NCBI RefSeq assembly: GCF_001006305.1
Contig: NZ_LBHJ01000001.1
Span: 496,001 to 560,000 of the forward strand
Direction of reading: 5' to 3'
DNA: 64,000 nucleotides
Source of the DNA: Silvibacterium bohemicum
Lineage (GTDB): Bacteria; Acidobacteriota; Terriglobia; Terriglobales; Acidobacteriaceae
Positions within the stretch are counted from its first letter, which is position 1. Each line of letters opens with the position of its first letter. Of this stretch, positions 1 to 64,000 are shown one piece after another. A program made the translations under genes and the position numbers. The notes below the pieces were generated by a model. The model was not told the origin of the DNA. It did not search any database and saw only the letters and a list, made by a program, of their open reading frames with translations.

Positions 1-428
1 TCTATCCCGTCGCCGGAGCGGATCAGGTTCTTGCCGCTGCGGTTCCCGGGGCGAAACTTACTTACCACTGCAATGGAAATGGCATTGCCACTCCCTGCAA
101 CTCGGTCGCGGACTTTGAAACGTCCACAAGCCAAACTGGTTTCGGCAACGTACGGCGCAATTCCTTCTACGGTCCCCACTATGCCGACTCCGATTGGTCG
201 CTCAGCAAGAGGTTCCTGAATCTGGAGCGCTATACCCTTCAAATCGGCGCCTCCGCATTTAACGTCTTCAATCACCCCAACTTCGGACCGCCGGCCAACG
301 ACGTGGCTGCCGGCAGCATCGGCAGCAGCGGCAACATCCTTGCTCCTCCCACCAGCCCTTATGGATCCTTCCAGTCGGCCGGTGTGGGTGGGCGAGTGTT
401 GCAGGTCTTTGGCAAGTTCAACTTCTAA
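1..428 (+). CDS. TonB-dependent receptor, Oar-like (C-terminal part only)
   Basis: The frame that opens at base 3 and stops at 426-428 encodes the last 141 residues or so of an outer-membrane beta-barrel. The text FNVFNHPNFGPP followed by a glycine/serine-rich stretch and the ending RVLQVFGKFNF is the usual finish of acidobacterial Oar-like TonB-dependent receptors, where the final aromatic residue is the signal for BAM-mediated insertion. These proteins are thought to import large substrates such as glycans, but the substrate cannot be inferred from this end. The N-terminus lies outside the window. A hairpin followed by a T run comes 15 bases after the stop. Confidence 0.85.
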   Translation, partial: YPVAGADQVLAAAVPGAKLTYHCNGNGIATPCNSVADFETSTSQTGFGNVRRNSFYGPHYADSDWSLSKRFLNLERYTLQIGASAFNVFNHPNFGPPANDVAAGSIGSSGNILAPPTSPYGSFQSAGVGGRVLQVFGKFNF

Positions 429-442
429 CCCTTTCACTATCA

Positions 443-482
443 AGCGAGAGTGGGGCGGCTTCTAGCCGCCTCGCTCTTTTTT
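443..482 (+). terminator. Rho-independent terminator after the receptor gene
   Basis: The arms GGCGGC and GCCGCC with loop TTCTA are extended by AGCGA/TCGCT across a six-base bulge and followed by CTTTTTT. Its place just after the receptor stop fits intrinsic termination on the plus strand. Confidence 0.7.
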
Positions 483-679
483 CTGCCGCCGGCTTGCCTT
501 TGCCGGTATCTATCCAGTAGCTGCCGGGTAGCTGTATAGGGTCCTCCCGGGCCATTCGCTGTTGCAATTCCGCGTGTGACCGGTTACAAAATGGAAAGGT
601 TTGCTGCACAACCCTCGTCCCAACGCGTGCATCTAGCAAAGAAACCACCAAAATCGGCCTAGAAAACGATACCTACACG

Positions 680-1063
680 ATGACCGCTGAGATTCTTTTA
701 GTTGATGACAATGTTGTACAGGCCACAACCCGTCGGGCCATTCTGGTGCGGGCGGGGCGCTCCGTCGTCATCGCTTCCGGAGCCGCACAGGGACTGCAGA
801 TTTTGGAAGATGAAGGGCTGCTGGGCTCGATTGGCTTGATCATCAGCGATCACTGGATGCCTGGCATCAATGGTCCCCAGTTTGTCGAGAAGCTGCGAGA
901 GCAGTTGCCCAAGATTCCCGTTCTAGTATTGAGCGGGCTGGCCGATGCTGAAGGCGAGTATGAGGGCATGAACGTGATCTTTCGCGTGAAGCCTTTCGCG
1001 CCGGATATGCTCGTCGCTTTGACCGCATCGATTCTCGACGGTCCCATCAGCCGCAGCGCCTAG
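680..1063 (+). CDS. Stand-alone response-regulator receiver protein
   Basis: This 127-residue protein is a single receiver (REC) domain with no output domain. The acidic pair is in LLVDDN near residue 8, the phospho-acceptor aspartate is in IISDHWMPG near residue 58, and the switch lysine is in RVKPF near residue 103, so the phosphorylation site looks intact. Such CheY-like proteins pass a signal from a histidine kinase by protein contact. No kinase or chemotaxis gene is nearby, so the partner is unknown. The 100-base gap to ccmF and the different function argue against co-transcription. Confidence 0.85.
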   Translation: MTAEILLVDDNVVQATTRRAILVRAGRSVVIASGAAQGLQILEDEGLLGSIGLIISDHWMPGINGPQFVEKLREQLPKIPVLVLSGLADAEGEYEGMNVIFRVKPFAPDMLVALTASILDGPISRSA

Positions 1064-1163
1064 CTTTATTCAAGCTTCTGTCTACGTGGTCTGCTTTTCC
1101 TCCCGCAATTCACTCCTGAATTGCTGAGGTTCGAGCTGTCTGCGACAATGAACTGTCGATCCT

Positions 1164-3233
1164 ATGCCTACATTCGGCAGTTTTTCCCTATTGCTCGCTC
1201 TCGCTCTCAGCGGATACACGCTTCTCGCAGGCGCGGTGGCGCTTCGCCAGCTTGCGACCGGTGCACGAGCCCGCGTCACTCCTGAGAAACTGGCCGAAAC
1301 GGCGCGTCGCGCCGGCATCGGAAGCTTTGTAGCCACGACTGCCGCGGCCTTCGCGCTAGTTTGGGCGGCCTTCAACAACGACTTTTCCGTCGCCTACATC
1401 CTGCACCACTCCAACCGCGCGCTGCCTGGGCCGTATAAATTCGCAGCGCTGTGGTCAGGTCAGGAAGGCTCTTTGCTGCTGTGGGCGTGGCTACTCGCGG
1501 CCTATGGATTCGTCCTGCGTCTGCGCCACAAGGTCGATGTCAAGCTGACTGCGTACGCCTCGACCATCCTGGCCGGCATCCAGGTCTTCTTCCTGTTGCT
1601 GCTGAATTTTGCTGCGATGCCCTTCTCGCTGGTGGGCGGAACCGTTCCGCAGGATGGCTTCGGGCTCAATCCGCTGCTGCAGTATCCGGAGATGGTGATC
1701 CATCCTCCGATGCTCTATCTCGGATATGTGGGCTTTGCAGTGCCCTTCGCCTTTGCGCTGGGCGCGCTGATGATGCGCTATCCCGGAGAGAAGTGGATTC
1801 ACATCACCCGCCGCTGGACGATGGTGACGTGGCTCTTCCTGACCTGCGGCATCTTTCTCGGTGCGCACTGGGCGTATTCGGTTTTGGGTTGGGGCGGATA
1901 CTGGGGCTGGGATCCGGTTGAGAATGCTTCGCTGATGCCGTGGCTCACCGGCACTGCCTTTCTGCACTCGGTGATGATGCAAGAGAAGCGCGGCATGATG
2001 AAGACGTGGAATGTGTGGCTGATTTTCTCCACCTTCATGCTGGCGATCTTCGGGACGCTGCTCACCCGCTCGGGCCTGGTCAGCTCCGTTCATGCCTTCG
2101 CACAGTCGTCGATCGGCAGCTGGTTCTGGGCCTTCCTAATCATTGTGCTGTCGGTATGCCTGTTTACCTTCATCCTGCAGCGCGATCATTTGAAGGCCGA
2201 TAACAAGCTGGAGTCACTGGTTTCGCGCGAGTCGAGCTTTCTGTTCAACAACCTGGTGCTGCTGGCTGCCTGTTTCACAGTGCTGTGGGGAACGCTCTTC
2301 CCGGTGTTGTCAGAATACGTTCAGGGCAATCGCGTTACGGTTGGCGCGCCTTTCTACAATCGCGTTGCCGTGCCCATCGGACTTTTTCTGCTTTTCCTGA
2401 CCGGCATTGGACCGCTGCTGGCGTGGCGCAGCTCGTCATTCAAGAGCATCCGCAAGAACTTCGTTCTGCCCTGCATTGCGGGATTGGTAGCCGCGGTCGT
2501 GGTAATTGTGTGCGGCGTGCATCCCTGGGAGATCTTTACCACCGACGGCCAGGGATCGTTCTATGCCTTCTTTGCTTTTGTCCTGGCGGCGATGGTGGTC
2601 ACTGCCATCAGTGCCGAGTTCCTGCGCGGCGCGGGTGTGATCTCTCGCCACACCGGTCAGGGACTGTTGGCCTCGATGGTGCAGCTGACTCGCCGCAATA
2701 CGCGCCGCTATGGTGGGTACATCGTCCACTTCGGCGTGGTAGTGATTTTTATCGGCATTGCCGGGAGCGCCTTTAACCAGAGCAAAGAGCAGGAGCTCGG
2801 CTTCAAGGAGAGCCTGAACATCGGACCCTACCGGCTGGAGTGCCAGAGCTATTCGCAGGATTCGAACGCCAATTACGACACCGAATTCGCGCTGCTTGAC
2901 GTCTATCGCGGCGGCAAGAAGATTACGCAACTGGCGCCGGAGAAGCGCTTCTATATCGCGAGCCAGCAACCATCGACGATGGTGGCCAACCACTCGACGC
3001 TGGCCTGGGATCTGTACGTGATCTATGCGGGCAAGAATCCCGACACCGGCCAGCCCATCATCAAAGTGTTTCTGAATCCGCTGGTTGCATGGATATGGAT
3101 CGGCGTGGCCATCATTGTCTTCGGAACAGGTGTGGCGTTGTTCCCGAACATGACCGCAGCCCTGGCTGCGAGCCGCAACCGGGTGCAGTCTGCCGCTGTT
3201 GCTGACGCGCTGCCGGCGCGGGGAGGCGATTGA
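1164..3233 (+). CDS. ccmF: Cytochrome c maturation protein CcmF (heme lyase subunit)
   Basis: CcmF is the membrane subunit that, with CcmH, attaches heme to apocytochrome c on the periplasmic side. The 689-residue protein is mostly transmembrane helices. It carries the tryptophan-rich WWD motif WGGYWGWDPVENASLMPW near residues 241-258 and the nearby histidines typical of heme-handling proteins. The length is slightly above the family norm of about 650. It overlaps the next gene by four bases (ATGA at 3230-3233), which indicates translational coupling with ccmH. The genes for the heme exporter (ccmABC) and the chaperone ccmE are not in the window downstream. Confidence 0.95.
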   Translation: MPTFGSFSLLLALALSGYTLLAGAVALRQLATGARARVTPEKLAETARRAGIGSFVATTAAAFALVWAAFNNDFSVAYILHHSNRALPGPYKFAALWSGQEGSLLLWAWLLAAYGFVLRLRHKVDVKLTAYASTILAGIQVFFLLLLNFAAMPFSLVGGTVPQDGFGLNPLLQYPEMVIHPPMLYLGYVGFAVPFAFALGALMMRYPGEKWIHITRRWTMVTWLFLTCGIFLGAHWAYSVLGWGGYWGWDPVENASLMPWLTGTAFLHSVMMQEKRGMMKTWNVWLIFSTFMLAIFGTLLTRSGLVSSVHAFAQSSIGSWFWAFLIIVLSVCLFTFILQRDHLKADNKLESLVSRESSFLFNNLVLLAACFTVLWGTLFPVLSEYVQGNRVTVGAPFYNRVAVPIGLFLLFLTGIGPLLAWRSSSFKSIRKNFVLPCIAGLVAAVVVIVCGVHPWEIFTTDGQGSFYAFFAFVLAAMVVTAISAEFLRGAGVISRHTGQGLLASMVQLTRRNTRRYGGYIVHFGVVVIFIGIAGSAFNQSKEQELGFKESLNIGPYRLECQSYSQDSNANYDTEFALLDVYRGGKKITQLAPEKRFYIASQQPSTMVANHSTLAWDLYVIYAGKNPDTGQPIIKVFLNPLVAWIWIGVAIIVFGTGVALFPNMTAALAASRNRVQSAAVADALPARGGD

Positions 3234-3697
3234 TGCGGCGCATCTCCGTAATTTCTCGCGTGCTAATGGTGGTGCTCGTGGCGGTTCTGACCATGGGCGC
3301 TGCCGACAATGCGACGCGCTATAACGAGCTCGGCCACAAGATGATGTGCGCGTGCGGCTGCGGACAGATTTTGATCGAGTGCAATCACCTGGGCTGCCCT
3401 GATTCGGATCGCATGCTGGGTGAGTTGCGCACGAGCCTTTCACAGGGTGGAAACGACGAAAGCATTCTTGCGGCGTTCCAGGAAAAATACGGACCGACGA
3501 TCCTGGCTGCTCCGATGCTGACGAAATTCAACATCCTGGCGTGGATCATGCCGCCTATACTTCTCCTCTTGGGCATCGCCGGCACGATGGTGCTGGTCCG
3601 GCGCTGGAGGCTTCGCACAGCCGCGCTGCCTCCGGTGCAGCGTTCCGTGCAGTTCCAGGGCATACGCGATCGCATTCACCGGGAGACCGAGCTATGA
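3230..3697 (+). CDS. ccmH: Cytochrome c maturation protein CcmH (thiol oxidoreductase subunit)
   Basis: CcmH reduces the CXXCH disulfide of apocytochrome c before heme ligation. The 155-residue protein has an N-terminal signal or anchor (about residues 5-25), then the conserved cysteine block MMCACGCGQILIECNHLGC around residues 37-55, and a transmembrane segment near residues 104-122. The block has more cysteines than the LRCXXC of E. coli and resembles the form seen in Acidobacteria and Deltaproteobacteria. It overlaps ccmF by four bases at the start and the next gene by four bases at the end, so the three genes form a coupled unit. Confidence 0.9.
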   Translation: MMRRISVISRVLMVVLVAVLTMGAADNATRYNELGHKMMCACGCGQILIECNHLGCPDSDRMLGELRTSLSQGGNDESILAAFQEKYGPTILAAPMLTKFNILAWIMPPILLLLGIAGTMVLVRRWRLRTAALPPVQRSVQFQGIRDRIHRETEL

Positions 3698-3966
3698 CTA
3701 TTGTCGCCTGCAGCCTGATGCTGATCGGCATCCTGATCTACGTTTTTTATCCGGAGCGCCATGTGGAATCGCAGACGCAGAAGACTCGTCTCGAATACCT
3801 GCGCGAGCGCAAAGAGGTGCTCTACGATAACCTGCGCGACCTGAACTTCGAATACCGCGCGGGCAAGTATGTCGAGGAAGATTACGCCGCGCAGCAGGGG
3901 ATTCTGGAAACCGAAGCCGCAGAGGTCGTGGCCGAGATCGACCTGCTCGAAGCCCAGCCGCGCTGA
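3694..3966 (+). CDS. Short CcmI-like membrane-anchored protein
   Basis: The 90-residue product starts at the ATG in the ATGA overlap with ccmH. An open frame extends further upstream, but that part lies inside ccmH and looks like shadow coding. It has one N-terminal helix (MTIVACSLMLIGILIYVFY) and then a highly charged, helical region with the pattern LRERKEVLYDNLRDLNFEYRAGK. This pattern is typical of the N-terminal part of CcmI/CycH, which hands apocytochrome to the heme lyase. The TPR part of full-length CcmI is absent, so only the membrane-proximal piece is present. The function is inferred from position and pattern. Confidence 0.7.
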   Translation: MTIVACSLMLIGILIYVFYPERHVESQTQKTRLEYLRERKEVLYDNLRDLNFEYRAGKYVEEDYAAQQGILETEAAEVVAEIDLLEAQPR

Positions 3967-4010
3967 CGTATCGGATGCCGACACCGCCGGAATTGAAACC
4001 GAGGAAACGA

Positions 4011-5333
4011 ATGAAATCTGCTCTACGACTGCGCTCCTGCGCGGCTCTCGCCTTTGCTCTCCTGGTTGCCGGCGTCTCTCCCTCTTTTGCGGCAACTGTA
4101 ACTGGAAAAGTTACAGATAAAACGAACAACAAGGCCGCAGCCGGGGACGATGTGGTCCTGATCGGCTTCGCCCAGGGTATGCAGGAGGCGGGACGCACGA
4201 AAACCGACGCGACCGGCCACTACAGCATCGATGTGCCGGACAACGGGATGCACCTGATCCGCGTTGACCACCAGAAGGCTGCTTACTTCGAGCCGGTCCA
4301 GCCGGGAAAGACGAGCGTAGATATCGATGTCTACGACGTTTCGCCGAAGGTGGAAGGAGTCAGCACGGAAGCCGACGTGATGCGCATCGAGGCCGGGCCG
4401 CAGGGGATGCGGGTGATCGAGAATTTCTTCGTGAAGAACGAGTCGAATCCTCCGCGCACCCAGTTCAGCAAAGAGGCTTATCCCATTTATCTGCCGGCTG
4501 ACGCGAAGATTGAAGCCTCGGCGGCGATGGGGCCGGCGGGCATGCCGGTTTCGTCATCGCCGATGCCGACTGGCGAGAAGGGACGCTACGCCTTTGTCTT
4601 TCCCGTTCGTCCCGGCGAGACGCGCTTCCAGATCAGCTACACGTTAAGTTACAGTGGCAGTTACAAATTCACGCCGAAGCTGGCGCTGCCGACGCAGAAC
4701 CTGGCCATCATGCTGCCGAAGAGCATGAAGTTCGATGGCGGTCCGGCTTTTCAGGCGACCGACATCGATACCGCGACACAGACCTTTCTGGCCAAGAATG
4801 TGCAGCCATCGCAGGCTCTTGACTTCACCGTTTCCGGGGAAGGCGTGATGCCGCGCGACTCGCAGCAGCAGCAACAGCAGGCGGGGGATAGCTCCGGTGC
4901 GAACGCGATGCCACCTGCGGCGGGTGGTGGTCCGGCGAGCGCCGAGAGCGATACGCGCCCCGGCATCGGGCTGGGAGCTCCAATCGATACGCCCGATCCG
5001 CTGCAGAAATACAAGTGGTGGATCCTGAGCGGCCTGGCCCTGGTGCTGGTGATTGCCGCGGCGTTCTTTCTGCGCGGCAAGCCGGTTGAGACAGCGCCGG
5101 CTGCGCCTCTCCCGTCGCCGCTGGTGCGCACTCCCGAGGTTGCAGCTGCGTTGCCGGGACGCGTAACGGGCGAGCCACGCGGATCGCTGCTGGCTGCGCT
5201 GAAGGATGAACTCTTCTCGCTCGAGACGGAGAGGCTGGAAGGGAAGCTGTCGGAGGCGGAGTATCTGGAGCTGAAGTCCGCGTTCGAGGTGGTGCTGCGG
5301 CGGGCTCTCGCGCGTCAGACTACTGCGGTGTGA
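4011..5333 (+). CDS. Secreted carboxypeptidase-regulatory-like domain protein with C-terminal membrane anchor
   Basis: I place the start at the second ATG (4011), which gives a clean signal peptide ending in SPSFA and has GAGG seven bases upstream; an ATG at 3975 is the alternative. The 440-residue protein begins with a beta-sandwich of the carboxypeptidase-regulatory type (TVTGKVTDKTNNKAAAGDDVVL). A Q/A/G-rich linker follows at about residues 285-320, then one transmembrane helix (WWILSGLALVLVIAAAFFL) and a short cytoplasmic helical tail. It lies 44 bases after the ccmI-like gene and is probably in the ccm transcript. A role in cytochrome or envelope assembly is possible but not shown. I know of no defined function. 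Confidence 0.7.
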   Translation: MKSALRLRSCAALAFALLVAGVSPSFAATVTGKVTDKTNNKAAAGDDVVLIGFAQGMQEAGRTKTDATGHYSIDVPDNGMHLIRVDHQKAAYFEPVQPGKTSVDIDVYDVSPKVEGVSTEADVMRIEAGPQGMRVIENFFVKNESNPPRTQFSKEAYPIYLPADAKIEASAAMGPAGMPVSSSPMPTGEKGRYAFVFPVRPGETRFQISYTLSYSGSYKFTPKLALPTQNLAIMLPKSMKFDGGPAFQATDIDTATQTFLAKNVQPSQALDFTVSGEGVMPRDSQQQQQQAGDSSGANAMPPAAGGGPASAESDTRPGIGLGAPIDTPDPLQKYKWWILSGLALVLVIAAAFFLRGKPVETAPAAPLPSPLVRTPEVAAALPGRVTGEPRGSLLAALKDELFSLETERLEGKLSEAEYLELKSAFEVVLRRALARQTTAV

Positions 5334-5376
5334 GGACGTTGTTGAGTTGTCCCGTGAACGCCGTTCTGACAGCGAA

Positions 5377-5464
5377 CGTCATTCTCAGCGAAGTGAAGAA
5401 TCTCAGCGATGTTTGAGGCCGAGCATCGCTGAGATTCTTCCTCCCGTCGGTCGTCGGAATGACG
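5377..5464. repeat. Nested inverted-repeat element, copy 1
   Basis: The ends CGTCATTC (5377-5384) and GAATGACG (5457-5464) are inverted repeats. Inside them a perfect 14-bp stem GAATCTCAGCGATG / CATCGCTGAGATTC (5398-5411 and 5424-5437) encloses a 12-base loop. Related copies occur at 36311-36370 and 55005-55095. All three lie just after a plus-strand gene and before a convergent minus-strand gene. Confidence 0.85.
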
Positions 5465-5543
5465 GTTTGAGATTTAGTTCACGCTATGCCTGAGCGCTTG
5501 TGGAAGTTCTCACTTCATCAAAGGCCGTTTCAAAGAAGTTTTC

Positions 5544-7625
5544 TTACTCTCCAAAAGCCGTTTTGAAGAACTTCACGATGCGCTGGCGCCCGTCGAAGCC
5601 GTGCCATGGCTCGGGGGTGGGGCTTCCGAAGATGCCTCCCGCGAGCGGTCCGTGGTCTTCGCGTGGATACTGGACCATCTCTACCGGCACCCCCATCTGC
5701 CGCAGCGCGCGGTACATCTCGAGACTCTGACCGAGCGGGTCGGTGGTATCGGATTCGCCCTGCAGCAGCAGGAACGGGGTCTTCGCATGCGAGGCGCCTG
5801 CGAGTGGGCTTTGCCGCCAGACATCGGCCTCGTGCTCCCATGGCTTGCCGTAGAACCAGCGGTCGTACCATGAGCCGCTCTCGGTTCCGTATTCGCTGTT
5901 CTGGTCGATCACCGGAGCTCCGCTGATGATGGCTTTGAAACGATCGGTTTTGCCTTCGACAAAGCCGGCCATCTCGCCGCCATAGCTGTATCCCATGAGG
6001 CCGAGCTTGGTCGCGTCGATGGGATAACGCGCGATGACGGTGTCGACGCCGGTCATAATGTCGCGATAGTCCGCGCCGCCGAGATCGTTCTTATTCGCCG
6101 CGGCGAAGGCTGCGCCATAGCCGGTGCTGCCGCGCGGATTAGTGCGCAGAACGGCCCAGCCCTGGCCAAGCAGGTATTCGACCAGCGGATAGTAGCTATC
6201 CTCGAAGGCGCCCGTAGGCCCGCCGTGCACGTCGACGATGAGCGGCACCTTATGCGTCGCGGCCTGCGGCGGCAGATAGAGCAGGCCTTCGATGGACTGG
6301 CCCTCATTCTTCCAGCTCACTACCTGCGAGTTGATCTGGGGCCAGGTCGCCGGCAGGAGCGTCGGCGCGTTGAGAGGTTTTTCGTTATGGCCAAGCTTCT
6401 CGGAATAATAGAGCGTCATGGGTTGCGTGCTGCTGGCTCCCAGCCACACCCAGCCATTCTGTTTCGCGTTGGTATTCAATTGTGTAACCGTGACGGTTTC
6501 GAATTTGACCGGCTCCTGCTTCTCGCTATCGATCCGCAGCACGCCTACATGAACTCCCATTTCGGCGGGAACGAGAATCTTGCCATCATCGATCAATGGC
6601 ATCTCGTGAGAGAGGGAGCCGGTGAAGTCTGGAGTCATATCCTGAATGCTGCCGTCGGCGAAGGTGAAGACAAATAGATCGTGATAGCCGGGAGGCGCGT
6701 CCTTCGTGGACTGGGCCAGGAAATAAAATCGCTTGGCATCCTCTGACCACACACCGCTCTGAATGGTTGCCGGAAACTCTTTGAGCTGCCTGGGGTGGGC
6801 GGGATCGCCGACACTGACCAGCCATGTGGTGTCAGCAGGGGCGAGATCGCCAATATTGTTCATGCCGCCGGCAACGGCCATCAAGCGATCGCCCTGGCGG
6901 CTCCACGCGATGCTGTGAACGTCGGGCGGCACACCGGCTACCGTCATCTTCTCGTTGTCTGTATCGAGCAGATAGAGGCGCGAGCCGTGCGGATCGTGAT
7001 CGACCCAGACGGCGTCGGCTTTGTCATCGTGCGCTTTCTTCTCGCCTGGAGTCTCCGGATCGTGTGCGAGGATGGCGATCCACTTTCCATCGGGCGAAGG
7101 ATCGTAATTCTGTACGTCGATGGGCAGCGGCTCGATCTTTGCGGGAGACGATTCCTCCTTGCGCGGAGGAATGGCATCGGCCAGCGTGGATGTATCCACG
7201 GGCGGAGCGATCTTCAGATCGTAGGCGCGAGCCTCGCCGCCTTCCATGGGCAGGCGATAGAGCTGGGTGTGTTCGCCGCGGTGGGCGAGAAACAAAATGC
7301 TGTCGCCATCGGGCATCCACTTGCCCTGCGATTCGCCTCGCTTTTCGCCGGCTTCGGACCAGGTGAGCTGGCGCGCGGTATTCTGTTTAATATCCACCAG
7401 CCAGAGATGGTTCTTCGCGCCGTCGGCGGTTGAATCGGTCACCGTGAGCAGCACGCTGCGGCCGTCGGGTGAGAGATGGGGCTGCGACATGCTGCGTACA
7501 TGGCGCAAGTCTTCATTAGAAGGAAAGCGGTTGTCATCGAAGGCCAAAGAAAACTGCGAGCAAGTGATACAAAACCCAGCCAGTAGAGCGAGCGAACGGA
7601 CAGGTATAACCATGGTCAACAGCAT
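5544..7625 (-). CDS. S9 family (prolyl oligopeptidase-like) serine peptidase, secreted
   Basis: This 693-residue protein has a signal peptide at residues 1-30 and a WD40-like beta-propeller. The C-terminal alpha/beta-hydrolase domain begins near residue 430. The catalytic serine is in GYSYGGEM, the aspartate in LLQGESDTTDP and the histidine in REDHGP close to the C-terminus, which is the arrangement of acylaminoacyl peptidases and dipeptidyl peptidases. It probably cleaves short peptides in the periplasm or outside the cell. Two starts four codons apart (7625 and 7613) are possible and neither has a clear Shine-Dalgarno site. The gene is divergent from the MATE transporter with only 26 bases between the starts. 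Confidence 0.92.
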   Translation of the reverse strand: MLLTMVIPVRSLALLAGFCITCSQFSLAFDDNRFPSNEDLRHVRSMSQPHLSPDGRSVLLTVTDSTADGAKNHLWLVDIKQNTARQLTWSEAGEKRGESQGKWMPDGDSILFLAHRGEHTQLYRLPMEGGEARAYDLKIAPPVDTSTLADAIPPRKEESSPAKIEPLPIDVQNYDPSPDGKWIAILAHDPETPGEKKAHDDKADAVWVDHDPHGSRLYLLDTDNEKMTVAGVPPDVHSIAWSRQGDRLMAVAGGMNNIGDLAPADTTWLVSVGDPAHPRQLKEFPATIQSGVWSEDAKRFYFLAQSTKDAPPGYHDLFVFTFADGSIQDMTPDFTGSLSHEMPLIDDGKILVPAEMGVHVGVLRIDSEKQEPVKFETVTVTQLNTNAKQNGWVWLGASSTQPMTLYYSEKLGHNEKPLNAPTLLPATWPQINSQVVSWKNEGQSIEGLLYLPPQAATHKVPLIVDVHGGPTGAFEDSYYPLVEYLLGQGWAVLRTNPRGSTGYGAAFAAANKNDLGGADYRDIMTGVDTVIARYPIDATKLGLMGYSYGGEMAGFVEGKTDRFKAIISGAPVIDQNSEYGTESGSWYDRWFYGKPWEHEADVWRQSPLAGASHAKTPFLLLQGESDTTDPLGQSLEMYRALRQMGVPVEMVQYPREDHGPLAGGIFGSPTPEPWHGFDGRQRIVKFFKTAFGE

Positions 7626-7651
7626 ATCTTGTAGAGTCGCGGCACACTAAG

Positions 7652-9070
7652 ATGAATTCTGCCTCCGAGCCCGTAATTCCAGCTACACCCGGCCTCTGGT
7701 CGTCGGTGCGCGAAGCCCTGCGCGGATCGCACCAGGACTATACCGCCGGAAATCTGAACCGCGCCATCCTGCTGCTCGCCATTCCCATGGTTTTGGAGAT
7801 GGTTCTGGAATCGCTCTTTGCCGTCGTCGACGTCTTCTGGGTGGGAAGGCTGGGCGCGGATGCCGTGGCCACGGTCGGGCTGACCGAATCGATGCTGATG
7901 CTGGTCTTCGCTGTAGGGATGGGGCTGGCGCTTTCGACCGGAGCCATGGTCGCGCGCCGCATCGGGGAAAAAGATCCGGAGGACGCGGCCATCTCGGCGG
8001 TGCAGGCCATCGCTCTCGGCGTGCTGATCTCGCTGGCGGTGGGCATCCCCACCGGAATTTTCGCACCGAACCTGCTCCGGGCCATGGGCGCATCTCCGAG
8101 CATTGTCGCCAGCGGTTCCGGCTACGCGCGCATTGCGTTGGGCGGATGCGGCGCGATCATCATGCTCTTCCTGAACAACGCGATCTTTCGCGGAGCGGGC
8201 GATGCCGCCATTGCCATGCGCCTGCTATGGGTCTCGAACATCATCAACCTGATTCTCGACCCCTGCCTGATCTTCGGCCTTGGCCCATTCCATCGTTTCG
8301 GGGTTACGGGGGCAGCGCTGGCCACCTGCACGGGCCGCAGCATCGGCGTGCTCTACCAGTTCTACCGGCTGCTGAAGGGGACTGAGCGCATCCACGTGAT
8401 GGCGCGGCATCTGCGGCTGAACGTAGCGGTGTTGTGGAGGCTGCTGCGGGTGTCGCTGACCGGCATCCTGCAGTTCACCATCGCCAATGCCAGCTGGATC
8501 GGCCTGGTGCGCATCATTGCTCTCTTCGGATCGGCTGCTGTTGCCGGATATACCGTTGCCATCCGCATCGTTATCTTCTTCATCCTGCCTTCGTGGGGGT
8601 TGAGCAATGCGGCGGCCACGCTGGTGGGCCAGAATCTCGGGGCGCGCCGTCCTGATCGCGCGGAGCAGGCTGTATGGCGCACCGGCTTCTACAACATGCT
8701 CTTCCTCGGCAGCATCGGCGTGTTCTTCTTTGTATTTGCCACGCCCGCGGTGCGGCTTTTCGTCAATGATCCCGCGGTCGTGCCGTTGGCGGCTGCGGCG
8801 CTGCGGGTGATGAGCTGCGGCAATATCGGCTATGCCTATGCGATGGTGATGCTGCAGGCCTTCAATGGCGCGGGAGACACCATTACTCCGACCATCGTGA
8901 ACTTCTTCGGCTTCTGGGTGCTGGAGCTGCCGCTGGCATGGTACCTCGCGACGCGCACCTCCCTGCACACGGTGGGGGCGCTGTTGTCGATCGTTATTGC
9001 TGAGTGCACGATCGCGGTTATCAGCATTGTGCTGTTTCGCCGCGGACGGTGGAAGGCGCAGAGTATTTAG
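7652..9070 (+). CDS. MATE family efflux transporter
   Basis: The 472-residue protein has about twelve hydrophobic segments in two similar halves, with the N-terminal pattern AIPMVLEMVLESLFAVVDVFWVGRLG typical of MATE antiporters (DinF/NorM type). These export cationic drugs or metabolites in exchange for Na+ or H+. There are conserved polar and acidic residues near the start of both halves, and the length is normal. No Shine-Dalgarno site is visible before ATG 7652, so a leaderless transcript or an internal start (GTG near 7706) is possible. The neighbouring S9 peptidase is transcribed in the opposite direction from the same small gap. The substrate is unknown. Confidence 0.92.
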   Translation: MNSASEPVIPATPGLWSSVREALRGSHQDYTAGNLNRAILLLAIPMVLEMVLESLFAVVDVFWVGRLGADAVATVGLTESMLMLVFAVGMGLALSTGAMVARRIGEKDPEDAAISAVQAIALGVLISLAVGIPTGIFAPNLLRAMGASPSIVASGSGYARIALGGCGAIIMLFLNNAIFRGAGDAAIAMRLLWVSNIINLILDPCLIFGLGPFHRFGVTGAALATCTGRSIGVLYQFYRLLKGTERIHVMARHLRLNVAVLWRLLRVSLTGILQFTIANASWIGLVRIIALFGSAAVAGYTVAIRIVIFFILPSWGLSNAAATLVGQNLGARRPDRAEQAVWRTGFYNMLFLGSIGVFFFVFATPAVRLFVNDPAVVPLAAAALRVMSCGNIGYAYAMVMLQAFNGAGDTITPTIVNFFGFWVLELPLAWYLATRTSLHTVGALLSIVIAECTIAVISIVLFRRGRWKAQSI

Positions 9071-9107
9071 ACGAGGCTTCGGACGAAGTTGGGTCTGGTT
9101 TAGGAAG

Positions 9108-9163
9108 GCCCGGGGCTGAAGCCCTCGGAGTTGGGCGGTTAAGTCGTGAGGCTGAAGCCTCAC
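9108..9163. repeat. Two short hairpins with TGAA loops
   Basis: GGGC-TGAA-GCCC (9113-9124) and GTGAGGC-TGAA-GCCTCAC (9146-9163) stand about 20 bases apart after the MATE stop. The same C-TGAA-G loop occurs in the longer repeats at 42410 and 45812. They form the left edge of the 406-base gap between the MATE and HAD genes. Confidence 0.6.
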
Positions 9164-9179
9164 GCTCCCTCCGTAAAAC

Positions 9180-9339
9180 CGTGCTCTCTCTGAAAATCGT
9201 GTTCTCTCCGGAAAGCACGCTTCCTCCGGAAAGCGTGCTTCCTTCTGAAAACGCGCTTCCCTCTGAAAACGCGCTTTCTCTGAAAACACGCCCTCTCCGA
9301 AAAACACGCCCTCTCCGAAAACAGTGCTCTCTCCGAGCA
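9180..9339. repeat. Imperfect 18-bp tandem repeat (minisatellite)
   Basis: About nine units follow each other, for example CGTGCTCTCTCTGAAAAT, CACGCTTCCTCCGGAAAG and CGCGCTTCCCTCTGAAAA. One unit has 17 bases and the others 18. Because the unit is a multiple of three and lacks stops, open frames with a six-residue repeat appear on both strands. None has a recognisable start context or partner domain, so I treat the array as non-coding. Confidence 0.85.
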
Positions 9340-9347
9340 CACGGTAG

Positions 9348-9402
9348 GAAACTGCAGGTCCCTCCGCTCCGCTTCGCTTCGGTCGGGATGACAAATTCAT
9401 TT
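9348..9402. repeat. Dispersed repeat family 2, copy A
   Basis: The segment begins GAAACTGCAGGTCCCTCCGC and ends GGGATGACAAATTCATTT. Related copies lie at 48996-49045 and 62941-63034. It directly follows the minisatellite. The rest of the gap up to 9476 shows nothing else that I recognise. Confidence 0.75.
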
Positions 9403-9476
9403 GGGTAATCACTGACTCGGAGCTAGAAGATGCCTCATCATCCCTCTCAACAGCGCTGGGCAGCTAGACTGGAACC

Positions 9477-10184
9477 ATGCTGCACATTGCGAATCCCATT
9501 CCTGCTGATTCCATTCGTCTGATCGTCTTCGATCTCGACGGCACGCTCATCGACTCACGCAAGGATCTCGCGCAGTCCATCAATGCCATGCTCACGCAGA
9601 TGCAGCGCCAGCCGCTGCCTGAGGAGATCATCGCCACTTACATCGGCGATGGCGCGGGTATGTTGGTGCGCCGGGCGCTTGGCGATCCCGAGGAGGAGCA
9701 TCTTGTCGAGGAAGGGCTGAAGCGCTTTCTCGACTACTATCGCGAGCACAAGCTGGATCACACCTATGTTTATGCGGGCGTGTTCTCCTCGCTCGAGGCT
9801 CTCAAGACCATGCCTGACGGCTCTGCGCGCGCGATGGCGGTGCTGACCAACAAGCCAATCGGTCCTTCGCTGGCCATCTGCGAAGCTCTGAAGCTGAGCC
9901 CCTACTTCTTCCAGATCTATGGCGGGAATAGTTTCGGCACCAAGAAGCCCGATCCCGAGGGGCTGAATGCGTTGATCCGCGAGGCCGGCGTGAGCCCCGA
10001 GGAAACAGTGATGGTTGGCGACTCGGACGTGGATGTATTGACGGCGCGCCGTGCCGGAGCCTGGATCATTGGTTGCAGGTTCGGCCTGTCCTCGCATACA
10101 TTGGAGTCAATCCCCTCTGACTGCCTGGTCGATACGGCTGCGGAATGGGCTACAGCATTCAACTCGACAAGCGCGCATCGCTGA
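9477..10184 (+). CDS. HAD-superfamily phosphatase, phosphoglycolate phosphatase-like
   Basis: The 235-residue protein has the HAD motifs in order: DLDGTLIDS with the nucleophile aspartate near residue 20, a serine/threonine motif in VLTNKP near residue 123, the lysine in GTKKPDP near residue 157, and the metal-binding aspartates in MVGDSDVDV near residue 183. The cap region between motifs I and II is helical, as in Gph and PpaX-type enzymes. It probably removes phosphate from 2-phosphoglycolate or a similar small molecule. ATG 9477 has no strong Shine-Dalgarno site. Exact substrate assignment by motif alone is unsafe. Confidence 0.85.
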   Translation: MLHIANPIPADSIRLIVFDLDGTLIDSRKDLAQSINAMLTQMQRQPLPEEIIATYIGDGAGMLVRRALGDPEEEHLVEEGLKRFLDYYREHKLDHTYVYAGVFSSLEALKTMPDGSARAMAVLTNKPIGPSLAICEALKLSPYFFQIYGGNSFGTKKPDPEGLNALIREAGVSPEETVMVGDSDVDVLTARRAGAWIIGCRFGLSSHTLESIPSDCLVDTAAEWATAFNSTSAHR

Positions 10185-10352
10185 GCCAAGCATTAGACGC
10201 GCACCGCAGGCTTCATCTCTTTCGGAGTGCCACCGCTTTACATAGTCCCATCGCAATCGAAATGCATTCTTAAGAAGCGTTCCCGGACTTCGGTGCGGAT
10301 CGCTCTTGCTTCAACACCGAGGCGCAGAGTGCGTTGTTTCTCTCGACTGCAA

Positions 10353-10366
10353 TGGAAACGATTTCA
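10353..10366. promoter_or_regulatory. Possible LacI-family operator upstream of the TonB receptor gene
   Basis: TGGAAACGATTTCA matches the cre/LacI pattern TGWNANCGNTNWCA at all but one fixed position. It lies 54 bases before the proposed TTG start. Another small inverted repeat, GATGCA-TT-TGCATC, follows at 10376-10389. LacI-type control of receptor genes for glycan uptake is common, but no LacI-type regulator gene is in the window. Confidence 0.35.
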
Positions 10367-10419
10367 AAACTTCGAGATGCATTTGCATCTTGAGTTTCTT
10401 TTGCCTTGGGAGACACATC

Positions 10420-13089
10420 TTGACTTGTTCGACGATCCGTTTTGTTTTTGCAGCCACCCTGCTCTGCTCCTCCGCCTTTGCGCAGTCCGCGTCTCTGATT
10501 CCCTCATCAGCATTGGCGGCATCGCCCGCCGCCTCAGCTGCTGTGACCGGAACGGTAGAGGATCCCTCGGGCGCGATCATTCCGGGCGCTCAAGTATCGC
10601 TCACCGATGCGACCGGCGCGACTGTGTCGACAACCACTACGGATGCGTCGGGCAGCTTTCGGATGCTGGCTCCGCAGCCCGGAGCGTATTCGGTCGCTGC
10701 TAGTCTGGCTGGTTTCCAGACAGCGACTGCCGCGGTGACGGTTGCGGCGAGTGGTTCGCCGGCAGCGTTGACCATCACGCTGAGTGTCGCTGCGGCCGTG
10801 CAGCAGGTGACGGTGAGCGCAGGATCGCAGGTGGATCTTACTGCTTCTGAGAACAACGGCGACACCGCGGTGATGACCTCCAGCGATCTGAAAGATCTTC
10901 CCGTTTTCGACAACGATTTTGTAACCGCGATGGGCAGTTTTCTCGATTCCGGAGATGCAGGCACTGCAGGCTCGGGCCTGATGGTCGACGGCGTCGAGGC
11001 GAACCGGTCCGTGGTATCGCCGTCAGCGGTGCAGGAGGTCCACATCAATCAGGACCCCTACTCGGCGCAGTATTATCGCCCCGGCCGCGGCCAGATCGAA
11101 ATCATCACCAAGCAGTCGGCGGACGCCTATCACGGGCAGTTCAACTTTCTCTTCCGTGATTCGGCGCTGAATGCGCAGCAGGATTTCTCTCCCAGCAAGC
11201 CATTCGAGCAGCGCCGCATTTACGAGGGCAATCTCACGGGTCCTGTCCTGCATTCGAAGAACACCATGTTCCTGTTTTCTTTCAATCGCGCGGAAGAGGA
11301 TCTGAACGCGGTGGTGAATGCGACGGTGGCGCCGGCGCCGGATAATCCCAACGGCATCTTCAACGTCAATGTGCCTGCGCCTACGCGCGATACCGAGTTC
11401 TCCTTCCGGATCGGGCATCAGTTCAGCGACAAGAACAGCGCGTCGGTGATGTATGCCTTTCAGGACGCGACCAATCGCAACTCCGGCGTGGGCAACCAGA
11501 CGCTGCCGGAGGCTGGATATAACACGGAGACGCGCGAAGACGATCTGATCTTTCACGACGACTACATCCTTTCTCCGACAAAGCTGAACCAGGCTTCGAT
11601 TGTGCTCGAGCGCAGCTACGATCCGGTGAGCGATGTGCAGGAAGGCCCGCAGATTCGCGTTAACGGCAACTACACGGGCGGTAGCGCCCAGGCCGATCAG
11701 GTGAATACCGAATACAACCTGCGCGCCAACGAGATGGTGACCTGGACGCAGGGGCCGCACACCATGAAGTTCGGCATGAACCTGCCGCACTTCAGCCGCC
11801 GCGTGCGCGACGATCTCACCAATCAGGACGGCACTTACACCTTCAGCCCCACGTATGACGCAACCGGCACGCTGGTCACCACGGCGATTCAGAATCAGCA
11901 GGCCAACAGTCCCTCCGGCTTCTCCATGCAGCAGGGGCAGACGCGCTTCGTTTATCACCAGCAGGAAGTGGGCGGATTCTTTCAGGATCAGATCAAGTTG
12001 AAGCCGTGGTTCTCGGTGACTCCGGGACTGCGCTACGACTGGCAGAACTTTCTGGGAGGGGATCGTAACAACTTCTCTCCGCGCCTCTCTTTTGCCTGGG
12101 TGTGGGATCAGGCGCATGACCTGGTGCTGCGCGGCGGCGGAGGCATCTACTACGACCGCACCGGCTCCGGGCCGCTGGTCGATCTCGCGCGCTATCAGTT
12201 TGCCAAGCTGCGGCTGCTGCAGCTCTCGGCTAACCAGCAGCCGCTATGCTTTCCCATTGCTGATTGCGTCGATACGACTGCGCTGCCGCCGTCGCTCGTC
12301 GAGCTCGCGCCGGGCATTAAGACGCCCTATCAGATCCAATATGGTCTATCGCTCGACCGCAGAGTCGGCGAGAAGGGAACGGTTTCTATTGGCGGACGGA
12401 TGAACCGCGGTGTGGATGTCTTCCGCTCCATCGACGTCAATGCGCCGCTCGGTCCCGACTACACAACCAGGCCAAATCCCAACGTCTCGCAGCTGCGCCA
12501 GATTCAGTCGGCGGGCACGCAGATCGGCTCGGCGCTCGATATCAACTATCGCGGCCGCTTCAACAAGCGCTTCACCGGCTTTGCCTGGTACACCTGGAGC
12601 CACTACGCCAACAACACCGACGGCATCACGTGGTTTCCTCAGAACCAGCAGGAGCCGAACGCGGAGTGGGGGCCGGCCTCGTGGGACCAACGCAACCACT
12701 TCGGGCTCTATGGCTCGATCAACCCGCAGCATCTGCTGAATCTTGGCGTTGGTGTATTCGCCAACAGCGGACATCCATGGTCGGTTCTGACCGGAACCGA
12801 TTCTTTCGGGGACAACCTCTTCAATGCGCGTCCCGAGGGCGTGGCTCGCAACTCGGAGATAGGTCCGGACTATGCGGACCTGGATCTGCGCTGGGGCTAC
12901 GACTTCAAATTGGAGCCGAAGGAGATCGACAAGAGCCCGACCCTCGGCCTTTCGATTTCATCCTTCGATGTGCTGAATCACCCCAATGGGTCGTTCGTCG
13001 ACACCACCGAAGGCAGTCCCGACTTTGGGCAGGTGACCAGCGCCGAACCGCCGCGCCGCCTGCAACTGGCCATGCGCTTCAACTTTTGA
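10420..13089 (+). CDS. TonB-dependent receptor, Oar-like, with carboxypeptidase-regulatory N-terminal domain
   Basis: I choose the TTG at 10420: GGGAG stands seven bases upstream and the product then opens with a normal signal peptide (LTCSTIRFVFAATLLCSSAFAQ). The ATG at 10306 would add 38 residues that look unlike a signal. The 889-residue protein has a carboxypeptidase-regulatory domain (VTGTVEDPSGAIIPGAQVSL, about residues 40-120), then a plug region and a beta-barrel ending RLQLAMRFNF. It is an outer-membrane receptor powered by TonB/ExbBD, with unknown substrate. Its last 11 bases overlap the convergent oxyR-like gene. Confidence 0.9.
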   Translation: MTCSTIRFVFAATLLCSSAFAQSASLIPSSALAASPAASAAVTGTVEDPSGAIIPGAQVSLTDATGATVSTTTTDASGSFRMLAPQPGAYSVAASLAGFQTATAAVTVAASGSPAALTITLSVAAAVQQVTVSAGSQVDLTASENNGDTAVMTSSDLKDLPVFDNDFVTAMGSFLDSGDAGTAGSGLMVDGVEANRSVVSPSAVQEVHINQDPYSAQYYRPGRGQIEIITKQSADAYHGQFNFLFRDSALNAQQDFSPSKPFEQRRIYEGNLTGPVLHSKNTMFLFSFNRAEEDLNAVVNATVAPAPDNPNGIFNVNVPAPTRDTEFSFRIGHQFSDKNSASVMYAFQDATNRNSGVGNQTLPEAGYNTETREDDLIFHDDYILSPTKLNQASIVLERSYDPVSDVQEGPQIRVNGNYTGGSAQADQVNTEYNLRANEMVTWTQGPHTMKFGMNLPHFSRRVRDDLTNQDGTYTFSPTYDATGTLVTTAIQNQQANSPSGFSMQQGQTRFVYHQQEVGGFFQDQIKLKPWFSVTPGLRYDWQNFLGGDRNNFSPRLSFAWVWDQAHDLVLRGGGGIYYDRTGSGPLVDLARYQFAKLRLLQLSANQQPLCFPIADCVDTTALPPSLVELAPGIKTPYQIQYGLSLDRRVGEKGTVSIGGRMNRGVDVFRSIDVNAPLGPDYTTRPNPNVSQLRQIQSAGTQIGSALDINYRGRFNKRFTGFAWYTWSHYANNTDGITWFPQNQQEPNAEWGPASWDQRNHFGLYGSINPQHLLNLGVGVFANSGHPWSVLTGTDSFGDNLFNARPEGVARNSEIGPDYADLDLRWGYDFKLEPKEIDKSPTLGLSISSFDVLNHPNGSFVDTTEGSPDFGQVTSAEPPRRLQLAMRFNF

Positions 13090-13993
13090 TGGCGGCTTTG
13101 CTGCGCGCCGGCATGCCGGCCGCGGCGTAGTCGCGCAGATGCGCGAGGAAGGCTGCCTGCACGCGGTTGAAGGATCGTCCGCGCAGCACTGCGGCCACGA
13201 TGGTGCGCGAAGCCTGGGTATCGGAGATCCGGACGAAGCTGCAATTGGAGTTGGGATCGACGGCCATCTCCGGAACCAGGGATACGCCCACGCCGGCTGC
13301 CACCATCCCCAGCAGGCTGCTGAACTGACCGCTCTCGAAGGCGATGCGCGGATCGACCTTGGCACGTGTACAGGCGGCCATGCTGATGTCGCGAAAGCAG
13401 TGACTGTCGCGGAGCAGCACAAAGGATTCGCCCTTCAGATCCTTCAGCGCCAGAGTCTTTGCTTCGGCGCGGCTGTGATCCCGAGGCAGCACGGCAAACA
13501 GCGGCTCCGTCTGCAGAGGAAAAACTTCGAAGTCCTTGTGCTTGAGGGGCAGTGACAGGATGGCTACGTCGATGGCCAGGCTGCGCAGGCTCTCGACCAG
13601 AAGCGGGGTTGTCTCTTCGACGATGCGCAGCTTGGCGTCGGCATATCGCTTTGAGAATGCAGCGATGCACTGCGGCATCAGATAGGGCGCGATGGTGGGG
13701 ATCACGCCCACCGACACGCTGCCGCGAATATCGTCGCGCTTGTCCTCAACGCCGCACCGGGCGGCTTCCATCTGGTGGAGGATGGATCGCGCGTGAGGCA
13801 GGAAGGCGCGTCCTGCCTCGGTGAGGCGAACGCTGCGTCCCAGCCGATCGAACAGCTTCGCGCCGAGATCTTCTTCGAGCTTTAAAACCTGCTGCGAGAG
13901 CGAGGGCTGCGCCACATGGCAGCGCTCGGCGGCGCGGCTGAAGCTGCCGGTGTCGGCGATGGCGCACACGTATTTCAACTGCTGAAATTCCAT
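13079..13993 (-). CDS. oxyR: OxyR-type LysR family transcriptional regulator
   Basis: The 304-residue protein has a LysR winged helix-turn-helix at residues 1-60 (SFSRAAERCHVAQPSLSQQV) and a periplasmic-binding-like effector domain. Cysteines fall at residues 199 and 208 in HCFRDISMAAC, exactly the numbering and spacing of the peroxide-sensing pair of E. coli OxyR (GHCLRDQAMGFC). A peroxide-responsive activator is therefore likely, although katG or ahpC, the usual neighbours, are absent. AGGA lies eight bases before the ATG. A site resembling an OxyR half-operator covers the start codon. Four extra cysteines (10, 25, 80 and 109) are present. Confidence 0.88.
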   Translation of the reverse strand: MEFQQLKYVCAIADTGSFSRAAERCHVAQPSLSQQVLKLEEDLGAKLFDRLGRSVRLTEAGRAFLPHARSILHQMEAARCGVEDKRDDIRGSVSVGVIPTIAPYLMPQCIAAFSKRYADAKLRIVEETTPLLVESLRSLAIDVAILSLPLKHKDFEVFPLQTEPLFAVLPRDHSRAEAKTLALKDLKGESFVLLRDSHCFRDISMAACTRAKVDPRIAFESGQFSSLLGMVAAGVGVSLVPEMAVDPNSNCSFVRISDTQASRTIVAAVLRGRSFNRVQAAFLAHLRDYAAAGMPARSKAAIKS

Positions 13994-14018
13994 AGGTGGT
14001 TCCTATGTTTTCAGTATA
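13992..14018 (-). promoter_or_regulatory. Candidate OxyR operator and promoter at the oxyR start
   Basis: ATAG-N7-CTAT at 13992-14006 agrees with one half of the known OxyR site, including the T after ATAG plus one base. A weaker GTAT follows after another seven bases (14014-14017). On the minus strand TATACT at 14018-14013 could serve as a -10 box, which would put the RNA start inside the operator. The site overlaps the oxyR ATG and Shine-Dalgarno sequence, which suggests self-repression. Confidence 0.45.
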
Positions 14019-14207
14019 AGCGATACGTTTGGACAATAACCTGCAGAGGGCGGCCGTGCGGCTGGCCGCTCGGAGTCAACGCTCAGACGCACCTCATCAA
14101 GCCCTCTAGGAAGATGGGGTGGCCTGGCATCTTCTCGATGGGATCGCCCAGTTCGTCTCGTGCCGTATCGGCGCCGTTGCGGCCGTTTGCGGCAAATTCT
14201 GAAGGGC

Positions 14208-14522
14208 TTAAATCAGCTCGTCGATTTTGATAGCGATGTCGGTTTCGGCGGCGCCGATGGTGTCCGCGGTTACGGTGCCGCCCGGCGGATAGGGCAGGTT
14301 CGCGACGTATTCGGCTCCCGCCTGATCGACGCTCGCGGAGAATTGCTTTCCCGCGGCGGAGGTGAAGTAGACGGCGGCCAGCGTTTCGCTGACAGCGGTC
14401 ACCGCGTTGCTCTGCGTGGGAGGAGCCGGTGTGGCGGCGGTCTGCGCGGCCTGCTTGATGATCTGCTCTTGCTCGGACACCGGAGCGATTGGGGCTACAG
14501 AAGGTTCGTTGCTGATCTGCAT
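14208..14522 (-). CDS. Hypothetical protein, 104 residues
   Basis: I place the start at ATG 14522, which has GAGGAG six bases upstream; a longer frame to 14573 lacks this. The product has a proline/alanine/glutamine-rich N-terminal third (residues 1-50) and then a compact segment with [20 protein letters not shown] and an acidic C-terminus. There is no signal peptide, membrane segment or cysteine. I do not recognise a family. It points in the same direction as oxyR with a 214-base gap, so common transcription is uncertain. A small inverted repeat (GGTGAAT/ATTCACC, 14579-14601) lies upstream, between this gene and uvrB. Confidence 0.6.
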
Positions 14523-14732
14523 GGTTTCTCCTCGTGCGTTGGGGACAGCCATCCTCAATCTGCTTTTCGGCACATCGCGGTGAATTGTTTAGCGATTCAC
14601 CGGATTTTATTGGGTGCGGGGCTGCGCAGGTTTTTGGCCGGCAACCGCTCTGATTTCATCGGCAAAAAATCAGAAAAATCGCCTCGTGCCAGCTCTCCCG
14701 CCGCTTTCCGCCCCATTCGTTACGATAGAGAG

Positions 14733-16721
14733 GTGGATTTCCAATTAGTGAGCGATTACCAGCCTCGCGGCGACCAGGCCCGCGCCATCCCGGAGCTGGT
14801 CCAGGGAGTGAATGCGGGCGAGAAGCACCAGGTGCTGCTCGGGGTTACCGGTTCCGGCAAGACCTACACCATGGCCAAGATCATCGAGGAGCTGAACCGC
14901 CCTGCCCTCATCCTGGCGCATAACAAAACACTTGCTGCGCAGCTGTATCACGAGTTCAAGCAGTTTTTTCCCGGCAACGCCGTTGAATACTTCGTCTCCT
15001 ATTACGACTACTACCAGCCCGAGGCTTATATCCCCTCCGGCGACCTGTATATCGAGAAGGAGGCGACGATCAATGAGGAGCTGGACAAGCTGCGGCTCTC
15101 GGCTACGCGCTCGCTCTTCGAGCGGCGAGATGCGATCATCGTCTCTTCCGTCTCCTGCATCTACGGACTGGGCTCGCCGGAAGCTTATTTCGGCATGCTC
15201 CTGCTGCTCGAAAAAGGGCAGAAGATTCGCCGTGAAGATATTACCAAGCGACTGGTGGAGATCCTGTACGAGCGCAACGATGCCGATTTTCGCCGCGGCA
15301 CTTTTCGCGTGCGCGGCGACGTCATCGAGGTCTATCCCACCTACGACGAGAACGCCTACCGCATCGAACTCTTCGGCGACGAGATCGACACCCTGGCGCA
15401 GATCGATCCGCTCTTCGGCACGGTGAAGCAGAAGTACGCGCGGCTGCCCATCTACCCCAAGAGCCACTATGTGGTGCAGCCGGAGCGGAAGAAGACGGCG
15501 ATCGAGTCCATCCTCGCAGAACTGGAATGGTGGGAGAAGGAGCTTGAATCGCAGGGCCGCCTGGTGGAGTCGCAGCGCATTCACCAGCGCACCCGCTTCG
15601 ACCTCGAGATGATCAAGTCGGTCGGCTACTGCCACGGCATCGAGAACTACTCGCGCCACTTTTCCGGCCGGCTTCCGGGCGAGCCGCCGCCGACGCTGCT
15701 CGATTACTTTCCGCGCGACTATCTGGTCTTCATCGACGAATCGCACGCGACGGTTCCGCAGATTCACGGCATGTGGCATGGCGATCGCTCGCGTAAGCAA
15801 AATCTGGTCGACTATGGATTCCGGCTGCCTTCGGCGACGGACAATCGTCCGCTGAAATTCGATGAGTTCGAGAGCCGCGTGAACCAGGTGCTTTATGTCT
15901 CGGCGACGCCGGGACCGTATGAGCTGACGAAATCCGCGGGTGTGGTGGTCGAGCAGATTATTCGACCCACCGGCCTCATCGATCCCGAAGTGGAGATCCG
16001 GCCTATTCGCGGGCAGATCGACGATCTGCTGGCGGAGATTCGCGACCGCGCGGCGAAGAACGAGCGGGTGCTGGTGACCACGTTGACCAAGCGCATGTCC
16101 GAAGATCTGGCCGGCTACTACTCCGAGGTGGGAGTGAAGTGCCGCTATATGCACTCCGAGATCGAGACGCTGGAGCGGGTCCGTTTACTGCGCGATCTGC
16201 GCAAGGGCGAATACGACGTGCTGATCGGCATCAATCTGCTGCGCGAAGGGCTGGACCTTCCCGAGGTTTCGCTGGTGGCCATTCTCGATGCGGATAAAGA
16301 AGGTTTTTTGCGATCGTCCGGCTCGCTTATCCAGACGATCGGCCGCGCTGCTCGCCATGTGAATGGCCGCGCCATCCTCTACGCCGACCGCATGACCGAT
16401 TCAATGAAGCAGGCCATCGGCGAGACCAATCGTCGCCGCGAGGTGCAGAGCGCCTACAACGAAGAACACGGCATCACGCCTACGTCGATTATTCGTCCAA
16501 CCGATATGTCGCTGGCCAAGATACTCAAGGCGGACTATGCCGATCTGACTGACGAAGCCGACGCGATGCCCGATTTCAAGTCGCAGCAGGAGCTGGATGC
16601 GCATATCGTCAAGCTCGAATCCGACATGCGCGAGGCTGCGAAGAAGTTTGAGTTCGAGAAGGCTGCGCGACTGCGCGACTCAATCAAGGAGCTGCGGACC
16701 AAGGAGTTTTTATTCAGCTGA
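14733..16721 (+). CDS. uvrB: Excinuclease ABC subunit B (UvrB)
   Basis: UvrB is the damage-verifying helicase of nucleotide excision repair. GTG 14733 is chosen because the product then begins [15 protein letters not shown], as in the family, and is 662 residues long, a normal size; the open frame upstream to 14160 is unlike UvrB. Seen motifs are Walker A GVTGSGKT near residue 40, the beta-hairpin [12 protein letters not shown] near residue 90, the DEAD-type box FIDESH near 335, and helicase motifs V/VI with [13 protein letters not shown] and QTIGRAAR. The C-terminal UVR domain (about 620-655) for UvrC contact is present. It ends convergently with the DUF5615 gene, overlapping 12 bases. Confidence 0.97.
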
Positions 16722-17060
16722 GTTCGATGATCCGAGGATGAGGCAGGTCTCAAGATCAGTCTCTACAAAGTCGTGGATTACCTGGAAAGCTGCGCGCAGC
16801 GATTTTTCCACAGCTTGCGTAGTGCAATTACCCAGACGAAGCCAAATGACTTTGGGTGGATGGCCATACAAAAAGCTACGCTCGGCAAAATCCGAGTCCT
16901 TCGAGACGATTGTGAAGCTTTGTTCTCTTGCATATCGCCAGATGGCGTCATCCGAGGCGTCCAGCAAGCTGCAATGCAGTACATGCAAGGAGCCCGGGTA
17001 AAGATCTCGAAGAACTTCCACTAGCCGGGGCGATAAGTTGGCATCGAGCAGCAGCTTCAC
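16710..17060 (-). CDS. DUF5615 PIN-like toxin of a DUF433/DUF5615 module
   Basis: The 116-residue protein starts [17 protein letters not shown] and has acidic residues D7, D37/D38 and the pair in VSKDSDFAE (about residues 53-58), the pattern of DUF5615 (Mut7-C-like PIN) proteins. The PIN fold suggests a ribonuclease. Its start overlaps the stop of the DUF433 gene by four bases (17057-17060), the usual antitoxin-toxin order. The toxic role is inferred from family and context. The 3' end overlaps the end of uvrB on the opposite strand by 12 bases. Confidence 0.85.
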
Positions 17061-17281
17061 GCCGTCACAATTTCCAGTTTCCGCTCACGGTCTGCGGCGA
17101 AGGCGAGGCAGGCGAGTATATCCTCCTCTTTCAGGTAGGGAAGATCGTTGAGGATCTGCTCATGCGTCATGCCGGAGGCCAGGTACTCGAGAACATCGGA
17201 GACCGTCACGCGTAATCCGCGAATACATGGCTTGCCGCGCCGTTGGCCCGCATCCATTGTGATGATTTGCGAATATTGCAT
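17057..17281 (-). CDS. DUF433 antitoxin-like protein
   Basis: The 74-residue product begins MQYSQIITMDAGQRRGKP and contains GKPCIRGLRVTVSDVLEYLASGMT, the hallmark of DUF433, a small helix-turn-helix fold. The open frame continues upstream to 17350, but ATG 17281 matches family length. It is the first gene of a two-gene module with the DUF5615 protein and probably neutralises it and represses the operon. No clear Shine-Dalgarno site is visible. The 237 bases up to the DUF4337 gene show nothing else that I recognise. Confidence 0.85.
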   Translation of the reverse strand: MQYSQIITMDAGQRRGKPCIRGLRVTVSDVLEYLASGMTHEQILNDLPYLKEEDILACLAFAADRERKLEIVTA

Positions 17282-17518
17282 GCATTCAGCGTAGGCCAAA
17301 AGTCCTGGCGGGTAAATACTTGTGTTCGTGCAAGGAATTTCGCCCGGCATTCGCGTTTTTCGATCTCACACATTGCAAGCTCAGTGGGCAGCCGATGGAC
17401 CAGGAAACCCTGGCTGCATCGAGAAGCGCAATTAGGGATTCGTCAGCTGTGTGCCCAAAGTTTGCTCGCTTGGCGGCTCCGAAATTGCTAATCTTCCCAT
17501 AAGGAATCAGTAAAGAAG

Positions 17519-18064
17519 ATGGAAGCCAACGAAGCCCAGGAACTCCAGGAAGAGCACGAACACGCGGCGCATGATCCGAGCCTGCGTCCGGTAAGTTTCA
17601 CTATGAGCGTGCTAGCGGTTCTGGTCGCCGTCACCACAGTCCTCGGACACCGCACCCATACCGAGGCGGTGCTGGAGCAGGCGCGCGCCAGCGACCAGTG
17701 GAACCTCTACCAGGCCAAAAAGAACCGGCAGTACAACACCCAGCTGACCGCCGATCTGCTTACCGCCGTCACCATTCACGATCAGGCGGCTGCGGATAAA
17801 GTCATCGATAGTTACAAATCCCACCTGCAAAAGTGGAACGACGACCTGGCCGATGAGGAGAAGGAAGCCCACAGTCTCGAAGCCGAGGTGCGCAAATCCG
17901 AGCGCCACGCCGATCGCTTCGACCTTGGCGAGGCGCTGCTCGAAATCGGACTGGTCGTGACCTCCATCACTTTGCTTACCCGCCAGCGCGCGTACTGGTA
18001 TTTGGGTATGGCCTTCGGCGCCGCCGGCATGGGTATTGCCGCCTGGGCATTCCTCATCCGTTAG
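17519..18064 (+). CDS. DUF4337 membrane protein
   Basis: The 181-residue protein has an acidic N-terminus (residues 1-25), a hydrophobic segment (about 30-45), a long charged helical middle that contains QARASDQWNLYQAKKNRQY, and two more hydrophobic segments at the C-terminus (about 138-180). This order is that of DUF4337 proteins, found in many bacteria without a known function. The middle could form a coiled coil in the periplasm or cytoplasm. ATG 17519 is preceded by GGAATCAGTAAAGAAG. The next gene starts 42 bases later in the same direction. Confidence 0.8.
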   Translation: MEANEAQELQEEHEHAAHDPSLRPVSFTMSVLAVLVAVTTVLGHRTHTEAVLEQARASDQWNLYQAKKNRQYNTQLTADLLTAVTIHDQAAADKVIDSYKSHLQKWNDDLADEEKEAHSLEAEVRKSERHADRFDLGEALLEIGLVVTSITLLTRQRAYWYLGMAFGAAGMGIAAWAFLIR

Positions 18065-18106
18065 CGGTTTCGTTTAAGCTTGTCGGGGAAGGAAGCGGGA
18101 TCGCCT

Positions 18107-19393
18107 ATGCCATCGTCATTTCGTCGTCATTTGCTCGCGGTAACGCTGGTCCTGTTTCCATTGTTTTCCTGCCACGGGCAGGTCACATCGGTCATTGCCG
18201 TCGACCACGGGCCGGAGGCGGTTCAGCAACAGCAGAAGCACTATGTGGTGATGGTTTCGCTCGACGGCTTTCGCTACGACTATGCGAAGAAGTATGGGGC
18301 GAAGCACATTCTGGCTCTTGGCGAGGAGGGCGCAAGCGCGCCCGACGGCATGATTCCCGCGTATCCTTCGTTGACCTTCCCCAACCATTACACCCTGGTG
18401 ACCGGGCTCTATCCTGAGCACCATGGCATTGTCGCCAACCGGTTTTACGATCCGGCGCGCAAGGCCACCTATGCGCTGGGCGATGCCCAATCCGTGACTG
18501 ACGGGTCGTGGTATAGCGGCGTCCCGCTCTGGTCGCTCGCCGAGAAGCAGGGAATGCGCACCGCCTGCTTCTTCTGGCCGGGCTCGGAGGCGGAGATCGC
18601 GGGCGAGCGTCCCAGCTACTATCTGCGCTTCGATGACACTATCGACGAAAAGAAGCGCATCGACCAGGTGATTGCGTGGCTGCGCCTGCCCGATGCGCAG
18701 CGTCCGCACTTCATCACTCTTTATTACGCAAATGTCGACCATGCCGGGCACGAATTCGGTCCGGACACGCCGCAGGTTGCCGAGGCGGTGAAGCACGTCG
18801 ACGAGCTTATCGGCCGCTTGCATGCCGACCTTGACGCGCTGCATCTGCCCATCGACCTCATCGTCGTCTCCGACCATGGGATGGAGCGCGTTCAGGGCAG
18901 TTGGATCAACCTCGACAAGTATGTCTCGCTCGATGGATTTGAAACAGCGGGCTCGCTGCTATACGCTCCTTCCGAGGCTGAGGCCAACCGCGTCTATCAA
19001 AAGCTGAAGTCGGCGGATGCGTCGTTCACCGTCTATCGCCGGGACAAAGTTCCTGCTTATCTTCACTACAACAGCAACCCGCGCGAGGGCGATCCGGTTA
19101 TCGTGCCCAATGGCCCGTTTATGATCCGCGCCAATGCTCCCGCGGCCGGCCGGGAAGATCATCCGCCAACGGCCGGCGCGCACGGCTACGACCCTTTCCA
19201 GATGCACAGCATGCGCGCCATCTTCTTTGCCGAGGGGCCGGACATCAAGCGCGGCATCGCTCTGAAGCCATTCGAGAACATCAACGTCTTTCCATTGGTG
19301 ACAAAGATTCTCGGACTCGAAAACCCACCTATCGATGGCAGCGCCAATGTTCTTTCCGGCGTGCTGGCCGATCACGAAGAGGTAAAGCAGTAG
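18107..19393 (+). CDS. Secreted nucleotide pyrophosphatase/phosphodiesterase (alkaline phosphatase superfamily)
   Basis: I prefer ATG 18107 over TTG 18080. The 428-residue product then has a signal peptide ending in SCHG. Motifs of the ENPP family are in order: VMVSLDGFRYDY with the first metal aspartate, TFPNHYTLVTGLYPEHHGI with the nucleophile threonine, ANVDHAGHEFGPD, VVSDHGM and GAHGYDP with the remaining metal ligands. The two-zinc site therefore looks complete. It would hydrolyse nucleotide or phosphodiester substrates in the periplasm. The stop is one base before the ATG of the following kinase gene, so the two are probably co-transcribed. Confidence 0.9.
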   Translation: MPSSFRRHLLAVTLVLFPLFSCHGQVTSVIAVDHGPEAVQQQQKHYVVMVSLDGFRYDYAKKYGAKHILALGEEGASAPDGMIPAYPSLTFPNHYTLVTGLYPEHHGIVANRFYDPARKATYALGDAQSVTDGSWYSGVPLWSLAEKQGMRTACFFWPGSEAEIAGERPSYYLRFDDTIDEKKRIDQVIAWLRLPDAQRPHFITLYYANVDHAGHEFGPDTPQVAEAVKHVDELIGRLHADLDALHLPIDLIVVSDHGMERVQGSWINLDKYVSLDGFETAGSLLYAPSEAEANRVYQKLKSADASFTVYRRDKVPAYLHYNSNPREGDPVIVPNGPFMIRANAPAAGREDHPPTAGAHGYDPFQMHSMRAIFFAEGPDIKRGIALKPFENINVFPLVTKILGLENPPIDGSANVLSGVLADHEEVKQ

Positions 19394-19394
19394 G

Positions 19395-20312
19395 ATGTCC
19401 TTTTTTTTGGGCTTTGATGCGGGTGGAACCAAGACCACCTGCGCGCTTGGCAATGACTCCCAGATTTTGATCCGCGCCACCGGCGGCAGCATCAAGCCGC
19501 TTCGCGTCAGCTTCGAAGAGGCGCGCGACAACATGCGTTCGCTGCTCGACGAAGTCGAAGCGAAATCGGGCGTCGATCTGCGCAGCGTTGCTGCCTCCTG
19601 CATCGGCACGGCCGGAGTGATGCTCCCGCAAACGGATGGGTGGATGCGAGAGATTCTTTCCGCCTGCGCCGGCGGAAAGATTGTGATCTGCGGCGATGAA
19701 GAGATCGCGCTCGACGCGGCCTTTCCGGGCCAGGCGGGAGTTCTCTCCATGGCGGGAACAGGCTCGAATACCGTGGGCCGCACCAGCGGCGGTGCGATGC
19801 TGAACGTGGGTGGATGGGGACCGGTGCTGCGCGATGAGGCTTCCGGTCACTGGATTGGCGTGCAGGCGCTCCGCGCGGGATTTCGCGCGCTCGACTACGA
19901 GGAGCCGACGCGCATTCTGGAGCGCGTCATCGAATTTTGGTCCGCACCGAGCCTGGAAGAGGTCGTGAACATCGCGAATGGGACGCCGCCGCCGGATTTC
20001 TCTCAGCTCTCTCCGATCATCGTAGAGCTGGCCGGGCAAGGCGATGCTGTAGCCATGCGGGTGCTGGTCGCAGGCGGACGCTTGATTGGAGAAGATGCAA
20101 TCGAAGCCTTTCGCCGCGTGCGTGCGCTCGATCCGACGCCGGATCTGCCCGGTATCGCCTTCACCGGCAGCATTCTCGAGAAGATCGCCGTCGTGCGCGA
20201 GAGCATGATGGACACTATCCGCCTCGCCTTGCCCGGCGTCCTCATCGTTCCTGAAGCCGTCGACCCCATCGAAGGCGCGCTGTGGAGAGCCCGGCAGGCG
20301 GTCCGAGGCTAA
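19395..20312 (+). CDS. BadF/BadG-type ATPase, N-acetylglucosamine kinase-like
   Basis: The 305-residue protein has the phosphate-1 motif of the actin/sugar-kinase fold at its start (FLGFDAGGTKTTCAL), an adenosine-type glycine-rich motif (LSMAGTGSNTVG, near residue 117) and the region GGWGPVLRDEASGHWIG typical of the BadF/BadG/BcrA family branch that includes N-acetylglucosamine kinases. The cysteines that bind an iron-sulfur cluster in true dehydratase activators were not seen, which favours a sugar kinase. It faces nagA (N-acetylglucosamine-6-phosphate deacetylase) across 55 bases, which supports an amino-sugar role. Confidence 0.8.
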   Translation: MSFFLGFDAGGTKTTCALGNDSQILIRATGGSIKPLRVSFEEARDNMRSLLDEVEAKSGVDLRSVAASCIGTAGVMLPQTDGWMREILSACAGGKIVICGDEEIALDAAFPGQAGVLSMAGTGSNTVGRTSGGAMLNVGGWGPVLRDEASGHWIGVQALRAGFRALDYEEPTRILERVIEFWSAPSLEEVVNIANGTPPPDFSQLSPIIVELAGQGDAVAMRVLVAGGRLIGEDAIEAFRRVRALDPTPDLPGIAFTGSILEKIAVVRESMMDTIRLALPGVLIVPEAVDPIEGALWRARQAVRG

Positions 20313-20332
20313 GAAGCGACTCACCGATTTCG

Positions 20333-20356
20333 CGGCCCGCTGCGAAGAGCGGGCTG
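20333..20356. terminator. Hairpin between convergent kinase and nagA genes
   Basis: CGGCCCGCT (20333-20341) pairs with AGCGGGCTG (20348-20356), with one G-T pair and a six-base loop. It lacks a T run on either side, so it may be a weak bidirectional terminator only. Confidence 0.4.
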
Positions 20357-20367
20357 TGAGCGCTATC

Positions 20368-21525
20368 CTACGCGCGCGCCAAAATTTCTCCGCGCAGGAT
20401 GGTATCGAGGACATCGTTTTCCGCGGAGAGCACGACGATGTCGGCGCTGCGTCCCACCGCCAGTGAGCCCACTTCGGCCGCAAAGCCGGTCATGCGCGCC
20501 GGATTTCTGCTGGCCAGCGCCGCTACCTCGCGGATCGATGCGCCGGTCATGGCGGAGAAGTTCTTCACTCCGCGATCCAGGGTCAGCGTGCTGCCGGCGA
20601 GGGTGTTCTCGCCGGTCAGGCAGACGCCGTCCTTCACGCGCACATCGAGCTCGCCGAGTTTGTAGTTGCCGTCCGGCATGCCGGTGGCGCCCATGGCGTC
20701 GGTAATCAGGATGGCGCGCTCCGGGCCTTTCGATTTCCAGTAAATTCGCACCGCGTTCGAAGCCACGTGCAGCCCATCGCAGATGAGTTCGGCAAAGAGA
20801 TCGTCATTGGCGAGCACCTCGCCCAGCAGACCTGGACTGCGATGGTCGAAGGCGCGCATCGCGTTATAGGTATGGGTCGCGCTCACCGCGCCGGCTTCCA
20901 CACCGCGCCGTGCCGCATCAGAATCGGCGTTGCTGTGCCCCAGGCTCACCCGCACGCCGAGACTCGTCGCGTGCGCGATCACTTCTTCTGCGCCCGGCAA
21001 CTCGGGTGCGATGGTCATGAGCCGAATTTTTCCCTCCGACGCCTGCCACATGCGCTCGAAGAGCTCAACCGATGGCGTGAGCAAAAGGCGCTCGGTATGC
21101 GCGCCCTTTTTGTGCGGCGAGAGGAACGGACCTTCCATGTGAATGCCGAGGGGCCTCGCTCCGAACTCGACGCTGCCGATCAGCTTGGCCATGCCGGCGA
21201 GCGAGCGCAGGGTCGCTTCCAGAGGCGCTGTCACCGTCGTTGGCAGATACGCGCCCACACCGTGCTGTGCCAGAAAGCGGCCGATTTTGGTGAAGGCCTC
21301 CGGCGTCGCTTCCATCACGTCGTGGCCCGCGCTGCCGTGGATGTGAACATCGAAGAGCGCAGGCGCGAGGGTGCAGCCAGCGAAGTGGAGATGATGGCCC
21401 GGAGGCAGCTCGGCTCCGGCGCGCGAGGCAACGTGGGTGATGAGGCCATCTTCGATGACCACCATCGGATCTTCGATCAAGTGTTCGGGAGCGATCAGCC
21501 GCTCCGCTGTAATTACCGTCTGCAT
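20368..21525 (-). CDS. nagA: N-acetylglucosamine-6-phosphate deacetylase
   Basis: NagA removes the acetyl group from GlcNAc-6-phosphate in amino-sugar and murein recycling. The 385-residue protein is of normal length and shows the amidohydrolase features: DVHIHGSAGHD with metal-site histidines near residue 61, HMEGPFLSPHKKGAH near 129, SLGHSNA near 195 and ATHTYNAM near 216. The catalytic aspartate is in ILITDAMG near 272. AGAGAAGAAG precedes the ATG. The convergent kinase gene probably supplies its substrate. The glucosamine-6-phosphate deaminase nagB is not in the window. Confidence 0.95.
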   Translation of the reverse strand: MQTVITAERLIAPEHLIEDPMVVIEDGLITHVASRAGAELPPGHHLHFAGCTLAPALFDVHIHGSAGHDVMEATPEAFTKIGRFLAQHGVGAYLPTTVTAPLEATLRSLAGMAKLIGSVEFGARPLGIHMEGPFLSPHKKGAHTERLLLTPSVELFERMWQASEGKIRLMTIAPELPGAEEVIAHATSLGVRVSLGHSNADSDAARRGVEAGAVSATHTYNAMRAFDHRSPGLLGEVLANDDLFAELICDGLHVASNAVRIYWKSKGPERAILITDAMGATGMPDGNYKLGELDVRVKDGVCLTGENTLAGSTLTLDRGVKNFSAMTGASIREVAALASRNPARMTGFAAEVGSLAVGRSADIVVLSAENDVLDTILRGEILARA

Positions 21526-21600
21526 GCTTCTTCTCTTTGGAGCATCAAGGCTCCACCTTCCTGCTTACTGGCAAATTCGTCAACTAAAAACCTAAACTAG

Positions 21601-22464
21601 ATGCAGATGAAGCCTCGCCGTATCGGGATCCACCTGTCTACGTCGGGCGGCGTTTTCAAAGCCGCCGAGCGCGCCCGTGAGATCGGCGCAAATACCTTTC
21701 AGATTTTCTCATCTAGTCCGCGGATGTGGCGTCCGGCGCGCATCGATGAGAGTCATTGTGTCGAAATGGCACGCCTGCGCGATCTCTACGACTGCGCTCC
21801 TCTGGTGATCCACACCAGCTACCTGGTCAATCTTTGCAGCCAGTCGGAGGAGGTCCGTCAGAAGTCTATCGGCGCTTTCCGCGGGGAAGTGGAGCGCGCT
21901 CTGGCGCTGGGGGCCGAATACCTGGTGCTTCATCCGGGCTCCTGGCGCGGCCTCACCCGCGAGCAAGGGCTCGACCTCGCCACCGAATCGATTGCTGCGG
22001 CCACGGAAGGCATCGCGCTCGACTCCTGTGATTTCCGCATCCTCATCGAAAACACGGCGGGGGCCGAGTTCTCGCTGGGGAGCAGGTTTGAGCAGGTGGC
22101 GGAGCTGATCGCACGTCTGAAGCCCGTTGTGCCTGTGGGAGCCTGCCTCGATACCTGCCACTGCCACGTTGCGGGCTACGATCTTGTGACCCCCGGCGGT
22201 TACGAGGAGACTCTCGGCCTGATTGGGAACACCGTCGGGCACAAGAATGTCCATGTCTGGCATATGAATGACGCCAAAGCTGCGCAAGGATCAAAGCTCG
22301 ACCGCCATCAGAATATCGGCGAAGGAACGATGGGACTTGAGCCGTTCCGGCGCTTGCTCAACGACAAGCGCTTTCAGCACTGCGCTTTTATTGCGGAAAC
22401 TCCGGTCGATGAGCCGGGCGATGACCGTCGTAATCTGGAGGCGCTGAAAGGATTGGTGAAATGA
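21601..22464 (+). CDS. nfo: Deoxyribonuclease IV (AP endonuclease)
   Basis: Endonuclease IV cuts DNA at abasic sites in base excision repair. The 287-residue protein has the expected TIM-barrel motifs: GIHLSTSGGVFKAAERA at the start, NTFQIFSSSPRMW, VIHTSYLVN (near residue 70), a zinc-ligand histidine in YLVLHPGS, IENTAG, CLDTCHCHVAGYD and WHMNDAK. The length is normal (E. coli 285). ATG codons at 21601 and 21607 are both possible; neither has a strong Shine-Dalgarno site. It starts 75 bases from the divergent nagA gene. Confidence 0.95.
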   Translation: MQMKPRRIGIHLSTSGGVFKAAERAREIGANTFQIFSSSPRMWRPARIDESHCVEMARLRDLYDCAPLVIHTSYLVNLCSQSEEVRQKSIGAFRGEVERALALGAEYLVLHPGSWRGLTREQGLDLATESIAAATEGIALDSCDFRILIENTAGAEFSLGSRFEQVAELIARLKPVVPVGACLDTCHCHVAGYDLVTPGGYEETLGLIGNTVGHKNVHVWHMNDAKAAQGSKLDRHQNIGEGTMGLEPFRRLLNDKRFQHCAFIAETPVDEPGDDRRNLEALKGLVK

Positions 22465-22544
22465 ACGAAATGCGGGCGTAGATATGCCCAGATCGCGGTA
22501 GGATGAGTGTGCGAATTTGAGGTTTTCCGTAGCGGAGGTGCTCC

Positions 22545-23321
22545 ATGCGCGTGAAGGCAACTCGCCTTTTTGCCTTACTGATGGTTTTCGCGGGGCCATA
22601 CGGTCTGCTGGCTCAGAACAATGGTCCCTACACCGCGGAATTCAAGGTCACTTCAATTCAGACGCTGGCCAACGGCGGGACCATCACCCGGGAGACTACC
22701 GAAAAACGGGCTCGGGACTCGCAAGGGCTCACTTTCCTTTCGCATCAGCTCCCCAGTCCCGCTGTCCACAACACCACCACGATGGTTAATATTCACGATC
22801 CGGTGGCGGGAACCAGCTCAATGTGGGATTCCGTCCACAAACAAGCGACGGTGACGGTGGAACCTCCGCGAGACCTGCGGGGTGGGTGCTGGGAATCGGA
22901 TTCGGGACGCATGCGATTTTTCAATGGGCCTGCGACTCATGCCAATGCCTCGGCATCCTCTCCGGCGGCCATTCAAGCGGCTGTATCTCCGGCGCAACCG
23001 CGGTTGAAGCCGGTGCACGAAGACCTGGGGACAGCTACGATTCAGGGAGTTGAGGCGCATGGCGTGCGAACTACCTGGACGACTCCCGTCGGCGAAGTCG
23101 GCAACGATGTGCCGCTGGTGCGCACTTCGGAGGTCTGGTCGAGCAAAGATCCTAACCTTGTACTGCGCGAGATCACCGACGATCCGCGATCGGGCAAGGG
23201 CACCCGCGAACTGACCAGCCTGGATTTGAACGAACCCGACGCGTCGCTGTTTGCGCCGCCGGCGGATTACGAAGTCAAAACCATAGGCGTGCACCAAATC
23301 CCCTGCGAACAGGCGCGGTGA
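22545..23321 (+). CDS. Secreted protein of unknown function
   Basis: The 258-residue protein has an N-terminal signal peptide (about residues 1-24, ending in LLAQ), and GGAGG lies seven bases before the ATG. The mature part is hydrophilic, with repeated phrases such as TITRETTEKRARDSQGLTF and REITDDPRSGKGTRELTSLDLNEPDASLFAPPADYEV. The last phrase resembles the end of many acidobacterial secreted proteins of the same kind, in which an outer-membrane lipoprotein-carrier-like fold is sometimes proposed. I cannot name a function. A strong hairpin terminator follows at 23420. Confidence 0.75.
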   Translation: MRVKATRLFALLMVFAGPYGLLAQNNGPYTAEFKVTSIQTLANGGTITRETTEKRARDSQGLTFLSHQLPSPAVHNTTTMVNIHDPVAGTSSMWDSVHKQATVTVEPPRDLRGGCWESDSGRMRFFNGPATHANASASSPAAIQAAVSPAQPRLKPVHEDLGTATIQGVEAHGVRTTWTTPVGEVGNDVPLVRTSEVWSSKDPNLVLREITDDPRSGKGTRELTSLDLNEPDASLFAPPADYEVKTIGVHQIPCEQAR

Positions 23322-23419
23322 GATGCGCTCTGCGCATTGATTGAGGCCGTTCGGAACCGACAGCGTTCCTTCTTGACCTCGATTCTGGACCTCGATTTCA
23401 AACATAGATTTCAAACATA

Positions 23420-23449
23420 AAAATCCCCGCCTCTAAGGGCGGGGATTTT
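23420..23449. terminator. Bidirectional intrinsic terminator
   Basis: A perfect 12-bp stem (AAAATCCCCGCC / GGCGGGGATTTT) with a six-base loop has A and T runs at its two ends, so it can work for both the plus-strand secreted-protein gene and the minus-strand stress-protein gene. Confidence 0.85.
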
Positions 23450-23466
23450 GTTAGCGGCAAGTTGGA

Positions 23467-24117
23467 TTAGCTTACACGCCGCACGACCGGCTCATCCCTT
23501 GGATCTACGACCGCGCTATTCGGGTCCGCCATGACATCGGTTCCGACCGCGCCGGTTCGCGTTCCGTAGGTTTCATCTGCGGCATGACCGCTTCCCGAAC
23601 CTTCCTCGCCGCTTGCCGCGATGTCCTTCGCGCCCGTCTCGCGTAAAGCCTCCTTGGCCAGCGATACCTGCTCCGAAGTGTCGCAGTGCACCGAGAGGAG
23701 AGTTCCTCCACCCTTGACTGCGCCCTCGTAGCGCTTGGCCTCGAACTCCGGGATGCCCATTCCGACCAGCGCTCCGACGATTCCGCCGACCGCGCCGCCT
23801 ATGCCGAGACCAGCCAACGCGCCCATGATCGGGCCTGCCGCGATGAGCGGTCCCACGCCTGGAATAGCCAACGCTCCGATTCCGGCAAGCAGACCCAACG
23901 TGCCGCCCACGACTCCGCCGGCCGTAACGCCGGTCGCCGTGCCTTCCGGCGCTTTTGTATGCTTCTCGTGCGCGAAAGCCCGTGTGGTTTCATCGTCCGG
24001 CAGCAATACCGAGATTGCCGAATTCGCAAAACCTTTGCTCAAAAGATGATCGACGGCACTCTCTGCAACCGGCGCCGATGCATAAATCCCAAATACAGCT
24101 GTGTTTTTGTTGGTCAT
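23467..24117 (-). CDS. Glycine-zipper general-stress-type membrane protein
   Basis: ATG 24117 is eight bases after AAGGAG, a better start than the ATG two codons upstream. The 216-residue protein starts with a small alpha/beta domain (VFGIYASAPVAESAVDHLLSKGF, residues 7-29) like general stress protein 17M/DUF1269-type proteins. A glycine- and alanine-rich hydrophobic zone of about 65 residues follows (GGVVGGTLGLLAGIGALAI), and then a second small domain (GGTLLSVHCDTSEQVSLA). The C-terminal tail is acidic and disordered. It is probably membrane-inserted. It follows the BON gene by 29 bases, so both may be stress-induced together. Confidence 0.75.
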   Translation of the reverse strand: MTNKNTAVFGIYASAPVAESAVDHLLSKGFANSAISVLLPDDETTRAFAHEKHTKAPEGTATGVTAGGVVGGTLGLLAGIGALAIPGVGPLIAAGPIMGALAGLGIGGAVGGIVGALVGMGIPEFEAKRYEGAVKGGGTLLSVHCDTSEQVSLAKEALRETGAKDIAASGEEGSGSGHAADETYGTRTGAVGTDVMADPNSAVVDPRDEPVVRRVS

Positions 24118-24146
24118 TATCATTACTCCTTTAGAACGGTTGAAAA

Positions 24147-24515
24147 CTATTGACCTTTTACGGTCAGCTCATTGGTGATGGCATCTGCGCTCACCACGCT
24201 GCCGGCATCCGCTGCGACCTTGGCCTTCTCCTCGTCGGAATGCACCGGTCCCTTCAGCGTCACCGCTCCGTTCACGGTGATGATCTTGACGTTATGTGCA
24301 TAGGTGGAGAGATTTTTATCGGCGATGATGGCTTGGCGGACCTTTCGCGTAATGGCGCGATCCGAATGAGCGGAGGACTGCGACTCCGCAGTTGCTGTTT
24401 GATTCTTGTTGGCAGCGGAGTTGTCAGCTTGAGTCTGGGCGAACATAGGGCCAGCCGTCAGACACAGGAACAGCGCCGCAGAGCACAGCAAGCGTGTGGG
24501 TTTTTGCGATTTCAT
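24147..24515 (-). CDS. BON domain periplasmic protein
   Basis: The 122-residue protein has a signal peptide (residues 1-26, ending in MFAQ) and one BON domain with ITRKVRQAIIADKNLSTYAHNVKIITVNGAVTLKGPV-like features at about residues 54-118; the glycine after VN is conserved. BON domains bind phospholipid or the envelope, as in OsmY. GAGGTGAAAG lies directly before the ATG. It precedes the stress-type protein by 29 bases and is likely the first gene of that operon. Confidence 0.88.
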   Translation of the reverse strand: MKSQKPTRLLCSAALFLCLTAGPMFAQTQADNSAANKNQTATAESQSSAHSDRAITRKVRQAIIADKNLSTYAHNVKIITVNGAVTLKGPVHSDEEKAKVAADAGSVVSADAITNELTVKGQ

Positions 24516-24830
24516 CTTTCACCTCGGCAAGAAGATCGAAAGGCCGAGCCAAAGCGCCTTGCAGAGAACCCGCATTGGGCGATCAATCAGTCTATGAGAT
24601 GGATCAGTTGACCGGCGAGTTGCGTGCCGCTGTCCGATTCTCCGGCTCCCCATGAAATTCGATTTCCGGGGTGAAATTGCCGTTCGCGCGAGACGGCGAG
24701 AGAGTCTACGACAGTCCAGGGAAACCTGTTTTTTGCTGACGGAGAATGACGGAGATCATGGCCCATGAGGGGGCCCGGGTGTATTGAGGCGCTGCATGCG
24801 AATCCTACGGGAGCGCCCTCAAATCAGCAA
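24516..24830. other. Intergenic gap with no recognisable gene
   Basis: This stretch holds the leader of the BON operon (minus strand) at its left end and the 3' flank of a broken hydrolase at its right end. A nine-base direct repeat, TGACGGAGA, occurs twice near 24737-24755. I see no hairpin with T run, no RNA gene and no coding frame with a credible start. Confidence 0.5.
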
Positions 24831-25157
24831 TCAGGTCGTTTGATCCAACCAATCCAGAATCAGATCTGCGATCCGATCACTGTTGCGTTCCATCATTATC
24901 ATGTGCCCATTGCCATGGATGCCGCGATCGGGCAGCCAGACGAATTGCGCAGAGGCGCCTTGTGCGGCCAACCAGGCGGCAATGTCTTCGTCGGCCTGAC
25001 GCGGATGCTCGAGATCTGCATCGCCGGTCACGATGATTATGGGCTTTCCGCGGAAGCAGGCTGGATTCCGCACTCGCACCTGGGACCCACGCACATTTAG
25101 CTGGTGGGAAACAGCCGGCAGTTCCTTTGGAACAGCTGGAGTCTTATACCAGCCAGC
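24831..25157 (-). pseudogene. Truncated alpha/beta hydrolase (C-terminal part)
   Basis: The frame from 25157 to 24831 has no credible start. It encodes AGWYKTPAVPKELPAV and then GKPIIIVTGDADLEHPRQ, DRGIHGNGHMIMMERNSDRI and DLILDWLD. The aspartate of TGDADLEH and the histidine of GIHGNGH look like the third and second catalytic residues of an alpha/beta hydrolase, but the nucleophile serine and the whole N-terminal half are missing. A 38-codon frame at 25260-25144 with its own start codon (MSISHAAEFVARPLG) precedes it in a different phase and may be a further remnant. Deletion plus frameshift is the simplest reading. Confidence 0.65.
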
Positions 25158-25283
25158 TCACGCACACCGGCTCGCGCCTGTTATATGAACGGCTATTCAA
25201 GAGATCGAAGTAGACGCCCAAGGGGCGAGCCACGAACTCCGCCGCGTGGCTGATGCTCATATTTCCTGCCCCTACTGATTGCG

Positions 25284-25994
25284 CTAGACCGCGGCAGCCT
25301 CGCGGAGAAGGTTAGCAACTTCCCCGGGCTTATCGAGCATCGCATCGTGTCCGGATTCGATCGTGCGCGTAAGCCACGCGGGGTCTCTCTGTAAGCGCTC
25401 GTAGAACTGCCTGAATGGGTTGGGTTCCCAGGCAGATGCCAGAGTAAATATCTTTTTCTTGATCTGGAGGTGATTTCCCTGCAGCCGGATTGCTTCAGTC
25501 ATGGATCCGAAAGGCTGCAGCGTGGTCATCGAATCTACCCATGCACGATCCTGCTCGTTCACGTGCAGAATCGCTGCGGGAATAGGGGGAAGGGCAACAC
25601 CTCCATATTGACCCACGTCCTTCAGGTGCATGAGTCGATATGTCTCGGGAGTGAGGGTCATGATGGAGTCGCCATTTTGGGGGAACCATGCATCGAGATA
25701 GACAAGCGACGAAATACGCTCACTCATCTGATCGGCGACGCCGCTGATCACCATTCCTCCGTAAGAATGCCCACAAAGAACAAAGTCGTCGAGTTCTTCG
25801 AATTTGATCAAATTGACGATGTCCTGGATGTGAGTGGAAAGATTGATGCCGGCGTGGAGGATATGACTGCGATCGGCCAAACCAGTCAGCGTCGGGGTGT
25901 AGACATCGTGCCCATCCTTCCGGAGCAGCTGAGCGACTCGCTTCCAGATCCATCCTCCACGCCATCCGCCGTGAACCAAAACAAAATTAGACAT
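25284..25994 (-). CDS. Alpha/beta hydrolase, plant-esterase-like
   Basis: With ATG 25994 the protein has 236 residues and opens directly with FVLVHGGWRGGWIWKRVAQLL, the oxyanion region typical of methylesterase/hydroxynitrile-lyase-like hydrolases (EstC family). The nucleophile is the serine in LCGHSYGGMV near residue 80. The histidine is in TIESGHDAMLDKP near residue 213. The ester substrate is unknown. It stands 23 bases upstream of the hydrolase remnant on the same strand. A 7-bp inverted repeat lies about 67 bases upstream of the start and could be an operator. Confidence 0.85.
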   Translation of the reverse strand: MSNFVLVHGGWRGGWIWKRVAQLLRKDGHDVYTPTLTGLADRSHILHAGINLSTHIQDIVNLIKFEELDDFVLCGHSYGGMVISGVADQMSERISSLVYLDAWFPQNGDSIMTLTPETYRLMHLKDVGQYGGVALPPIPAAILHVNEQDRAWVDSMTTLQPFGSMTEAIRLQGNHLQIKKKIFTLASAWEPNPFRQFYERLQRDPAWLTRTIESGHDAMLDKPGEVANLLREAAAV

Positions 25995-26060
25995 GCACTT
26001 CCGTTTCTGTACTACCAAGCTACTTATTGGCGTTGATGATAAGAACCGCCGCCAACTGCT

Positions 26061-26081
26061 TTATTCCCAAGTGTGGAATAA
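26061..26081. promoter_or_regulatory. Inverted repeat upstream of the hydrolase gene
   Basis: TTATTCC-N7-GGAATAA is a perfect 7-bp inverted repeat in the 320-base gap between the hydrolase and leuS starts. The size suits a dimeric regulator such as TetR or MarR. No such regulator gene is adjacent. The remainder of the gap (25995-26314) shows nothing else that I can support. Confidence 0.35.
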
Positions 26082-26314
26082 GACTTCTCGTCGCGGGTTG
26101 GCTTTCTTCCTTTTGGAGGCTCGATCTTGGAATCCGGACGCGAAGTGGAGTTTAGTATGAGGTGATACAGGCGCACGCTGCACCGCGCGGAGACGGAGGC
26201 CAGGCCTTGAAGTTTCCTTCAAGTGGCCGGGATATCTGGGCTCGAAACCCGTGATTCCAGCCGGAAACGGCTGCCAGCCGCGGATCTTTGCCGCCATTTA
26301 CAATCAAAACTGAC

Positions 26315-28969
26315 ATGTCTGACAGCAAAAACACTATCGAGACCGCGGCCCCGGCTCCCGCTGACGAGTTCTCTCCTGGCAAGTGGGAGACGCGTTACAC
26401 GCCCTCTGAGATCGAACCGCGCTGGCAGGCGCGCTGGGCTGCAGATCCTGAGCTCTATGGGGCAGAGCCCGCCACCAGCGGCAAGCCCAAGTATTACGTG
26501 CTCGAGATGCTGCCCTATCCCTCTGGCCAGCTGCACATGGGCCACGTGCGCAACTACGCCATCGGCGATGCGCTGGCGCGATACATGTGGATGAACGGCT
26601 ACAACGTTCTGCATCCCATGGGCTGGGATGCGTTCGGCCTGCCGGCGGAGAACGCGGCCATCAAGAACAACACGCCGCCGCGCGAGTGGACCCTCAGCAA
26701 TATTGCGGCGATGAAGCGGCAGATGAGCCGCATCGGCCTTAGCTACGACTGGCGCAATGAAGTCACCACCTGCTTGCCCGATTACTACCGCTGGAACCAG
26801 TGGTTCTTCATCCGCATGTTCGAGCGCGGCCTGGCTTATCGCAAGAAGAGCAAGGTCAACTGGTGTCCGCAGTGCTGCACGGTGCTGGCGAACGAGCAGG
26901 TCATCAATGGCTACTGCTGGCGGCACGAAGATCAACTTGTAGAACAGCGCGACCTCGAGCAGTGGTTTCTTCGCATCACCAACTACGCGCAGGAACTGGT
27001 CGACGACCTCAGCAAGCTTGGGGGCTGGCCGGAAAAAGTGCGCACCATGCAGCGCAACTGGATCGGCCGCAGCGAAGGCGCGGAGGTCACGTTCACGATC
27101 GAAGATGCCGTACATGCTACGGAGGACGAGCATCCCACTCGTCACGCGGGAACCGCGGTACTTCCAGCCAACGAAGGCATAAAGCTGATCGACGAGACGG
27201 TCACCGTTTTTACAACGCGGATCGATACCATCTTCGGAGCTACGAGCATCCAGCTTGCACCCGAGCACACGCTCGTGAAGCAGTTTGCCAAGTCGAATAC
27301 CAAGCTTGCCGGCGAAGTTGCGACTCTTTTAGAGCAGCAGACCAAGGCGCGCGAGGCGGGCGACGTCGGCGCTATCGAAAAGCATGGTGTCTTCACGGGA
27401 CACTACGCGGTCAATCCCTTCAATAATGAGCGCATTCCCATCTGGGTCGGGAACTACATCCTGCTCGACTATGGAACGGGCGCCATCATGTCCGTGCCCG
27501 CGCATGACGAGCGCGACTACGAGTTTGCCAAGAAATACGGCCTTGAAATCCGCATCGTGATTCTGCCTCGCCGCGGCGTCGACTCCGAGAGCGGCCAGGA
27601 TTCCGACCAGATGCTGCCTTACACCGCCGAAGACAGCCTGCTCATCAACTCCGGCGACTTCAACACGCTCGGCAACGAAGAGGCGCAGCATAAGATGGCC
27701 GCCTTTGCCGAGGAGCACAAATTTGGCACCGCCAAAGTTACATTTCGCCTGAAAGATTGGGGTATCAGCCGCCAACGCTACTGGGGCACGCCTATTCCCA
27801 TGCTTTATTGCGAAAAGGACGGCATTGTTCCGGTGCCCGACGAGCAGCTTCCTGTGCTGTTGCCGGAAAATATCGCGATTACACAGCAGGGCGGCTCGCC
27901 GCTCGCTCAGCTGCCTGAGTTTCTCAACGCGATCTGCCCCAAGTGCGGAGGCCCGGCACGCCGCGAGACCGACACCATGGACACCTTTGTCGATTCGTCC
28001 TGGTATTTCTATCGCTATACCAGCGCCAAGGATGGGACGGCTCCATTTGATACCGCAGCGGTTGCATATTGGTTCCCCATCGACCAGTACATCGGCGGAG
28101 TCGAGCATGCCATCCTGCACCTCATCTATTCGCGCTTCTGGACCAAGGTGATGCGCGATCTCGGGCTGATCAAGAATGACGAGCCTGTGGAGCGGCTCTT
28201 CACCCAGGGCATGGTGATCAAGGACGGCGCGAAGATGTCGAAGTCCAAGGGCAATGTCGTCTCGCCCGATGACATGATTGCCCGCTACGGAGCGGATGCG
28301 ACCCGCGCCTACGCTCTCTTCGCGACTACTCCGGACCGCGACCTGGAGTGGCAGGAGGCCGGTGTGGCTGGCGTAAGCCGCTTCCTCAGCCGTGTCTATC
28401 GCTTCGTCATGAACTACAAGGAGAGCGCGGGTAGGAAGACGAGCGCAGCTTCTGCGCCGACCGCGGCATCGCAGGTTATCCAGCGCAAGCTGCACCAGAC
28501 CATTCGCAAGCTTACGGATGATTTCGGCGGCCGTTGGCACTTCAACACCTGCATCGCGGCCATCATGGAGCTGGTGAACACCCTCATTGCTTCCGAGGCG
28601 GCCATTGCGGCCGGCGAGGTCCCCGATGCGGTGCTGGCCGACGCCTTGCGCAGCCTCATTCTGCTGCTCGCGCCTTTCGCACCTTATCTCGCCTTTGAGC
28701 TGTGGGAGCAGATTGGCGAGAAGGAAAATCTGCTCCGCGCTCGATGGCCGAAGTACGACGAAGCTCTCGCGCGCGAGGACGAGATCGAGGTGCCGGTGCA
28801 GATCAACGGCAAGCTCCGCTCGGTGATTCGCGTTGCTGCGGATGCCACGCAGGAGATGTTGCGCGATACGGCGATGGCCGACGAAAAGGTCAAGGCCGCA
28901 ACCGACGGCAAGCAGATCGCCAAGGCCATCATCGTTCCCGGCAAGCTGGTCAACCTGGTTGTGAAGTAG
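26315..28969 (+). CDS. leuS: Leucyl-tRNA synthetase
   Basis: LeuRS charges tRNA-Leu with leucine. ATG 26315 gives 884 residues; TTG 26288 is an upstream alternative, and neither has a clear Shine-Dalgarno site. The class I motifs are present: HMGH in GQLHMGHVRNYAIGD near residue 74, and KMSKS in GAKMSKSKGNVVSPDD near residue 640. The CP1 editing domain (about residues 230-430, with TTRIDTIFGAT and the conserved aspartate in VPAHDERDYEFA) and zinc-type cysteines in NWCPQCCTVL and CPKCGGPARR are seen. It is followed ten bases later by a membrane protein gene. Confidence 0.97.
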   Translation: MSDSKNTIETAAPAPADEFSPGKWETRYTPSEIEPRWQARWAADPELYGAEPATSGKPKYYVLEMLPYPSGQLHMGHVRNYAIGDALARYMWMNGYNVLHPMGWDAFGLPAENAAIKNNTPPREWTLSNIAAMKRQMSRIGLSYDWRNEVTTCLPDYYRWNQWFFIRMFERGLAYRKKSKVNWCPQCCTVLANEQVINGYCWRHEDQLVEQRDLEQWFLRITNYAQELVDDLSKLGGWPEKVRTMQRNWIGRSEGAEVTFTIEDAVHATEDEHPTRHAGTAVLPANEGIKLIDETVTVFTTRIDTIFGATSIQLAPEHTLVKQFAKSNTKLAGEVATLLEQQTKAREAGDVGAIEKHGVFTGHYAVNPFNNERIPIWVGNYILLDYGTGAIMSVPAHDERDYEFAKKYGLEIRIVILPRRGVDSESGQDSDQMLPYTAEDSLLINSGDFNTLGNEEAQHKMAAFAEEHKFGTAKVTFRLKDWGISRQRYWGTPIPMLYCEKDGIVPVPDEQLPVLLPENIAITQQGGSPLAQLPEFLNAICPKCGGPARRETDTMDTFVDSSWYFYRYTSAKDGTAPFDTAAVAYWFPIDQYIGGVEHAILHLIYSRFWTKVMRDLGLIKNDEPVERLFTQGMVIKDGAKMSKSKGNVVSPDDMIARYGADATRAYALFATTPDRDLEWQEAGVAGVSRFLSRVYRFVMNYKESAGRKTSAASAPTAASQVIQRKLHQTIRKLTDDFGGRWHFNTCIAAIMELVNTLIASEAAIAAGEVPDAVLADALRSLILLLAPFAPYLAFELWEQIGEKENLLRARWPKYDEALAREDEIEVPVQINGKLRSVIRVAADATQEMLRDTAMADEKVKAATDGKQIAKAIIVPGKLVNLVVK

Positions 28970-28979
28970 GCAGCGGGCG

Positions 28980-29876
28980 GTGACGGTCCGAGGCACGCAA
29001 TCCTTTGTCCACGTCATCGCCGAATGCTGGCGCAGGCCCTCGCTACTGCTCACTGAGCTGGCCTGGCGATGGGTGGTTGGTGTGCCTCTGCTGCTGATTC
29101 TCGCCGCCCAGGCGCAGCATATTTATGCAGTGACTTCCGCGCAGCTTGCCGCGAGCGGGATAGATGACTTCACGCTTACCGATCCCGGACAGGCGGCGGT
29201 TATCTCGACCAATATTTATGCGGTGCTGGCGCCGCCGATCACGCACCTCATCGTGTGGCTCGCTCCTGCGGCAGCAATCGTATGGGCCATCGTCTCTGCT
29301 ATCGGACGCAACGCGGTTCTTCGCCGCTACGACTCCACGCTGCCCAGCGCCTGGGGATCGCTCTCCATCCTGCAGCTTATGCGTGTCGTCTTCCTGGGCG
29401 GAAGCGTATGGTTCTGGTTCGCCGCCATTCACTGGTCGGCCGACACGACGCTGGGCGGGGATTCTCCGAACATCGTTGCCTACTGCGCGCTTGTCATCTG
29501 CCTTTCGTTGGGGATCTTCACGCTGTGGGCGCTGGTCAGCTGGATCTTCTCGATTGCTCCGCTGTTGGTGCTGCTCGAAAACCGGGGCGTCCGCTCCAGC
29601 CTGGCTCGAAGCTTTCAACTAGGTCCACTGAAGGGCAAGCTGGTGGAGATCAACCTCATCATGGGCATCATTAAGCTGGCGCTGGTGGTGCTGGCCATGG
29701 TCTTTTCGGCGTGCCCGCTGCCGTTCGAATCGGCCATGCAGGGAGCGCCGCTTTACCTCTGGTGGGCGCTGGTGACGGTGCTCTATCTTGCTGCTTCGGA
29801 CTTCTTTCAGGTTGCGCGGTTGATCGCGTTTATTCAGCTATGGCGAACCTTTCGCATTGCATTTCGTGAACCTTGA
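28980..29876 (+). CDS. Hypothetical multi-pass membrane protein
   Basis: The 298-residue protein begins at GTG 28980, ten bases after the leuS stop, so it is probably in the same transcript. It has about six hydrophobic segments (near residues 20-40, 78-105, 130-150, 165-195, 225-245 and 255-275) with a few charged loops. The phrase LARSFQLGPLKGKLVEINLIMGIIKLALV suggests a DUF-type integral membrane domain seen in other Acidobacteria. No catalytic motif was found. I do not recognise the function. Confidence 0.7.
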   Translation: MTVRGTQSFVHVIAECWRRPSLLLTELAWRWVVGVPLLLILAAQAQHIYAVTSAQLAASGIDDFTLTDPGQAAVISTNIYAVLAPPITHLIVWLAPAAAIVWAIVSAIGRNAVLRRYDSTLPSAWGSLSILQLMRVVFLGGSVWFWFAAIHWSADTTLGGDSPNIVAYCALVICLSLGIFTLWALVSWIFSIAPLLVLLENRGVRSSLARSFQLGPLKGKLVEINLIMGIIKLALVVLAMVFSACPLPFESAMQGAPLYLWWALVTVLYLAASDFFQVARLIAFIQLWRTFRIAFREP

Positions 29877-29985
29877 GCTGGCGTAGACATTGCGATTTTG
29901 AGATGTAAGTCTTGCAGATTGACGATGCGGCCGAAGGGGCTGCGGTTTCTCTTCAGCAATTTCCAGAGCTCAAGTAAACTACTAG

Positions 29986-31548
29986 GTGGACACCGCCTCG
30001 ATCGTCATCCTGGACTTCGGCTCGCAGTATACGCAGCTGATCGCCCGTCGCATCCGCGAACAGAACGTCTTCTCCGTCGTGCTTCCGTGCACCGCTTCCA
30101 TCGCCGAAATTCAGGCGCAGAAGCCCATCGGCCTCATTCTCTCCGGAGGCCCATGCTCGGTCTATGACTCGGATGCGCCGCCGGCCGACGCGAAGATCCT
30201 TGACCTCGGTCTGCCTACGCTTGGCATCTGCTATGGATTACAGTTCATCACTCATCATCTCGGCGGCAAAGTACGCTCCGCGCCCAAGCGTGAGTACGGC
30301 CACGCCGAGGTTTCGGTGGTCGACAAAGACCTTCCGCTTTTTGCGGATATTCCCGCGGACCTGAGCGTATGGATGTCGCATGGCGATGAGGCGATCGACC
30401 TGCCACCGGGCTTTCATCTCACCGCGAAGACATCGAACGCGGTCGCGGGCATTGCCAATCCTGAGAAGAAAATCTGGGCGGTGCAGTTTCATCCCGAGGT
30501 CCATCACACCAAGCAGGGAACCGCGCTGCTGCGCAACTTCCTCTTTAAGCTCTGCAAGGCCGCGCCGGACTGGACGCCGCAGCACTTCATCGAATCGACC
30601 GTTGCAGCCATCCGCGAAAAGGTCGGGGATGGCCATGCCATCTGCGCGCTCTCCGGTGGGGTCGATTCTTCTGTGGCGGCTGTTCTCGTTCACCGCGCGA
30701 TCGGCGATCGGCTGACCTGCGTCTTCGTCGACAACGGTGTTCTCCGCAAGAACGAATTCTTCAAGGTGCAGGAGAATCTTCGCGCCAAGCTCGGCCTCAA
30801 CCTCGTTGCCGTCGACGCCAGCGGACGGTTTCTCAGCAAGCTGGCCGGGGTGACCGATCCTGAGACGAAGCGCAAGATCATCGGTAGGGAATTCATCGAG
30901 GTCTTCGACGACGAGGCTCACCGCATCCTCGAGCAATCCGGCAACCTTAACTCCGAAGTCGCGTGGCTGGTGCAGGGCACGCTTTATCCCGACGTCATCG
31001 AGTCGTCGTCGGTCAAAGGCCCGTCGCAAACCATCAAGAGCCACCACAATGTCGGCGGCCTGCCTGAGACGATGAAGCTGAAGTTGATCGAGCCGCTGCG
31101 CGATCTCTTCAAGGATGAAGTTCGCCGCATCGGCCGCGACCTGCAGATGCCGGCCGACATTCTTGAACGCCAGCCTTTCCCCGGCCCCGGCCTGGCTGTG
31201 CGCATCCTCGGCGAGATCACGCCGGAGCGCGTGGCGCTGCTGCAGGAAGCCGATGACATCGTGGTCACCGAGATCAAGAATGCCGGACTGTATCAGCAGA
31301 TCTGGCAGTCTTTCGCCGTGCTGCTTCCGGTCAAGAGCGTGGGCGTCATGGGCGACCAGCGCACCTACGCTTACACCTGCGCGGTGCGCGCTGTGCACTC
31401 CGAAGACGGCATGACCGCCGATTGGGTGCCGCTGCCATATGAGGTGCTGAAGACCATCTCGAGCCGCATCGTGAACGAAATCCCGGGCATCAATCGCGTG
31501 GTCTACGACATTACGTCGAAGCCGCCAGGCACGATCGAGTGGGAGTGA
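29986..31548 (+). CDS. guaA: GMP synthase (glutamine-hydrolysing)
   Basis: GuaA turns XMP into GMP with glutamine as nitrogen donor. The 520-residue protein starts at GTG 29986. The class I amidotransferase domain has its cysteine in LGICYGLQF near residue 81 and the His/Glu pair in [10 protein letters not shown] near 168. The PP-loop ATP site is SGGVDSS near residue 223. The C-terminal dimerisation domain ends in PPGTIEWE, as in the family. All key residues are present and the length is normal. No other purine gene is adjacent. The 293-base gap after it shows nothing that I recognise. Confidence 0.97.
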
Positions 31549-31841
31549 CTCGCCGTCACAGGCGTACGCGCGCGTTGCGCGCCACCCCGCGAGCGCGACA
31601 GCTCTGCTACTGAAACGGCAGCTATAGCTGCACCAAGCACTTCCTCCGCTGTAGTCGGCCTGGTGACGGGACGAGAGAAGACCAGCGCGACCAAGAGCTG
31701 CGATTACGCCCATAGACCAGCTGAACTCTCCCGCTAGTGGGGTGGCGCGAAGCGCAATTGCCTGGACGGCCAGTCCTCCTGATATCCTTCCTCATCACCT
31801 GTTTCCACCCACGAAATCCCTAAAGAATGAGGATGCTCTAG

Positions 31842-34800
31842 ATGTCCCGCTTAAGGTATCTGCTGCCCGCTGTTCTTCCTTTCGCCTTTGCCGGCGCGAT
31901 CTTCGCGCAAACGAACATCGCCTCCGAACTCAAGCCCGACACCCGGCAGCCTATCGATCAGTCCTACACGGCGAAGATCAAGCAGTACACGACAGAGCCG
32001 TATTTCAACTCGCCGCTCACCGATTACCTGCCCGCGTCGAAGACCGTGCCTGCGCCCGACAAGGTGCTGGGCGATGTTTCCGGAGCGCCCGGAGTCCTGC
32101 CTTATGCCGAGGATGTCTACAAGTATTTCCGGCTGCTCGAAAAGAGCACGCCGCGCGTGAAGGTCTTCTCCATCGGACATTCGGAAGAAGGCCGCGAGAT
32201 GATTGCCGCCGCTATAGCGGATGAATCGCTGCTGGCCAAGCTGGATGAAAATAGCGCCCGCCTTGCGAAGCTTGCCGACCCGCGCCTCATCAACATGGAC
32301 GACGCCAAGGCCGCCGAGCTGGTCAAGCAGTCGTATCCGGTCTACTACATAACCGGCACCATTCACTCCACCGAGACCGGTGCGCCTACTGCGCTTATGG
32401 AGCTGGCCTACCGGCTGGCCGTCGACAATTCGCCATACATCCAGTACATCCGCTCGCACATGGTGGTGCTCATTACGCCGGTGGTTGAAGTCGACGGCCG
32501 AGATCGCATGGTCGACATCTACAAGTGGCACCTTGCGCATCCGGGCCAGCAGTGGCCGCACCTTGCTTATTGGGGGCATTACGTTGCGCACGACAACAAT
32601 CGCGACGCCATGGCCATGACCCTGAACCTGACCAACAATGTTCTCAATACCAACCTGAAGTTTCATGCACAGGTGCTGCATGACCTGCATGAGTCGGTGC
32701 CGTTTCTCTACGACAACACGGTGGGCGATGGCCCCTACAACGCGTGGGTCGACCCGCTGCTTAACGGCGAGTGGCAGATGCTGGGCTGGAACAACATTCA
32801 GTCGATGACCGCCTTCGGCATGCCCGGAGTGTTTACTCACGGCGACTTTGACACCTGGTCTCCCGGCTACCTCATGTTCCTCGCCGCCATGCACAACGGC
32901 ATCAGCCGCCTCTACGAAACCTTCGGCAACGGCGGCGCGGATACCGAGAAGCGCATTCTGTCCCCGGAGGAATACGCGCGCACCTGGTACAAGCCCAATC
33001 CGCCGCTGCCTGTGGTCACCTGGTCGCAGCGCAACAACAACAACTACGAGCAGACTGCGCTGCTTTCCACCATCTCTTTCTTTGCGCAGAACGGCCAGCA
33101 GTTCCTCGAGAACTACTACACCAAGAGCAAGCGCTCCATTCTGAAGCCGACGAATGCCGGGCCGGCCGCTTACGTGCTTGATGAACCCATGTCCAGCCGC
33201 CAGGCCGAACTGCTTCGCGCGCTTGAACGCCAGCATGTGGAGATCAGCCGCCTGACCGCATCGGCAACTTACACGCCGCCCGCTCCGAAGGCCAAGGACG
33301 ATAAAGACGACAAGTCCGACAAGAGCGATGACAACTCGGCAGAAAAGAAAGAAGACAAGAAGGACGAAAAGAAGCAGGAGTCGAAGCCGATCACTTTCCC
33401 CGCCGGCAGCTACATCATCCGCATGGATCAGCCTTACTCCCGCATCGCCGATGCGCTGCTTGATCGCCAATATTGGGCGCCCAACGATCCGCAGAAGACG
33501 CCGTATGACGACACCGGCTGGTCGTTCGGCGATCTCTTCCATGTGAAGGTGGTGCGCGTCACCGACCCCGCGATTCTCAAGGCATCCATGGCATCCATCG
33601 AGCCGGTGAAGGATTTCGAAGCTGACTTCGGCAAGAGCACAGGCACGGGCAGCGTTGCCGCTGTGAACAATGGCGCCGAGGTTTCACTGCTCGGACTCCG
33701 CTATACGCTGAAGGACGCATCCATTTCCGTCGCTGATGCCTCGTTCGATGCCGAAGGTTATCACTTCGCCGCCGGCTCGCTGCTGATCGAGAATGCCGAC
33801 GCTTCCAAGCTCCAGTCCGCGCTGCACGATGCCGGCCTCGAAGCCGTTTCGCTTGCAGCGATGCCGTCCGTAGCGCATCATGATGCGCCTGCGCCGCGCA
33901 TCGCCTTCATGCACACGTGGCTGGGCACGCAGACCGAGGGCTGGTGGCGCGAGGCCTTCGATCACGAGAAGGTGCCGTACGACTACATCAGCACGCAGAC
34001 CGTTGCCAAGATTGACGACCTGCGCGCCAAGTATGACGTGATCATCTTCGCGCCGGTGGGCCGCGCCTCCGCCCAGCAGATCATCGACGGCATGCCGATG
34101 TATGGCAACCCGCTTCCGTGGGAGAAGACCGACCTCACGCCTAACCTTGGCCGCATCGATTCCACTCCCGACATGCGTCCTGGCCTGACCTGGGCCGGCG
34201 TCGAACATCTCCATGACTTCGTCAGCAAGGGCGGCCTGTTCATCACCTCCGAGGACACGGCGCAGTTCGCCATCGACATGGGCTTCGCACCCGGCGTAAG
34301 CGTTGCTCCGCGTGGCAGTGTTCGCGTGGTGGGAAGCATTCTCAATGCCGTCTTTGTAGATAAGAGCAGCCCCGTCGCTAACGGCTATGACACGCTGGTC
34401 AACAAGGATCTGGGAGTCTACAGCGCCGATGGCATGGCCTTCACCGTATCCAATACGACGGTCGGCGGCGGACGCCGCAGGCTCGGCCCCGGTATCGAGC
34501 GTCCGACGGGACGCGGCGGACCCGAGGAGGAAGATGCTCCGCAGGATCGTGCCTTCGTTGCGCCGGAGCCTACTCCGCATCCCAAGCCATGGGAGGCGAT
34601 GCCGCTCAATGAGGAGCAGGCCCGCAACAACGTCTTCCTCATCCCCGAGCAGTATCGTCCGCAGGTCATCCTGCGCTTTGGATCGGGCAAGCAGTTCCTG
34701 CTCTCGGGACTGCTCGACGGCGGCAGCGCCATCGAAGAGAAGCCCATCGTCATTGACGCGCATCTCGGCGAAGGCAACGTGCTGCTCTTTGCCACTAACC

Positions 34801-34898
34801 CTGTCTATCGCGGAGAAACGCTGGGCACGTATGCCCTGGTCTTCAACGCTATCCAAAACTTCGACCGCCTTGCCAAGCCGGCTCCGGCGACGAAGTAA
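31842..34898 (+). CDS. Large secreted M14 zinc carboxypeptidase with amidotransferase-like C-terminal domain
   Basis: The 1018-residue protein has a signal peptide ending in IFAQ. The M14 domain (about residues 90-420) shows HSTETGAP with zinc-binding His and Glu near 174 and 177, VVEVDGRDRM near 220 and the third ligand region in LHDLHESVPF near 278. A lysine/aspartate-rich linker with almost no hydrophobic residues lies near 483-520. A later domain opens PRIAFMHTWLGTQTEGWWREAF (shown in parts) and resembles a class I glutamine-amidotransferase fold. It probably trims peptides outside the cytoplasm. GAGGA lies nine bases upstream of the ATG. Confidence 0.88.
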   Translation: MSRLRYLLPAVLPFAFAGAIFAQTNIASELKPDTRQPIDQSYTAKIKQYTTEPYFNSPLTDYLPASKTVPAPDKVLGDVSGAPGVLPYAEDVYKYFRLLEKSTPRVKVFSIGHSEEGREMIAAAIADESLLAKLDENSARLAKLADPRLINMDDAKAAELVKQSYPVYYITGTIHSTETGAPTALMELAYRLAVDNSPYIQYIRSHMVVLITPVVEVDGRDRMVDIYKWHLAHPGQQWPHLAYWGHYVAHDNNRDAMAMTLNLTNNVLNTNLKFHAQVLHDLHESVPFLYDNTVGDGPYNAWVDPLLNGEWQMLGWNNIQSMTAFGMPGVFTHGDFDTWSPGYLMFLAAMHNGISRLYETFGNGGADTEKRILSPEEYARTWYKPNPPLPVVTWSQRNNNNYEQTALLSTISFFAQNGQQFLENYYTKSKRSILKPTNAGPAAYVLDEPMSSRQAELLRALERQHVEISRLTASATYTPPAPKAKDDKDDKSDKSDDNSAEKKEDKKDEKKQESKPITFPAGSYIIRMDQPYSRIADALLDRQYWAPNDPQKTPYDDTGWSFGDLFHVKVVRVTDPAILKASMASIEPVKDFEADFGKSTGTGSVAAVNNGAEVSLLGLRYTLKDASISVADASFDAEGYHFAAGSLLIENADASKLQSALHDAGLEAVSLAAMPSVAHHDAPAPRIAFMHTWLGTQTEGWWREAFDHEKVPYDYISTQTVAKIDDLRAKYDVIIFAPVGRASAQQIIDGMPMYGNPLPWEKTDLTPNLGRIDSTPDMRPGLTWAGVEHLHDFVSKGGLFITSEDTAQFAIDMGFAPGVSVAPRGSVRVVGSILNAVFVDKSSPVANGYDTLVNKDLGVYSADGMAFTVSNTTVGGGRRRLGPGIERPTGRGGPEEEDAPQDRAFVAPEPTPHPKPWEAMPLNEEQARNNVFLIPEQYRPQVILRFGSGKQFLLSGLLDGGSAIEEKPIVIDAHLGEGNVLLFATNPVYRGETLGTYALVFNAIQNFDRLAKPAPATK

Positions 34899-34986
34899 AT
34901 TGCGTTCTACCCTCCTGCGCGTTTGCGCAGGAGGGTAGACGAGATCGTTTTCACTACTTTCATCCTGCCTCTGTAGATTGATAAAC

Positions 34987-36267
34987 ATGTCCATAGACCT
35001 GTTTCGACAGAGCCGGCGTGCATTTCTCCAGCGATCCGCTCTCGCGGCCGGTCTCTCACTGCAACAAACTCTTCTCCCGTCTCTTGGTTCGGCGAATGAT
35101 GGCGTCGGAAACCAGCTTTCTCCCTGGCAGCCGGGAACACTGGACATCCATCACATCAATACCGGGCGCGGAAACTCTTCGCTTGTGATTTGTCCCGACG
35201 GGACTTCCCTTTTGATCGATGCTGGTGCTTCGATGAGTGCTCTGAAGTTGCTAAATCCCGCGCGACCCAATGACACAAAACGGGCCGGCCAGTGGATCGG
35301 GCGCTATGTTTCGCGGCAGCTTCGCGCGACGGGGAAGAGCGAGGTCGATTGCGCTTTGACGACGCATCTTCATCCCGATCACGTCGGCGAAGTCGGGCCA
35401 TCCAGCCCCAAATCGTCATCGGGAGAATACTTACTGACGGGCATCGCAGATGTGGAAGAGGAGATACACATCCGCCGCCTCATTGATCGCGGATATCCCG
35501 AATATAGTTACCCGCAGCTGCCGCGCGATCCCTCGGCTCTTAACTATATTGCGTTTGCAAAATCTCTTGCCTCACGCGGAAGCAAGGTTGAGCGTGTCCA
35601 GGTGGGTCACTCCGGCCAGATTCGTCTTGAACATAATGCCGCGGGATTTCCAGCTTTCTCGATACGAACGATGGCGGCCAATGGTGAAGTCTGGACGGGG
35701 CACGGCGAGGAGACTGTTGCGCATTTTCCTGCGATTGCAGGCATGAAGCCGCCGGATTTTCCCTCGGAGAACAGCTGTTCCATTGCGTTGAAATTGAATT
35801 ACGGACGCTTCTCCTACTTCACCGGCGGCGACCTTACGTGCGACACCAACTATGGCCGCGATCCGTGGCGCGACATCGAGACGCCGGCCAGCCGTGCGGC
35901 CGGCCAGGTATCTGTTGCCACCGTCGATCATCATGGATACTTCGACGCGGCTGGGCCTGATTGTGTCCGCGCGCTGCAGCCGCGCGTCTGGATTCTGCAG
36001 GCGTGGCATGCCTCGCATCCGGCCATGTCAGTCCTGGCGAATCTTTACAGTACAGATTTATATAGCGGTTCGCGCGATGTCTTCGCCGTAGGCATGAAGG
36101 AAGAGGCTGCGCTTACTACCGCGCGCTTCTCGGACGCGATGAAGAGCCGCGATGGCCATGTGCTGGTGCGTGTGGCTGCGTCCGGCAGTGAGTATCAGGT
36201 CATCGTGCTTGATGACACGGACGAGAGCGACAGGGTTAGGGCGGTCTTTGGTCCTTACCCGGCGTGA
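34987..36267 (+). CDS. Tat-exported metallo-beta-lactamase-fold hydrolase
   Basis: ATG 34987 is taken, rather than TTG 34978. The 426-residue protein has a twin-arginine signal (QSRRAFLQRSALAAGLSL, residues 7-24), which implies export in folded form, probably with metal bound. The MBL-fold motif THLHPDHVGE near residue 126 and further ligands in YFTGGDLTC and TVDHHGYFD are present. This order resembles the hydrolase part of ComEC and related proteins. The substrate is unknown. A pronounced inverted-repeat element follows the stop. The gene stands alone between the M14 peptidase and a convergent phosphoesterase. Confidence 0.85.
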   Translation: MSIDLFRQSRRAFLQRSALAAGLSLQQTLLPSLGSANDGVGNQLSPWQPGTLDIHHINTGRGNSSLVICPDGTSLLIDAGASMSALKLLNPARPNDTKRAGQWIGRYVSRQLRATGKSEVDCALTTHLHPDHVGEVGPSSPKSSSGEYLLTGIADVEEEIHIRRLIDRGYPEYSYPQLPRDPSALNYIAFAKSLASRGSKVERVQVGHSGQIRLEHNAAGFPAFSIRTMAANGEVWTGHGEETVAHFPAIAGMKPPDFPSENSCSIALKLNYGRFSYFTGGDLTCDTNYGRDPWRDIETPASRAAGQVSVATVDHHGYFDAAGPDCVRALQPRVWILQAWHASHPAMSVLANLYSTDLYSGSRDVFAVGMKEEAALTTARFSDAMKSRDGHVLVRVAASGSEYQVIVLDDTDESDRVRAVFGPYPA

Positions 36268-36310
36268 CCCTGGCACGCGTGTTGTTCGCGTGTTCGGGCG
36301 GAAAGCGAAA

Positions 36311-36370
36311 AATCTCAGCGACGCTTTCTGCATCGCTGAGATTCTTCCTCCCTTTGGTCGTCAGAACGAA
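36311..36370. repeat. Nested inverted-repeat element, copy 2
   Basis: The arms AATCTCAGCGACG (36311-36323) and CATCGCTGAGATT (36331-36343) with one mismatch repeat the stem of copy 1, followed by TCTTCCTCC and TCGTCAGAACGA as in the other copies. The outer left end is not conserved. It sits between the MBL-fold gene and the convergent phosphoesterase gene. Confidence 0.8.
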
Positions 36371-36420
36371 GGTGCATTATGCAAGCTTGGCGATCGCTCT
36401 GAGAGACATGGGACATCGCG

Positions 36421-37437
36421 CTAGCCCGCTACCGTAATCTTTCCTTCCGGCGTCTTTGAGAACTCGTGGAGCAGCTTTCCATCGCTGTCGAGATGCCGCA
36501 GAGTCATCTTCTCTTTGGTCACCGAGAGCTGGCTGAAGCCGTAGATCTTCTGTGCGAATGGTCCGCGTGCCGACTCCTGAATCTTCAGGTTGTAGAGGTC
36601 CGCGCCGCCGCCGCCGGAGAGGAAGAAGCTGGTCGGATGTCCTTCGAACTCGAGATGCTGAAGATCATGATCGTGCCCGGCCAGATAGAGCTGCACGCCA
36701 TGCTTGCGGAAGAGCGGATCCCAGTCGCGAATCAGAATCGCATGATCGCCGTGCGGCCCATCGGAATAGACGGGGTGATGCGCGATCACGACCAGATACG
36801 GCGTCTTCCGCGGCTTGCTCAGCTCCGACTCGAGCCAGGCGAGCTGCTCTGCGTGCTGCTGCGCGGTCAGCGTGAAGTCGCGGCCGTGAGAGGTGATGCC
36901 ATCGCCATGCGGGACGTTGCTGTCGAGCGCAATGAAGGTGACGAGGGGGTTCTTGGCGGGAAACTCGAAGGTGTACCAGCGATCGGGCATGGTGAAGCGT
37001 GATTTGCCGCTGCGCGCATACTCCAGCTCCGCATCCACCTTGCTCATGGGCCACACCTGGTAATCGTGATTGCCGAGCACCGAGTAGGCCGGGCAATTGA
37101 AGGCGCTCGCCGGGTACATGTCCTCGAACTGCGTCTGCCAACGCGGCGACTGCGCTCCCCCCTCGAGCGGGCCATACCAGTTATCGCCCAGGAAAAACAT
37201 GGCCTCCGGACGGATTGCATTCTGCTGGGCGTACTTGCGCATCGCGTCTGCCACCGCCGTCTGGCCTGCGTGGTCGGTGTCGTAGCCCCAGTCGCCGATC
37301 ATCAGGATCTCGGACGAGGGATGTCCCGCGGGAAGGGCGGATGCCAGTCTGGAAAATGAGCCAAGCGAAGCAAGAGCGCTAAAAGCGAAGCTCTGCCGAA
37401 GAAAGCGGCGGCGAGTGACAGCAGAAGTAAGAGTCAT
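36421..37437 (-). CDS. Tat-exported calcineurin-like phosphoesterase (acid phosphatase type)
   Basis: ATG 37437 gives 338 residues and puts a twin-arginine signal at the front (TRRRFLRQSFAFSALASL). Metallophosphatase motifs occur in order: MIGDWGYD near residue 46, FLGDNWYG near 82, VLGNHDYQ near 116, VVIAHHPVYSDG near 210 and YLAGHDHDLQ near 246. This set matches purple-acid-phosphatase-like enzymes with two metals. It would release phosphate from organic esters outside the cytoplasm. It is convergent with the MBL-fold gene across a repeat element, and 78 bases downstream of the start of the pgeF stop region. Confidence 0.9.
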   Translation of the reverse strand: MTLTSAVTRRRFLRQSFAFSALASLGSFSRLASALPAGHPSSEILMIGDWGYDTDHAGQTAVADAMRKYAQQNAIRPEAMFFLGDNWYGPLEGGAQSPRWQTQFEDMYPASAFNCPAYSVLGNHDYQVWPMSKVDAELEYARSGKSRFTMPDRWYTFEFPAKNPLVTFIALDSNVPHGDGITSHGRDFTLTAQQHAEQLAWLESELSKPRKTPYLVVIAHHPVYSDGPHGDHAILIRDWDPLFRKHGVQLYLAGHDHDLQHLEFEGHPTSFFLSGGGGADLYNLKIQESARGPFAQKIYGFSQLSVTKEKMTLRHLDSDGKLLHEFSKTPEGKITVAG

Positions 37438-37515
37438 ATTCGACTTATACACTGCCTGGATGCCAGCCTCGTTCCCACAGCGAAGGTATGAATTCGAGGA
37501 ATGAAAAGCGGGTTC

Positions 37516-38535
37516 TCAGGCGCGAATTCCAATCACGGAAAACATTCGTCCGGTAAAGCCCTTCTCCGCGCGATAGGAGAAATACCGGTCTGTCCGGCAG
37601 CCGGTGCATTCGCCGGCCACGGAAATCGCCTCCGCTCGCAGACCGGCATCGAGCAGCTGGCGACGGTTTGCTTCCCACAGGTCCAGGTGCAGGCTCGGGC
37701 CGAGATTGCTGTGCCCCGGCGCACGCGCCGTCATGAAGAGCAGCGGATACTTTTCCTTGACCGGATCGGAATCGAAGATTTCGGAGAACAGGCCGGCGGC
37801 ATAGGAGAACTGCGAGGTGAACTCGTCGCGGACTTCCTCGCCCACGGCATAGCAGCAGCTTCCAATCCCCGGACCGATGGCGGCTACGAGATCTTCCGGG
37901 CGGCTTCCGAACTCGAGCCGCATCTGTCCCACGCCATTTTCGACGATGCGCTTCACCGTCCCCCGCCATCCTGCGTGGAAGGCGGCAACGGCTCGCTTTT
38001 TGGTATCGGCGATCAGAACCGGGATGCAGTCGGCGGTCTGAATGGCGATGAGCAATCCCGGCTCGCTCGTCATCATGCCGTCGGCTTTATGTGTGGCGCG
38101 CACTCCCGCGTCGTGCGCGGCCACTTTTCTCACCATTGAGGAGTGAATCTGATGCAGGGTGACCGCGGGGATTTCGGCATCGCCGCTGACTGCGGAGAAA
38201 AATCGCTGGCGGTTGATGGTTACGTGTTCCGGATCGTCGGAACTCGTGAAGCCCAGGTTCAGGTCCCCGGCCTGCTTGCTGGCTCGTTCCGGCCGATAGG
38301 CGGTCGATGTTCCGCCCATGCGGGTGCTGAAGCCGTGCCATAGCCAGTCGATTTCTGCGAAGGCCGGCGCTTTTACTACCTCCAGCCGATTTTTGCGGGC
38401 GGATGCAGGGTGGGGTGCTTGCGGCTTGGCCCGGTGGGCTCCGTCCTCTCCTGAACGCTTGCGGCCGCCTTGCTTCAAGCCTGCCTCGGCTATCTTCAGG
38501 TGAATCGATTCGATGCCGGAGGCGCGGGTAGCCAT
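37516..38535 (-). CDS. pgeF: Peptidoglycan editing factor PgeF (YfiH/laccase-domain family)
   Basis: The family removes wrong amino acids from peptidoglycan precursors and was earlier called polyphenol oxidase. The 339-residue protein shows HGFSTRMGG near residue 69, TADCIPVLIAD with the catalytic cysteine, AAFHAGWRGTVKRIVE with metal-binding His, and GPGIGSCCYAVGEEV. The part before residue 60 is rich in lysine and arginine and not typical; family members are usually about 250 residues, so the true start may be further in, although no better start was found. A possible sigma-54 promoter lies about 220 bases upstream. Confidence 0.88.
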   Translation of the reverse strand: MATRASGIESIHLKIAEAGLKQGGRKRSGEDGAHRAKPQAPHPASARKNRLEVVKAPAFAEIDWLWHGFSTRMGGTSTAYRPERASKQAGDLNLGFTSSDDPEHVTINRQRFFSAVSGDAEIPAVTLHQIHSSMVRKVAAHDAGVRATHKADGMMTSEPGLLIAIQTADCIPVLIADTKKRAVAAFHAGWRGTVKRIVENGVGQMRLEFGSRPEDLVAAIGPGIGSCCYAVGEEVRDEFTSQFSYAAGLFSEIFDSDPVKEKYPLLFMTARAPGHSNLGPSLHLDLWEANRRQLLDAGLRAEAISVAGECTGCRTDRYFSYRAEKGFTGRMFSVIGIRA

Positions 38536-38598
38536 GGGGTGATTATAGGATGGGATCTTTTGTGGGGGCTTTCACCTATTGGGCGGTGAGGAGCTGAT

Positions 38599-38620
38599 GG
38601 GCCCGCTTTCCAGCGGGCCC
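38599..38620 (-). terminator. GC-rich hairpin upstream of pgeF
   Basis: A perfect 9-bp stem GGGCCCGCT / AGCGGGCCC with a TTCC loop stands 300 bases after the regulator stop and 64 bases before the pgeF start on the minus strand. There is no T run, so a terminator or attenuator role is only possible. Confidence 0.45.
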
Positions 38621-38757
38621 GCTCAAGAGGCATTGGGAGGGAATTCCTATGGGGTCTAACGGAGAAGAGTTCGCGGAAGCGAACGGTGACACAAGAGTTA
38701 TTACCGGTGATGTGAGACTATGCCTGAAGTTGCCTCTTATTGATACCAACCTTATTA

Positions 38758-38772
38758 GCAATTCTCGGACCA
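38758..38772 (-). promoter_or_regulatory. Possible sigma-54 promoter
   Basis: On the minus strand TGGTCCGAGAATTGC keeps the GG and GC of the -24/-12 elements with the required ten bases between them, and TTGC matches the -12 box. Two bases in the -24 box differ from TGGCAC. A transcript would start near 38746 and run toward the hairpin at 38599 and pgeF. No credible short gene lies in between. The rest of the 389-base gap has no other supported feature besides the inverted repeat at 38804. Confidence 0.35.
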
Positions 38773-38803
38773 CACAGAAACGTCCGATGTCGGGTCCTGA
38801 GAT

Positions 38804-38829
38804 CAATTATTAAGAGATTCTAATAATTG
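38804..38829. promoter_or_regulatory. Perfect AT-rich inverted repeat, possible activator site
   Basis: CAATTATTA and TAATAATTG form a perfect 9-bp inverted repeat around an 8-base spacer. It is 32 bases upstream of the possible sigma-54 promoter and about 95 bases downstream of the activator gene, so it may bind the activator's Fis-type helix-turn-helix. Confidence 0.4.
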
Positions 38830-38924
38830 GACTTAGATCGATTCCAGCGAGACATGGCGAAATGTTACTGGACCGACGCTTGAGAAATGCGGAATATAAG
38901 TACCACTTTTGAGAATTCTGATTC

Positions 38925-40364
38925 CTAATGTTGGCGCTCCGACTGCACCTGCATCTGCTTCATCTTATTGAGCAAAGCCTTATAGCTCACCTGCAGGCGG
39001 CGGGCTGCTTCCCGGCGGTTCCAGCGGGTGGCAACCAGCATATTTTCAATGGCTTGAAGCTCGGCCTGGCGGGCAGCCTGGCGTCCGATTTCGAGCAGTG
39101 ATAGCCCGGGCCGGATGGGGGTGGGCATCTTCAGCACGGTAACCGAATCGCTACTCTTGCGACGGCCCCGGACCCGCCTTTCCAAAACCGGACTGTCCGA
39201 TTTCGTTTGCAATTCGCGCATCATCGAGGTGGCGTCGCCGACGATGACGTATCGCTTGCAGAGGTTTTCGAGTTCCCGAATATTGCCTGGCCAGGGATGC
39301 TGAATCAGCGCCTCGCGAGCGGCGCTGTCGAACGGGGTTACGCTTCTCCGGTATGACGCGGAGTACTTATCGAGAAAATACTGGATGAGGCCGGGGATTT
39401 CTTCGCGCCGCTCGCGCAAGGGCGGAATGGTGACGGTGACCACGTTGATGCGGTAGAGCAGGTCTTCGCGAAAAAGCCCTTCGGAGACTCGCGTCTCGAG
39501 ATTGCGATTGGTGGCGCAAATCACGCGGACGTCGACCGAGGTGTCGCGCTTGGAGCCGAGACGGGCGAATTCGCCATCCTGCAGGACGTGCAGCAGCTTG
39601 GCCTGCAGCCCGGGGTGCATCTCCGCGATTTCATCGAGAAAGAGCGTTCCGCCGTTGGCGAGCTCGAATTTTCCTGGCTTGGAGCGATGCGCTCCGGTGA
39701 AGGCGCCGGCTTCGAAGCCGAAGAGTTCGCTTTCCAGCAGATCGTTGGGAATCGCGGCGCAGTTCACTTTGACGAAGGGCCGGTCGCGGCGCTCTGAGAG
39801 CCGGAAGACCATACGCGCCGCAATCTCTTTGCCTACCCCGCTCTCTCCCCGGATGAGCACCGCGGCGCTGGTGGTTGCAACCTTATCGATGAGGTCGCGG
39901 ATGGCAATCATGTGCTGCGAGGAGTGTGAATGGAATAGCCCGGGCAGGTCGAAGAGGGAAGAGTTTGTGCTTTCAGGTGCGCTCGTTGCCGGATGGCAGC
40001 TACAGCCCAGGGCTTGAAACGCCGCGTCGAGGCACGCAATCATCTCTGCCTCGTCGAGAGGAAGCCCGAGCGTTGTCGTGACGCCCCAGCGGGCGGCTTC
40101 GAATCGGGCCTCGGCGAGCGGCGGGACGATTCCGACAACAGGAACGTCGGGGAACTCGCGGCGCATCTTCTCCAGGGTGCCGTCTCCGCTGCGCAGCTCC
40201 AGAAGAATCGCGCAGGGCCTGCTCGCGCGTGCCGCCGCTTCCGGGTCGGTGCCCGAACCGACCTCAGCGACGTTTCCACGTAAGCGGAAATAACCGCGAA
40301 GAGCACTGCAAGCCTTCTTATCCCGCACGGCCAGCAGTACCCGATGTTGCTTTTGATCGGGCAT
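38925..40364 (-). CDS. Sigma-54-dependent activator (bEBP) with degenerate receiver domain
   Basis: The 479-residue protein has three parts: a receiver-like N-terminus (1-115), an AAA+ domain (about 140-370) and a Fis-type helix-turn-helix (about 435-470, NRREAARRLQVSYKALLNKM). The AAA+ part has Walker A GESGVGKE near residue 174, GAFTGA near 226 for sigma-54 contact, and Walker B LFLDEIAEM. The receiver lacks key residues: the acidic pair is LLAVRDK, the phospho-aspartate position reads ILLELRSGD (Glu in place of Asp) and the switch lysine is absent (LGLPLDE). It may therefore be active without phosphorylation. The alpha-galactosidase gene lies 92 bases upstream on the same strand. Confidence 0.93.
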   Translation of the reverse strand: MPDQKQHRVLLAVRDKKACSALRGYFRLRGNVAEVGSGTDPEAAARASRPCAILLELRSGDGTLEKMRREFPDVPVVGIVPPLAEARFEAARWGVTTTLGLPLDEAEMIACLDAAFQALGCSCHPATSAPESTNSSLFDLPGLFHSHSSQHMIAIRDLIDKVATTSAAVLIRGESGVGKEIAARMVFRLSERRDRPFVKVNCAAIPNDLLESELFGFEAGAFTGAHRSKPGKFELANGGTLFLDEIAEMHPGLQAKLLHVLQDGEFARLGSKRDTSVDVRVICATNRNLETRVSEGLFREDLLYRINVVTVTIPPLRERREEIPGLIQYFLDKYSASYRRSVTPFDSAAREALIQHPWPGNIRELENLCKRYVIVGDATSMMRELQTKSDSPVLERRVRGRRKSSDSVTVLKMPTPIRPGLSLLEIGRQAARQAELQAIENMLVATRWNRREAARRLQVSYKALLNKMKQMQVQSERQH

Positions 40365-40456
40365 AGGATTTTGAAATGATTCTAGACCGAATTACCGACG
40401 AATGGCGTCGATTTTAATCAATCCGGGCAAGATAGGTGCAAATAACGATGGAATCT

Positions 40457-41806
40457 TCAGCGCAGGCTGAGCAGTGCGCTGGCATGGGGCGCGAGGGTTA
40501 CGCTGATCCCGGACTGCGCTCCCTGGTCACTTTGCTGCCAGAGATCGCGGACAGCGTAGCGGGGGCGCGGTAGTCCGAGATCCTTCCATGAATACTTCAC
40601 CGCTGCCGCTGAGTTGGAGAGGTTGAAGACGGCGAAAAGCTGGTGGCCGTCGAGCTGAGCGCTCCAAACTACTGTCACCGGCGTCTGGATCACGGGCCGA
40701 TTGCCGGTCGAGTGCTGATCGACGGCCAGCACCTCGCGATTGGTCAGCAGGACCTCGGTTGCTGCGTCCATTCGGGTGAGATTGGCTCCCAGAATTAGCG
40801 GCGACCGGGCGATGCACCATGCGGTTAGCAGGCTACGGGTTTCATCCGGAGTAAGGCGGGACTGGCGGGCATCGCCCCAGCCGGGCCGCGGACCCAGGTA
40901 GCCGATGGGCAGCATATCGGCGTCCGGCCAATGGCCCGGTCCGGCATAAGCAGCCCACTTGGCCAGGACAGGCAGTTGGCTGACCAGGGTTTGCGGGAAG
41001 GTCTCCGAACCCGGCTTCGACCAGAAGTCCCACATGTCGTCCGAGATTCGCCATAGCTGCGCATGTTCGCTCACATCGGCAGCCTGCTCGACGGGCGTCG
41101 GCCCCGGCGAGAGGCTCAAAACGATTGAGCGTCCCGTTTCCCTCGTAGCCCGCTTGAGGGCAGCGCTCAACATACGAATTTCAGCTGTCTTATATGGCTG
41201 CGAGATGCAGTCCACTTTGAGGAAATCCACTCCCCACCCGGCATAAAGCCGGGCGATGGAATCGTAGTAAGCCTGCGATGCCGCATTGTCCTTCAGCCCG
41301 TAGTTATCGGAGTTCCAGCGGCAGCGGTCGGAGGTATCTGCGGCATCGGCGGCGCGATAGGTGGAATCGGCGATGGGCAGATTCTGCTCGACTGCTTTGC
41401 GGGGGATACCGCGGATGATGTGAATGCCGAACTTCAGGCCGAGCGAGTGGGCGTGATCGGCCAGCGTCTTCAGCCCGCCATCTTGGGTGCCGGAAGGAAA
41501 GCGGCTGGCAGCCGGGACATAACGCCCATCCGGCGAGAGGTTGAATCCCTGATCGCCCTTGTCGCCGGGATGGTCCAGATACCATCCTTCGTCGACGACG
41601 ACATATTGCCATCCAGAGGGCTGCAGGTGCTGGTGCAGCCAATCGACATTCGCCTTGAATTCTTCCGCTGTGACACTCAGGCCGTAGGAGTCCCAGCTAT
41701 TCCAGCCCATCGGCGGAGTGGGAGCGAGCGAGGCGTCTGGATTTTGCGCACGGGAAAGCGGTGAGGTGAGTAAAGCCACAGCGAGAAAGGCGAGCCACCG
41801 TTTCAA
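40457..41806 (-). CDS. Glycoside hydrolase family 27 alpha-galactosidase, secreted
   Basis: TTG 41806 is the best start: GAGGAGG stands just upstream and the product then opens with a compact signal peptide (LKRWLAFLAVALLTSPLSRA). The 449-residue enzyme has GWNSWDSYG near residue 34, VDEGW near 70, the nucleophile aspartate in DFLKVDCIS near 197 and the acid/base aspartate in RISDDMWDFW near 254, the usual GH27 layout with a C-terminal beta-sandwich. It should release terminal alpha-galactose from oligosaccharides or glycolipids. It lies between a MerC-like gene and the sigma-54 activator, all on the minus strand with small gaps. Confidence 0.93.
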   Translation of the reverse strand: MKRWLAFLAVALLTSPLSRAQNPDASLAPTPPMGWNSWDSYGLSVTAEEFKANVDWLHQHLQPSGWQYVVVDEGWYLDHPGDKGDQGFNLSPDGRYVPAASRFPSGTQDGGLKTLADHAHSLGLKFGIHIIRGIPRKAVEQNLPIADSTYRAADAADTSDRCRWNSDNYGLKDNAASQAYYDSIARLYAGWGVDFLKVDCISQPYKTAEIRMLSAALKRATRETGRSIVLSLSPGPTPVEQAADVSEHAQLWRISDDMWDFWSKPGSETFPQTLVSQLPVLAKWAAYAGPGHWPDADMLPIGYLGPRPGWGDARQSRLTPDETRSLLTAWCIARSPLILGANLTRMDAATEVLLTNREVLAVDQHSTGNRPVIQTPVTVVWSAQLDGHQLFAVFNLSNSAAAVKYSWKDLGLPRPRYAVRDLWQQSDQGAQSGISVTLAPHASALLSLR

Positions 41807-41836
41807 TCGATCCTCCTCGAAAGACAACGAGATTTG

Positions 41837-42292
41837 TTAGGAGCACTCCGCGTCGTCATGGACGCAGGTATGACAACTGCGGCAGAAGGTATGGTTCAGG
41901 CGGTGCGCGGTAATCATAAAGCAACTGCCGATGAATGTGACGAGAACTTCCATCCAGTGCGAAGGAAGGCGGTCGCCCCAATAGGCTCCGGCAAAGATGC
42001 AGGCCAGGCCCGCCATCATGAGATAGAGGATGCGCAGACGGCGATGGCTGCGATATCCCTTGACCAGCGCCAGCGCGCCCAGGGTCGCGATGATGACCGC
42101 GAGCGAACGGTGTGTGCGCTCCTCGGAGGGAAGGAAATGCGCCGACACCACGGAGAGCGAGAGAACGACCGGCGTGACCATGCAATGAATCACGCACAGC
42201 GCCGATGTCCAGACTCCGAGCTGATCGGCGGGGATCGCAAGCAGCCGCCGTGTGGCGGCCGCAGCCACCATTCTTGAACCTTGATCTTTCAT
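41837..42292 (-). CDS. MerC-like membrane protein
   Basis: The 151-residue protein shows ALCVIHCMVTPVVLSLS near residues 31-48, a cysteine/histidine pair within the first membrane helix as in MerC-domain proteins, and about four hydrophobic segments. The C-terminus is rich in cysteine and histidine (FCRSCHTCVHDDAECS), which suggests metal binding. MerC proteins carry mercuric ion in mer operons, but no merR, merA or merP is here, so transport of another soft metal is equally likely. It precedes the alpha-galactosidase gene by 30 bases, although a functional link is not obvious. Confidence 0.85.
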   Translation of the reverse strand: MKDQGSRMVAAAATRRLLAIPADQLGVWTSALCVIHCMVTPVVLSLSVVSAHFLPSEERTHRSLAVIIATLGALALVKGYRSHRRLRILYLMMAGLACIFAGAYWGDRLPSHWMEVLVTFIGSCFMITAHRLNHTFCRSCHTCVHDDAECS

Positions 42293-42409
42293 GCTGTATC
42301 AGTCTAGAGCATTTTGCTATTAAGAAGTCATTTGCGAGATCGGATGAGTGCGGCTTTTCTTGATGAGAAGGCTGCACAGAGCGAACTTGATGAGAGACCT
42401 CTGTTGTGC

Positions 42410-42507
42410 GAGCATGGCATTCCTCAGTGGCTAAAGCCGCACTGATTTTGTGAGATTTACGTACGGCCTGAAGGCCGTACCTACCAAGGCCGAGACTTTG
42501 CCAGCAA
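42410..42507. repeat. Dispersed repeat family 3, copy A
   Basis: This 98-base segment shares long runs with 45812-45912, including CCTCAGTGGCTAAAGCCGCA and TTTACGTACGGCCTGAAG. It contains the hairpin GTACGGCC-TGAA-GGCCGTAC (42461-42480). It lies in the 483-base gap between merC and the patatin gene; in the remaining gap I see nothing else, although an open frame reaches into it from the patatin gene. Confidence 0.8.
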
Positions 42508-42775
42508 CCTGGTAGAGCGACTCTCTTCGACTTGGCTTATAGGGAAAATGCTTTGGGCGGATTTTTTGCTTTCGCCAGTTGCCGATGCCTTTCCGGGCGG
42601 ACCGGTGAGACTGAAAACTTCGGTACCCGGTCTTTCTACTTTTCCCTTGACGGCTATGGGCCGTGCGCATGTTCAATGGTGCGCACCGCTCGGTTGGCAC
42701 TTTCTCCAAAGCGGCTCCTCCCTCGATCCCCGGGCAGCACCCAGGCGCGCGCTTCCTCGCGCCGGAAAGATCGAT

Positions 42776-44452
42776 ATGCCGAAAAAGCTTGCCATCACAA
42801 TCTCCGGAGCGGTCTCGCTCGGGAGCTACGAAGCCGGGGTCCTCTATGAGGTCCTCGACGCCATTGAGCAGCACAACTCCGATCCTGCGACTGATGCAGG
42901 CAACCGCATCGAGATCGACGTTCTCACCGGAGCTTCGGCCGGAGGAATGACCGCCATCATCCTGGCCCAGAAGCTGCTCTTTGGCGGCGGTGAATTCCAA
43001 GGCCCTTACGACAACCCGGTGTATAACACCTGGGTCAAGCGCATCAGCCTCGATGGCCTGCAAAATACGGGCCCCGATGAGCCGGCTCTGCATTCGCTCT
43101 TCTCCTCGAACCTGATCACTGCTATCTCCAAAGAGGCGCTCACGGCACGCTACGGGAGTGTGCCTATCCCTCCAGCGGTGAAGCATCCCGCAGCGGCGGA
43201 TTCCATCCGCCTGGGCGTGGCTCTTACCAATCTCAACGGCGTTTGTTATGGGCGTGACGTGACGCCGGGCGGAAAGTTCGTTTATCTCGAATATGGCGAT
43301 CAACGCACGTGTCTGGTTGACTCGACCAGCGACAAGCTGGCCTTCTGGGAGCCCATGCGGCAGGCGGCGGTCGCATGCGGAGCTTTTCCTGTTGCCTTCC
43401 GGCCCCAGGATATTGCGCGCTCTGTACAGAACGAGCCGGACGACTTTCCGGATGAGAATTTGGAGCCGTGGGAGACCGATCCCACGACCTTCACCTACTC
43501 CGACGGCGGCATCCTCCAAAACCAGCCGCTGGGTATCGCGAAGAATCTTGTCGACCTGATCGATAAGCACCTGGCGCAGCAGTGCCGCTACTATTTGTTC
43601 GTATCGCCCAACGCCAAGGACCCGCAGGCGAACACCACCTTCCGTCAGGCCGACGCAAGTTACTTCAAGCTCATCGAGCGGCTGCTTGGTGTCGTTATTG
43701 GCCAGTCCGGATTTCATGACTGGATCACCGCGGAGGACATGAACCGGCGCGTCGCTCTGCTCGATGCCCGGGCGGCAGGCTTGAAAGACGTCATTCTGGC
43801 TGCAGAAATCGATGTTCCCGCGCTGCAGACTACGGCCAGCGCGCTGCTGACACTCTTCTTTCCCAACAACACGCACACGCCGCCCGGCGCTACCGGACCG
43901 GAGACGCTGGATGAGGCCAAGGCGCGCATTGCTGCGCAATATAAAACGGAGATCGCCGCGCTCGGCGCCAGCTCGGCACAGGCCATCGCTTTTCGCGATG
44001 CCGTGCTTGCCTTTGAAACTGCTGCCGGTCTCGGCGCTCGCGACGAGATGACCATCTACGGAGTCACCGCGATGGATACCGAACTGGCGGGAGCGGGTCT
44101 GCAGGCCTTCCTCGGCTTCTTCGACCAGGATTTTCGCGACCACGACTACGACGTGGGCCGCACCCATGCCCGCGCCGTGCTCAACGATCCCGCGCTGAAC
44201 ACGCCCGGCGCGATCGGACCGCTACGCTTTACAGGGAAGGCCATCCGTCCTATCAATAAGAGCCTGAACGGGATCAAGCTGGGGCAGATTCCCGCCGCCG
44301 ATTTGAAGCAATTCAAGGCCGGAGCAAAGAAGCGGCTCAACCAGATGCTCCGCGAGCTGGGTGTTCCGGCGGCTTTCCTCGCTGACGTTGTGGCTGATGC
44401 TGTGTTCGACGGCGTCCTTGACCGCGCGACGAAGGAGCTGGCCCCGGTGTAG
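42776..44452 (+). CDS. Patatin-like phospholipase
   Basis: ATG 42776 has GGAAAG about eight bases upstream and gives the typical beginning MPKKLAITISGAVSLGSYEAGVL; a longer open frame from 42548 lacks family features. The 558-residue protein has the nucleophile serine in LTGASAGGMTA (GXSXG, near residue 54) and the aspartate of the Ser-Asp dyad in YSDGGILQNQP near residue 243. The C-terminal half is helical and not recognised. Such enzymes cut acyl chains from phospholipids. There is no signal peptide, so it acts in the cytoplasm or on the inner leaflet. The following kdsC start is 37 bases downstream. Confidence 0.88.
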   Translation: MPKKLAITISGAVSLGSYEAGVLYEVLDAIEQHNSDPATDAGNRIEIDVLTGASAGGMTAIILAQKLLFGGGEFQGPYDNPVYNTWVKRISLDGLQNTGPDEPALHSLFSSNLITAISKEALTARYGSVPIPPAVKHPAAADSIRLGVALTNLNGVCYGRDVTPGGKFVYLEYGDQRTCLVDSTSDKLAFWEPMRQAAVACGAFPVAFRPQDIARSVQNEPDDFPDENLEPWETDPTTFTYSDGGILQNQPLGIAKNLVDLIDKHLAQQCRYYLFVSPNAKDPQANTTFRQADASYFKLIERLLGVVIGQSGFHDWITAEDMNRRVALLDARAAGLKDVILAAEIDVPALQTTASALLTLFFPNNTHTPPGATGPETLDEAKARIAAQYKTEIAALGASSAQAIAFRDAVLAFETAAGLGARDEMTIYGVTAMDTELAGAGLQAFLGFFDQDFRDHDYDVGRTHARAVLNDPALNTPGAIGPLRFTGKAIRPINKSLNGIKLGQIPAADLKQFKAGAKKRLNQMLRELGVPAAFLADVVADAVFDGVLDRATKELAPV

Positions 44453-44488
44453 CGATGGGAAGCGGCGGGCGCGCCGCAGGACGATAAG

Positions 44489-45043
44489 ATGGAGTGCATG
44501 TCCGACATTTCACTCTATGACCGCGCCCGCCGCATCAAGCTCTTTCTCATGGACGTTGATGGCACTCTCACTGACGGCGGTGTCTGCCTCATCTCGCTGC
44601 CTGATGGCGGCGGCGTCGCCGAGATGAAGGTCTTTAACGCAGCCGACGGCGCGGGTCTGAAGCTGGCCCACATCATGGGCCTCAAGACCGGATTCATCAC
44701 CGGCCGCAAGTCGCCTGCGGTGCAGCAGCGCGCGAACGAGCTATCGGTTGACTATGTCTATCTAGGCCAGGCGACCAAGACCCAGGCCTGGGAAGAGTGC
44801 ATCCAGAAGGCGGGCGTGACCGAGGAAGAGACCGCCTACATGGGCGACGACCTTCCGGACATGCCGCTCGCGCAACGCGCCGGACTGGCCATCGCCGTCG
44901 CCAACGCTGTTCCCGAGCTCAAGGACGTCAGCCACTACGTGACGAAACTCGGCGGTGGACATGGCTCGGCGAGGGAAGTCATCGAGCTCATTTTGAAAGC
45001 GCAAGGGCGATGGGAAGAAGCGGTGCCGAAGGCTTTGGCGTAA
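44489..45043 (+). CDS. kdsC: 3-deoxy-D-manno-octulosonate 8-phosphate phosphatase (KdsC)
   Basis: KdsC releases phosphate from KDO-8-phosphate in the LPS core pathway. The 184-residue protein has the HAD motifs FLMDVDGTLTDG near residue 21, FITGRKS near 68, a lysine in ATKTQAW near 95 and YMGDDLPDMP near 112, without a large cap domain, as in KdsC. ATG 44489 and ATG 44498 are both possible; AGGA lies about eight bases before the first. The isomerase kdsD is 13.6 kb downstream at 58639, so the pathway genes are scattered. Confidence 0.92.
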   Translation: MECMSDISLYDRARRIKLFLMDVDGTLTDGGVCLISLPDGGGVAEMKVFNAADGAGLKLAHIMGLKTGFITGRKSPAVQQRANELSVDYVYLGQATKTQAWEECIQKAGVTEEETAYMGDDLPDMPLAQRAGLAIAVANAVPELKDVSHYVTKLGGGHGSAREVIELILKAQGRWEEAVPKALA

Positions 45044-45056
45044 AACCGTCAATTCA

Positions 45057-45078
45057 TGTACGTACAATTGTGTACAAT
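45057..45078 (+). promoter_or_regulatory. Operator and promoter of the brnTA module
   Basis: TGTACGTACA (45057-45066) is a perfect palindrome and GTACA-ATTG-TGTAC (45062-45075) a second inverted repeat that shares an arm, so three TGTAC half-sites alternate in 19 bases. TACAAT at 45073-45078 resembles a -10 box. The site is 20 bases before the brnT ATG, which suits autorepression by BrnA. Confidence 0.6.
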
Positions 45079-45097
45079 GATTACGTAAGATCAATTT

Positions 45098-45385
45098 ATG
45101 ATCCACTTCGAATGGGATGAAGCGAAAGACCGCAAAAACCTGTTGAAGCACGGGGTCGATTTCGACACTGCAAAGTTCGCCTTCTACGATCCCATGGCGC
45201 TAGTGATCTGGGACCGCGAAATTGACGGTGAGCAGCGATGGCACATCATCGGACGAATAGAACATAGACGTGTATTGCTGGTTGTCCACACGATCCGAAA
45301 CGATGATGCGGACACGTTTGTACGCATCATCTCGGCCAGAAAAGCGACGCCGAGCGAGCGGAGAAGATATGAAGAAGGCGGATAA
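45098..45385 (+). CDS. brnT: BrnT-type ribonuclease toxin
   Basis: The 95-residue protein begins MIHFEWDEAKDRKNLLKHGVDF, the hallmark of BrnT toxins, and continues with the RelE-like fold pattern RWHIIGRIEHRRVLLVVHT and RIISARKATPSERRRYEEG, which contains the catalytic arginines. BrnT stops growth by cleaving RNA. The brnA antitoxin gene starts inside its last codons (17-base overlap). An operator-like inverted repeat lies just upstream. Toxin-first order is normal for this family. Confidence 0.93.
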   Translation: MIHFEWDEAKDRKNLLKHGVDFDTAKFAFYDPMALVIWDREIDGEQRWHIIGRIEHRRVLLVVHTIRNDDADTFVRIISARKATPSERRRYEEGG

Positions 45386-45758
45386 AAACGCGACGAGAAT
45401 CGTGCGGCGAGAATTCAATCCCGCGGCACGACTCACCAAAGATCAGTTGCAGCAGCTCGATGCCCTTGATGCGCTGCCCGACGATCAGATCGACACCTCG
45501 GACATTCCAGAGTTGCCGGAATCCGTCTGGCGCGAACGAGGCATTCGCAGAATGTTCTATCGTCCGGTAAAGAGGCCCGTGACTATGCGCCTGGATGCGG
45601 ATGTGATCGAGTGGCTGAAGTCGAAGGCTGGACCGGAGGGCAAGGGCTATCAGACCACGGCAAACCAGTTGCTTCGAGCGAAAATGATTGCCGAACTTCG
45701 CGCTGCGGTTAAATCTCCAGCAGCGAAGAAGATTGTTTCCGCGGGTGGGAGCAAATAA
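45369..45758 (+). CDS. brnA: BrnA-type antitoxin
   Basis: ATG 45369, within the end of brnT, gives 129 residues; the longer open frame to 45270 is shadow coding. The central part PVTMRLDADVIEWLKSKAG and the downstream segment GYQTTANQLLRAKM are the ribbon-helix-helix DNA-binding region of BrnA antitoxins. The N-terminal part of about 60 residues with several acidic residues (PDDQIDTSDIPELPE) probably wraps the toxin. BrnA likely represses the operon at the TGTAC inverted repeats upstream of brnT. Confidence 0.9.
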   Translation: MKKADKNATRIVRREFNPAARLTKDQLQQLDALDALPDDQIDTSDIPELPESVWRERGIRRMFYRPVKRPVTMRLDADVIEWLKSKAGPEGKGYQTTANQLLRAKMIAELRAAVKSPAAKKIVSAGGSK

Positions 45759-45811
45759 CGAAGCGTCTGTCGACATGGGTCGGTTGAGATTGATTACGAA
45801 CACTGTTCGAC

Positions 45812-45912
45812 GAGCAGTGCATTTCCTCAGTGGCTAAAGCCGCATTCGTTTTGCTTGATTTACGTACGGCCTGAAGACCGTACCTTCCTAAGACCAAAAC
45901 TTTGTGAGCAAC
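45812..45912. repeat. Dispersed repeat family 3, copy B
   Basis: It matches 42410-42507 over most of its length and keeps the hairpin GTACGGCC-TGAA-GACCGTAC (45864-45883) with one mismatch in the stem. It lies between brnA and the terminator that faces aceE. Confidence 0.8.
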
Positions 45913-45946
45913 AAAAAGCGCCTGCCGAGGCAGGCGCTTTTTGTTG
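45909..45946. terminator. Strong bidirectional terminator between brnTA and aceE
   Basis: An 18-bp perfect stem with arms at 45909-45926 and 45929-45946 includes AAAAAGCGCCTGCC and its complement, so A and T runs flank a GC core on both sides. The apex is very tight (two unpaired bases), so the top pairs probably open. Confidence 0.9.
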
Positions 45947-45961
45947 GTATGGGATGAGGGC

Positions 45962-48661
45962 TTACGCTTTCGCTGCGTCGATCTTTTCCGTATCTACGCC
46001 TAGCTCCGCAAACGCTGCCTGGGCTTTCTTGGCGTCGAACTTGCCGTCGCGGGCTAGCTTCGAGAGCGTGGCTGCGACGATCGATTCCGCGTTGACCTCG
46101 AAGTGGCGGCGCAGATGCTCGCGGTTGTCGCTGCGTCCGAAGCCGTCAGTACCGAGGGTTACGAGGCGGTCGAGCAGCCAGGGAGCCAGCGAGTCCGGTA
46201 TCGACTTCATGTAGTCGCTGGCGGCGATGATCGGTCCCTTCGATCCATTGAGTGCGGTGAGAATGTACGGCGTCTTCTCGGGTTCGGCGGGATGCAGCCG
46301 GTTCCAGCGCTCGACCGTGAGTGCGTCGCGGCGCAGCTCGTTGTAGCTGGTCACGCTCCACACGTCGGCCTGCACACTATACTTCTCGGCGAGAATGTCC
46401 TGAGCTTTCACCACTTCATTCAGGATCGGCCCCGAGCCGAAGAGCTGGGCTACAGGAGCTTTGGCCGTGGCCTTGCCCTTCTCCGCAGCCTTGAATTTGT
46501 AGATGCCGCGTACGATACCTTCCTTTGCGCCCTCGGGCATGGCGGGCATCGCGTAATCTTCGTTGTACATGGTGATGTAGTAGAAGATCTGCTCGTTCTC
46601 CTGGTACATGCGGCGGATGCCGTCCTGCAGAATCGTCGCCAGCTCGTAGACGTACGCCGGATCGTAGCTGAGGCAGGTGGGCACCGTCGAGGCCAGTACA
46701 TGGCTGTGGCCGTCCTGATGCTGCAGTCCTTCGCCGAGCATGGTGGTGCGTCCGGCGGTGCCGCCCATCAGGAAGCCCTTGCCGCGCGAGTCGGCGAAGG
46801 CCCAGATCATGTCGCCTACGCGCTGAAAGCCGAACATCGAGTAATACATGTAGAAGGGAATCGTGGGCAGGCGGTAGTTCGAGTAGGCCGTGCCGGCAGC
46901 CGTGAACGAAGCCATCGATCCGGCCTCGGTAATGCCTTCTTCCAGAATCTGGCCGTCCTTCTCTTCGCGGTAGGAAAGCAGCATGTCCGAGTCGTGGGGA
47001 ATGTACTTCTGTCCCTCGCTGGCGTAGATGCCTACCTGGCGGATGGCCGATTCGAGGCCGAAGGTGCGGCCCTCATCGGGGACAATGGGTACGATCAGCT
47101 TGCCGATCTCCGGATCCTTGAGCAGATGCCGCAGGATGCTGACGAAGCCCATGGTGGTCGAGACCTCGCGTCCCTTCGATCCGGCCGTCCATTCGCCGAA
47201 ATACTCCAGCTCGGGTGCCTTGAAGTTGAGCGCGGGCACCTCGCGTCGCGGCATGTAGCCGCCCAGCTCCTTGCGCCGTGTTTGCAGATAGACAATCTCG
47301 GGTGCGTCCTGCGCCGGACGCCATGGCTTGCCCTGCTTCGCCTGTTCTTCTGGAATCGGAATGTCGAACTGCTTGATGAAGGCGGTCACACCCTCATCGG
47401 TCAGCTTCTTTTCCTGGTGCGAGGCGTTACGCGCCTGCGTGGAGCCTAGCCCGTATCCCTTGACCGTCTTGGCCAGGATGACGGTCGGGCTGCCGGTGTG
47501 CTCAATCGCGCGCTTGTAGGCGTTGAAGATTTTCGCCGGATCGTGGCCGCCGCGGTGCAGTGCGGCCAGTTGATCGTCGGTCATGTCTTCCACCAGCTTC
47601 AGCAGCTCGGGATACTTCCCGAAGAAGTGTTGCCGCAGGTACGCGCCGCCCTTGGCCTTGAACGCCTGGTAGTCGCCGTCCACGCACTCTTCCATGCGCT
47701 TCAACAGCAGCCCGGTGTGGTCGCGTTCGAAGAGCTTGTCCCAGTCGCTGCCCCAGACAACTTTGATGACATTCCAGCCCGCGCCGCGGAAGACGCCTTC
47801 GAGCTCGTCGATGATGCGCTTGTTGCCGCTCACGGGCCCGTCCAGCCGCTGCAGGTTGCAGTTGACGACGAAGATCAGGTTGTCGAGCTTTTCGCGTGTC
47901 GCGATGGGGATGGCGCCCAGCGTGTCGACTTCACCAGTCTCACCGTCGCCGACGAAGGCCCACACCTTGCGTGGAGTCTTCTCGATCAGGTTGCGATTCT
48001 CGAGATAGCGCATGAACCGCGCCTGGTAGATCGCATTCAGGGGTCCGATGCCCATCGATACCGTGGGGAAGCGCCAGAAATCCGGCATCAGCCAGGGATG
48101 CGGATAGGACGAGAGCCCCGGCTCGCCGCGGAGTTCATGGCGGAAGTTCTGCAGCCGCTGGTCGTCGAAGCGGCCTTCCAGATATGCCCGCGCGTACACG
48201 CCCGGCGAGGCGTGTCCCTGGAAGTAGATGAAGTCGCCCGGCTGATCGCCGCCGTTCTGCGAAGGGTAGGTGGCGTGGAAGAAGTGGTTGAAGCCCACTT
48301 CGAGCAGCGTGGCCAGCGAAGAGTAGGTCGCGATGTGACCGCCGATGCCGGCATCCTTCTTGTTCTGGCCATGCACCATGGCCATCGCGTTCCAGCGGAT
48401 GAGCGCTTCCACGCGGCGTTCCAGGTCGCGGTCGCCGGGGTAGGGCTCTTCCTCATGCTTGGGGATGGTGTTCATGTAGGGCGTGGTTAGCTCGCTTGGA
48501 GCGGTGATGCCCGCCTCGCGGGCCCGCTTGCGCAGCGCGTCGAGGAGCTCGGCGCCCTGTTCGTGGCCTTCGGCGAAGACAACCTGGTCAAAGGCTTCGA
48601 TCCACTCCTGGACCTCAGCGGTAAAGTCTGCCTGAACGGGAATTTCTGCTTTTGTGCTCAT
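45962..48661 (-). CDS. aceE: Pyruvate dehydrogenase E1 component, homodimeric
   Basis: AceE decarboxylates pyruvate with thiamine diphosphate and passes the acetyl group to the E2 lipoyl domain. At 899 residues the length is near that of E. coli AceE (887). The thiamine motif GDGETGEVDTLGAI and its NN partner in VVNCNLQRLDGP lie near residues 230-275. Other family stretches are IGGHIATYSSLATLLEVGF, YFQGHASPGVYAR and TAGRTTMLGEGLQHQDGHS. All expected regions are present. Genes for E2 (aceF) and E3 (lpd) are not adjacent in this window. A strong terminator follows at 45909. Confidence 0.97.
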   Translation of the reverse strand: MSTKAEIPVQADFTAEVQEWIEAFDQVVFAEGHEQGAELLDALRKRAREAGITAPSELTTPYMNTIPKHEEEPYPGDRDLERRVEALIRWNAMAMVHGQNKKDAGIGGHIATYSSLATLLEVGFNHFFHATYPSQNGGDQPGDFIYFQGHASPGVYARAYLEGRFDDQRLQNFRHELRGEPGLSSYPHPWLMPDFWRFPTVSMGIGPLNAIYQARFMRYLENRNLIEKTPRKVWAFVGDGETGEVDTLGAIPIATREKLDNLIFVVNCNLQRLDGPVSGNKRIIDELEGVFRGAGWNVIKVVWGSDWDKLFERDHTGLLLKRMEECVDGDYQAFKAKGGAYLRQHFFGKYPELLKLVEDMTDDQLAALHRGGHDPAKIFNAYKRAIEHTGSPTVILAKTVKGYGLGSTQARNASHQEKKLTDEGVTAFIKQFDIPIPEEQAKQGKPWRPAQDAPEIVYLQTRRKELGGYMPRREVPALNFKAPELEYFGEWTAGSKGREVSTTMGFVSILRHLLKDPEIGKLIVPIVPDEGRTFGLESAIRQVGIYASEGQKYIPHDSDMLLSYREEKDGQILEEGITEAGSMASFTAAGTAYSNYRLPTIPFYMYYSMFGFQRVGDMIWAFADSRGKGFLMGGTAGRTTMLGEGLQHQDGHSHVLASTVPTCLSYDPAYVYELATILQDGIRRMYQENEQIFYYITMYNEDYAMPAMPEGAKEGIVRGIYKFKAAEKGKATAKAPVAQLFGSGPILNEVVKAQDILAEKYSVQADVWSVTSYNELRRDALTVERWNRLHPAEPEKTPYILTALNGSKGPIIAASDYMKSIPDSLAPWLLDRLVTLGTDGFGRSDNREHLRRHFEVNAESIVAATLSKLARDGKFDAKKAQAAFAELGVDTEKIDAAKA

Positions 48662-48737
48662 GAGGATTCGACTCGTTTGCTGCCTGCCGGCGGGCTTGGA
48701 TTAGTTGTGGTGGCGAACAGATAAGTATAGCTGAGGA

Positions 48738-48782
48738 GCGGTTGGCTAAAAGGCGGGTGGCTGAACGGCGGCTGGCTAAAAA
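48738..48782. repeat. Three 15-bp tandem repeats upstream of aceE
   Basis: GCGGTTGGCTAAAAG, GCGGGTGGCTGAACG and GCGGCTGGCTAAAAA follow without a gap, 77 bases before the aceE start. They lie in the 495-base divergent gap 48662-49156 and might bind a regulator of aceE or be a simple slippage product. Confidence 0.6.
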
Positions 48783-48937
48783 ACGGTCAGCGAAAGTCCG
48801 GCCAGGGGAAATACGGTCTGGGGTGAAGCGCTGGAGAAGGCGCGGCCATTTCGCATTTTCTCGTGTTCTCTTGATGTTTGAGGGCAGTTCATTTTTTTGA
48901 TTTGCGGGGAGCTTGACTGGTTATGGGGCAGTGACTG

Positions 48938-48967
48938 TACACACTCTTGGGCTCAAGAATGTGTGTA
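48938..48967. other. Imperfect inverted repeat between aceE and ispD
   Basis: TACACACTCTTG pairs with CAAGAATGTGTGTA except for a two-base bulge, with loop GGCT. It is in the middle of the gap between divergent genes. A regulatory site or RNA hairpin is possible; there is no T run directly after it. Confidence 0.4.
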
Positions 48968-48995
48968 TCGAGCATGAAATTCGTGATTGCGCCGG

Positions 48996-49045
48996 CAAAC
49001 TGCAGGTCCTTCGACTCGCTTTGCTCGCTCAGGATGACAACTTCC
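48996..49045. repeat. Dispersed repeat family 2, copy B
   Basis: The segment CAAACTGCAGGTCCTTCGAC through CAGGATGACAACTTCC resembles copies A (9348) and C (62941). It lies 112 bases before ispD. Confidence 0.7.
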
Positions 49046-49156
49046 AAGTGGGAGCGTGAGATTCAACAGAACCATTGCTTATCGGGTCTACGCCTCCAGT
49101 GTTTTCGCTAGCCGCTTTTCAGCTACCCGGGCTTTAGCTGATATACTCCACTGTTC

Positions 49157-49864
49157 ATGCGCGTATATGTGATTCTTCCTGCTGCCGGCATCGGCACCCG
49201 CATGGCCGCGGGTCACTCTGCCTCTGCCGCTCCCAAGCAGTTCCTTGAGCTGGCGGGCACTCCCGTTTTGATTCATACCCTGCGGGCTTTTGCTGCCGTG
49301 CCTGAGGTGGCGGCGATGTATGTCGCCGTTCGGCCCGCCGAAATGGAACGCCTTGCGGCCCAGGTGAAGGAGTACGGCTTTTCCGACCGGGTGCGTGTTG
49401 TCGAAGGCGGCGACCATCGCCAGGAGAGTGTCGCCAACGCTCTTGCCGCTCTCGAATGCGATGCTGATGACATCGTTCTGGTGCATGATGCGGTTCGTCC
49501 CCTGATCGATGCCGCCACCATTCAGCGGACGATCCACGCCGTCGAGAAGCACGACGCTGCCATCGTCGGATTGCCTGCGGTGGACACGATCAAGCAGGTG
49601 GAACGCACCGCCGACGGCGCCATCATCACCTCGACCATTCCGCGCGAGTACATTGTGCAGGCTCAGACGCCGCAGGGCTTTCGCTATCATCTGCTCAAGC
49701 GCGCTTTTGCTGAAGCTGCGGCCGACGGCTTCATCGGAACTGACGAAGCCAGCGTGGTCGAGCGTGCCGGGGCGCAGGTGGCTGTGGTGCAGGGCTCGCC
49801 GGCGAACTTCAAAATCACGCAGCCGGGCGATCTCGAACTGGCCGAGTTCTATCTGCGCCGATAA
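49157..49864 (+). CDS. ispD: 2-C-methyl-D-erythritol 4-phosphate cytidylyltransferase
   Basis: IspD couples MEP to CTP in isoprenoid synthesis. The 235-residue protein has the nucleotide-binding start VILPAAGIGTRMAAG with downstream PKQFLELAGTPVLIHTL, then VVEGGDHRQESVANAL near residue 85 and VLVHDAVRPLIDAAT near residue 115, the usual IspD block. A basic residue follows in TIPREYIVQAQTPQGF. The length is normal. The ispF gene follows after 106 bases, as in many genomes, and the two act two steps apart in the MEP pathway. Confidence 0.95.
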   Translation: MRVYVILPAAGIGTRMAAGHSASAAPKQFLELAGTPVLIHTLRAFAAVPEVAAMYVAVRPAEMERLAAQVKEYGFSDRVRVVEGGDHRQESVANALAALECDADDIVLVHDAVRPLIDAATIQRTIHAVEKHDAAIVGLPAVDTIKQVERTADGAIITSTIPREYIVQAQTPQGFRYHLLKRAFAEAAADGFIGTDEASVVERAGAQVAVVQGSPANFKITQPGDLELAEFYLRR

Positions 49865-49970
49865 TTCGATCGACGGGAGTCCGATGTCTCGCTTTTGAGG
49901 CGTGGGGAAGCATTCCCCGACCGGCTTTTGCACTATTCTGAACAGACAGGCCTGAACAGACGGGAAGAAG

Positions 49971-50588
49971 ATGAATATCAGAATTGGATATGGCTGGGAT
50001 TCGCATGCATTCAAGCCGGGCGTGCCGCTCAAGATCGGCGGCCTGGCTATCGAACATCCCGAGGGCCTGGCCGGCCACTCCGACGGCGACGTGCTGCTCC
50101 ACGCCATTACCGACGCGCTGCTCGGAGCTGTCTCCGCAGGAGACATCGGCAGCTTCTTTCCTCCGGGCGATCCGCGCTGGAAAGATGCCGACTCCTCTAT
50201 CTTTCTGAACCTGGCGCTTGAAGAGATCCGGAATGCCGGCTATCGCATTCTGAATCTCGACACCACGCTGGTCTTGGCCGCGCCTAAGATCGGTCCGATT
50301 GCGGCGGAACTGCGCGAACGAGTTGCCGAGCTGCTGGGCGTCAAACCTTTCGACGTAGGCATCAAGGCCAAAACCCCTGAAGGTCTTAACGCCGATCATG
50401 TCGCCCAGGCGCATGCCGTCGTTCTGCTGGAGAAGGCCGAAGACACGCTCGGGTTGCAGAGCATGACCGCGGTCATCGAAAACCAGAAGCAGCTCGAAGA
50501 TGTGGTGAAGGATCTGGTGAGCCAGGTACACGGCGTCGAGCCGCGCGCCGTGATCAAGCCGGTCTACGACACCGAAGACATCACCTAG
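49971..50588 (+). CDS. ispF: 2-C-methyl-D-erythritol 2,4-cyclodiphosphate synthase with C-terminal extension
   Basis: IspF closes the cyclic diphosphate of the MEP pathway. The metal ligands DSH in GYGWDSHAF near residue 10 and the histidine in HSDGDVLLHAITDALLGA near residue 44 are present. The middle ADSSIFLNLALEEI and KAKTPEGLNADHVAQAHAVVLLE are also typical. At 205 residues it is about 45 longer than most IspF proteins, which end after the AVVLL region. The extra tail (from about residue 160) contains LEDVVKDLVSQVHGVEPRAV and is not recognised. AAGAAG precedes the ATG. Confidence 0.93.
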   Translation: MNIRIGYGWDSHAFKPGVPLKIGGLAIEHPEGLAGHSDGDVLLHAITDALLGAVSAGDIGSFFPPGDPRWKDADSSIFLNLALEEIRNAGYRILNLDTTLVLAAPKIGPIAAELRERVAELLGVKPFDVGIKAKTPEGLNADHVAQAHAVVLLEKAEDTLGLQSMTAVIENQKQLEDVVKDLVSQVHGVEPRAVIKPVYDTEDIT

Positions 50589-50846
50589 GGGACTGGCCGT
50601 CCAGGCATCCGCGCTTCGCGCCTATTTAGCGCCATCTTTTTATGGCGGCCTCGGCACTTGAGGTAGGTCGCGGGTCTTGTCACTATCGGCGAGCGGAGAG
50701 GTCTTCGTTCCACTTTCGCAGCAATGTCTTTTGAGGGGCTTGGCTTCGAGAGGCGTACGGGCTTCGGAGCTCGAGAAACGTGCGGCTCTCATCTGCTGCG
50801 GAGCCTCCTGTATCATCCGCTGCACCAGATCTGTTCCGGAGATCGT

Positions 50847-52682
50847 ATGACTTCGAAGCCGCTTGCTTCTCTTTTGTTGGCCACTGCCTGCCTCGCCTTC
50901 GCGTCTGCTCAAACTCCCGCCGATTGGCAGACCCCTGCAGAGAAATCCAACTATCAGACCACTCCCAACTACGCCGACACGATGGCGTATCTCAACCGCA
51001 TTGCCGCGGCTGCTCCGGGTCAGGTCAAGATCGAGCCCTTTGGCACCACCGGCGAGGGCAGGGAGCTGGACATCGTCATTGCTTCGAAGAATGGTGACTT
51101 CGATCCGGCTCGCATTCATGCCTCGCACCGTCCCATCGTGCTGGTGCAGAACTCCATTCACGCCGGTGAGATGGACGGCAAAGACTCCTGCCTCGCGCTG
51201 CTGCGCGACATGGTGATCGCGAAGACCCAGGCCAAGCTGCTCGACAACGCCGTCTTTGTCTTCATTCCCATGTATAACGCCGACGGCCATGAGCGGCGCT
51301 CACCCTACAACCGCATCAACCAGAACGGACCTGATGTGATGGGCTGGCGCGGCAACGGCACGAACCTCAACCTCAATCGCGACTACCTGAAGGCCGATAC
51401 GCCGGAGACTCGCGCCTTCATGAAGATGTTTCATGAATGGCTGCCCGATTTCTTCGTCGATGACCACGTGACGGACGGCGCCGATTACCAGTACGACGTG
51501 ACCTTCACCATTGACGATGGCCCCAATGTTTACGCGCCCACCGCGCACTGGATCGAGAGCGTCGTTACGCCCACGCTGGAGAAGGATGTCGACGCGGCGC
51601 CCGGCCATCTTGCTTCTCCCACCTACATCACGCTCAACGACGACACCGATCCCGCCAAGGGCCTAGGCTTCAACGACGATCCGCCGCGCTTCTCCACCGG
51701 CTACGTGCTGCTGGAAAACCGTCCCAGCATGCTGGTTGAGCTGCACATGATCAAGGATTACAAGACCCGCGTTACTGGCAACTACGAGCTGCTGAAAAGC
51801 CTGATGGCGCTGGTGAATCGCGATGCCGACAAGCTGATCAAGCTGAATGCCGATGCCGATGCGGATGCCAGCCGGCTTGGCGCGCACCCGCTCGGTAACC
51901 AGCAGTTTCCGCTGAAGCTCGAATGGGGCGGCGAGACGACTCCGTTCCTCTTTCGCGGCTACAAGTACACGCGGCAGCTGAGCGAGATATCAGGCACGAT
52001 GTGGGTCAAGTACTCGCATGAGCCCTGGGATGTTTCGCTGCCCATGGCTACCGGCGTTAAGGTGACGGCCTCCACCGCGCCGCCTGCGGCCTACATCATT
52101 CCCCGCCAGTGGACGCAGGTCATCGACGTGCTCGCCGCGCATCAGGTCGCGATCGAGCGCACTGCCGTACCGTGGACCGGCTCGGTCGAGACCTATCACT
52201 GCACTGGCATGCAATGGAACCGCGCGCCCTTCGAAGGCCGCCATCCTCTCTTTCCTGGTGAAGGCGCGCAGCAGCCAGGGAAATTCGGCCATTGCGATCT
52301 TGTCACTGAGACGGTTACATATCCAGCTGGCTCGGCCGTGATCGAGTTGAATCAGCGACTGTCGAAGGTGGTTTTACAGTGGCTGGAACCCGCTGGACCC
52401 GACTCGGCGATGGCCTGGGGGTTCTTTGATTCCATCTTCGAGCAGAAGGAATATGGCGAAGCGTATGTGGGCGAGAAGCTGGCTCGCGAGATGATGGCGA
52501 AAGACCCCAAGCTGCAAGAGGAATTCGAGCGCAAAATCACGAGCGACCCGGAATTTGCAGCCAATCCTTATGCTCGCCTCGACTTCTTCTATCAGCGCTC
52601 GCCGTGGGGCGAAGCCAATGAAGTTGGACAGTATCCGGTTGGGCGGTTGCTGAAGGTGGATGGGGTTCCGTTGCAGAAGTAG
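50847..52682 (+). CDS. Secreted M14 family zinc carboxypeptidase
   Basis: ATG 50847 has GGAG six bases upstream and opens with a signal peptide ending in FASAQ; the longer open frame from 50724 is not needed. The 611-residue protein has the M14 site in order: SIHAGEMDGKD with zinc-binding His and Glu near residue 105, NRINQN and NLNLNRDYLK for substrate binding near 160-180, FVDDHVTDGADYQYD with the third ligand His near 205, and the catalytic Glu in MLVELHMIKDYKTRV near 300. All key residues are present. The C-terminal half is unassigned. It is a second M14 enzyme, unlike the 1018-residue one at 31842 in domain layout. Confidence 0.93.
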   Translation: MTSKPLASLLLATACLAFASAQTPADWQTPAEKSNYQTTPNYADTMAYLNRIAAAAPGQVKIEPFGTTGEGRELDIVIASKNGDFDPARIHASHRPIVLVQNSIHAGEMDGKDSCLALLRDMVIAKTQAKLLDNAVFVFIPMYNADGHERRSPYNRINQNGPDVMGWRGNGTNLNLNRDYLKADTPETRAFMKMFHEWLPDFFVDDHVTDGADYQYDVTFTIDDGPNVYAPTAHWIESVVTPTLEKDVDAAPGHLASPTYITLNDDTDPAKGLGFNDDPPRFSTGYVLLENRPSMLVELHMIKDYKTRVTGNYELLKSLMALVNRDADKLIKLNADADADASRLGAHPLGNQQFPLKLEWGGETTPFLFRGYKYTRQLSEISGTMWVKYSHEPWDVSLPMATGVKVTASTAPPAAYIIPRQWTQVIDVLAAHQVAIERTAVPWTGSVETYHCTGMQWNRAPFEGRHPLFPGEGAQQPGKFGHCDLVTETVTYPAGSAVIELNQRLSKVVLQWLEPAGPDSAMAWGFFDSIFEQKEYGEAYVGEKLAREMMAKDPKLQEEFERKITSDPEFAANPYARLDFFYQRSPWGEANEVGQYPVGRLLKVDGVPLQK

Positions 52683-52731
52683 CCCTCCCTAGAATGTAGC
52701 TAACTTGGCCATGATCGGATAGGATTGAATT

Positions 52732-53019
52732 ATGCGCACGGTCAATATTGGCGACCTCAAGAATCAGTTGAGCGCTTATCTGCAATACGTTCGAAACGGG
52801 GAAGAGGTCGTCATTCGTGACCGCAACCAGCCCATCGCTCGCATTCTGCCTTTCCATCTGGAAAATGCAGCCGAAGAGGAGACGCAGCTCGTCGCCTCAG
52901 GTGCGATGCGTCTCCCTGAACGGAAGATGAATTGGGATTCGTTCTGGTCTTTGCAAAAAGGGAAGGTATCGCCCGAGGCGTCCTTGAAAGCTGCTCTCGA
53001 AAGCCGGGGCGATCGCTAG
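52732..53019 (+). CDS. Phd/YefM-type antitoxin
   Basis: The 95-residue protein starts MRTVNIGDLKNQLSAYLQYVRNGEEVVIRDRNQPIARI (given here only as a family pattern: VNIGDLKNQLSAYLQYV then VVIRDRNQPIARI), the fold of Phd/YefM antitoxins that bind operator DNA. AGGA lies seven bases before the ATG. The C-terminal third is charged and probably binds the toxin. The toxin gene begins at the very next base after its stop codon, so the two are translated together. Confidence 0.9.
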   Translation: MRTVNIGDLKNQLSAYLQYVRNGEEVVIRDRNQPIARILPFHLENAAEEETQLVASGAMRLPERKMNWDSFWSLQKGKVSPEASLKAALESRGDR

Positions 53020-53448
53020 ATGCAGTTAGCCTTCTGGGACTCGAGCTCCCTGGTTCCTCTGTGCGTCCGGCAGCAGCCCAGCAAAACTGTCCGTGAGCTC
53101 ACTCTGCAATATGGATTGGTCGTGTGGTGGTCTACGCCGGCCGAGATGCGTGCCGCTTTTGCTCGCCTCCTCCGCATGGGCGAACTCACGGAAATAGAAC
53201 ATCTCGGCGCGCGCCAGGCTTTAGATCAGCTACGTCTCTCCTGGCGCGAGCTTCAACCCACCGAGCCTCTCCGCGCGCAGGCAGAAGCGCTTATCGATCG
53301 TTTTCCTCTCAAGGCCGCGGATGCTCTCCAACTGGCTGCGGCGCTTGCATGGTGCATGGACCGGCCCACTCACCGGCCCTTCATCTCGGGAGACAAGCAG
53401 CTCATCAGCGCGGCAAGTCAACTCGGCTTTCACGCGATTCTCTCCTGA
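53020..53448 (+). CDS. vapC: PIN-domain toxin (VapC type)
   Basis: The 142-residue protein begins with FWDSSSLVPLCV near residue 5, and later has the acidic pair around PAEMRAAFARLL (about 41), DALQLAAALAW with an aspartate near 107, and ISGDKQLISAA near 124. These fit the four acidic positions of a PIN ribonuclease. In VapC toxins this site cuts tRNA or rRNA. It directly follows the Phd-like antitoxin without a gap. VapC paired with a Phd-type antitoxin is a common chimeric arrangement. Confidence 0.88.
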   Translation: MQLAFWDSSSLVPLCVRQQPSKTVRELTLQYGLVVWWSTPAEMRAAFARLLRMGELTEIEHLGARQALDQLRLSWRELQPTEPLRAQAEALIDRFPLKAADALQLAAALAWCMDRPTHRPFISGDKQLISAASQLGFHAILS

Positions 53449-53531
53449 ACCCCAGGTGGATTCGAGAAACACCAGCGCTTGACTCGTCCCCTCACACTCC
53501 CTAGCATCGAAAGTTGATTCCCAACAACGAA

Positions 53532-54998
53532 ATGTCACTCTCCAGCACACCTCGCGTCCGCATTGCCCCGTCGCCCACTGGGGATCCTCACGTCGGCACG
53601 GCCTACATTGGTCTCATCAATTTCCTCGTCGCCCGGCAGGGTGGTGGGAAATTCGTTCTCCGCATCGAGGACACCGACCGCACCCGCTTCGTTCCCACCT
53701 CCGAGCAGATGATCTTCGACGCCCTGCGCTGGATCGGGCTGTCCTGGGACGAGGGGCCTGATGTCGGCGGCCCATTCGGTCCCTATCGCCAATCGGAACG
53801 CACGGAGATCTATCAGAAGCATGCCGAGATCCTGCTTGCGAATGGCGCCGCGTACCGCTGCTTCTGCACCCCGGAAGAGCTGGAGGCATCGCGCAAGCAG
53901 CAGATCGCTGCCAAGATGGCTCCACGTTATGCCGGCATCTGCCGCAAGTTATCTGAAGCGACGATTGAGTCGAATCTCGCCGCAGGAAAGCCGTTCGTCA
54001 TTCGCATGAGGGTGCCGTGGGAAGGCTCGACGACCTTTCGCGACGAGCTGCGCGGGGATATCACCTTCGAGCACACGAATGTCGACGATCAGGTGCTGAT
54101 GAAGTCCGATGGTTTCCCGACGTATCACCTGGCCAACGTTGTCGACGATCACCTCATGCAGATCACCGACGTGATTCGTGCCGAGGAGTGGATCTCGTCC
54201 ACCCCGAAACACGTCCTGCTCTACCAGTTCTTCGGGTGGGAGCTGCCGCGCTTCTGGCATATGCCTCTGCTGCGCAATGCGGACAAGAGCAAGATTTCCA
54301 AGCGTAAGAACCCGGTTTCTTTGGTCTATTACCGCCAGGCAGGCTTCCTGCCCCAGACCGTCCTCAACTTCCTTGGCCTGATGGGCGGCGGGATGCCCGC
54401 GGATATCAATAACTCCACCGAGAAGTTCACTCTAGAGGAGATGATCCAGCACTTCAGCATCAAGAACATCCGTCTGGGCGGCCCGGTCTTCGATCTCACC
54501 AAGCTCAAGTGGCTTAACGGCGAATATCTCCGCGCGCTTTCTCCCGATGATTTCTATACGGCGCTGCGCTCGACTGTGCTTGCAGACGATTACCTCAAGG
54601 AGATTGCCGCGCTCATCCAGACCCGGATCGAGACTCTCGGCCAGTTCGGCGACCTTACCGGTTTCTTCTTTGCCGACGATATTCTTCCAGCTCCAGAGGT
54701 CTTCCTCCCTAAGAAGCGGACCCTCGAGGAGACGCTGGCCTTTGTGGTCGAGCAGCTCACTCTGCTCGAAGCCACCGACTGGACGACTGCGGCTCTTGAA
54801 CCCGCGCTCAAGCAGCTTGGCGACTCCCATGGCTGGCTGGTCAAGGAGAATTTCATGCTGCTGCGCGCGATCCTTACCGGCAGCACGATGAGCCCCCCGC
54901 TGCTGGAGAGCATGGTTGTCTTTGGCAAAGCTCGCACGCTGGACCGGTTGCGCCGCTTTCTCGATGCGCAAAAGAAATCGGCTGGGCAGAAGAAGTAG
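53532..54998 (+). CDS. gltX: Glutamyl-tRNA synthetase
   Basis: GltX charges tRNA-Glu. ATG 53532 is chosen over TTG 53514; neither has a strong Shine-Dalgarno site. The 488-residue class I enzyme has the HIGH-type motif as PSPTGDPHVGTAYIGL near residue 15 and the KMSKS-type motif as KSKISKRKNPVS near residue 250. The GDPHVGTA form is that of one common GltX branch. The zinc-type cysteine cluster is reduced (CFCTPEELE near residue 115). The C-terminal anticodon-binding part is present and the length is normal. It follows the toxin gene but is unlikely to be co-regulated with it. A nested inverted-repeat element follows. Confidence 0.95.
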   Translation: MSLSSTPRVRIAPSPTGDPHVGTAYIGLINFLVARQGGGKFVLRIEDTDRTRFVPTSEQMIFDALRWIGLSWDEGPDVGGPFGPYRQSERTEIYQKHAEILLANGAAYRCFCTPEELEASRKQQIAAKMAPRYAGICRKLSEATIESNLAAGKPFVIRMRVPWEGSTTFRDELRGDITFEHTNVDDQVLMKSDGFPTYHLANVVDDHLMQITDVIRAEEWISSTPKHVLLYQFFGWELPRFWHMPLLRNADKSKISKRKNPVSLVYYRQAGFLPQTVLNFLGLMGGGMPADINNSTEKFTLEEMIQHFSIKNIRLGGPVFDLTKLKWLNGEYLRALSPDDFYTALRSTVLADDYLKEIAALIQTRIETLGQFGDLTGFFFADDILPAPEVFLPKKRTLEETLAFVVEQLTLLEATDWTTAALEPALKQLGDSHGWLVKENFMLLRAILTGSTMSPPLLESMVVFGKARTLDRLRRFLDAQKKSAGQKK

Positions 54999-55004
54999 AG
55001 TGCT

Positions 55005-55095
55005 CGTCATTATTGAGCGCAGAGGGGAGAATCTCAGCGACGTTGTCGATCGGTCATCGTTGAGATTCTTCCTCGCGTTGCTCGTCAGAATGACG
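55005..55095. repeat. Nested inverted-repeat element, copy 3
   Basis: The ends CGTCATT (55005-55011) and AATGACG (55089-55095) are inverted repeats, with the inner stem GAATCTCAGCGACG / CATCGTTGAGATTC (55029-55042 and 55055-55068). It is between gltX and the convergent CBM9-like gene and matches copy 1 in layout. Confidence 0.85.
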
Positions 55096-55123
55096 GTTAG
55101 CTTTTGAAGTGCGGCGTTTGCCT

Positions 55124-55909
55124 CTAGTCCTTGCTGTCGCGAAACTCGAGATATCCCCAGCGATCGGGGACGTGCATGTTGATCACGCCCTGCGGCGACC
55201 ATACCCAATTTTCTTCGCGGGGATGTCCGGCGATCCACTCGACGCGGCTGAAGTTTGCGCGCCACATGGCGCCGGGTTTTGGTGCGGAGACCGGCTGCCG
55301 GCTGTCGAATCCCTTCCAGGGAAGCGCGATCTCGACTGTCCAGCCGTGGTCCCGGTCAGCGGAATTATTTAGCGTGCCCTGCACGGTCACTGCCGTCTTC
55401 AATCCTGTACTATCCCAGCTGTTGTCCGCTTTGCCGCCTTCTCGATACGGTTTGTTCAGATAGAGATCCCAGCCGGTGTTGAGCGCATTGATCTCGAATT
55501 CGAAGTATCCGCTCTCAGTAGCCCGCGGCTTGAGGAATGCCTCGAAGTCGTTGTCGTGGAAGATGACGGAGTCGTGTTTGGTCAGCGTTGCTTTCACATC
55601 CGGCTCTTCCATCTCCGCGCCGATGTAGAGATACTCGTCGTCCCACAGCATCTTCATGCGCGTCCGGTAGATGGGCGCAGGCTTGTCCGAACCCTCGATA
55701 TCGAGAAAGCTGTCTGTCCAGGGAGCCTTCTGCCAGTCTTTTTCATCGAGCTTGCCGTCGATATGGAATTTTTGGTTCGTGCGCAGGCACTCGTAATGCC
55801 TGGGAGTCCACCGCATCGGCGGTAACGGCTTGAATAAATCCTGCTGCTGCGCGGGAGCAAAGACCGCGAACGTTCCTATGAGACCAATGACCCAATTACG
55901 TACCATCAT
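55124..55909 (-). CDS. Secreted carbohydrate-binding (CBM9-like) protein
   Basis: The 261-residue protein has a signal peptide (residues 1-21, VIGLIGTFAVFAPAQQ). The body shows FHIDGKLDEKDWQKAPWTDSFLDIEG-type text, MLWDDEYLYIGAEMEEPDV, HDNDFEAFLKP and GWTVEIALPWKGF, the pattern of family 9 carbohydrate-binding domains, which form a beta-sandwich for sugar ends. No catalytic module is attached, so it may serve as a surface glycan-binding protein. It is convergent with gltX across a repeat element. Confidence 0.85.
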   Translation of the reverse strand: MMVRNWVIGLIGTFAVFAPAQQQDLFKPLPPMRWTPRHYECLRTNQKFHIDGKLDEKDWQKAPWTDSFLDIEGSDKPAPIYRTRMKMLWDDEYLYIGAEMEEPDVKATLTKHDSVIFHDNDFEAFLKPRATESGYFEFEINALNTGWDLYLNKPYREGGKADNSWDSTGLKTAVTVQGTLNNSADRDHGWTVEIALPWKGFDSRQPVSAPKPGAMWRANFSRVEWIAGHPREENWVWSPQGVINMHVPDRWGYLEFRDSKD

Positions 55910-55943
55910 TTTCGATTTGTATCATCGATCGCATGATCGCCAG

Positions 55944-56144
55944 CTAAGAGGGCTCCCCTCTTGATGAGTCGCTCTCGGCAGTGTCGCCGCGACGACTCTT
56001 TTCGCCTTTCCGCTTATTGACTGCCTGGCGCAGGATGTACTCGATCTGTCCGTTCACGCTGCGCAGTTCGGCCTGCGCCCAGGCTTCCAGGTCGGTCCAC
56101 AGCGCGGGATCGATGCGCAACAGAAATGGTTTGCGTTCTGCCAT
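55944..56144 (-). CDS. Small ribbon-helix-helix (Arc-like) DNA-binding protein
   Basis: The 66-residue protein has [37 protein letters not shown] (given in parts: [16 protein letters not shown] then [15 protein letters not shown]), which matches a beta-strand, two helices and the N-G-Q-I-E-Y-I-L-R pattern of Arc/CopG repressors. The last 25 residues are charged and flexible. The ATG is nine bases after the stop of the SPFH frame, so both are in one operon. It is a good candidate to bind the 42-bp palindrome upstream of the SPFH gene. Confidence 0.75.
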
Positions 56145-56153
56145 TCCGTCGGC

Positions 56154-57124
56154 CTAGTTGTACAGCGTGCCGGCATTGACCACGGGATGAACCTCCGACT
56201 CCGCGCACAACACGACCATTAAGTTGCTCACCATTGCTGCCCGGCGCTCGTCATCGAGCTGCACTACCTCTTTGCTGGCCAGTTCCTTCAGCGCCATGTC
56301 GACCATGCTCACCGCGCCCTGCACGATCTTCTGCCGGGCAGCGATCACGGCGTCTGCCTGCTGCTGCGCAGCATCACCTGCGCGATCTCGCTCGCGTATG
56401 CCAGATGCGTGAGCCGCGCTTCGTCGACGGCTACGCCGGCTTTCGACAGGCGGTCAGTCAGTTCCTTACACAACGCCGCTGAGACCTCGTCCACATTGCG
56501 GCGCAGCGTCGTGTCCTCGGGATTCGCATCGTCGTATGCATAAAGATTGGCGAGATGCCGTAGCGCCGACTCGCTTTGCGTCGCCACATAGTTCTCGTAG
56601 TTGTCCACGTCGAACATGGCCTGCGCTGTGTCCGCGACGCGCCAGATGACCACGGCGGCGATCTCGATGGGATTGCCGCGCAGATCGTTCACCTTCAGCG
56701 TGCCGCCATTCAGTGTGCGCGCCCGCAGGGAGATCTTATTCCGTCCCAACCCGCGCTTTTCAGTACCGGCCGACAGTTTGGCCTGCAGCGCGTTGAACTG
56801 GAAGCCGAATTGTCCCGTTCCGTTGCTATAGAACGGATTGGCCCAGAAAAAACCATCGCTGCGCACGGTTCCTTTGTACGAGCCGAAGAGCAGCAGCACC
56901 CGCGCCTCGTTCGGCTGAAGCGTAAAGAAGCCCTTCAGCAGAACCACGTCGGTCAGGACGATGAGGATAGCCGGCAGCATCAGGAGAGGCATTTCAATCT
57001 GCGCTCCGAAGAAGACCAGCCCCAAGGCGACAAAAAGCAGAATGATCGTCGCGGCCACCATCGGAGCTCCCTTGATGGCAGAAACAACGCGCTCCTGATG
57101 AGCAACGGAAGAATTGGCGTTCAT
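56154..57124 (-). pseudogene. SPFH/band 7 membrane protein, interrupted by a -1 frameshift
   Basis: The first frame (57124-56345) has two hydrophobic segments near residues 24-62 and an SPFH domain with LQPNEARVLLLFGSYKGTVR and GNPIEIAAVVIWRV. It breaks in a run of CAG repeats. A second frame (to 56154) carries on with [22 protein letters not shown] and ends [12 protein letters not shown], as in whole family members. Adding one base near 56366-56368 joins the frames as [15 protein letters not shown] and gives about 323 residues, a normal length. It may be a true mutation, a sequencing error, or a programmed shift. SPFH proteins organise membrane microdomains. The gene follows a 42-bp palindrome. 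Confidence 0.8.
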
Positions 57125-57146
57125 CGGCGCACCTCGCGCATCGAAT

Positions 57147-57188
57147 CATCGATGCTATTGAAGTGATATCATTTTAATAGCATCGATG
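57147..57188. promoter_or_regulatory. 42-bp near-perfect palindrome upstream of the SPFH gene
   Basis: The arms CATCGATGCTATT (57147-57159) and AATAGCATCGATG (57176-57188) are perfect inverted repeats of 13 bp, and TGATATCA (57164-57171) has the same centre; only GAAG/TTTT breaks the symmetry at two pairs. Its edge is 22 bases from the SPFH ATG. This is the shape of an operator for a symmetric repressor. Confidence 0.7.
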
Positions 57189-57283
57189 GCAAGACCATTT
57201 TCTGGGCGAGGCTGATGGCTTCGCTCGGGCGAGGGACAGACTTTTTATGGAAGAGTACGGATTATCGCAAGATCGGGAAGAAA

Positions 57284-57802
57284 CTACTTAGCGATTACAT
57301 CCACGGCTACTGGAGCCTTGCGCGGCGGATAGCAGGAATTCGTGTCGCAGGCCTGATAGCGGAGCACGCCTTCGAGCAGATGTTCGCCCGCGGCCGCATG
57401 GATGTGTGCGTGGATCACGAATTCGCCGGTGTAGACGCTGAGCTTGTCGTTGGGCATGGCGGCCAGCGCGTAGTCGGTGCCGGCGGGGAATTCGACCGGT
57501 CCGATGGTCAGGCCGGGAGGTTCGATCACCATCAGCTGGGTGGGGATGAAGCTCTTTTCGCGCGGTTCATGCGAGTTGATGTGCATGCCGGGATTGATCT
57601 TGAAGTGCAGATCGACGACGCTTTCCTTCTTCGCTGTCACCGTCACCTGCTCGGGATAGAGAAAGTGCACCGACTGGTGCGAATCGTCCGCCGAGTCGCC
57701 GGTCTGCCAGGGCATCTTCTGCGCAAATCCCAAACTCACTGCCAGAAGTCCGGCTGCAACGGTTGCGGCAGCCGCGGAGGATGCCGCGACAATCCGCATC
57801 AT
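57284..57802 (-). CDS. DsbD alpha-domain-like periplasmic protein
   Basis: The 172-residue protein has a signal peptide (residues 1-28) and a beta-sandwich like the N-terminal domain of the thiol reductase DsbD. The cysteine pair is in YQACDTNSCYPPRK near residue 150, similar to YQGCADAGFCYPP of E. coli DsbD. The membrane and thioredoxin parts of DsbD are missing, so it is a stand-alone alpha domain. Its start overlaps the stop of the TlpA-like gene by four bases, which suggests that the two exchange electrons in the periplasm. Confidence 0.85.
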   Translation of the reverse strand: MMRIVAASSAAAATVAAGLLAVSLGFAQKMPWQTGDSADDSHQSVHFLYPEQVTVTAKKESVVDLHFKINPGMHINSHEPREKSFIPTQLMVIEPPGLTIGPVEFPAGTDYALAAMPNDKLSVYTGEFVIHAHIHAAAGEHLLEGVLRYQACDTNSCYPPRKAPVAVDVIAK

Positions 57803-58557
57803 TCGGATTGGCCTTTGGTGGAAGGATTGCCGGTGCCGAGCGCCTTCTTGATGTCGGCTTCGATTTCGTCGCGATCGGCCAGTCCTACAGTTGCTGCGAC
57901 CACCATTCCATCGCGGCCTACGAAGAAAGTTGTCGGCAGCGCGTCGATGCCGCCGTAAGGCTTGGCGACATTGCTGTCGTCGATCACAACCGGATAGTTG
58001 ATGTGCAGCTTGGTTGCTGAGTCGGCGATCTCCTGCTTTTCCTTGAGCAGCTTCGCGGGATCGTCCAGGTCGAGGTCGTCCTCGGAGACGCCGAGCACTT
58101 CGAGCCCCTGAGCCGCGTACTGGTCATGCAGCTTTTCGAGCCAGGGGATCTCCACCTTGCACGGCGCGCACCAGGTCGCCCAGAAATCTACGATAACCGC
58201 CTTGCCCCGGTAGCTGGAGAGCGACACCTTCTTGCCCGTGGTGTCTTTCAGCGTGAAATTGGGAGCCATTTTCCCTGCCAGCGGATTGGCGAACTGCGGG
58301 TCGTCGGCCGCATTTGCGGGTGTGCCTGCTCCCGCAGGCTGTCCCGGAGTCTGCTCCGCGGGACCGGACTTCACGACCATGGCCTGAAACTCTTTCAACT
58401 TGGCTTCTTGCTGCTTGCGCTGCTGGTAATTTTTGAGGCCCGCCCAGCCCATCAGCCCGAGAGCGACCAACACTATGACAATGACGAGAACGTTCCGGTT
58501 CGCCGGCTTTTTTTCCTTCGCTCCCGCCCCGGGAGGTGTCTGCGCATTCGTCGTCAT
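57799..58557 (-). CDS. TlpA-family membrane-anchored thiol-disulfide oxidoreductase
   Basis: ATG 58557 has GGAAGGA about nine bases upstream; the longer open frame to 58893 runs into kdsD on the other strand. The 252-residue protein has a cytoplasmic lead, one membrane helix (NVLVIVIVLVALGLMGWAGL, about residues 22-41), a proline- and alanine-rich linker, and a thioredoxin domain with WCAPC near residue 128 and a cis-proline in ALPTTFFVG near 210. Proteins of this kind keep cysteines reduced for cytochrome c maturation. It is coupled to the DsbD-alpha-like gene by a four-base overlap, and a ccm operon is in the same window. Confidence 0.92.
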   Translation of the reverse strand: MTTNAQTPPGAGAKEKKPANRNVLVIVIVLVALGLMGWAGLKNYQQRKQQEAKLKEFQAMVVKSGPAEQTPGQPAGAGTPANAADDPQFANPLAGKMAPNFTLKDTTGKKVSLSSYRGKAVIVDFWATWCAPCKVEIPWLEKLHDQYAAQGLEVLGVSEDDLDLDDPAKLLKEKQEIADSATKLHINYPVVIDDSNVAKPYGGIDALPTTFFVGRDGMVVAATVGLADRDEIEADIKKALGTGNPSTKGQSE

Positions 58558-58638
58558 CTTCAAATTCCTTCCAACTGCAAAAACCGCGAGCTTCACCACT
58601 ATTTTAGAGGATGCGGCAGCTCTGATAGCATCAACTAT

Positions 58639-59616
58639 TTGACGCCGCACACACCATCCCGTCTGGTGCGCATCGAGGCCGAGGCTTTGGTGGCGCTGGC
58701 CGACCGGCTCGAAGGCCCCATGGCCGCCGATTTCGAGCGCGCCGTCGAGTGCATTCTCCAATGCGGACAGTCGCGGGGACGCGTGGTCGTGACCGGCATG
58801 GGTAAGAGCGGCATCATCGCGCAGAAGATCGCGGCTACGCTTAGCTCGACCGGCAGCCCCGCGCTTTTTCTGCATCCTGCCGAAGCCGTTCATGGCGACC
58901 TGGGCATGCTGGCGCGCGGGGATGTGGTGGTTGCGCTCTCCGCCAGCGGGGAAACTGAGGAGATTCTCCGTCTCCTGGTCAATATCAAGCGCATCGGCGA
59001 CGCCCTGATCAGCTTCTGCTGCAATCTCGAATCCACGCTCGCGCGGTCGAGCGATGTTGCCCTCGACGTCAGTGTGCCGGCTGAAGCCTGCGGCATGGGC
59101 CTTGCGCCCACCGCATCGACCACCGCCATGCTGGCTCTCGGCGACGCGCTGGCCATCGCCGTCTCACTCCGCAAAGGCTTTCGCGCCGAAGATTTCGCCG
59201 ATCTTCATCCGGGCGGCAAGCTGGGCAAGCGCCTGGCCCGTGTCCGCCAGCTCATGCACGCCGGAGACGCCATCCCCAAGGTCCGGATCGACACGCCGAT
59301 GACCGATGTGATCTACGAGATGTCGCGCAAGAAGCTGGGCATGACCACGGTGGAGGATGGAGGCAAGCTCGCCGGAGTGCTCAGCGACGGCGATCTTCGA
59401 CGCCTGCTCGAACGGGAAGGCCCCGAGGGCCTGAAGAAGACGGCCGGTGAAGCGATGAATCCCAGCCCGCGCACTATTTCGGCTGAAGAGCTGGCCGTTC
59501 GGGCACTCGACACGATGGAGGAGCGCAAGATTACTTCGCTGGTCGTCGTCGATGGTGCGGGAGCGATCGAAGGCGTGGTTCATCTTCACGATCTGTGGGG
59601 CACGGAGCTGATTTAA
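58639..59616 (+). CDS. kdsD: Arabinose-5-phosphate isomerase (KdsD/KpsF family)
   Basis: KdsD makes arabinose-5-phosphate, the first precursor of KDO. TTG 58639 gives 325 residues, close to E. coli KdsD (328); the open frame upstream is shadow coding inside the TlpA gene. The SIS domain (about residues 35-180) has VVVTGMGKSGIIAQKIAAT, SSTGSPALFLHPAEAVHGDLGM and SASGETEE, and LHPGGKLGKRL ends it. Two CBS domains follow (about 200-320). No clear Shine-Dalgarno site was seen, so a leaderless start is possible. Confidence 0.92.
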   Translation: MTPHTPSRLVRIEAEALVALADRLEGPMAADFERAVECILQCGQSRGRVVVTGMGKSGIIAQKIAATLSSTGSPALFLHPAEAVHGDLGMLARGDVVVALSASGETEEILRLLVNIKRIGDALISFCCNLESTLARSSDVALDVSVPAEACGMGLAPTASTTAMLALGDALAIAVSLRKGFRAEDFADLHPGGKLGKRLARVRQLMHAGDAIPKVRIDTPMTDVIYEMSRKKLGMTTVEDGGKLAGVLSDGDLRRLLEREGPEGLKKTAGEAMNPSPRTISAEELAVRALDTMEERKITSLVVVDGAGAIEGVVHLHDLWGTELI

Positions 59617-59780
59617 AAAGCTCTCATCCGGGCCCATCAAAGCGGCACATCAAGGCGGCCCATCGAGCGCGAAAGATTTCTTGCAGGCGATGTCCAAACA
59701 GCGAAGACTCGAACGTCATGGAAGTGACGGGCTATCATAGCCGCCAAACTAATCCGGAACCAATCAAAAGGAGATCTTCC

Positions 59781-60128
59781 ATGCAATATCTGCTATTGCT
59801 TTACGCGCAGGAAAGCGGCTGGACGAATATGTCGAAGTCCGAACAGGAACAAGGAATGGCCGCGTACATGGCCTACACCCAGGCGCTCACTACAGCAGGA
59901 GCGCTTCGGGGCTCCAACCGCCTGCAGCCTATCTCCGCCGCCACCACTGTTCGCAACGTCGAAGGAAAAGCGCAGGTGCTCGATGGTCCCTATGTCGATT
60001 CCAAGGAGCAGCTCGGCGGCTATTACCTGATTGAAGCTCCCGATCTCGATGCGGCGCTGGCGTGGGCGGCTCGCTGCCCCGGCGCCAACCACGGTGTCGT
60101 CGAGGTGCGTCCGCTCTGGAGCATGTAA
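59781..60128 (+). CDS. YCII-related (DGPF) domain protein
   Basis: The 115-residue protein starts at ATG 59781, six bases after AAAGGAG. It has MQYLLLLYAQE at the start, VLDGPYVDSKEQLGGYYLIEAPDLD with the DGPF-type turn in the middle and GVVEVRPLW at the end, as in YCII-related proteins. Its role is unknown; the fold resembles small dimeric ferredoxin-like enzymes. It stands 37 bases before an ECF sigma factor gene of the type that is regularly paired with DGPF proteins (ECF42 group). Confidence 0.93.
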   Translation: MQYLLLLYAQESGWTNMSKSEQEQGMAAYMAYTQALTTAGALRGSNRLQPISAATTVRNVEGKAQVLDGPYVDSKEQLGGYYLIEAPDLDAALAWAARCPGANHGVVEVRPLWSM

Positions 60129-60165
60129 GCGGCCTCGCACGCTGCCAATGGAACCCCGGAAGTCG

Positions 60166-61512
60166 ATGATGGAGACGACGACAATGGAGACAACGGGGCC
60201 GTTCAGCGAGATCCAGGCCCAGGCGCGCAATACCGCGGAGGATGTTGCGCGCCGCAGCTATGGAAAGCTGGTGGCCTTTCTCGCGGCGAGCACCCGCGAT
60301 GTAGCCGCTGCCGAAGATGCGCTGTCCGAAGCATTTGCTTCGGCGCTGCTCCACTGGCCGAAGAACGGCTGCCCGGCGAATCCCGAAGCGTGGCTGCTCA
60401 CTGTGGCTCGCCGAAAATCCATCGATACCGCTCGACGCCGTCAGGCCAGCGGCGTGGTCGATGAGGACATCGACCGGATCGCAGCCACGCTCGGCGCAGA
60501 TACTCCGCTCGATCCCCATATTCCCGACCGGCGGCTGGCTTTGATGTTCGCCTGCGCGCACCCCGCCATCGAAGCCACCGTCCGTGCTCCTTTAATCCTG
60601 CAGGTGATCCTCGGGCTCGATGCGGCCACCATCGCCACTGCGTTTCTCGTCTCTCCGGCCACGATGGGCAAGCGCCTGGTCCGCGCCAAGAGCAAGATCC
60701 GCGAGGCCGGCATCCCCTTTCGCATTCCCGAACGCGACGATCTGCCCGCTCGCCTCGGGACGGTGCTCGAAGCCATCTACGCGGCTTTTGCCGAAGGCTG
60801 GATCGACGCTGCCGGTACCGACCCTGCCCGTCGCGATCTGACCGAGGAGGCATTTTTTCTGGCTCGTCTGGTTGTGGAACTGATGCCTGCTGAGCCCGAG
60901 GCTTTGGGGCTTCTCGCTCTGATGCTGCATGCTGAGGCTCGCCGTCCAGCCCGCCGCAATGGGCAAGGCGAATACATTCCGCTCGCCGATCAGGATGCCT
61001 TGCTCTGGAATTCCGCCATGATCACGGAGGCTGAATCGCTTCTGCATCGCGCCCAAAGAGAGGAGCGCATCGGACGCTACCAGCTCGAAGCGGCCGTGCA
61101 GTCGGCTCACGTCCATCGTCTCCGCACCGGCCGCGGCAACTGGGAGGCGGTGTTGCAGCTTTATGATTCGCTCTTTGCTCTCACCGCTTCGCCGGTCGTC
61201 GCTATCAACCGCGCTCTGGCCATTGCCGAGTCAGAAGGAGCACAAGCCGGGCTCGATGCCATGCCTCCGCCCCACGACGCCGGCCTGGCGGAATACCAGC
61301 CGTACTGGGCGGCGCGCGCGGCCCTGCTGGCCGGGACTGGCGCGTTCGAGCCGGCGCTTCATGCTTATGAGATCGCCATTGGGCTGGAGCGCGATCCCGC
61401 CGTGCGCCGCTTCCTCGAAGGCCGTCGCACCAGGCTCGGGCGAGAGTTCTCTGGCTGCATCGATGGGCTTGAGAATGCCGACGAGGACGATGCGGCGAAG
61501 AAACGCCGATAG
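60166..61512 (+). CDS. ECF-type sigma factor with long C-terminal domain (ECF42-like)
   Basis: Starts at 60148, 60166, 60169 and 60184 are in frame; GGAAG favours 60166 or 60169. With 60166 the protein has 448 residues, much longer than simple ECF sigma factors. Region 2 is RRSYGKLVAFLAASTRDVAAAEDALSEAFASAL (in parts: LVAFLAASTRDVAAAEDALS near residue 30) and region 4 is LGLDAATIATAFLVSPATMGKRL near residue 150. The C-terminal 250 residues are helical and TPR-like, as in ECF42 members, where they control activity without an anti-sigma factor. The DGPF gene is directly upstream. Confidence 0.9.
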   Translation: MMETTTMETTGPFSEIQAQARNTAEDVARRSYGKLVAFLAASTRDVAAAEDALSEAFASALLHWPKNGCPANPEAWLLTVARRKSIDTARRRQASGVVDEDIDRIAATLGADTPLDPHIPDRRLALMFACAHPAIEATVRAPLILQVILGLDAATIATAFLVSPATMGKRLVRAKSKIREAGIPFRIPERDDLPARLGTVLEAIYAAFAEGWIDAAGTDPARRDLTEEAFFLARLVVELMPAEPEALGLLALMLHAEARRPARRNGQGEYIPLADQDALLWNSAMITEAESLLHRAQREERIGRYQLEAAVQSAHVHRLRTGRGNWEAVLQLYDSLFALTASPVVAINRALAIAESEGAQAGLDAMPPPHDAGLAEYQPYWAARAALLAGTGAFEPALHAYEIAIGLERDPAVRRFLEGRRTRLGREFSGCIDGLENADEDDAAKKRR

Positions 61513-61624
61513 AAGAATCGTCGGGTCTCTCTTCCTGTTCGGCGGCTCTTTTTTGTAAGGACTCTTCCTAGGCACCCTGAAGTTCGAATCTGTTCCTGCC
61601 GATATCCGCATTCTGGAGTGCTGC

Positions 61625-62893
61625 ATGAAAGCTGCTGAGCAGGTTTCTTTCGACATGGAGGGGCAAAGTAGCCGGGGAAGAGCGCAGCCAACCCGGTTCG
61701 TGGCGCGGCAGCCGATATTCGATGCGCGGAGAAATGTCTACGGCTACGAGCTGCTCTTTCGCTCTGGATGGGAGAACTCCTTCTCGGGCGACATCGAGGA
61801 CGCCACCCGGCAGATGCTCGACAACTGTCTGGTGTGGGGTGTCGATTCGCTGGCCGGCGGCGGCCTGGCATTCGTAAATTGCACCCGCGAAGCTCTGGTG
61901 AGTCAGCTGGTCACGCAGCTTCCGCCGGGCAACACGGTTTTGGAAATCCTCGAAACGGTCGAGCCCGACGAGGAACTGCTGAAGGCCTGCCGCGCCCTCC
62001 GCGCCATGGGCTACGTCTTTGCCTTGGACGACTTTGTTCCGCGTCCAGAGATGCGGCCGCTGGTCGAGATGGCCCGCTTCGTCAAAGTAGACTTCCGCCT
62101 TTCCGATGCCGCCGAGCGCCGTCGTATTCATGCCATGGTTTGCGGCAGCCCGGCGGCACTGCTGGCCGAAAAGATCGAGACTCCTGAAGAATTTTCCGCG
62201 GCTCTGGCCGAAGGCTATGAATATTTTCAGGGCTACTTCTTTTGCCGCCCGAAGATCTTCGCGAACCGCGAAATTCCATCGAGCTGGGCGAATTATCTGA
62301 GGCTATTAGCTGAATTGACGGAGTCGCCATTCGATGCGCGCGCGGTGATACGCATCATCATGGCCGAGACCTCGATCTGCTATCGTTTGCTGCGGCTCGC
62401 CAACTCCGCGCTTCTGGGTACGCGCAAGGAAGTGACCAGCGTGCAAAGCGCTCTTATTCTGGTCGGGGAAGACCGTTTTCGCCGGCTTGTCAGCCTGGCG
62501 GTCTCAAGCGCCCTGGGACGCGACCAGCCTCCTGCGCTGATCAGCCTCTCGCTAGAACGCGCCCGCTTCTGCGAGCTGGTGGCTCCGCTCCTGGGGCAAA
62601 ATCCGCATGAGCAATACATGCTGGGACTGCTCTCCCTGCTGGACGCGATCCTCCAGTGCCCTATGGAGAAGCTGCTGAAGTCTCTTCCGCTGCGCCCCGA
62701 AGCCAAGGCCGCCCTGCTTGGAGCCGAGAACTCCATCGCTCTGCCGCTTAACCTGATCCGCTGCTATGAGGCGGGGGCGTGGGAGCCCTGCGCGGGAACG
62801 ATACAAAGCCTTGGGCTGAGTGAAGAGAGGCTGGCGGGTATCTATATGGAAGCGATCCGCTGGACCACCGAAGCTATCGCCTCGACTCGCTAG
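61625..62893 (+). CDS. EAL-HDOD signalling protein (YuxH-like)
   Basis: The 422-residue protein has an N-terminal EAL-like domain (about residues 25-210) and a C-terminal HDOD domain (about 215-400). The EAL signature reads YGYELLFR, and later ALDDFVPRPE and FVKVDFR replace some c-di-GMP catalytic residues, so phosphodiesterase activity is unlikely. The HDOD part has IIMAETSICYRLLRLANSALL and VTSVQSALILVGEDRFRRLVSL. Such proteins link second-messenger signals to regulation in ways that are mostly unknown. It stands alone, 112 bases after the sigma factor gene. Confidence 0.9.
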   Translation: MKAAEQVSFDMEGQSSRGRAQPTRFVARQPIFDARRNVYGYELLFRSGWENSFSGDIEDATRQMLDNCLVWGVDSLAGGGLAFVNCTREALVSQLVTQLPPGNTVLEILETVEPDEELLKACRALRAMGYVFALDDFVPRPEMRPLVEMARFVKVDFRLSDAAERRRIHAMVCGSPAALLAEKIETPEEFSAALAEGYEYFQGYFFCRPKIFANREIPSSWANYLRLLAELTESPFDARAVIRIIMAETSICYRLLRLANSALLGTRKEVTSVQSALILVGEDRFRRLVSLAVSSALGRDQPPALISLSLERARFCELVAPLLGQNPHEQYMLGLLSLLDAILQCPMEKLLKSLPLRPEAKAALLGAENSIALPLNLIRCYEAGAWEPCAGTIQSLGLSEERLAGIYMEAIRWTTEAIASTR

Positions 62894-62940
62894 CTGGATA
62901 TCCATCCCATTCCATCGCGCTGTTAGAACGCCGGCAGTCG

Positions 62941-63034
62941 GGAACTGCAGGTCTCTCCGCTTCGCTTCACCACCCCGTCACGCCAAAAGCAGGCGCGCCG
63001 GGGACCCCGATTTCGCTCCGGTCGGTATGACAAT
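62941..63034. repeat. Dispersed repeat family 2, copy C (with insertion)
   Basis: GGAACTGCAGGTCTCTCCGC at the left and TCGGTATGACAATTTA at the right match copies A and B, but about 45 extra bases, including CACGCCAAAAGCAGGCGCGC, separate the halves. It is between the EAL-HDOD gene and the convergent STAS gene. Confidence 0.7.
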
Positions 63035-63056
63035 TTATGAGAGGAAATCCCTGGCT

Positions 63057-63398
63057 CTAGAGCGCTTCCGCCTGCTCGACCGTCTCTGTAATTGGGATCA
63101 GTCCGTCTACTTTGGTGAGCTTGAAGAGCTCGAGGACGCGATAGTTGGGGCCTGCGGCAATCACCTTCTGTCCCCGCCTCTGCGCCGAGACGTAGGATTT
63201 GATGATCGCGCCCATTCCTGCGGAATCCATATACGGAACGCCAGAGAGATCGAAGATGGTAACCGGCAGGTGCTCATGGTCGATCGCACTCTGCAGGGAG
63301 AAGAAGTTCTGGAGCACAACCGGTCCGGTGATCCGCAGGATGCGGGTGCCTTCAGCCTTGCCGGGAAGAGTTTCAATGGTAAGAGGATCTTGCTGCAT
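63057..63398 (-). CDS. STAS-domain protein, anti-sigma-factor antagonist type
   Basis: The 113-residue protein has the STAS fold: RILRITGPVVLQNFFSLQSAI near residue 20 and the phospho-acceptor region GVPYMDSAGMGAIIKSYV near residue 55, with the serine in the position phosphorylated in SpoIIAA. Proteins like this release a sigma factor from its anti-sigma partner when dephosphorylated. No serine kinase or phosphatase gene is near. It is divergent from the metallopeptidase-like gene at 63535 with 136 bases between the starts. Confidence 0.9.
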   Translation of the reverse strand: MQQDPLTIETLPGKAEGTRILRITGPVVLQNFFSLQSAIDHEHLPVTIFDLSGVPYMDSAGMGAIIKSYVSAQRRGQKVIAAGPNYRVLELFKLTKVDGLIPITETVEQAEAL

Positions 63399-63534
63399 AA
63401 CGATTGAAGTGTATGCATTGGGGCGGGATAGGAGTGTTACATTCGCGTGAAATCCCGAATCCGGAGAGCTGGCCGGTAGCCGTCAGAAAAATGATTGGAG
63501 AGCGGCCTGTCTTTGATAAGATCGGCGGTCCAAT

Positions 63535-64000
63535 ATGCTGAAGAAGATCGCCTGCCTGCCGATTCTCTGCCTCTGCTTCTCGACCAGTCTTCGCGCCGCC
63601 AACCCCACGTGGGTAGAAATTCGCAGCGCTCACTTCACAGTGCTGACTGACAGCAATGAAAAGCGCGGCCGCCAGCTGCTCGACCAGTTCGAGCGCATGC
63701 GCTGGGTCTTTCAGACCATGTTTCCCAAGTCTAATGTCGATCCCGTTTCTCCCATTACGATTCTGGCTGTGAAGGACAAGAAAGACTTTCAAGCGCTCGA
63801 GCCCGAGGCTTATCTCTCCAAGAACGCTTTGAATCTGGCCGGATATTTTCTTACCGCGCCGGACAAGAATTACATCGCCCTGCGTTTGGACGCCGAGGGC
63901 GAACATCCCTTTGCGACCGTTTATCACGAGTACACCCACCTGCAGCTCAGTCCGGCGGGGGAATGGCTGCCTCTCTGGCTGAACGAGGGTCTGGCCGAGT
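63535..64000 (+). CDS. Secreted gluzincin-like peptidase (N-terminal part; DUF1570-like)
   Basis: The product runs off the window after 155 residues. It has a signal peptide (residues 1-21, ending in LRA) and the zinc motif HEYTH at residues 131-135, followed by LPLWLNEGLAE with a likely third ligand Glu at residue 151. This HExxH...NEGLAE arrangement is that of gluzincin-type peptidases, and the region VEIRSAHFTVLTDSNEKRG resembles DUF1570 proteins from Acidobacteria, which usually continue with TPR repeats. It is likely periplasmic or secreted. The C-terminal part needs the next sequence. Confidence 0.85.
   Translation, partial: MLKKIACLPILCLCFSTSLRAANPTWVEIRSAHFTVLTDSNEKRGRQLLDQFERMRWVFQTMFPKSNVDPVSPITILAVKDKKDFQALEPEAYLSKNALNLAGYFLTAPDKNYIALRLDAEGEHPFATVYHEYTHLQLSPAGEWLPLWLNEGLAE

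Follow-up and report, generated by a model that had tools for sequence, protein, structure and literature searches.

Paired CGTC-tagged hairpins at gene ends in Silvibacterium bohemicum and their likely GIY-YIG nuclease partners in relatives

The window analysed here, a stretch of 64,000 nucleotides from the genome of Silvibacterium bohemicum, holds three copies of a short element in which two different CGTC-tagged hairpin units are inverted around a central stem. We think it probable that this element is a REPIN-like inverted dimer of two CGTC-tagged unit types, non-autonomous, that would have spread as single-stranded DNA hairpins and now forms an old orphan population. In relatives, many small genes for GIY-YIG nucleases are flanked by GTC-tagged hairpins whose stems match and, judged from this gene neighbourhood, the likely partner there is such a gene and no classical transposase. 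The window copies and their parts are as follows, in covariance-model coordinates and with window position 1 equal to C1:496001:

5377 to 5464, plus strand: copy 1, full 88-nt element (covariance model 98.1 bits; convergent genes end at 5333 and 5544)
5377 to 5404, plus strand: left CGTC-tagged unit of copy 1, CGTCATTCTCAGCGAAGTGAAGAATCTC, a hairpin with a 2-bp/GAA tip
5405 to 5430, plus strand: central stem-loop of copy 1, AGCGATG...CATCGCT, loop variable
5431 to 5464, minus strand: right CGTC-tagged unit of copy 1, reverse complement CGTCATTCCGACGACCGACGGGAGGAAGAATCTC
36291 to 36368, plus strand: copy 2, left unit replaced and right end decayed (53.8 bits; convergent genes end at 36267 and 36421)
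36273 to 36301, plus strand: other repeat, CACGCGTGTTGTTCGCGTGTTCGGGCGG, fused to the left of copy 2
55005 to 55095, plus strand: copy 3, full element (66.3 bits; convergent genes end at 54998 and 55124)

The original prediction had described three copies with a common inner stem, and this is confirmed at all three sites, where the inner stem is near-perfect; the outer ends that copies 1 and 3 had been said to share are borne out in part, as the left end of copy 3 reads CGTCATTATTGAGC and CGTCATTC is therefore inexact there. Each copy lies after a plus-strand gene and before a minus-strand gene, as had been stated, with the same result from a gene caller trained on the genome (copy 3 starts 6 nt past a stop codon), and the reported lack of a transposase holds at the three sites. 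Eight convergent gene pairs are present in the window according to the gene caller list, three of them with the element. RNA folding gave z-scores of -6.5, -2.8 and -3.8 for copies 1, 2 and 3 on the plus strand and of -6.4, -5.2 and -4.2 on the minus strand, while a gapped inner-stem pattern was found at seven places in the genome versus none for a reversed control pattern. An Rfam search of the window returned no family above the gathering score. In four copies (window 36273-36301, C1:262805, C1:255125 and C11:31416) the left unit is swapped for one other palindromic repeat of the CACGCGCGATGTTCGCGTGTTGGGG type, which makes these copies a mosaic of two repeat families.

Across the genome, the element family comprises at least 69 distinct copies scoring at least 26 bits with a covariance model (R1) for which 15 copies were chosen; the number is a minimum, because 150 of 3568 first-look candidates were scored. 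The model gave 72 distinct places at E <=1, with opposite-strand matches on the same palindromes merged into one place, and the three matches below 26 bits were dropped before neighbours were counted. The consensus reads CGTCATTCTGAGCGNAGCGAAGAATCTCAGCGATG-N(about 10)-CATCGCTGAGATTCTTCCTCCC(G/T)TTGGTCGTCAGAATGACG, and the 30 best full-length copies have a mean pairwise identity of 75% (range 66-90%), so that the population looks old. Copy density is uneven between contigs: C24 (279 kb) carries 14 copies, or 50 per Mb, and C23 (131 kb) carries three, or 23 per Mb, with 5-13 copies per Mb on the remaining seven copy-bearing contigs.

Placement was assessed using the gene caller trained on the window and 56 further stretches, about 713 kb of the same genome. 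Sorted by neighbouring genes, 44 of the 69 copies are convergent, 22 tandem and three divergent, with none inside predicted genes, whilst the element-free gaps of the same stretches divide into 52 convergent, 273 tandem and 81 divergent. Were intergenic length alone to decide, 9.0 convergent copies would be expected (p 1.5e-22). Barring insertion close to gene starts raises this expectation: on element-free gaps it becomes 17.8 with 150 nt barred before each start (p 3.8e-11) and 28.8 with 300 nt barred (p 1.8e-4), and on all gaps less 88 nt per element it becomes 23.9 (p 8.1e-7) and 35.8 (p 0.032), respectively. Insertion tolerance thus accounts for much of the pattern, perhaps not for all of it: since the convergent excess persists with 300 nt before starts barred, simple tolerance may not suffice. 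The asymmetric element has no fixed orientation, with 23 plus and 21 minus copies at convergent sites and 10 in the same versus 12 in the opposite direction at tandem sites, and in 17 of the 22 tandem cases it lies closer to the stop of the upstream gene. The genome search and orientation count proposed with the original prediction therefore support its reading of small non-autonomous elements tolerated at such sites, as do the eight congeners and one syntenic congener site considered below; its stricter form, with convergent sites only, fails on the 22 tandem copies.

The other reading offered at the outset, two-way transcription terminators that are kept for that purpose, has in our view rather little chance of being right. 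The element resembles bidirectional intrinsic terminators in its strong stem between convergent genes, and both the number of convergent copies and the short distance to the nearer predicted stop (median 25 nt) would suit such a role, as would the 17 of 69 copies that are terminator-like on one strand, compared to 18 of 207 mononucleotide-shuffled copies on at least one. However, it differs from them in lacking T tracts on both strands: none of the 69 copies satisfies the standard intrinsic-terminator rule (GC-rich stem plus T tract) on both strands, and so the genome-wide count gives the two-way claim no support. Terminator scans of the window sites gave no match at copy 1; at copy 2 the one stem detected was weak and lay upstream, and at copy 3 a marginal match stood at the right end; moreover, the tandem copies show no orientation preference and the eight congeners are without the element by the model. 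A different convergent gap in the window does hold an A tract, stem and T tract (45910-45947). This stem, AACAAAAAGCGCCTGCCGAGGCAGGCGCTTTTTGTTGG, lies between convergent genes ending at 45043 and 45962, was flagged on the minus strand by the terminator scan, and illustrates what a two-way terminator could look like.

In E. coli, REP and BIME sequences provide precedents for host use at gene ends, in 3' mRNA protection and in gyrase binding between convergent genes, and the element could likewise be a REP-type RNA or DNA site that is kept for such a use. We regard this as unlikely, although it would explain a convergent excess beyond simple tolerance (the 44 copies versus 17.8 with 150 nt barred on element-free gaps), and REPs elsewhere also lie near 3' ends according to excerpts of Di Nocera 2013 (PMC3733652). 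Against retention by the host stand the absence of the element from all eight congeners by the model, its absence at a gene pair that is syntenic in the congener G001, and its random orientation.

The preferred reading, a dimer of tagged hairpins, starts from the anatomy of the two units. The left unit has the form CGTC-ATTCT-GA-GC-GNA-GC-GA-AGAAT-CTC and the right unit, when read from the tag end, the form CGTC-ATTCT-GA-C-GA-CC-NAA-GG-GA-G-GA-AGAAT-CTC. In a 30-sequence alignment (A5, made up of the 30 full-length copies that score best among 44 listed, a choice that leans towards the model), 24 of 30 rows start with CGTC, on which we class the element as CGTC-tagged; among matches in the first 80 genome-contig loci, CATTCTGA is preceded by TGT in 77 of 95 cases and by CGT in nine. 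The unit hairpins have 94.2% of their cells paired in this alignment, a level reached in none of 500 shuffles, and show eight double-change cells versus 2.1 in shuffles (again 0 of 500), all of them in two pairs. Within the genome's own copies, a double change occurs in two of the 15 unit pairs (2 vs 1.5 in shuffles), which is no excess. In the long-hairpin alternative, double changes are confined to five of the 17 inner pairs and the 11 outer pairs have none; on the latter result, the long outer stem was rejected as a conserved structure. These data also bear on the reading of the copies as ordinary MITEs of a DDE transposase with terminal inverted repeats, which the inverted ends CGTCATTC/GAATGACG, the shortness of the element and its lack of a gene would allow. 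We find that reading hardly credible: each unit folds and covaries independently, the outer long-range stem lacks double changes, and the flank composition of 49 copies yields only a weak consensus, GCT before and G after.

When the isolated units were folded with standard DNA parameters, no support emerged (z 0.45 and -0.96), and the case for the hairpins consequently rests on covariation, above all across phyla, together with the stability reported in the literature for the GNA tip. Named genomes, scanned with seven tip bases left free, gave at least 119 stretches with 148 matches; among the matches listed, both inner Watson-Crick pairs form in 135, the GNA triloop is present in 117 and the two features coincide in 110, the inner stems being GC/GC in 84, AC/GT in 44, GT/AC in four and AT/AT in three. 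The matches listed span more than 15 phylum-level groups, although many come from metagenome bins and some will be chance matches. On these letters, the unit GTC-ATTCT-GA-2 bp-GNA-2 bp-GA-AGAAT is seen to recur from phylum to phylum with base changes that compensate each other. A scan of 297 genomes of the phylum with eleven free bases gave a unit match in 23, and the 129 places listed (up to 13 per genome) include 106 with GA...GA, 103 with GNA, 111 with both pairs and 86 with all three. In viral contigs, where the outer stem positions were left free, 43 GNA mini-hairpins are present among the matches listed, and in 42 of them the free positions of the stem are complementary, with four stem types, compared to a mean of 19.3 and a maximum of 28 in shuffles; a further 93 of the 136 matches listed are without a GNA mini-hairpin, chance matches included. 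The d(GCGNAGC) tip is described in excerpts of PMC4686876 as an extraordinarily stable DNA mini-hairpin, which suggests that the unit is read as single-stranded DNA. A unit variant occurs on contig C5 of G284, where GCGC-GAA-GCGG replaces GAGC-GAA-GCGA and one A.G mismatch thereby becomes a C-G pair; it is exact in eight of the 13 places listed, and a ninth differs by one loop base.

Outside its own genome the family is patchy. The covariance model found the element in none of eight congeners (150 candidates scored in each), and exact units occur in eight of 41 genomes, including its own. The empty sites that the original prediction had suggested looking for in relatives were found in part: at C12:978029, a tandem site, G001 has the syntenic gene pair without the element, while no clean empty site was seen in congeners for copies 2 and 3, where a flanking gene was found but its neighbour differs. 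In the close pair G131/G199 (aligned regions 94.6-99.9% identical), the unit is at the same place in six of 10 region pairs; of the rest, one unit is exact in one genome only, within aligned sequence, one is uncovered and two are unaligned, so that no new jump was seen across the 10 region pairs. At L070 6090-6144, a hairpin repeat with many matches in congeners, CCCCACATCTCGATTTTGAGATGTGGG, adjoins a copy of the element, and this repeat is missing together with the element at the G001 site.

As to the enzyme, the copies might be GTAG-type REPs or REPINs, or TIR elements, moved by the Y1 (RAYT/TIRYT) transposases of the genome, which has two Y1 genes; PF01797 is indeed present in 32 of 41 genomes. 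We consider this very improbable. The tag is CGTC and not GTAG, and the left-type unit is found at none of the 31 Y1 loci examined (29 from relatives and two from the genome itself, out of 107 matches), with one 20-nt partial match to the right-unit core at L222. Hairpins with GTC followed by A number two near Y1 genes, versus 0.66 expected, and other tags dominate there. On these 31 of 107 loci, Y1 transposases were rejected as the source, as the unit does not flank them. The terminal inverted repeats of the genome's own Y1 genes, L038 (C4:849185) and L039 (C12:134161), are unrelated (GGTGCCCCATCC... and GCAGGGGCCTTCAGGCCCCTG), and the genes bring to mind the TIRYTs in excerpts of Di Nocera 2013 (PMC3733652).

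A different partner gene emerges in relatives. Open reading frames of about 100 aa with units on both sides were found in Lutibacter, where both flanking units point the same way, and in two Pedobacter genomes, with a partial one in a Nitrospirae bin. The two unit-flanked frames that were searched for domains are both GIY-YIG nucleases (PF01541, E 2.6e-16 and 2.8e-17), and one more GIY-YIG match, in L122, lies 5.8 kb from a unit. Five other frames lie between units at three loci, one of them quinone-reductase-like and one topoisomerase-like by their letters; hence it is not the flanking by itself that is special, but the repeated occurrence of one family. The Pedobacter loci L196 and L160 hold tandem clusters of units, and L196 has intact as well as broken GIY-YIG copies.

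This association was then counted with a PF01541 search of 40 chosen genomes, 31 with the unit and nine without, in which 84 of 90 loci, taken from the matches listed, gave a small GIY-YIG frame. The choice of 31 genomes for their unit may raise the number of ATTCTGA-type matches, not that of other stem types. Residues of the active-site type are kept in nearly all of these frames (Y 82/82, Y 82/84, R 83/84, H 83/84 and E 82/82). A strict unit of the GTCANNC(T/C)GA type lies within 300 bp of 19 of the 84 loci. When each of the 256 tags, made up of three bases and the base that opens the stem, was compared between -60 to 200 bp of the gene and sequence at least 500 bp away, which supplied the expectation, hairpins with GTC and A as the first stem base were the most enriched beside small GIY-YIG genes: 102 versus 13.0 expected, in 44 of the 84 loci. 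At 27 loci GTC-tagged hairpins stand on both sides of the gene; in 21 of them the 5-nt stems of the two sides are the same, compared to 12.3% between loci. The stem types vary by locus (ATTCT, ATGCT, ATACT, ATCCC, ATTGC, AGGTC and others), which would be in line with a separate repeat for each nuclease, and in genomes without an exact ATTCTGA-type unit, GTC-tagged hairpins of other stem types are present at four of nine small GIY-YIG loci.

The association extends to close relatives of the window element. At L464 (G215, 119 exact units) the GIY-YIG gene has an exact unit on both sides; at L476 (G074, 21 units) one side has an exact unit and the right hairpin has a tip one base pair longer; at L463 (G231, 55 units) this longer-tip form, again by one base pair, stands on both sides. 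In the last two genomes, both of the same family as the window's, the arrangement is CGTCATTCTGAG…GAAGAATCTCAG–[GIY-YIG]–CTGAGATTCTTCG…CTCAGAATGACG, flanks whose letters look much like the ends of the window element. The longer right unit was matched, at up to three mismatches and among the loci compared, in loci of the window's own genome only.

Several results qualify the association. No GTC-tagged hairpin was found near 40 of the 84 small GIY-YIG loci, including the three of the congener G001, and among the matches listed the unit-rich genomes G013, G020, G024, G099, G131 and G284 gave no unit-flanked GIY-YIG gene. In the window's own genome no small GIY-YIG gene was found; its one PF01541 match is a 640-aa frame, presumably UvrC. 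Family copy number shows no plain correlation with the number of small GIY-YIG genes; it is the matched GIY-YIG type alone that goes with copy number (three genomes).

We propose that a GIY-YIG nuclease would cut single-stranded DNA at the tagged hairpin and thereby let the repeat spread, with proteins of the L463/L464/L476 type predicted to bind or cut single-stranded CGTCATTCTGAGCGNAGCGAAGAATCTC. The 88-bp element may derive from a gene-bearing element by loss of the gene, and its copies would persist mainly at the 3' ends of genes, because selection would remove insertions in genes and in 5' regions. By this account no enzyme acts in the window's genome now, as no small GIY-YIG gene was found there. 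More broadly, and with a confidence only somewhat better than even, we suggest that CGTC/TGTC REPs across phyla descend, as non-autonomous offspring, from small GIY-YIG genes that lie between matched GTC-tagged hairpins ('GIY-YIG REPtrons'). REPs would then have two enzymatic origins, these nucleases and the RAYTs, the GNA triloop would mark recognition of single-stranded DNA, and the window's genome would be a relic after loss of the nuclease.

GIY-YIG nucleases of the Ssn type (Nature Communications 2025) reportedly cut single-stranded DNA at repeated sites in Neisseria, and the NTS target repeats of Ssn may be identical with CGTC repeats. The system described here is like Ssn/NTS in its small GIY-YIG proteins and repeated target sequences, the genes of relatives being flanked by the repeat (L464, L476, L463), and unlike it in that no small nuclease gene was found in the window's genome and cleavage at the unit is a prediction. 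The enzyme class is probably that of Ssn; if Ssn does comprise nucleases cutting single-stranded DNA at repeats, then the enzyme class has been described before and systems of this kind are not new. We know of no repeat context for UPF0213 proteins. The Pedobacter protein is matched by sequence to UPF0213 GIY-YIG entries (PDB 1zg2 and 1ywl, E 4e-6 and 0.018), which are named hypothetical proteins.

Among described repeats, the closest are the CGTC-tagged REPs of Di Nocera 2013 (PMC3733652), which according to excerpts of that paper apparently have no dedicated transposase and of which the Neisseria CGTC-1 repeats are dRS3. As excerpted, they share with the window element a CGTC tag outside a short hairpin, a stem starting with A-T pairs, inverted dimers, intergenic position with convergent or unidirectional neighbours, and no flanking Y1 transposase. 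However, the described stems of 8-9 bp with loops of 4-5 nt contrast with 5 bp, a tandem GA, 2 bp and a GNA triloop here, their tail is mostly CCA where that of the element is CTC in most rows, and the element is a heterodimer whose right unit is the longer; Acidobacteria are not among the five phyla given for CGTC repeats in the same excerpts. As the stem begins A-T, T-A and the architecture differs, we place the element as a relative of the CGTC REPs outside the four described families. Compared to REPINs and BIMEs with RAYTs, as excerpted from PMC3116915, PMC2817692 and PMC6006769, it is similar in being an inverted dimer of tagged hairpins that is non-autonomous, present in many copies and found at gene ends, and differs in its CGTC tag without GTAG and in the gene associated with it in relatives, a GIY-YIG nuclease and no Y1 transposase. 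The string ATTCTGAGC is absent from the main text, as far as excerpted, of a 2025 REP survey (PMC12306157). In the open literature searched, a scope that leaves most subscription and non-CC-BY papers outside, GIY-YIG and 'repetitive extragenic palindromic' were not linked, and searches with the unit letter strings returned, among the matches listed, titles on unrelated subjects.

REPs are common bacterial repeats: those with GTAG have the RAYT, and those with CGTC were reported without an enzyme in 2013. What is new here is the connection of CGTC REPs with GIY-YIG genes across phyla, along with the GNA triloop at the tip and the orphan status of the family. In several phyla, GTC-tagged hairpins are linked to a small GIY-YIG nuclease by the specificity of the tag and by the matching of stems, and the same link reaches close relatives of the window element within its own bacterial family, which offers a natural series from nuclease present through nuclease not found to repeats absent. 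Cutting of the hairpins, if true, would explain both the spread of the repeats and why their tips are DNA mini-hairpins.

Two further repeats are present in the window. An interspersed repeat of about 100-130 bp lies at 42387-42513 and 45782-45916, contains CCTCAGTGGCTAAAGCCGC and TACGGCCTGAAG.CCGTACCT, and has several further copies in the genome. On the minus strand at 48970-49075 lies a repeat with a GTCATCCTGAGCG...GTCGAAGGACC unit. This repeat likewise recurs at several other places in the genome and resembles a further GTC-tagged unit.
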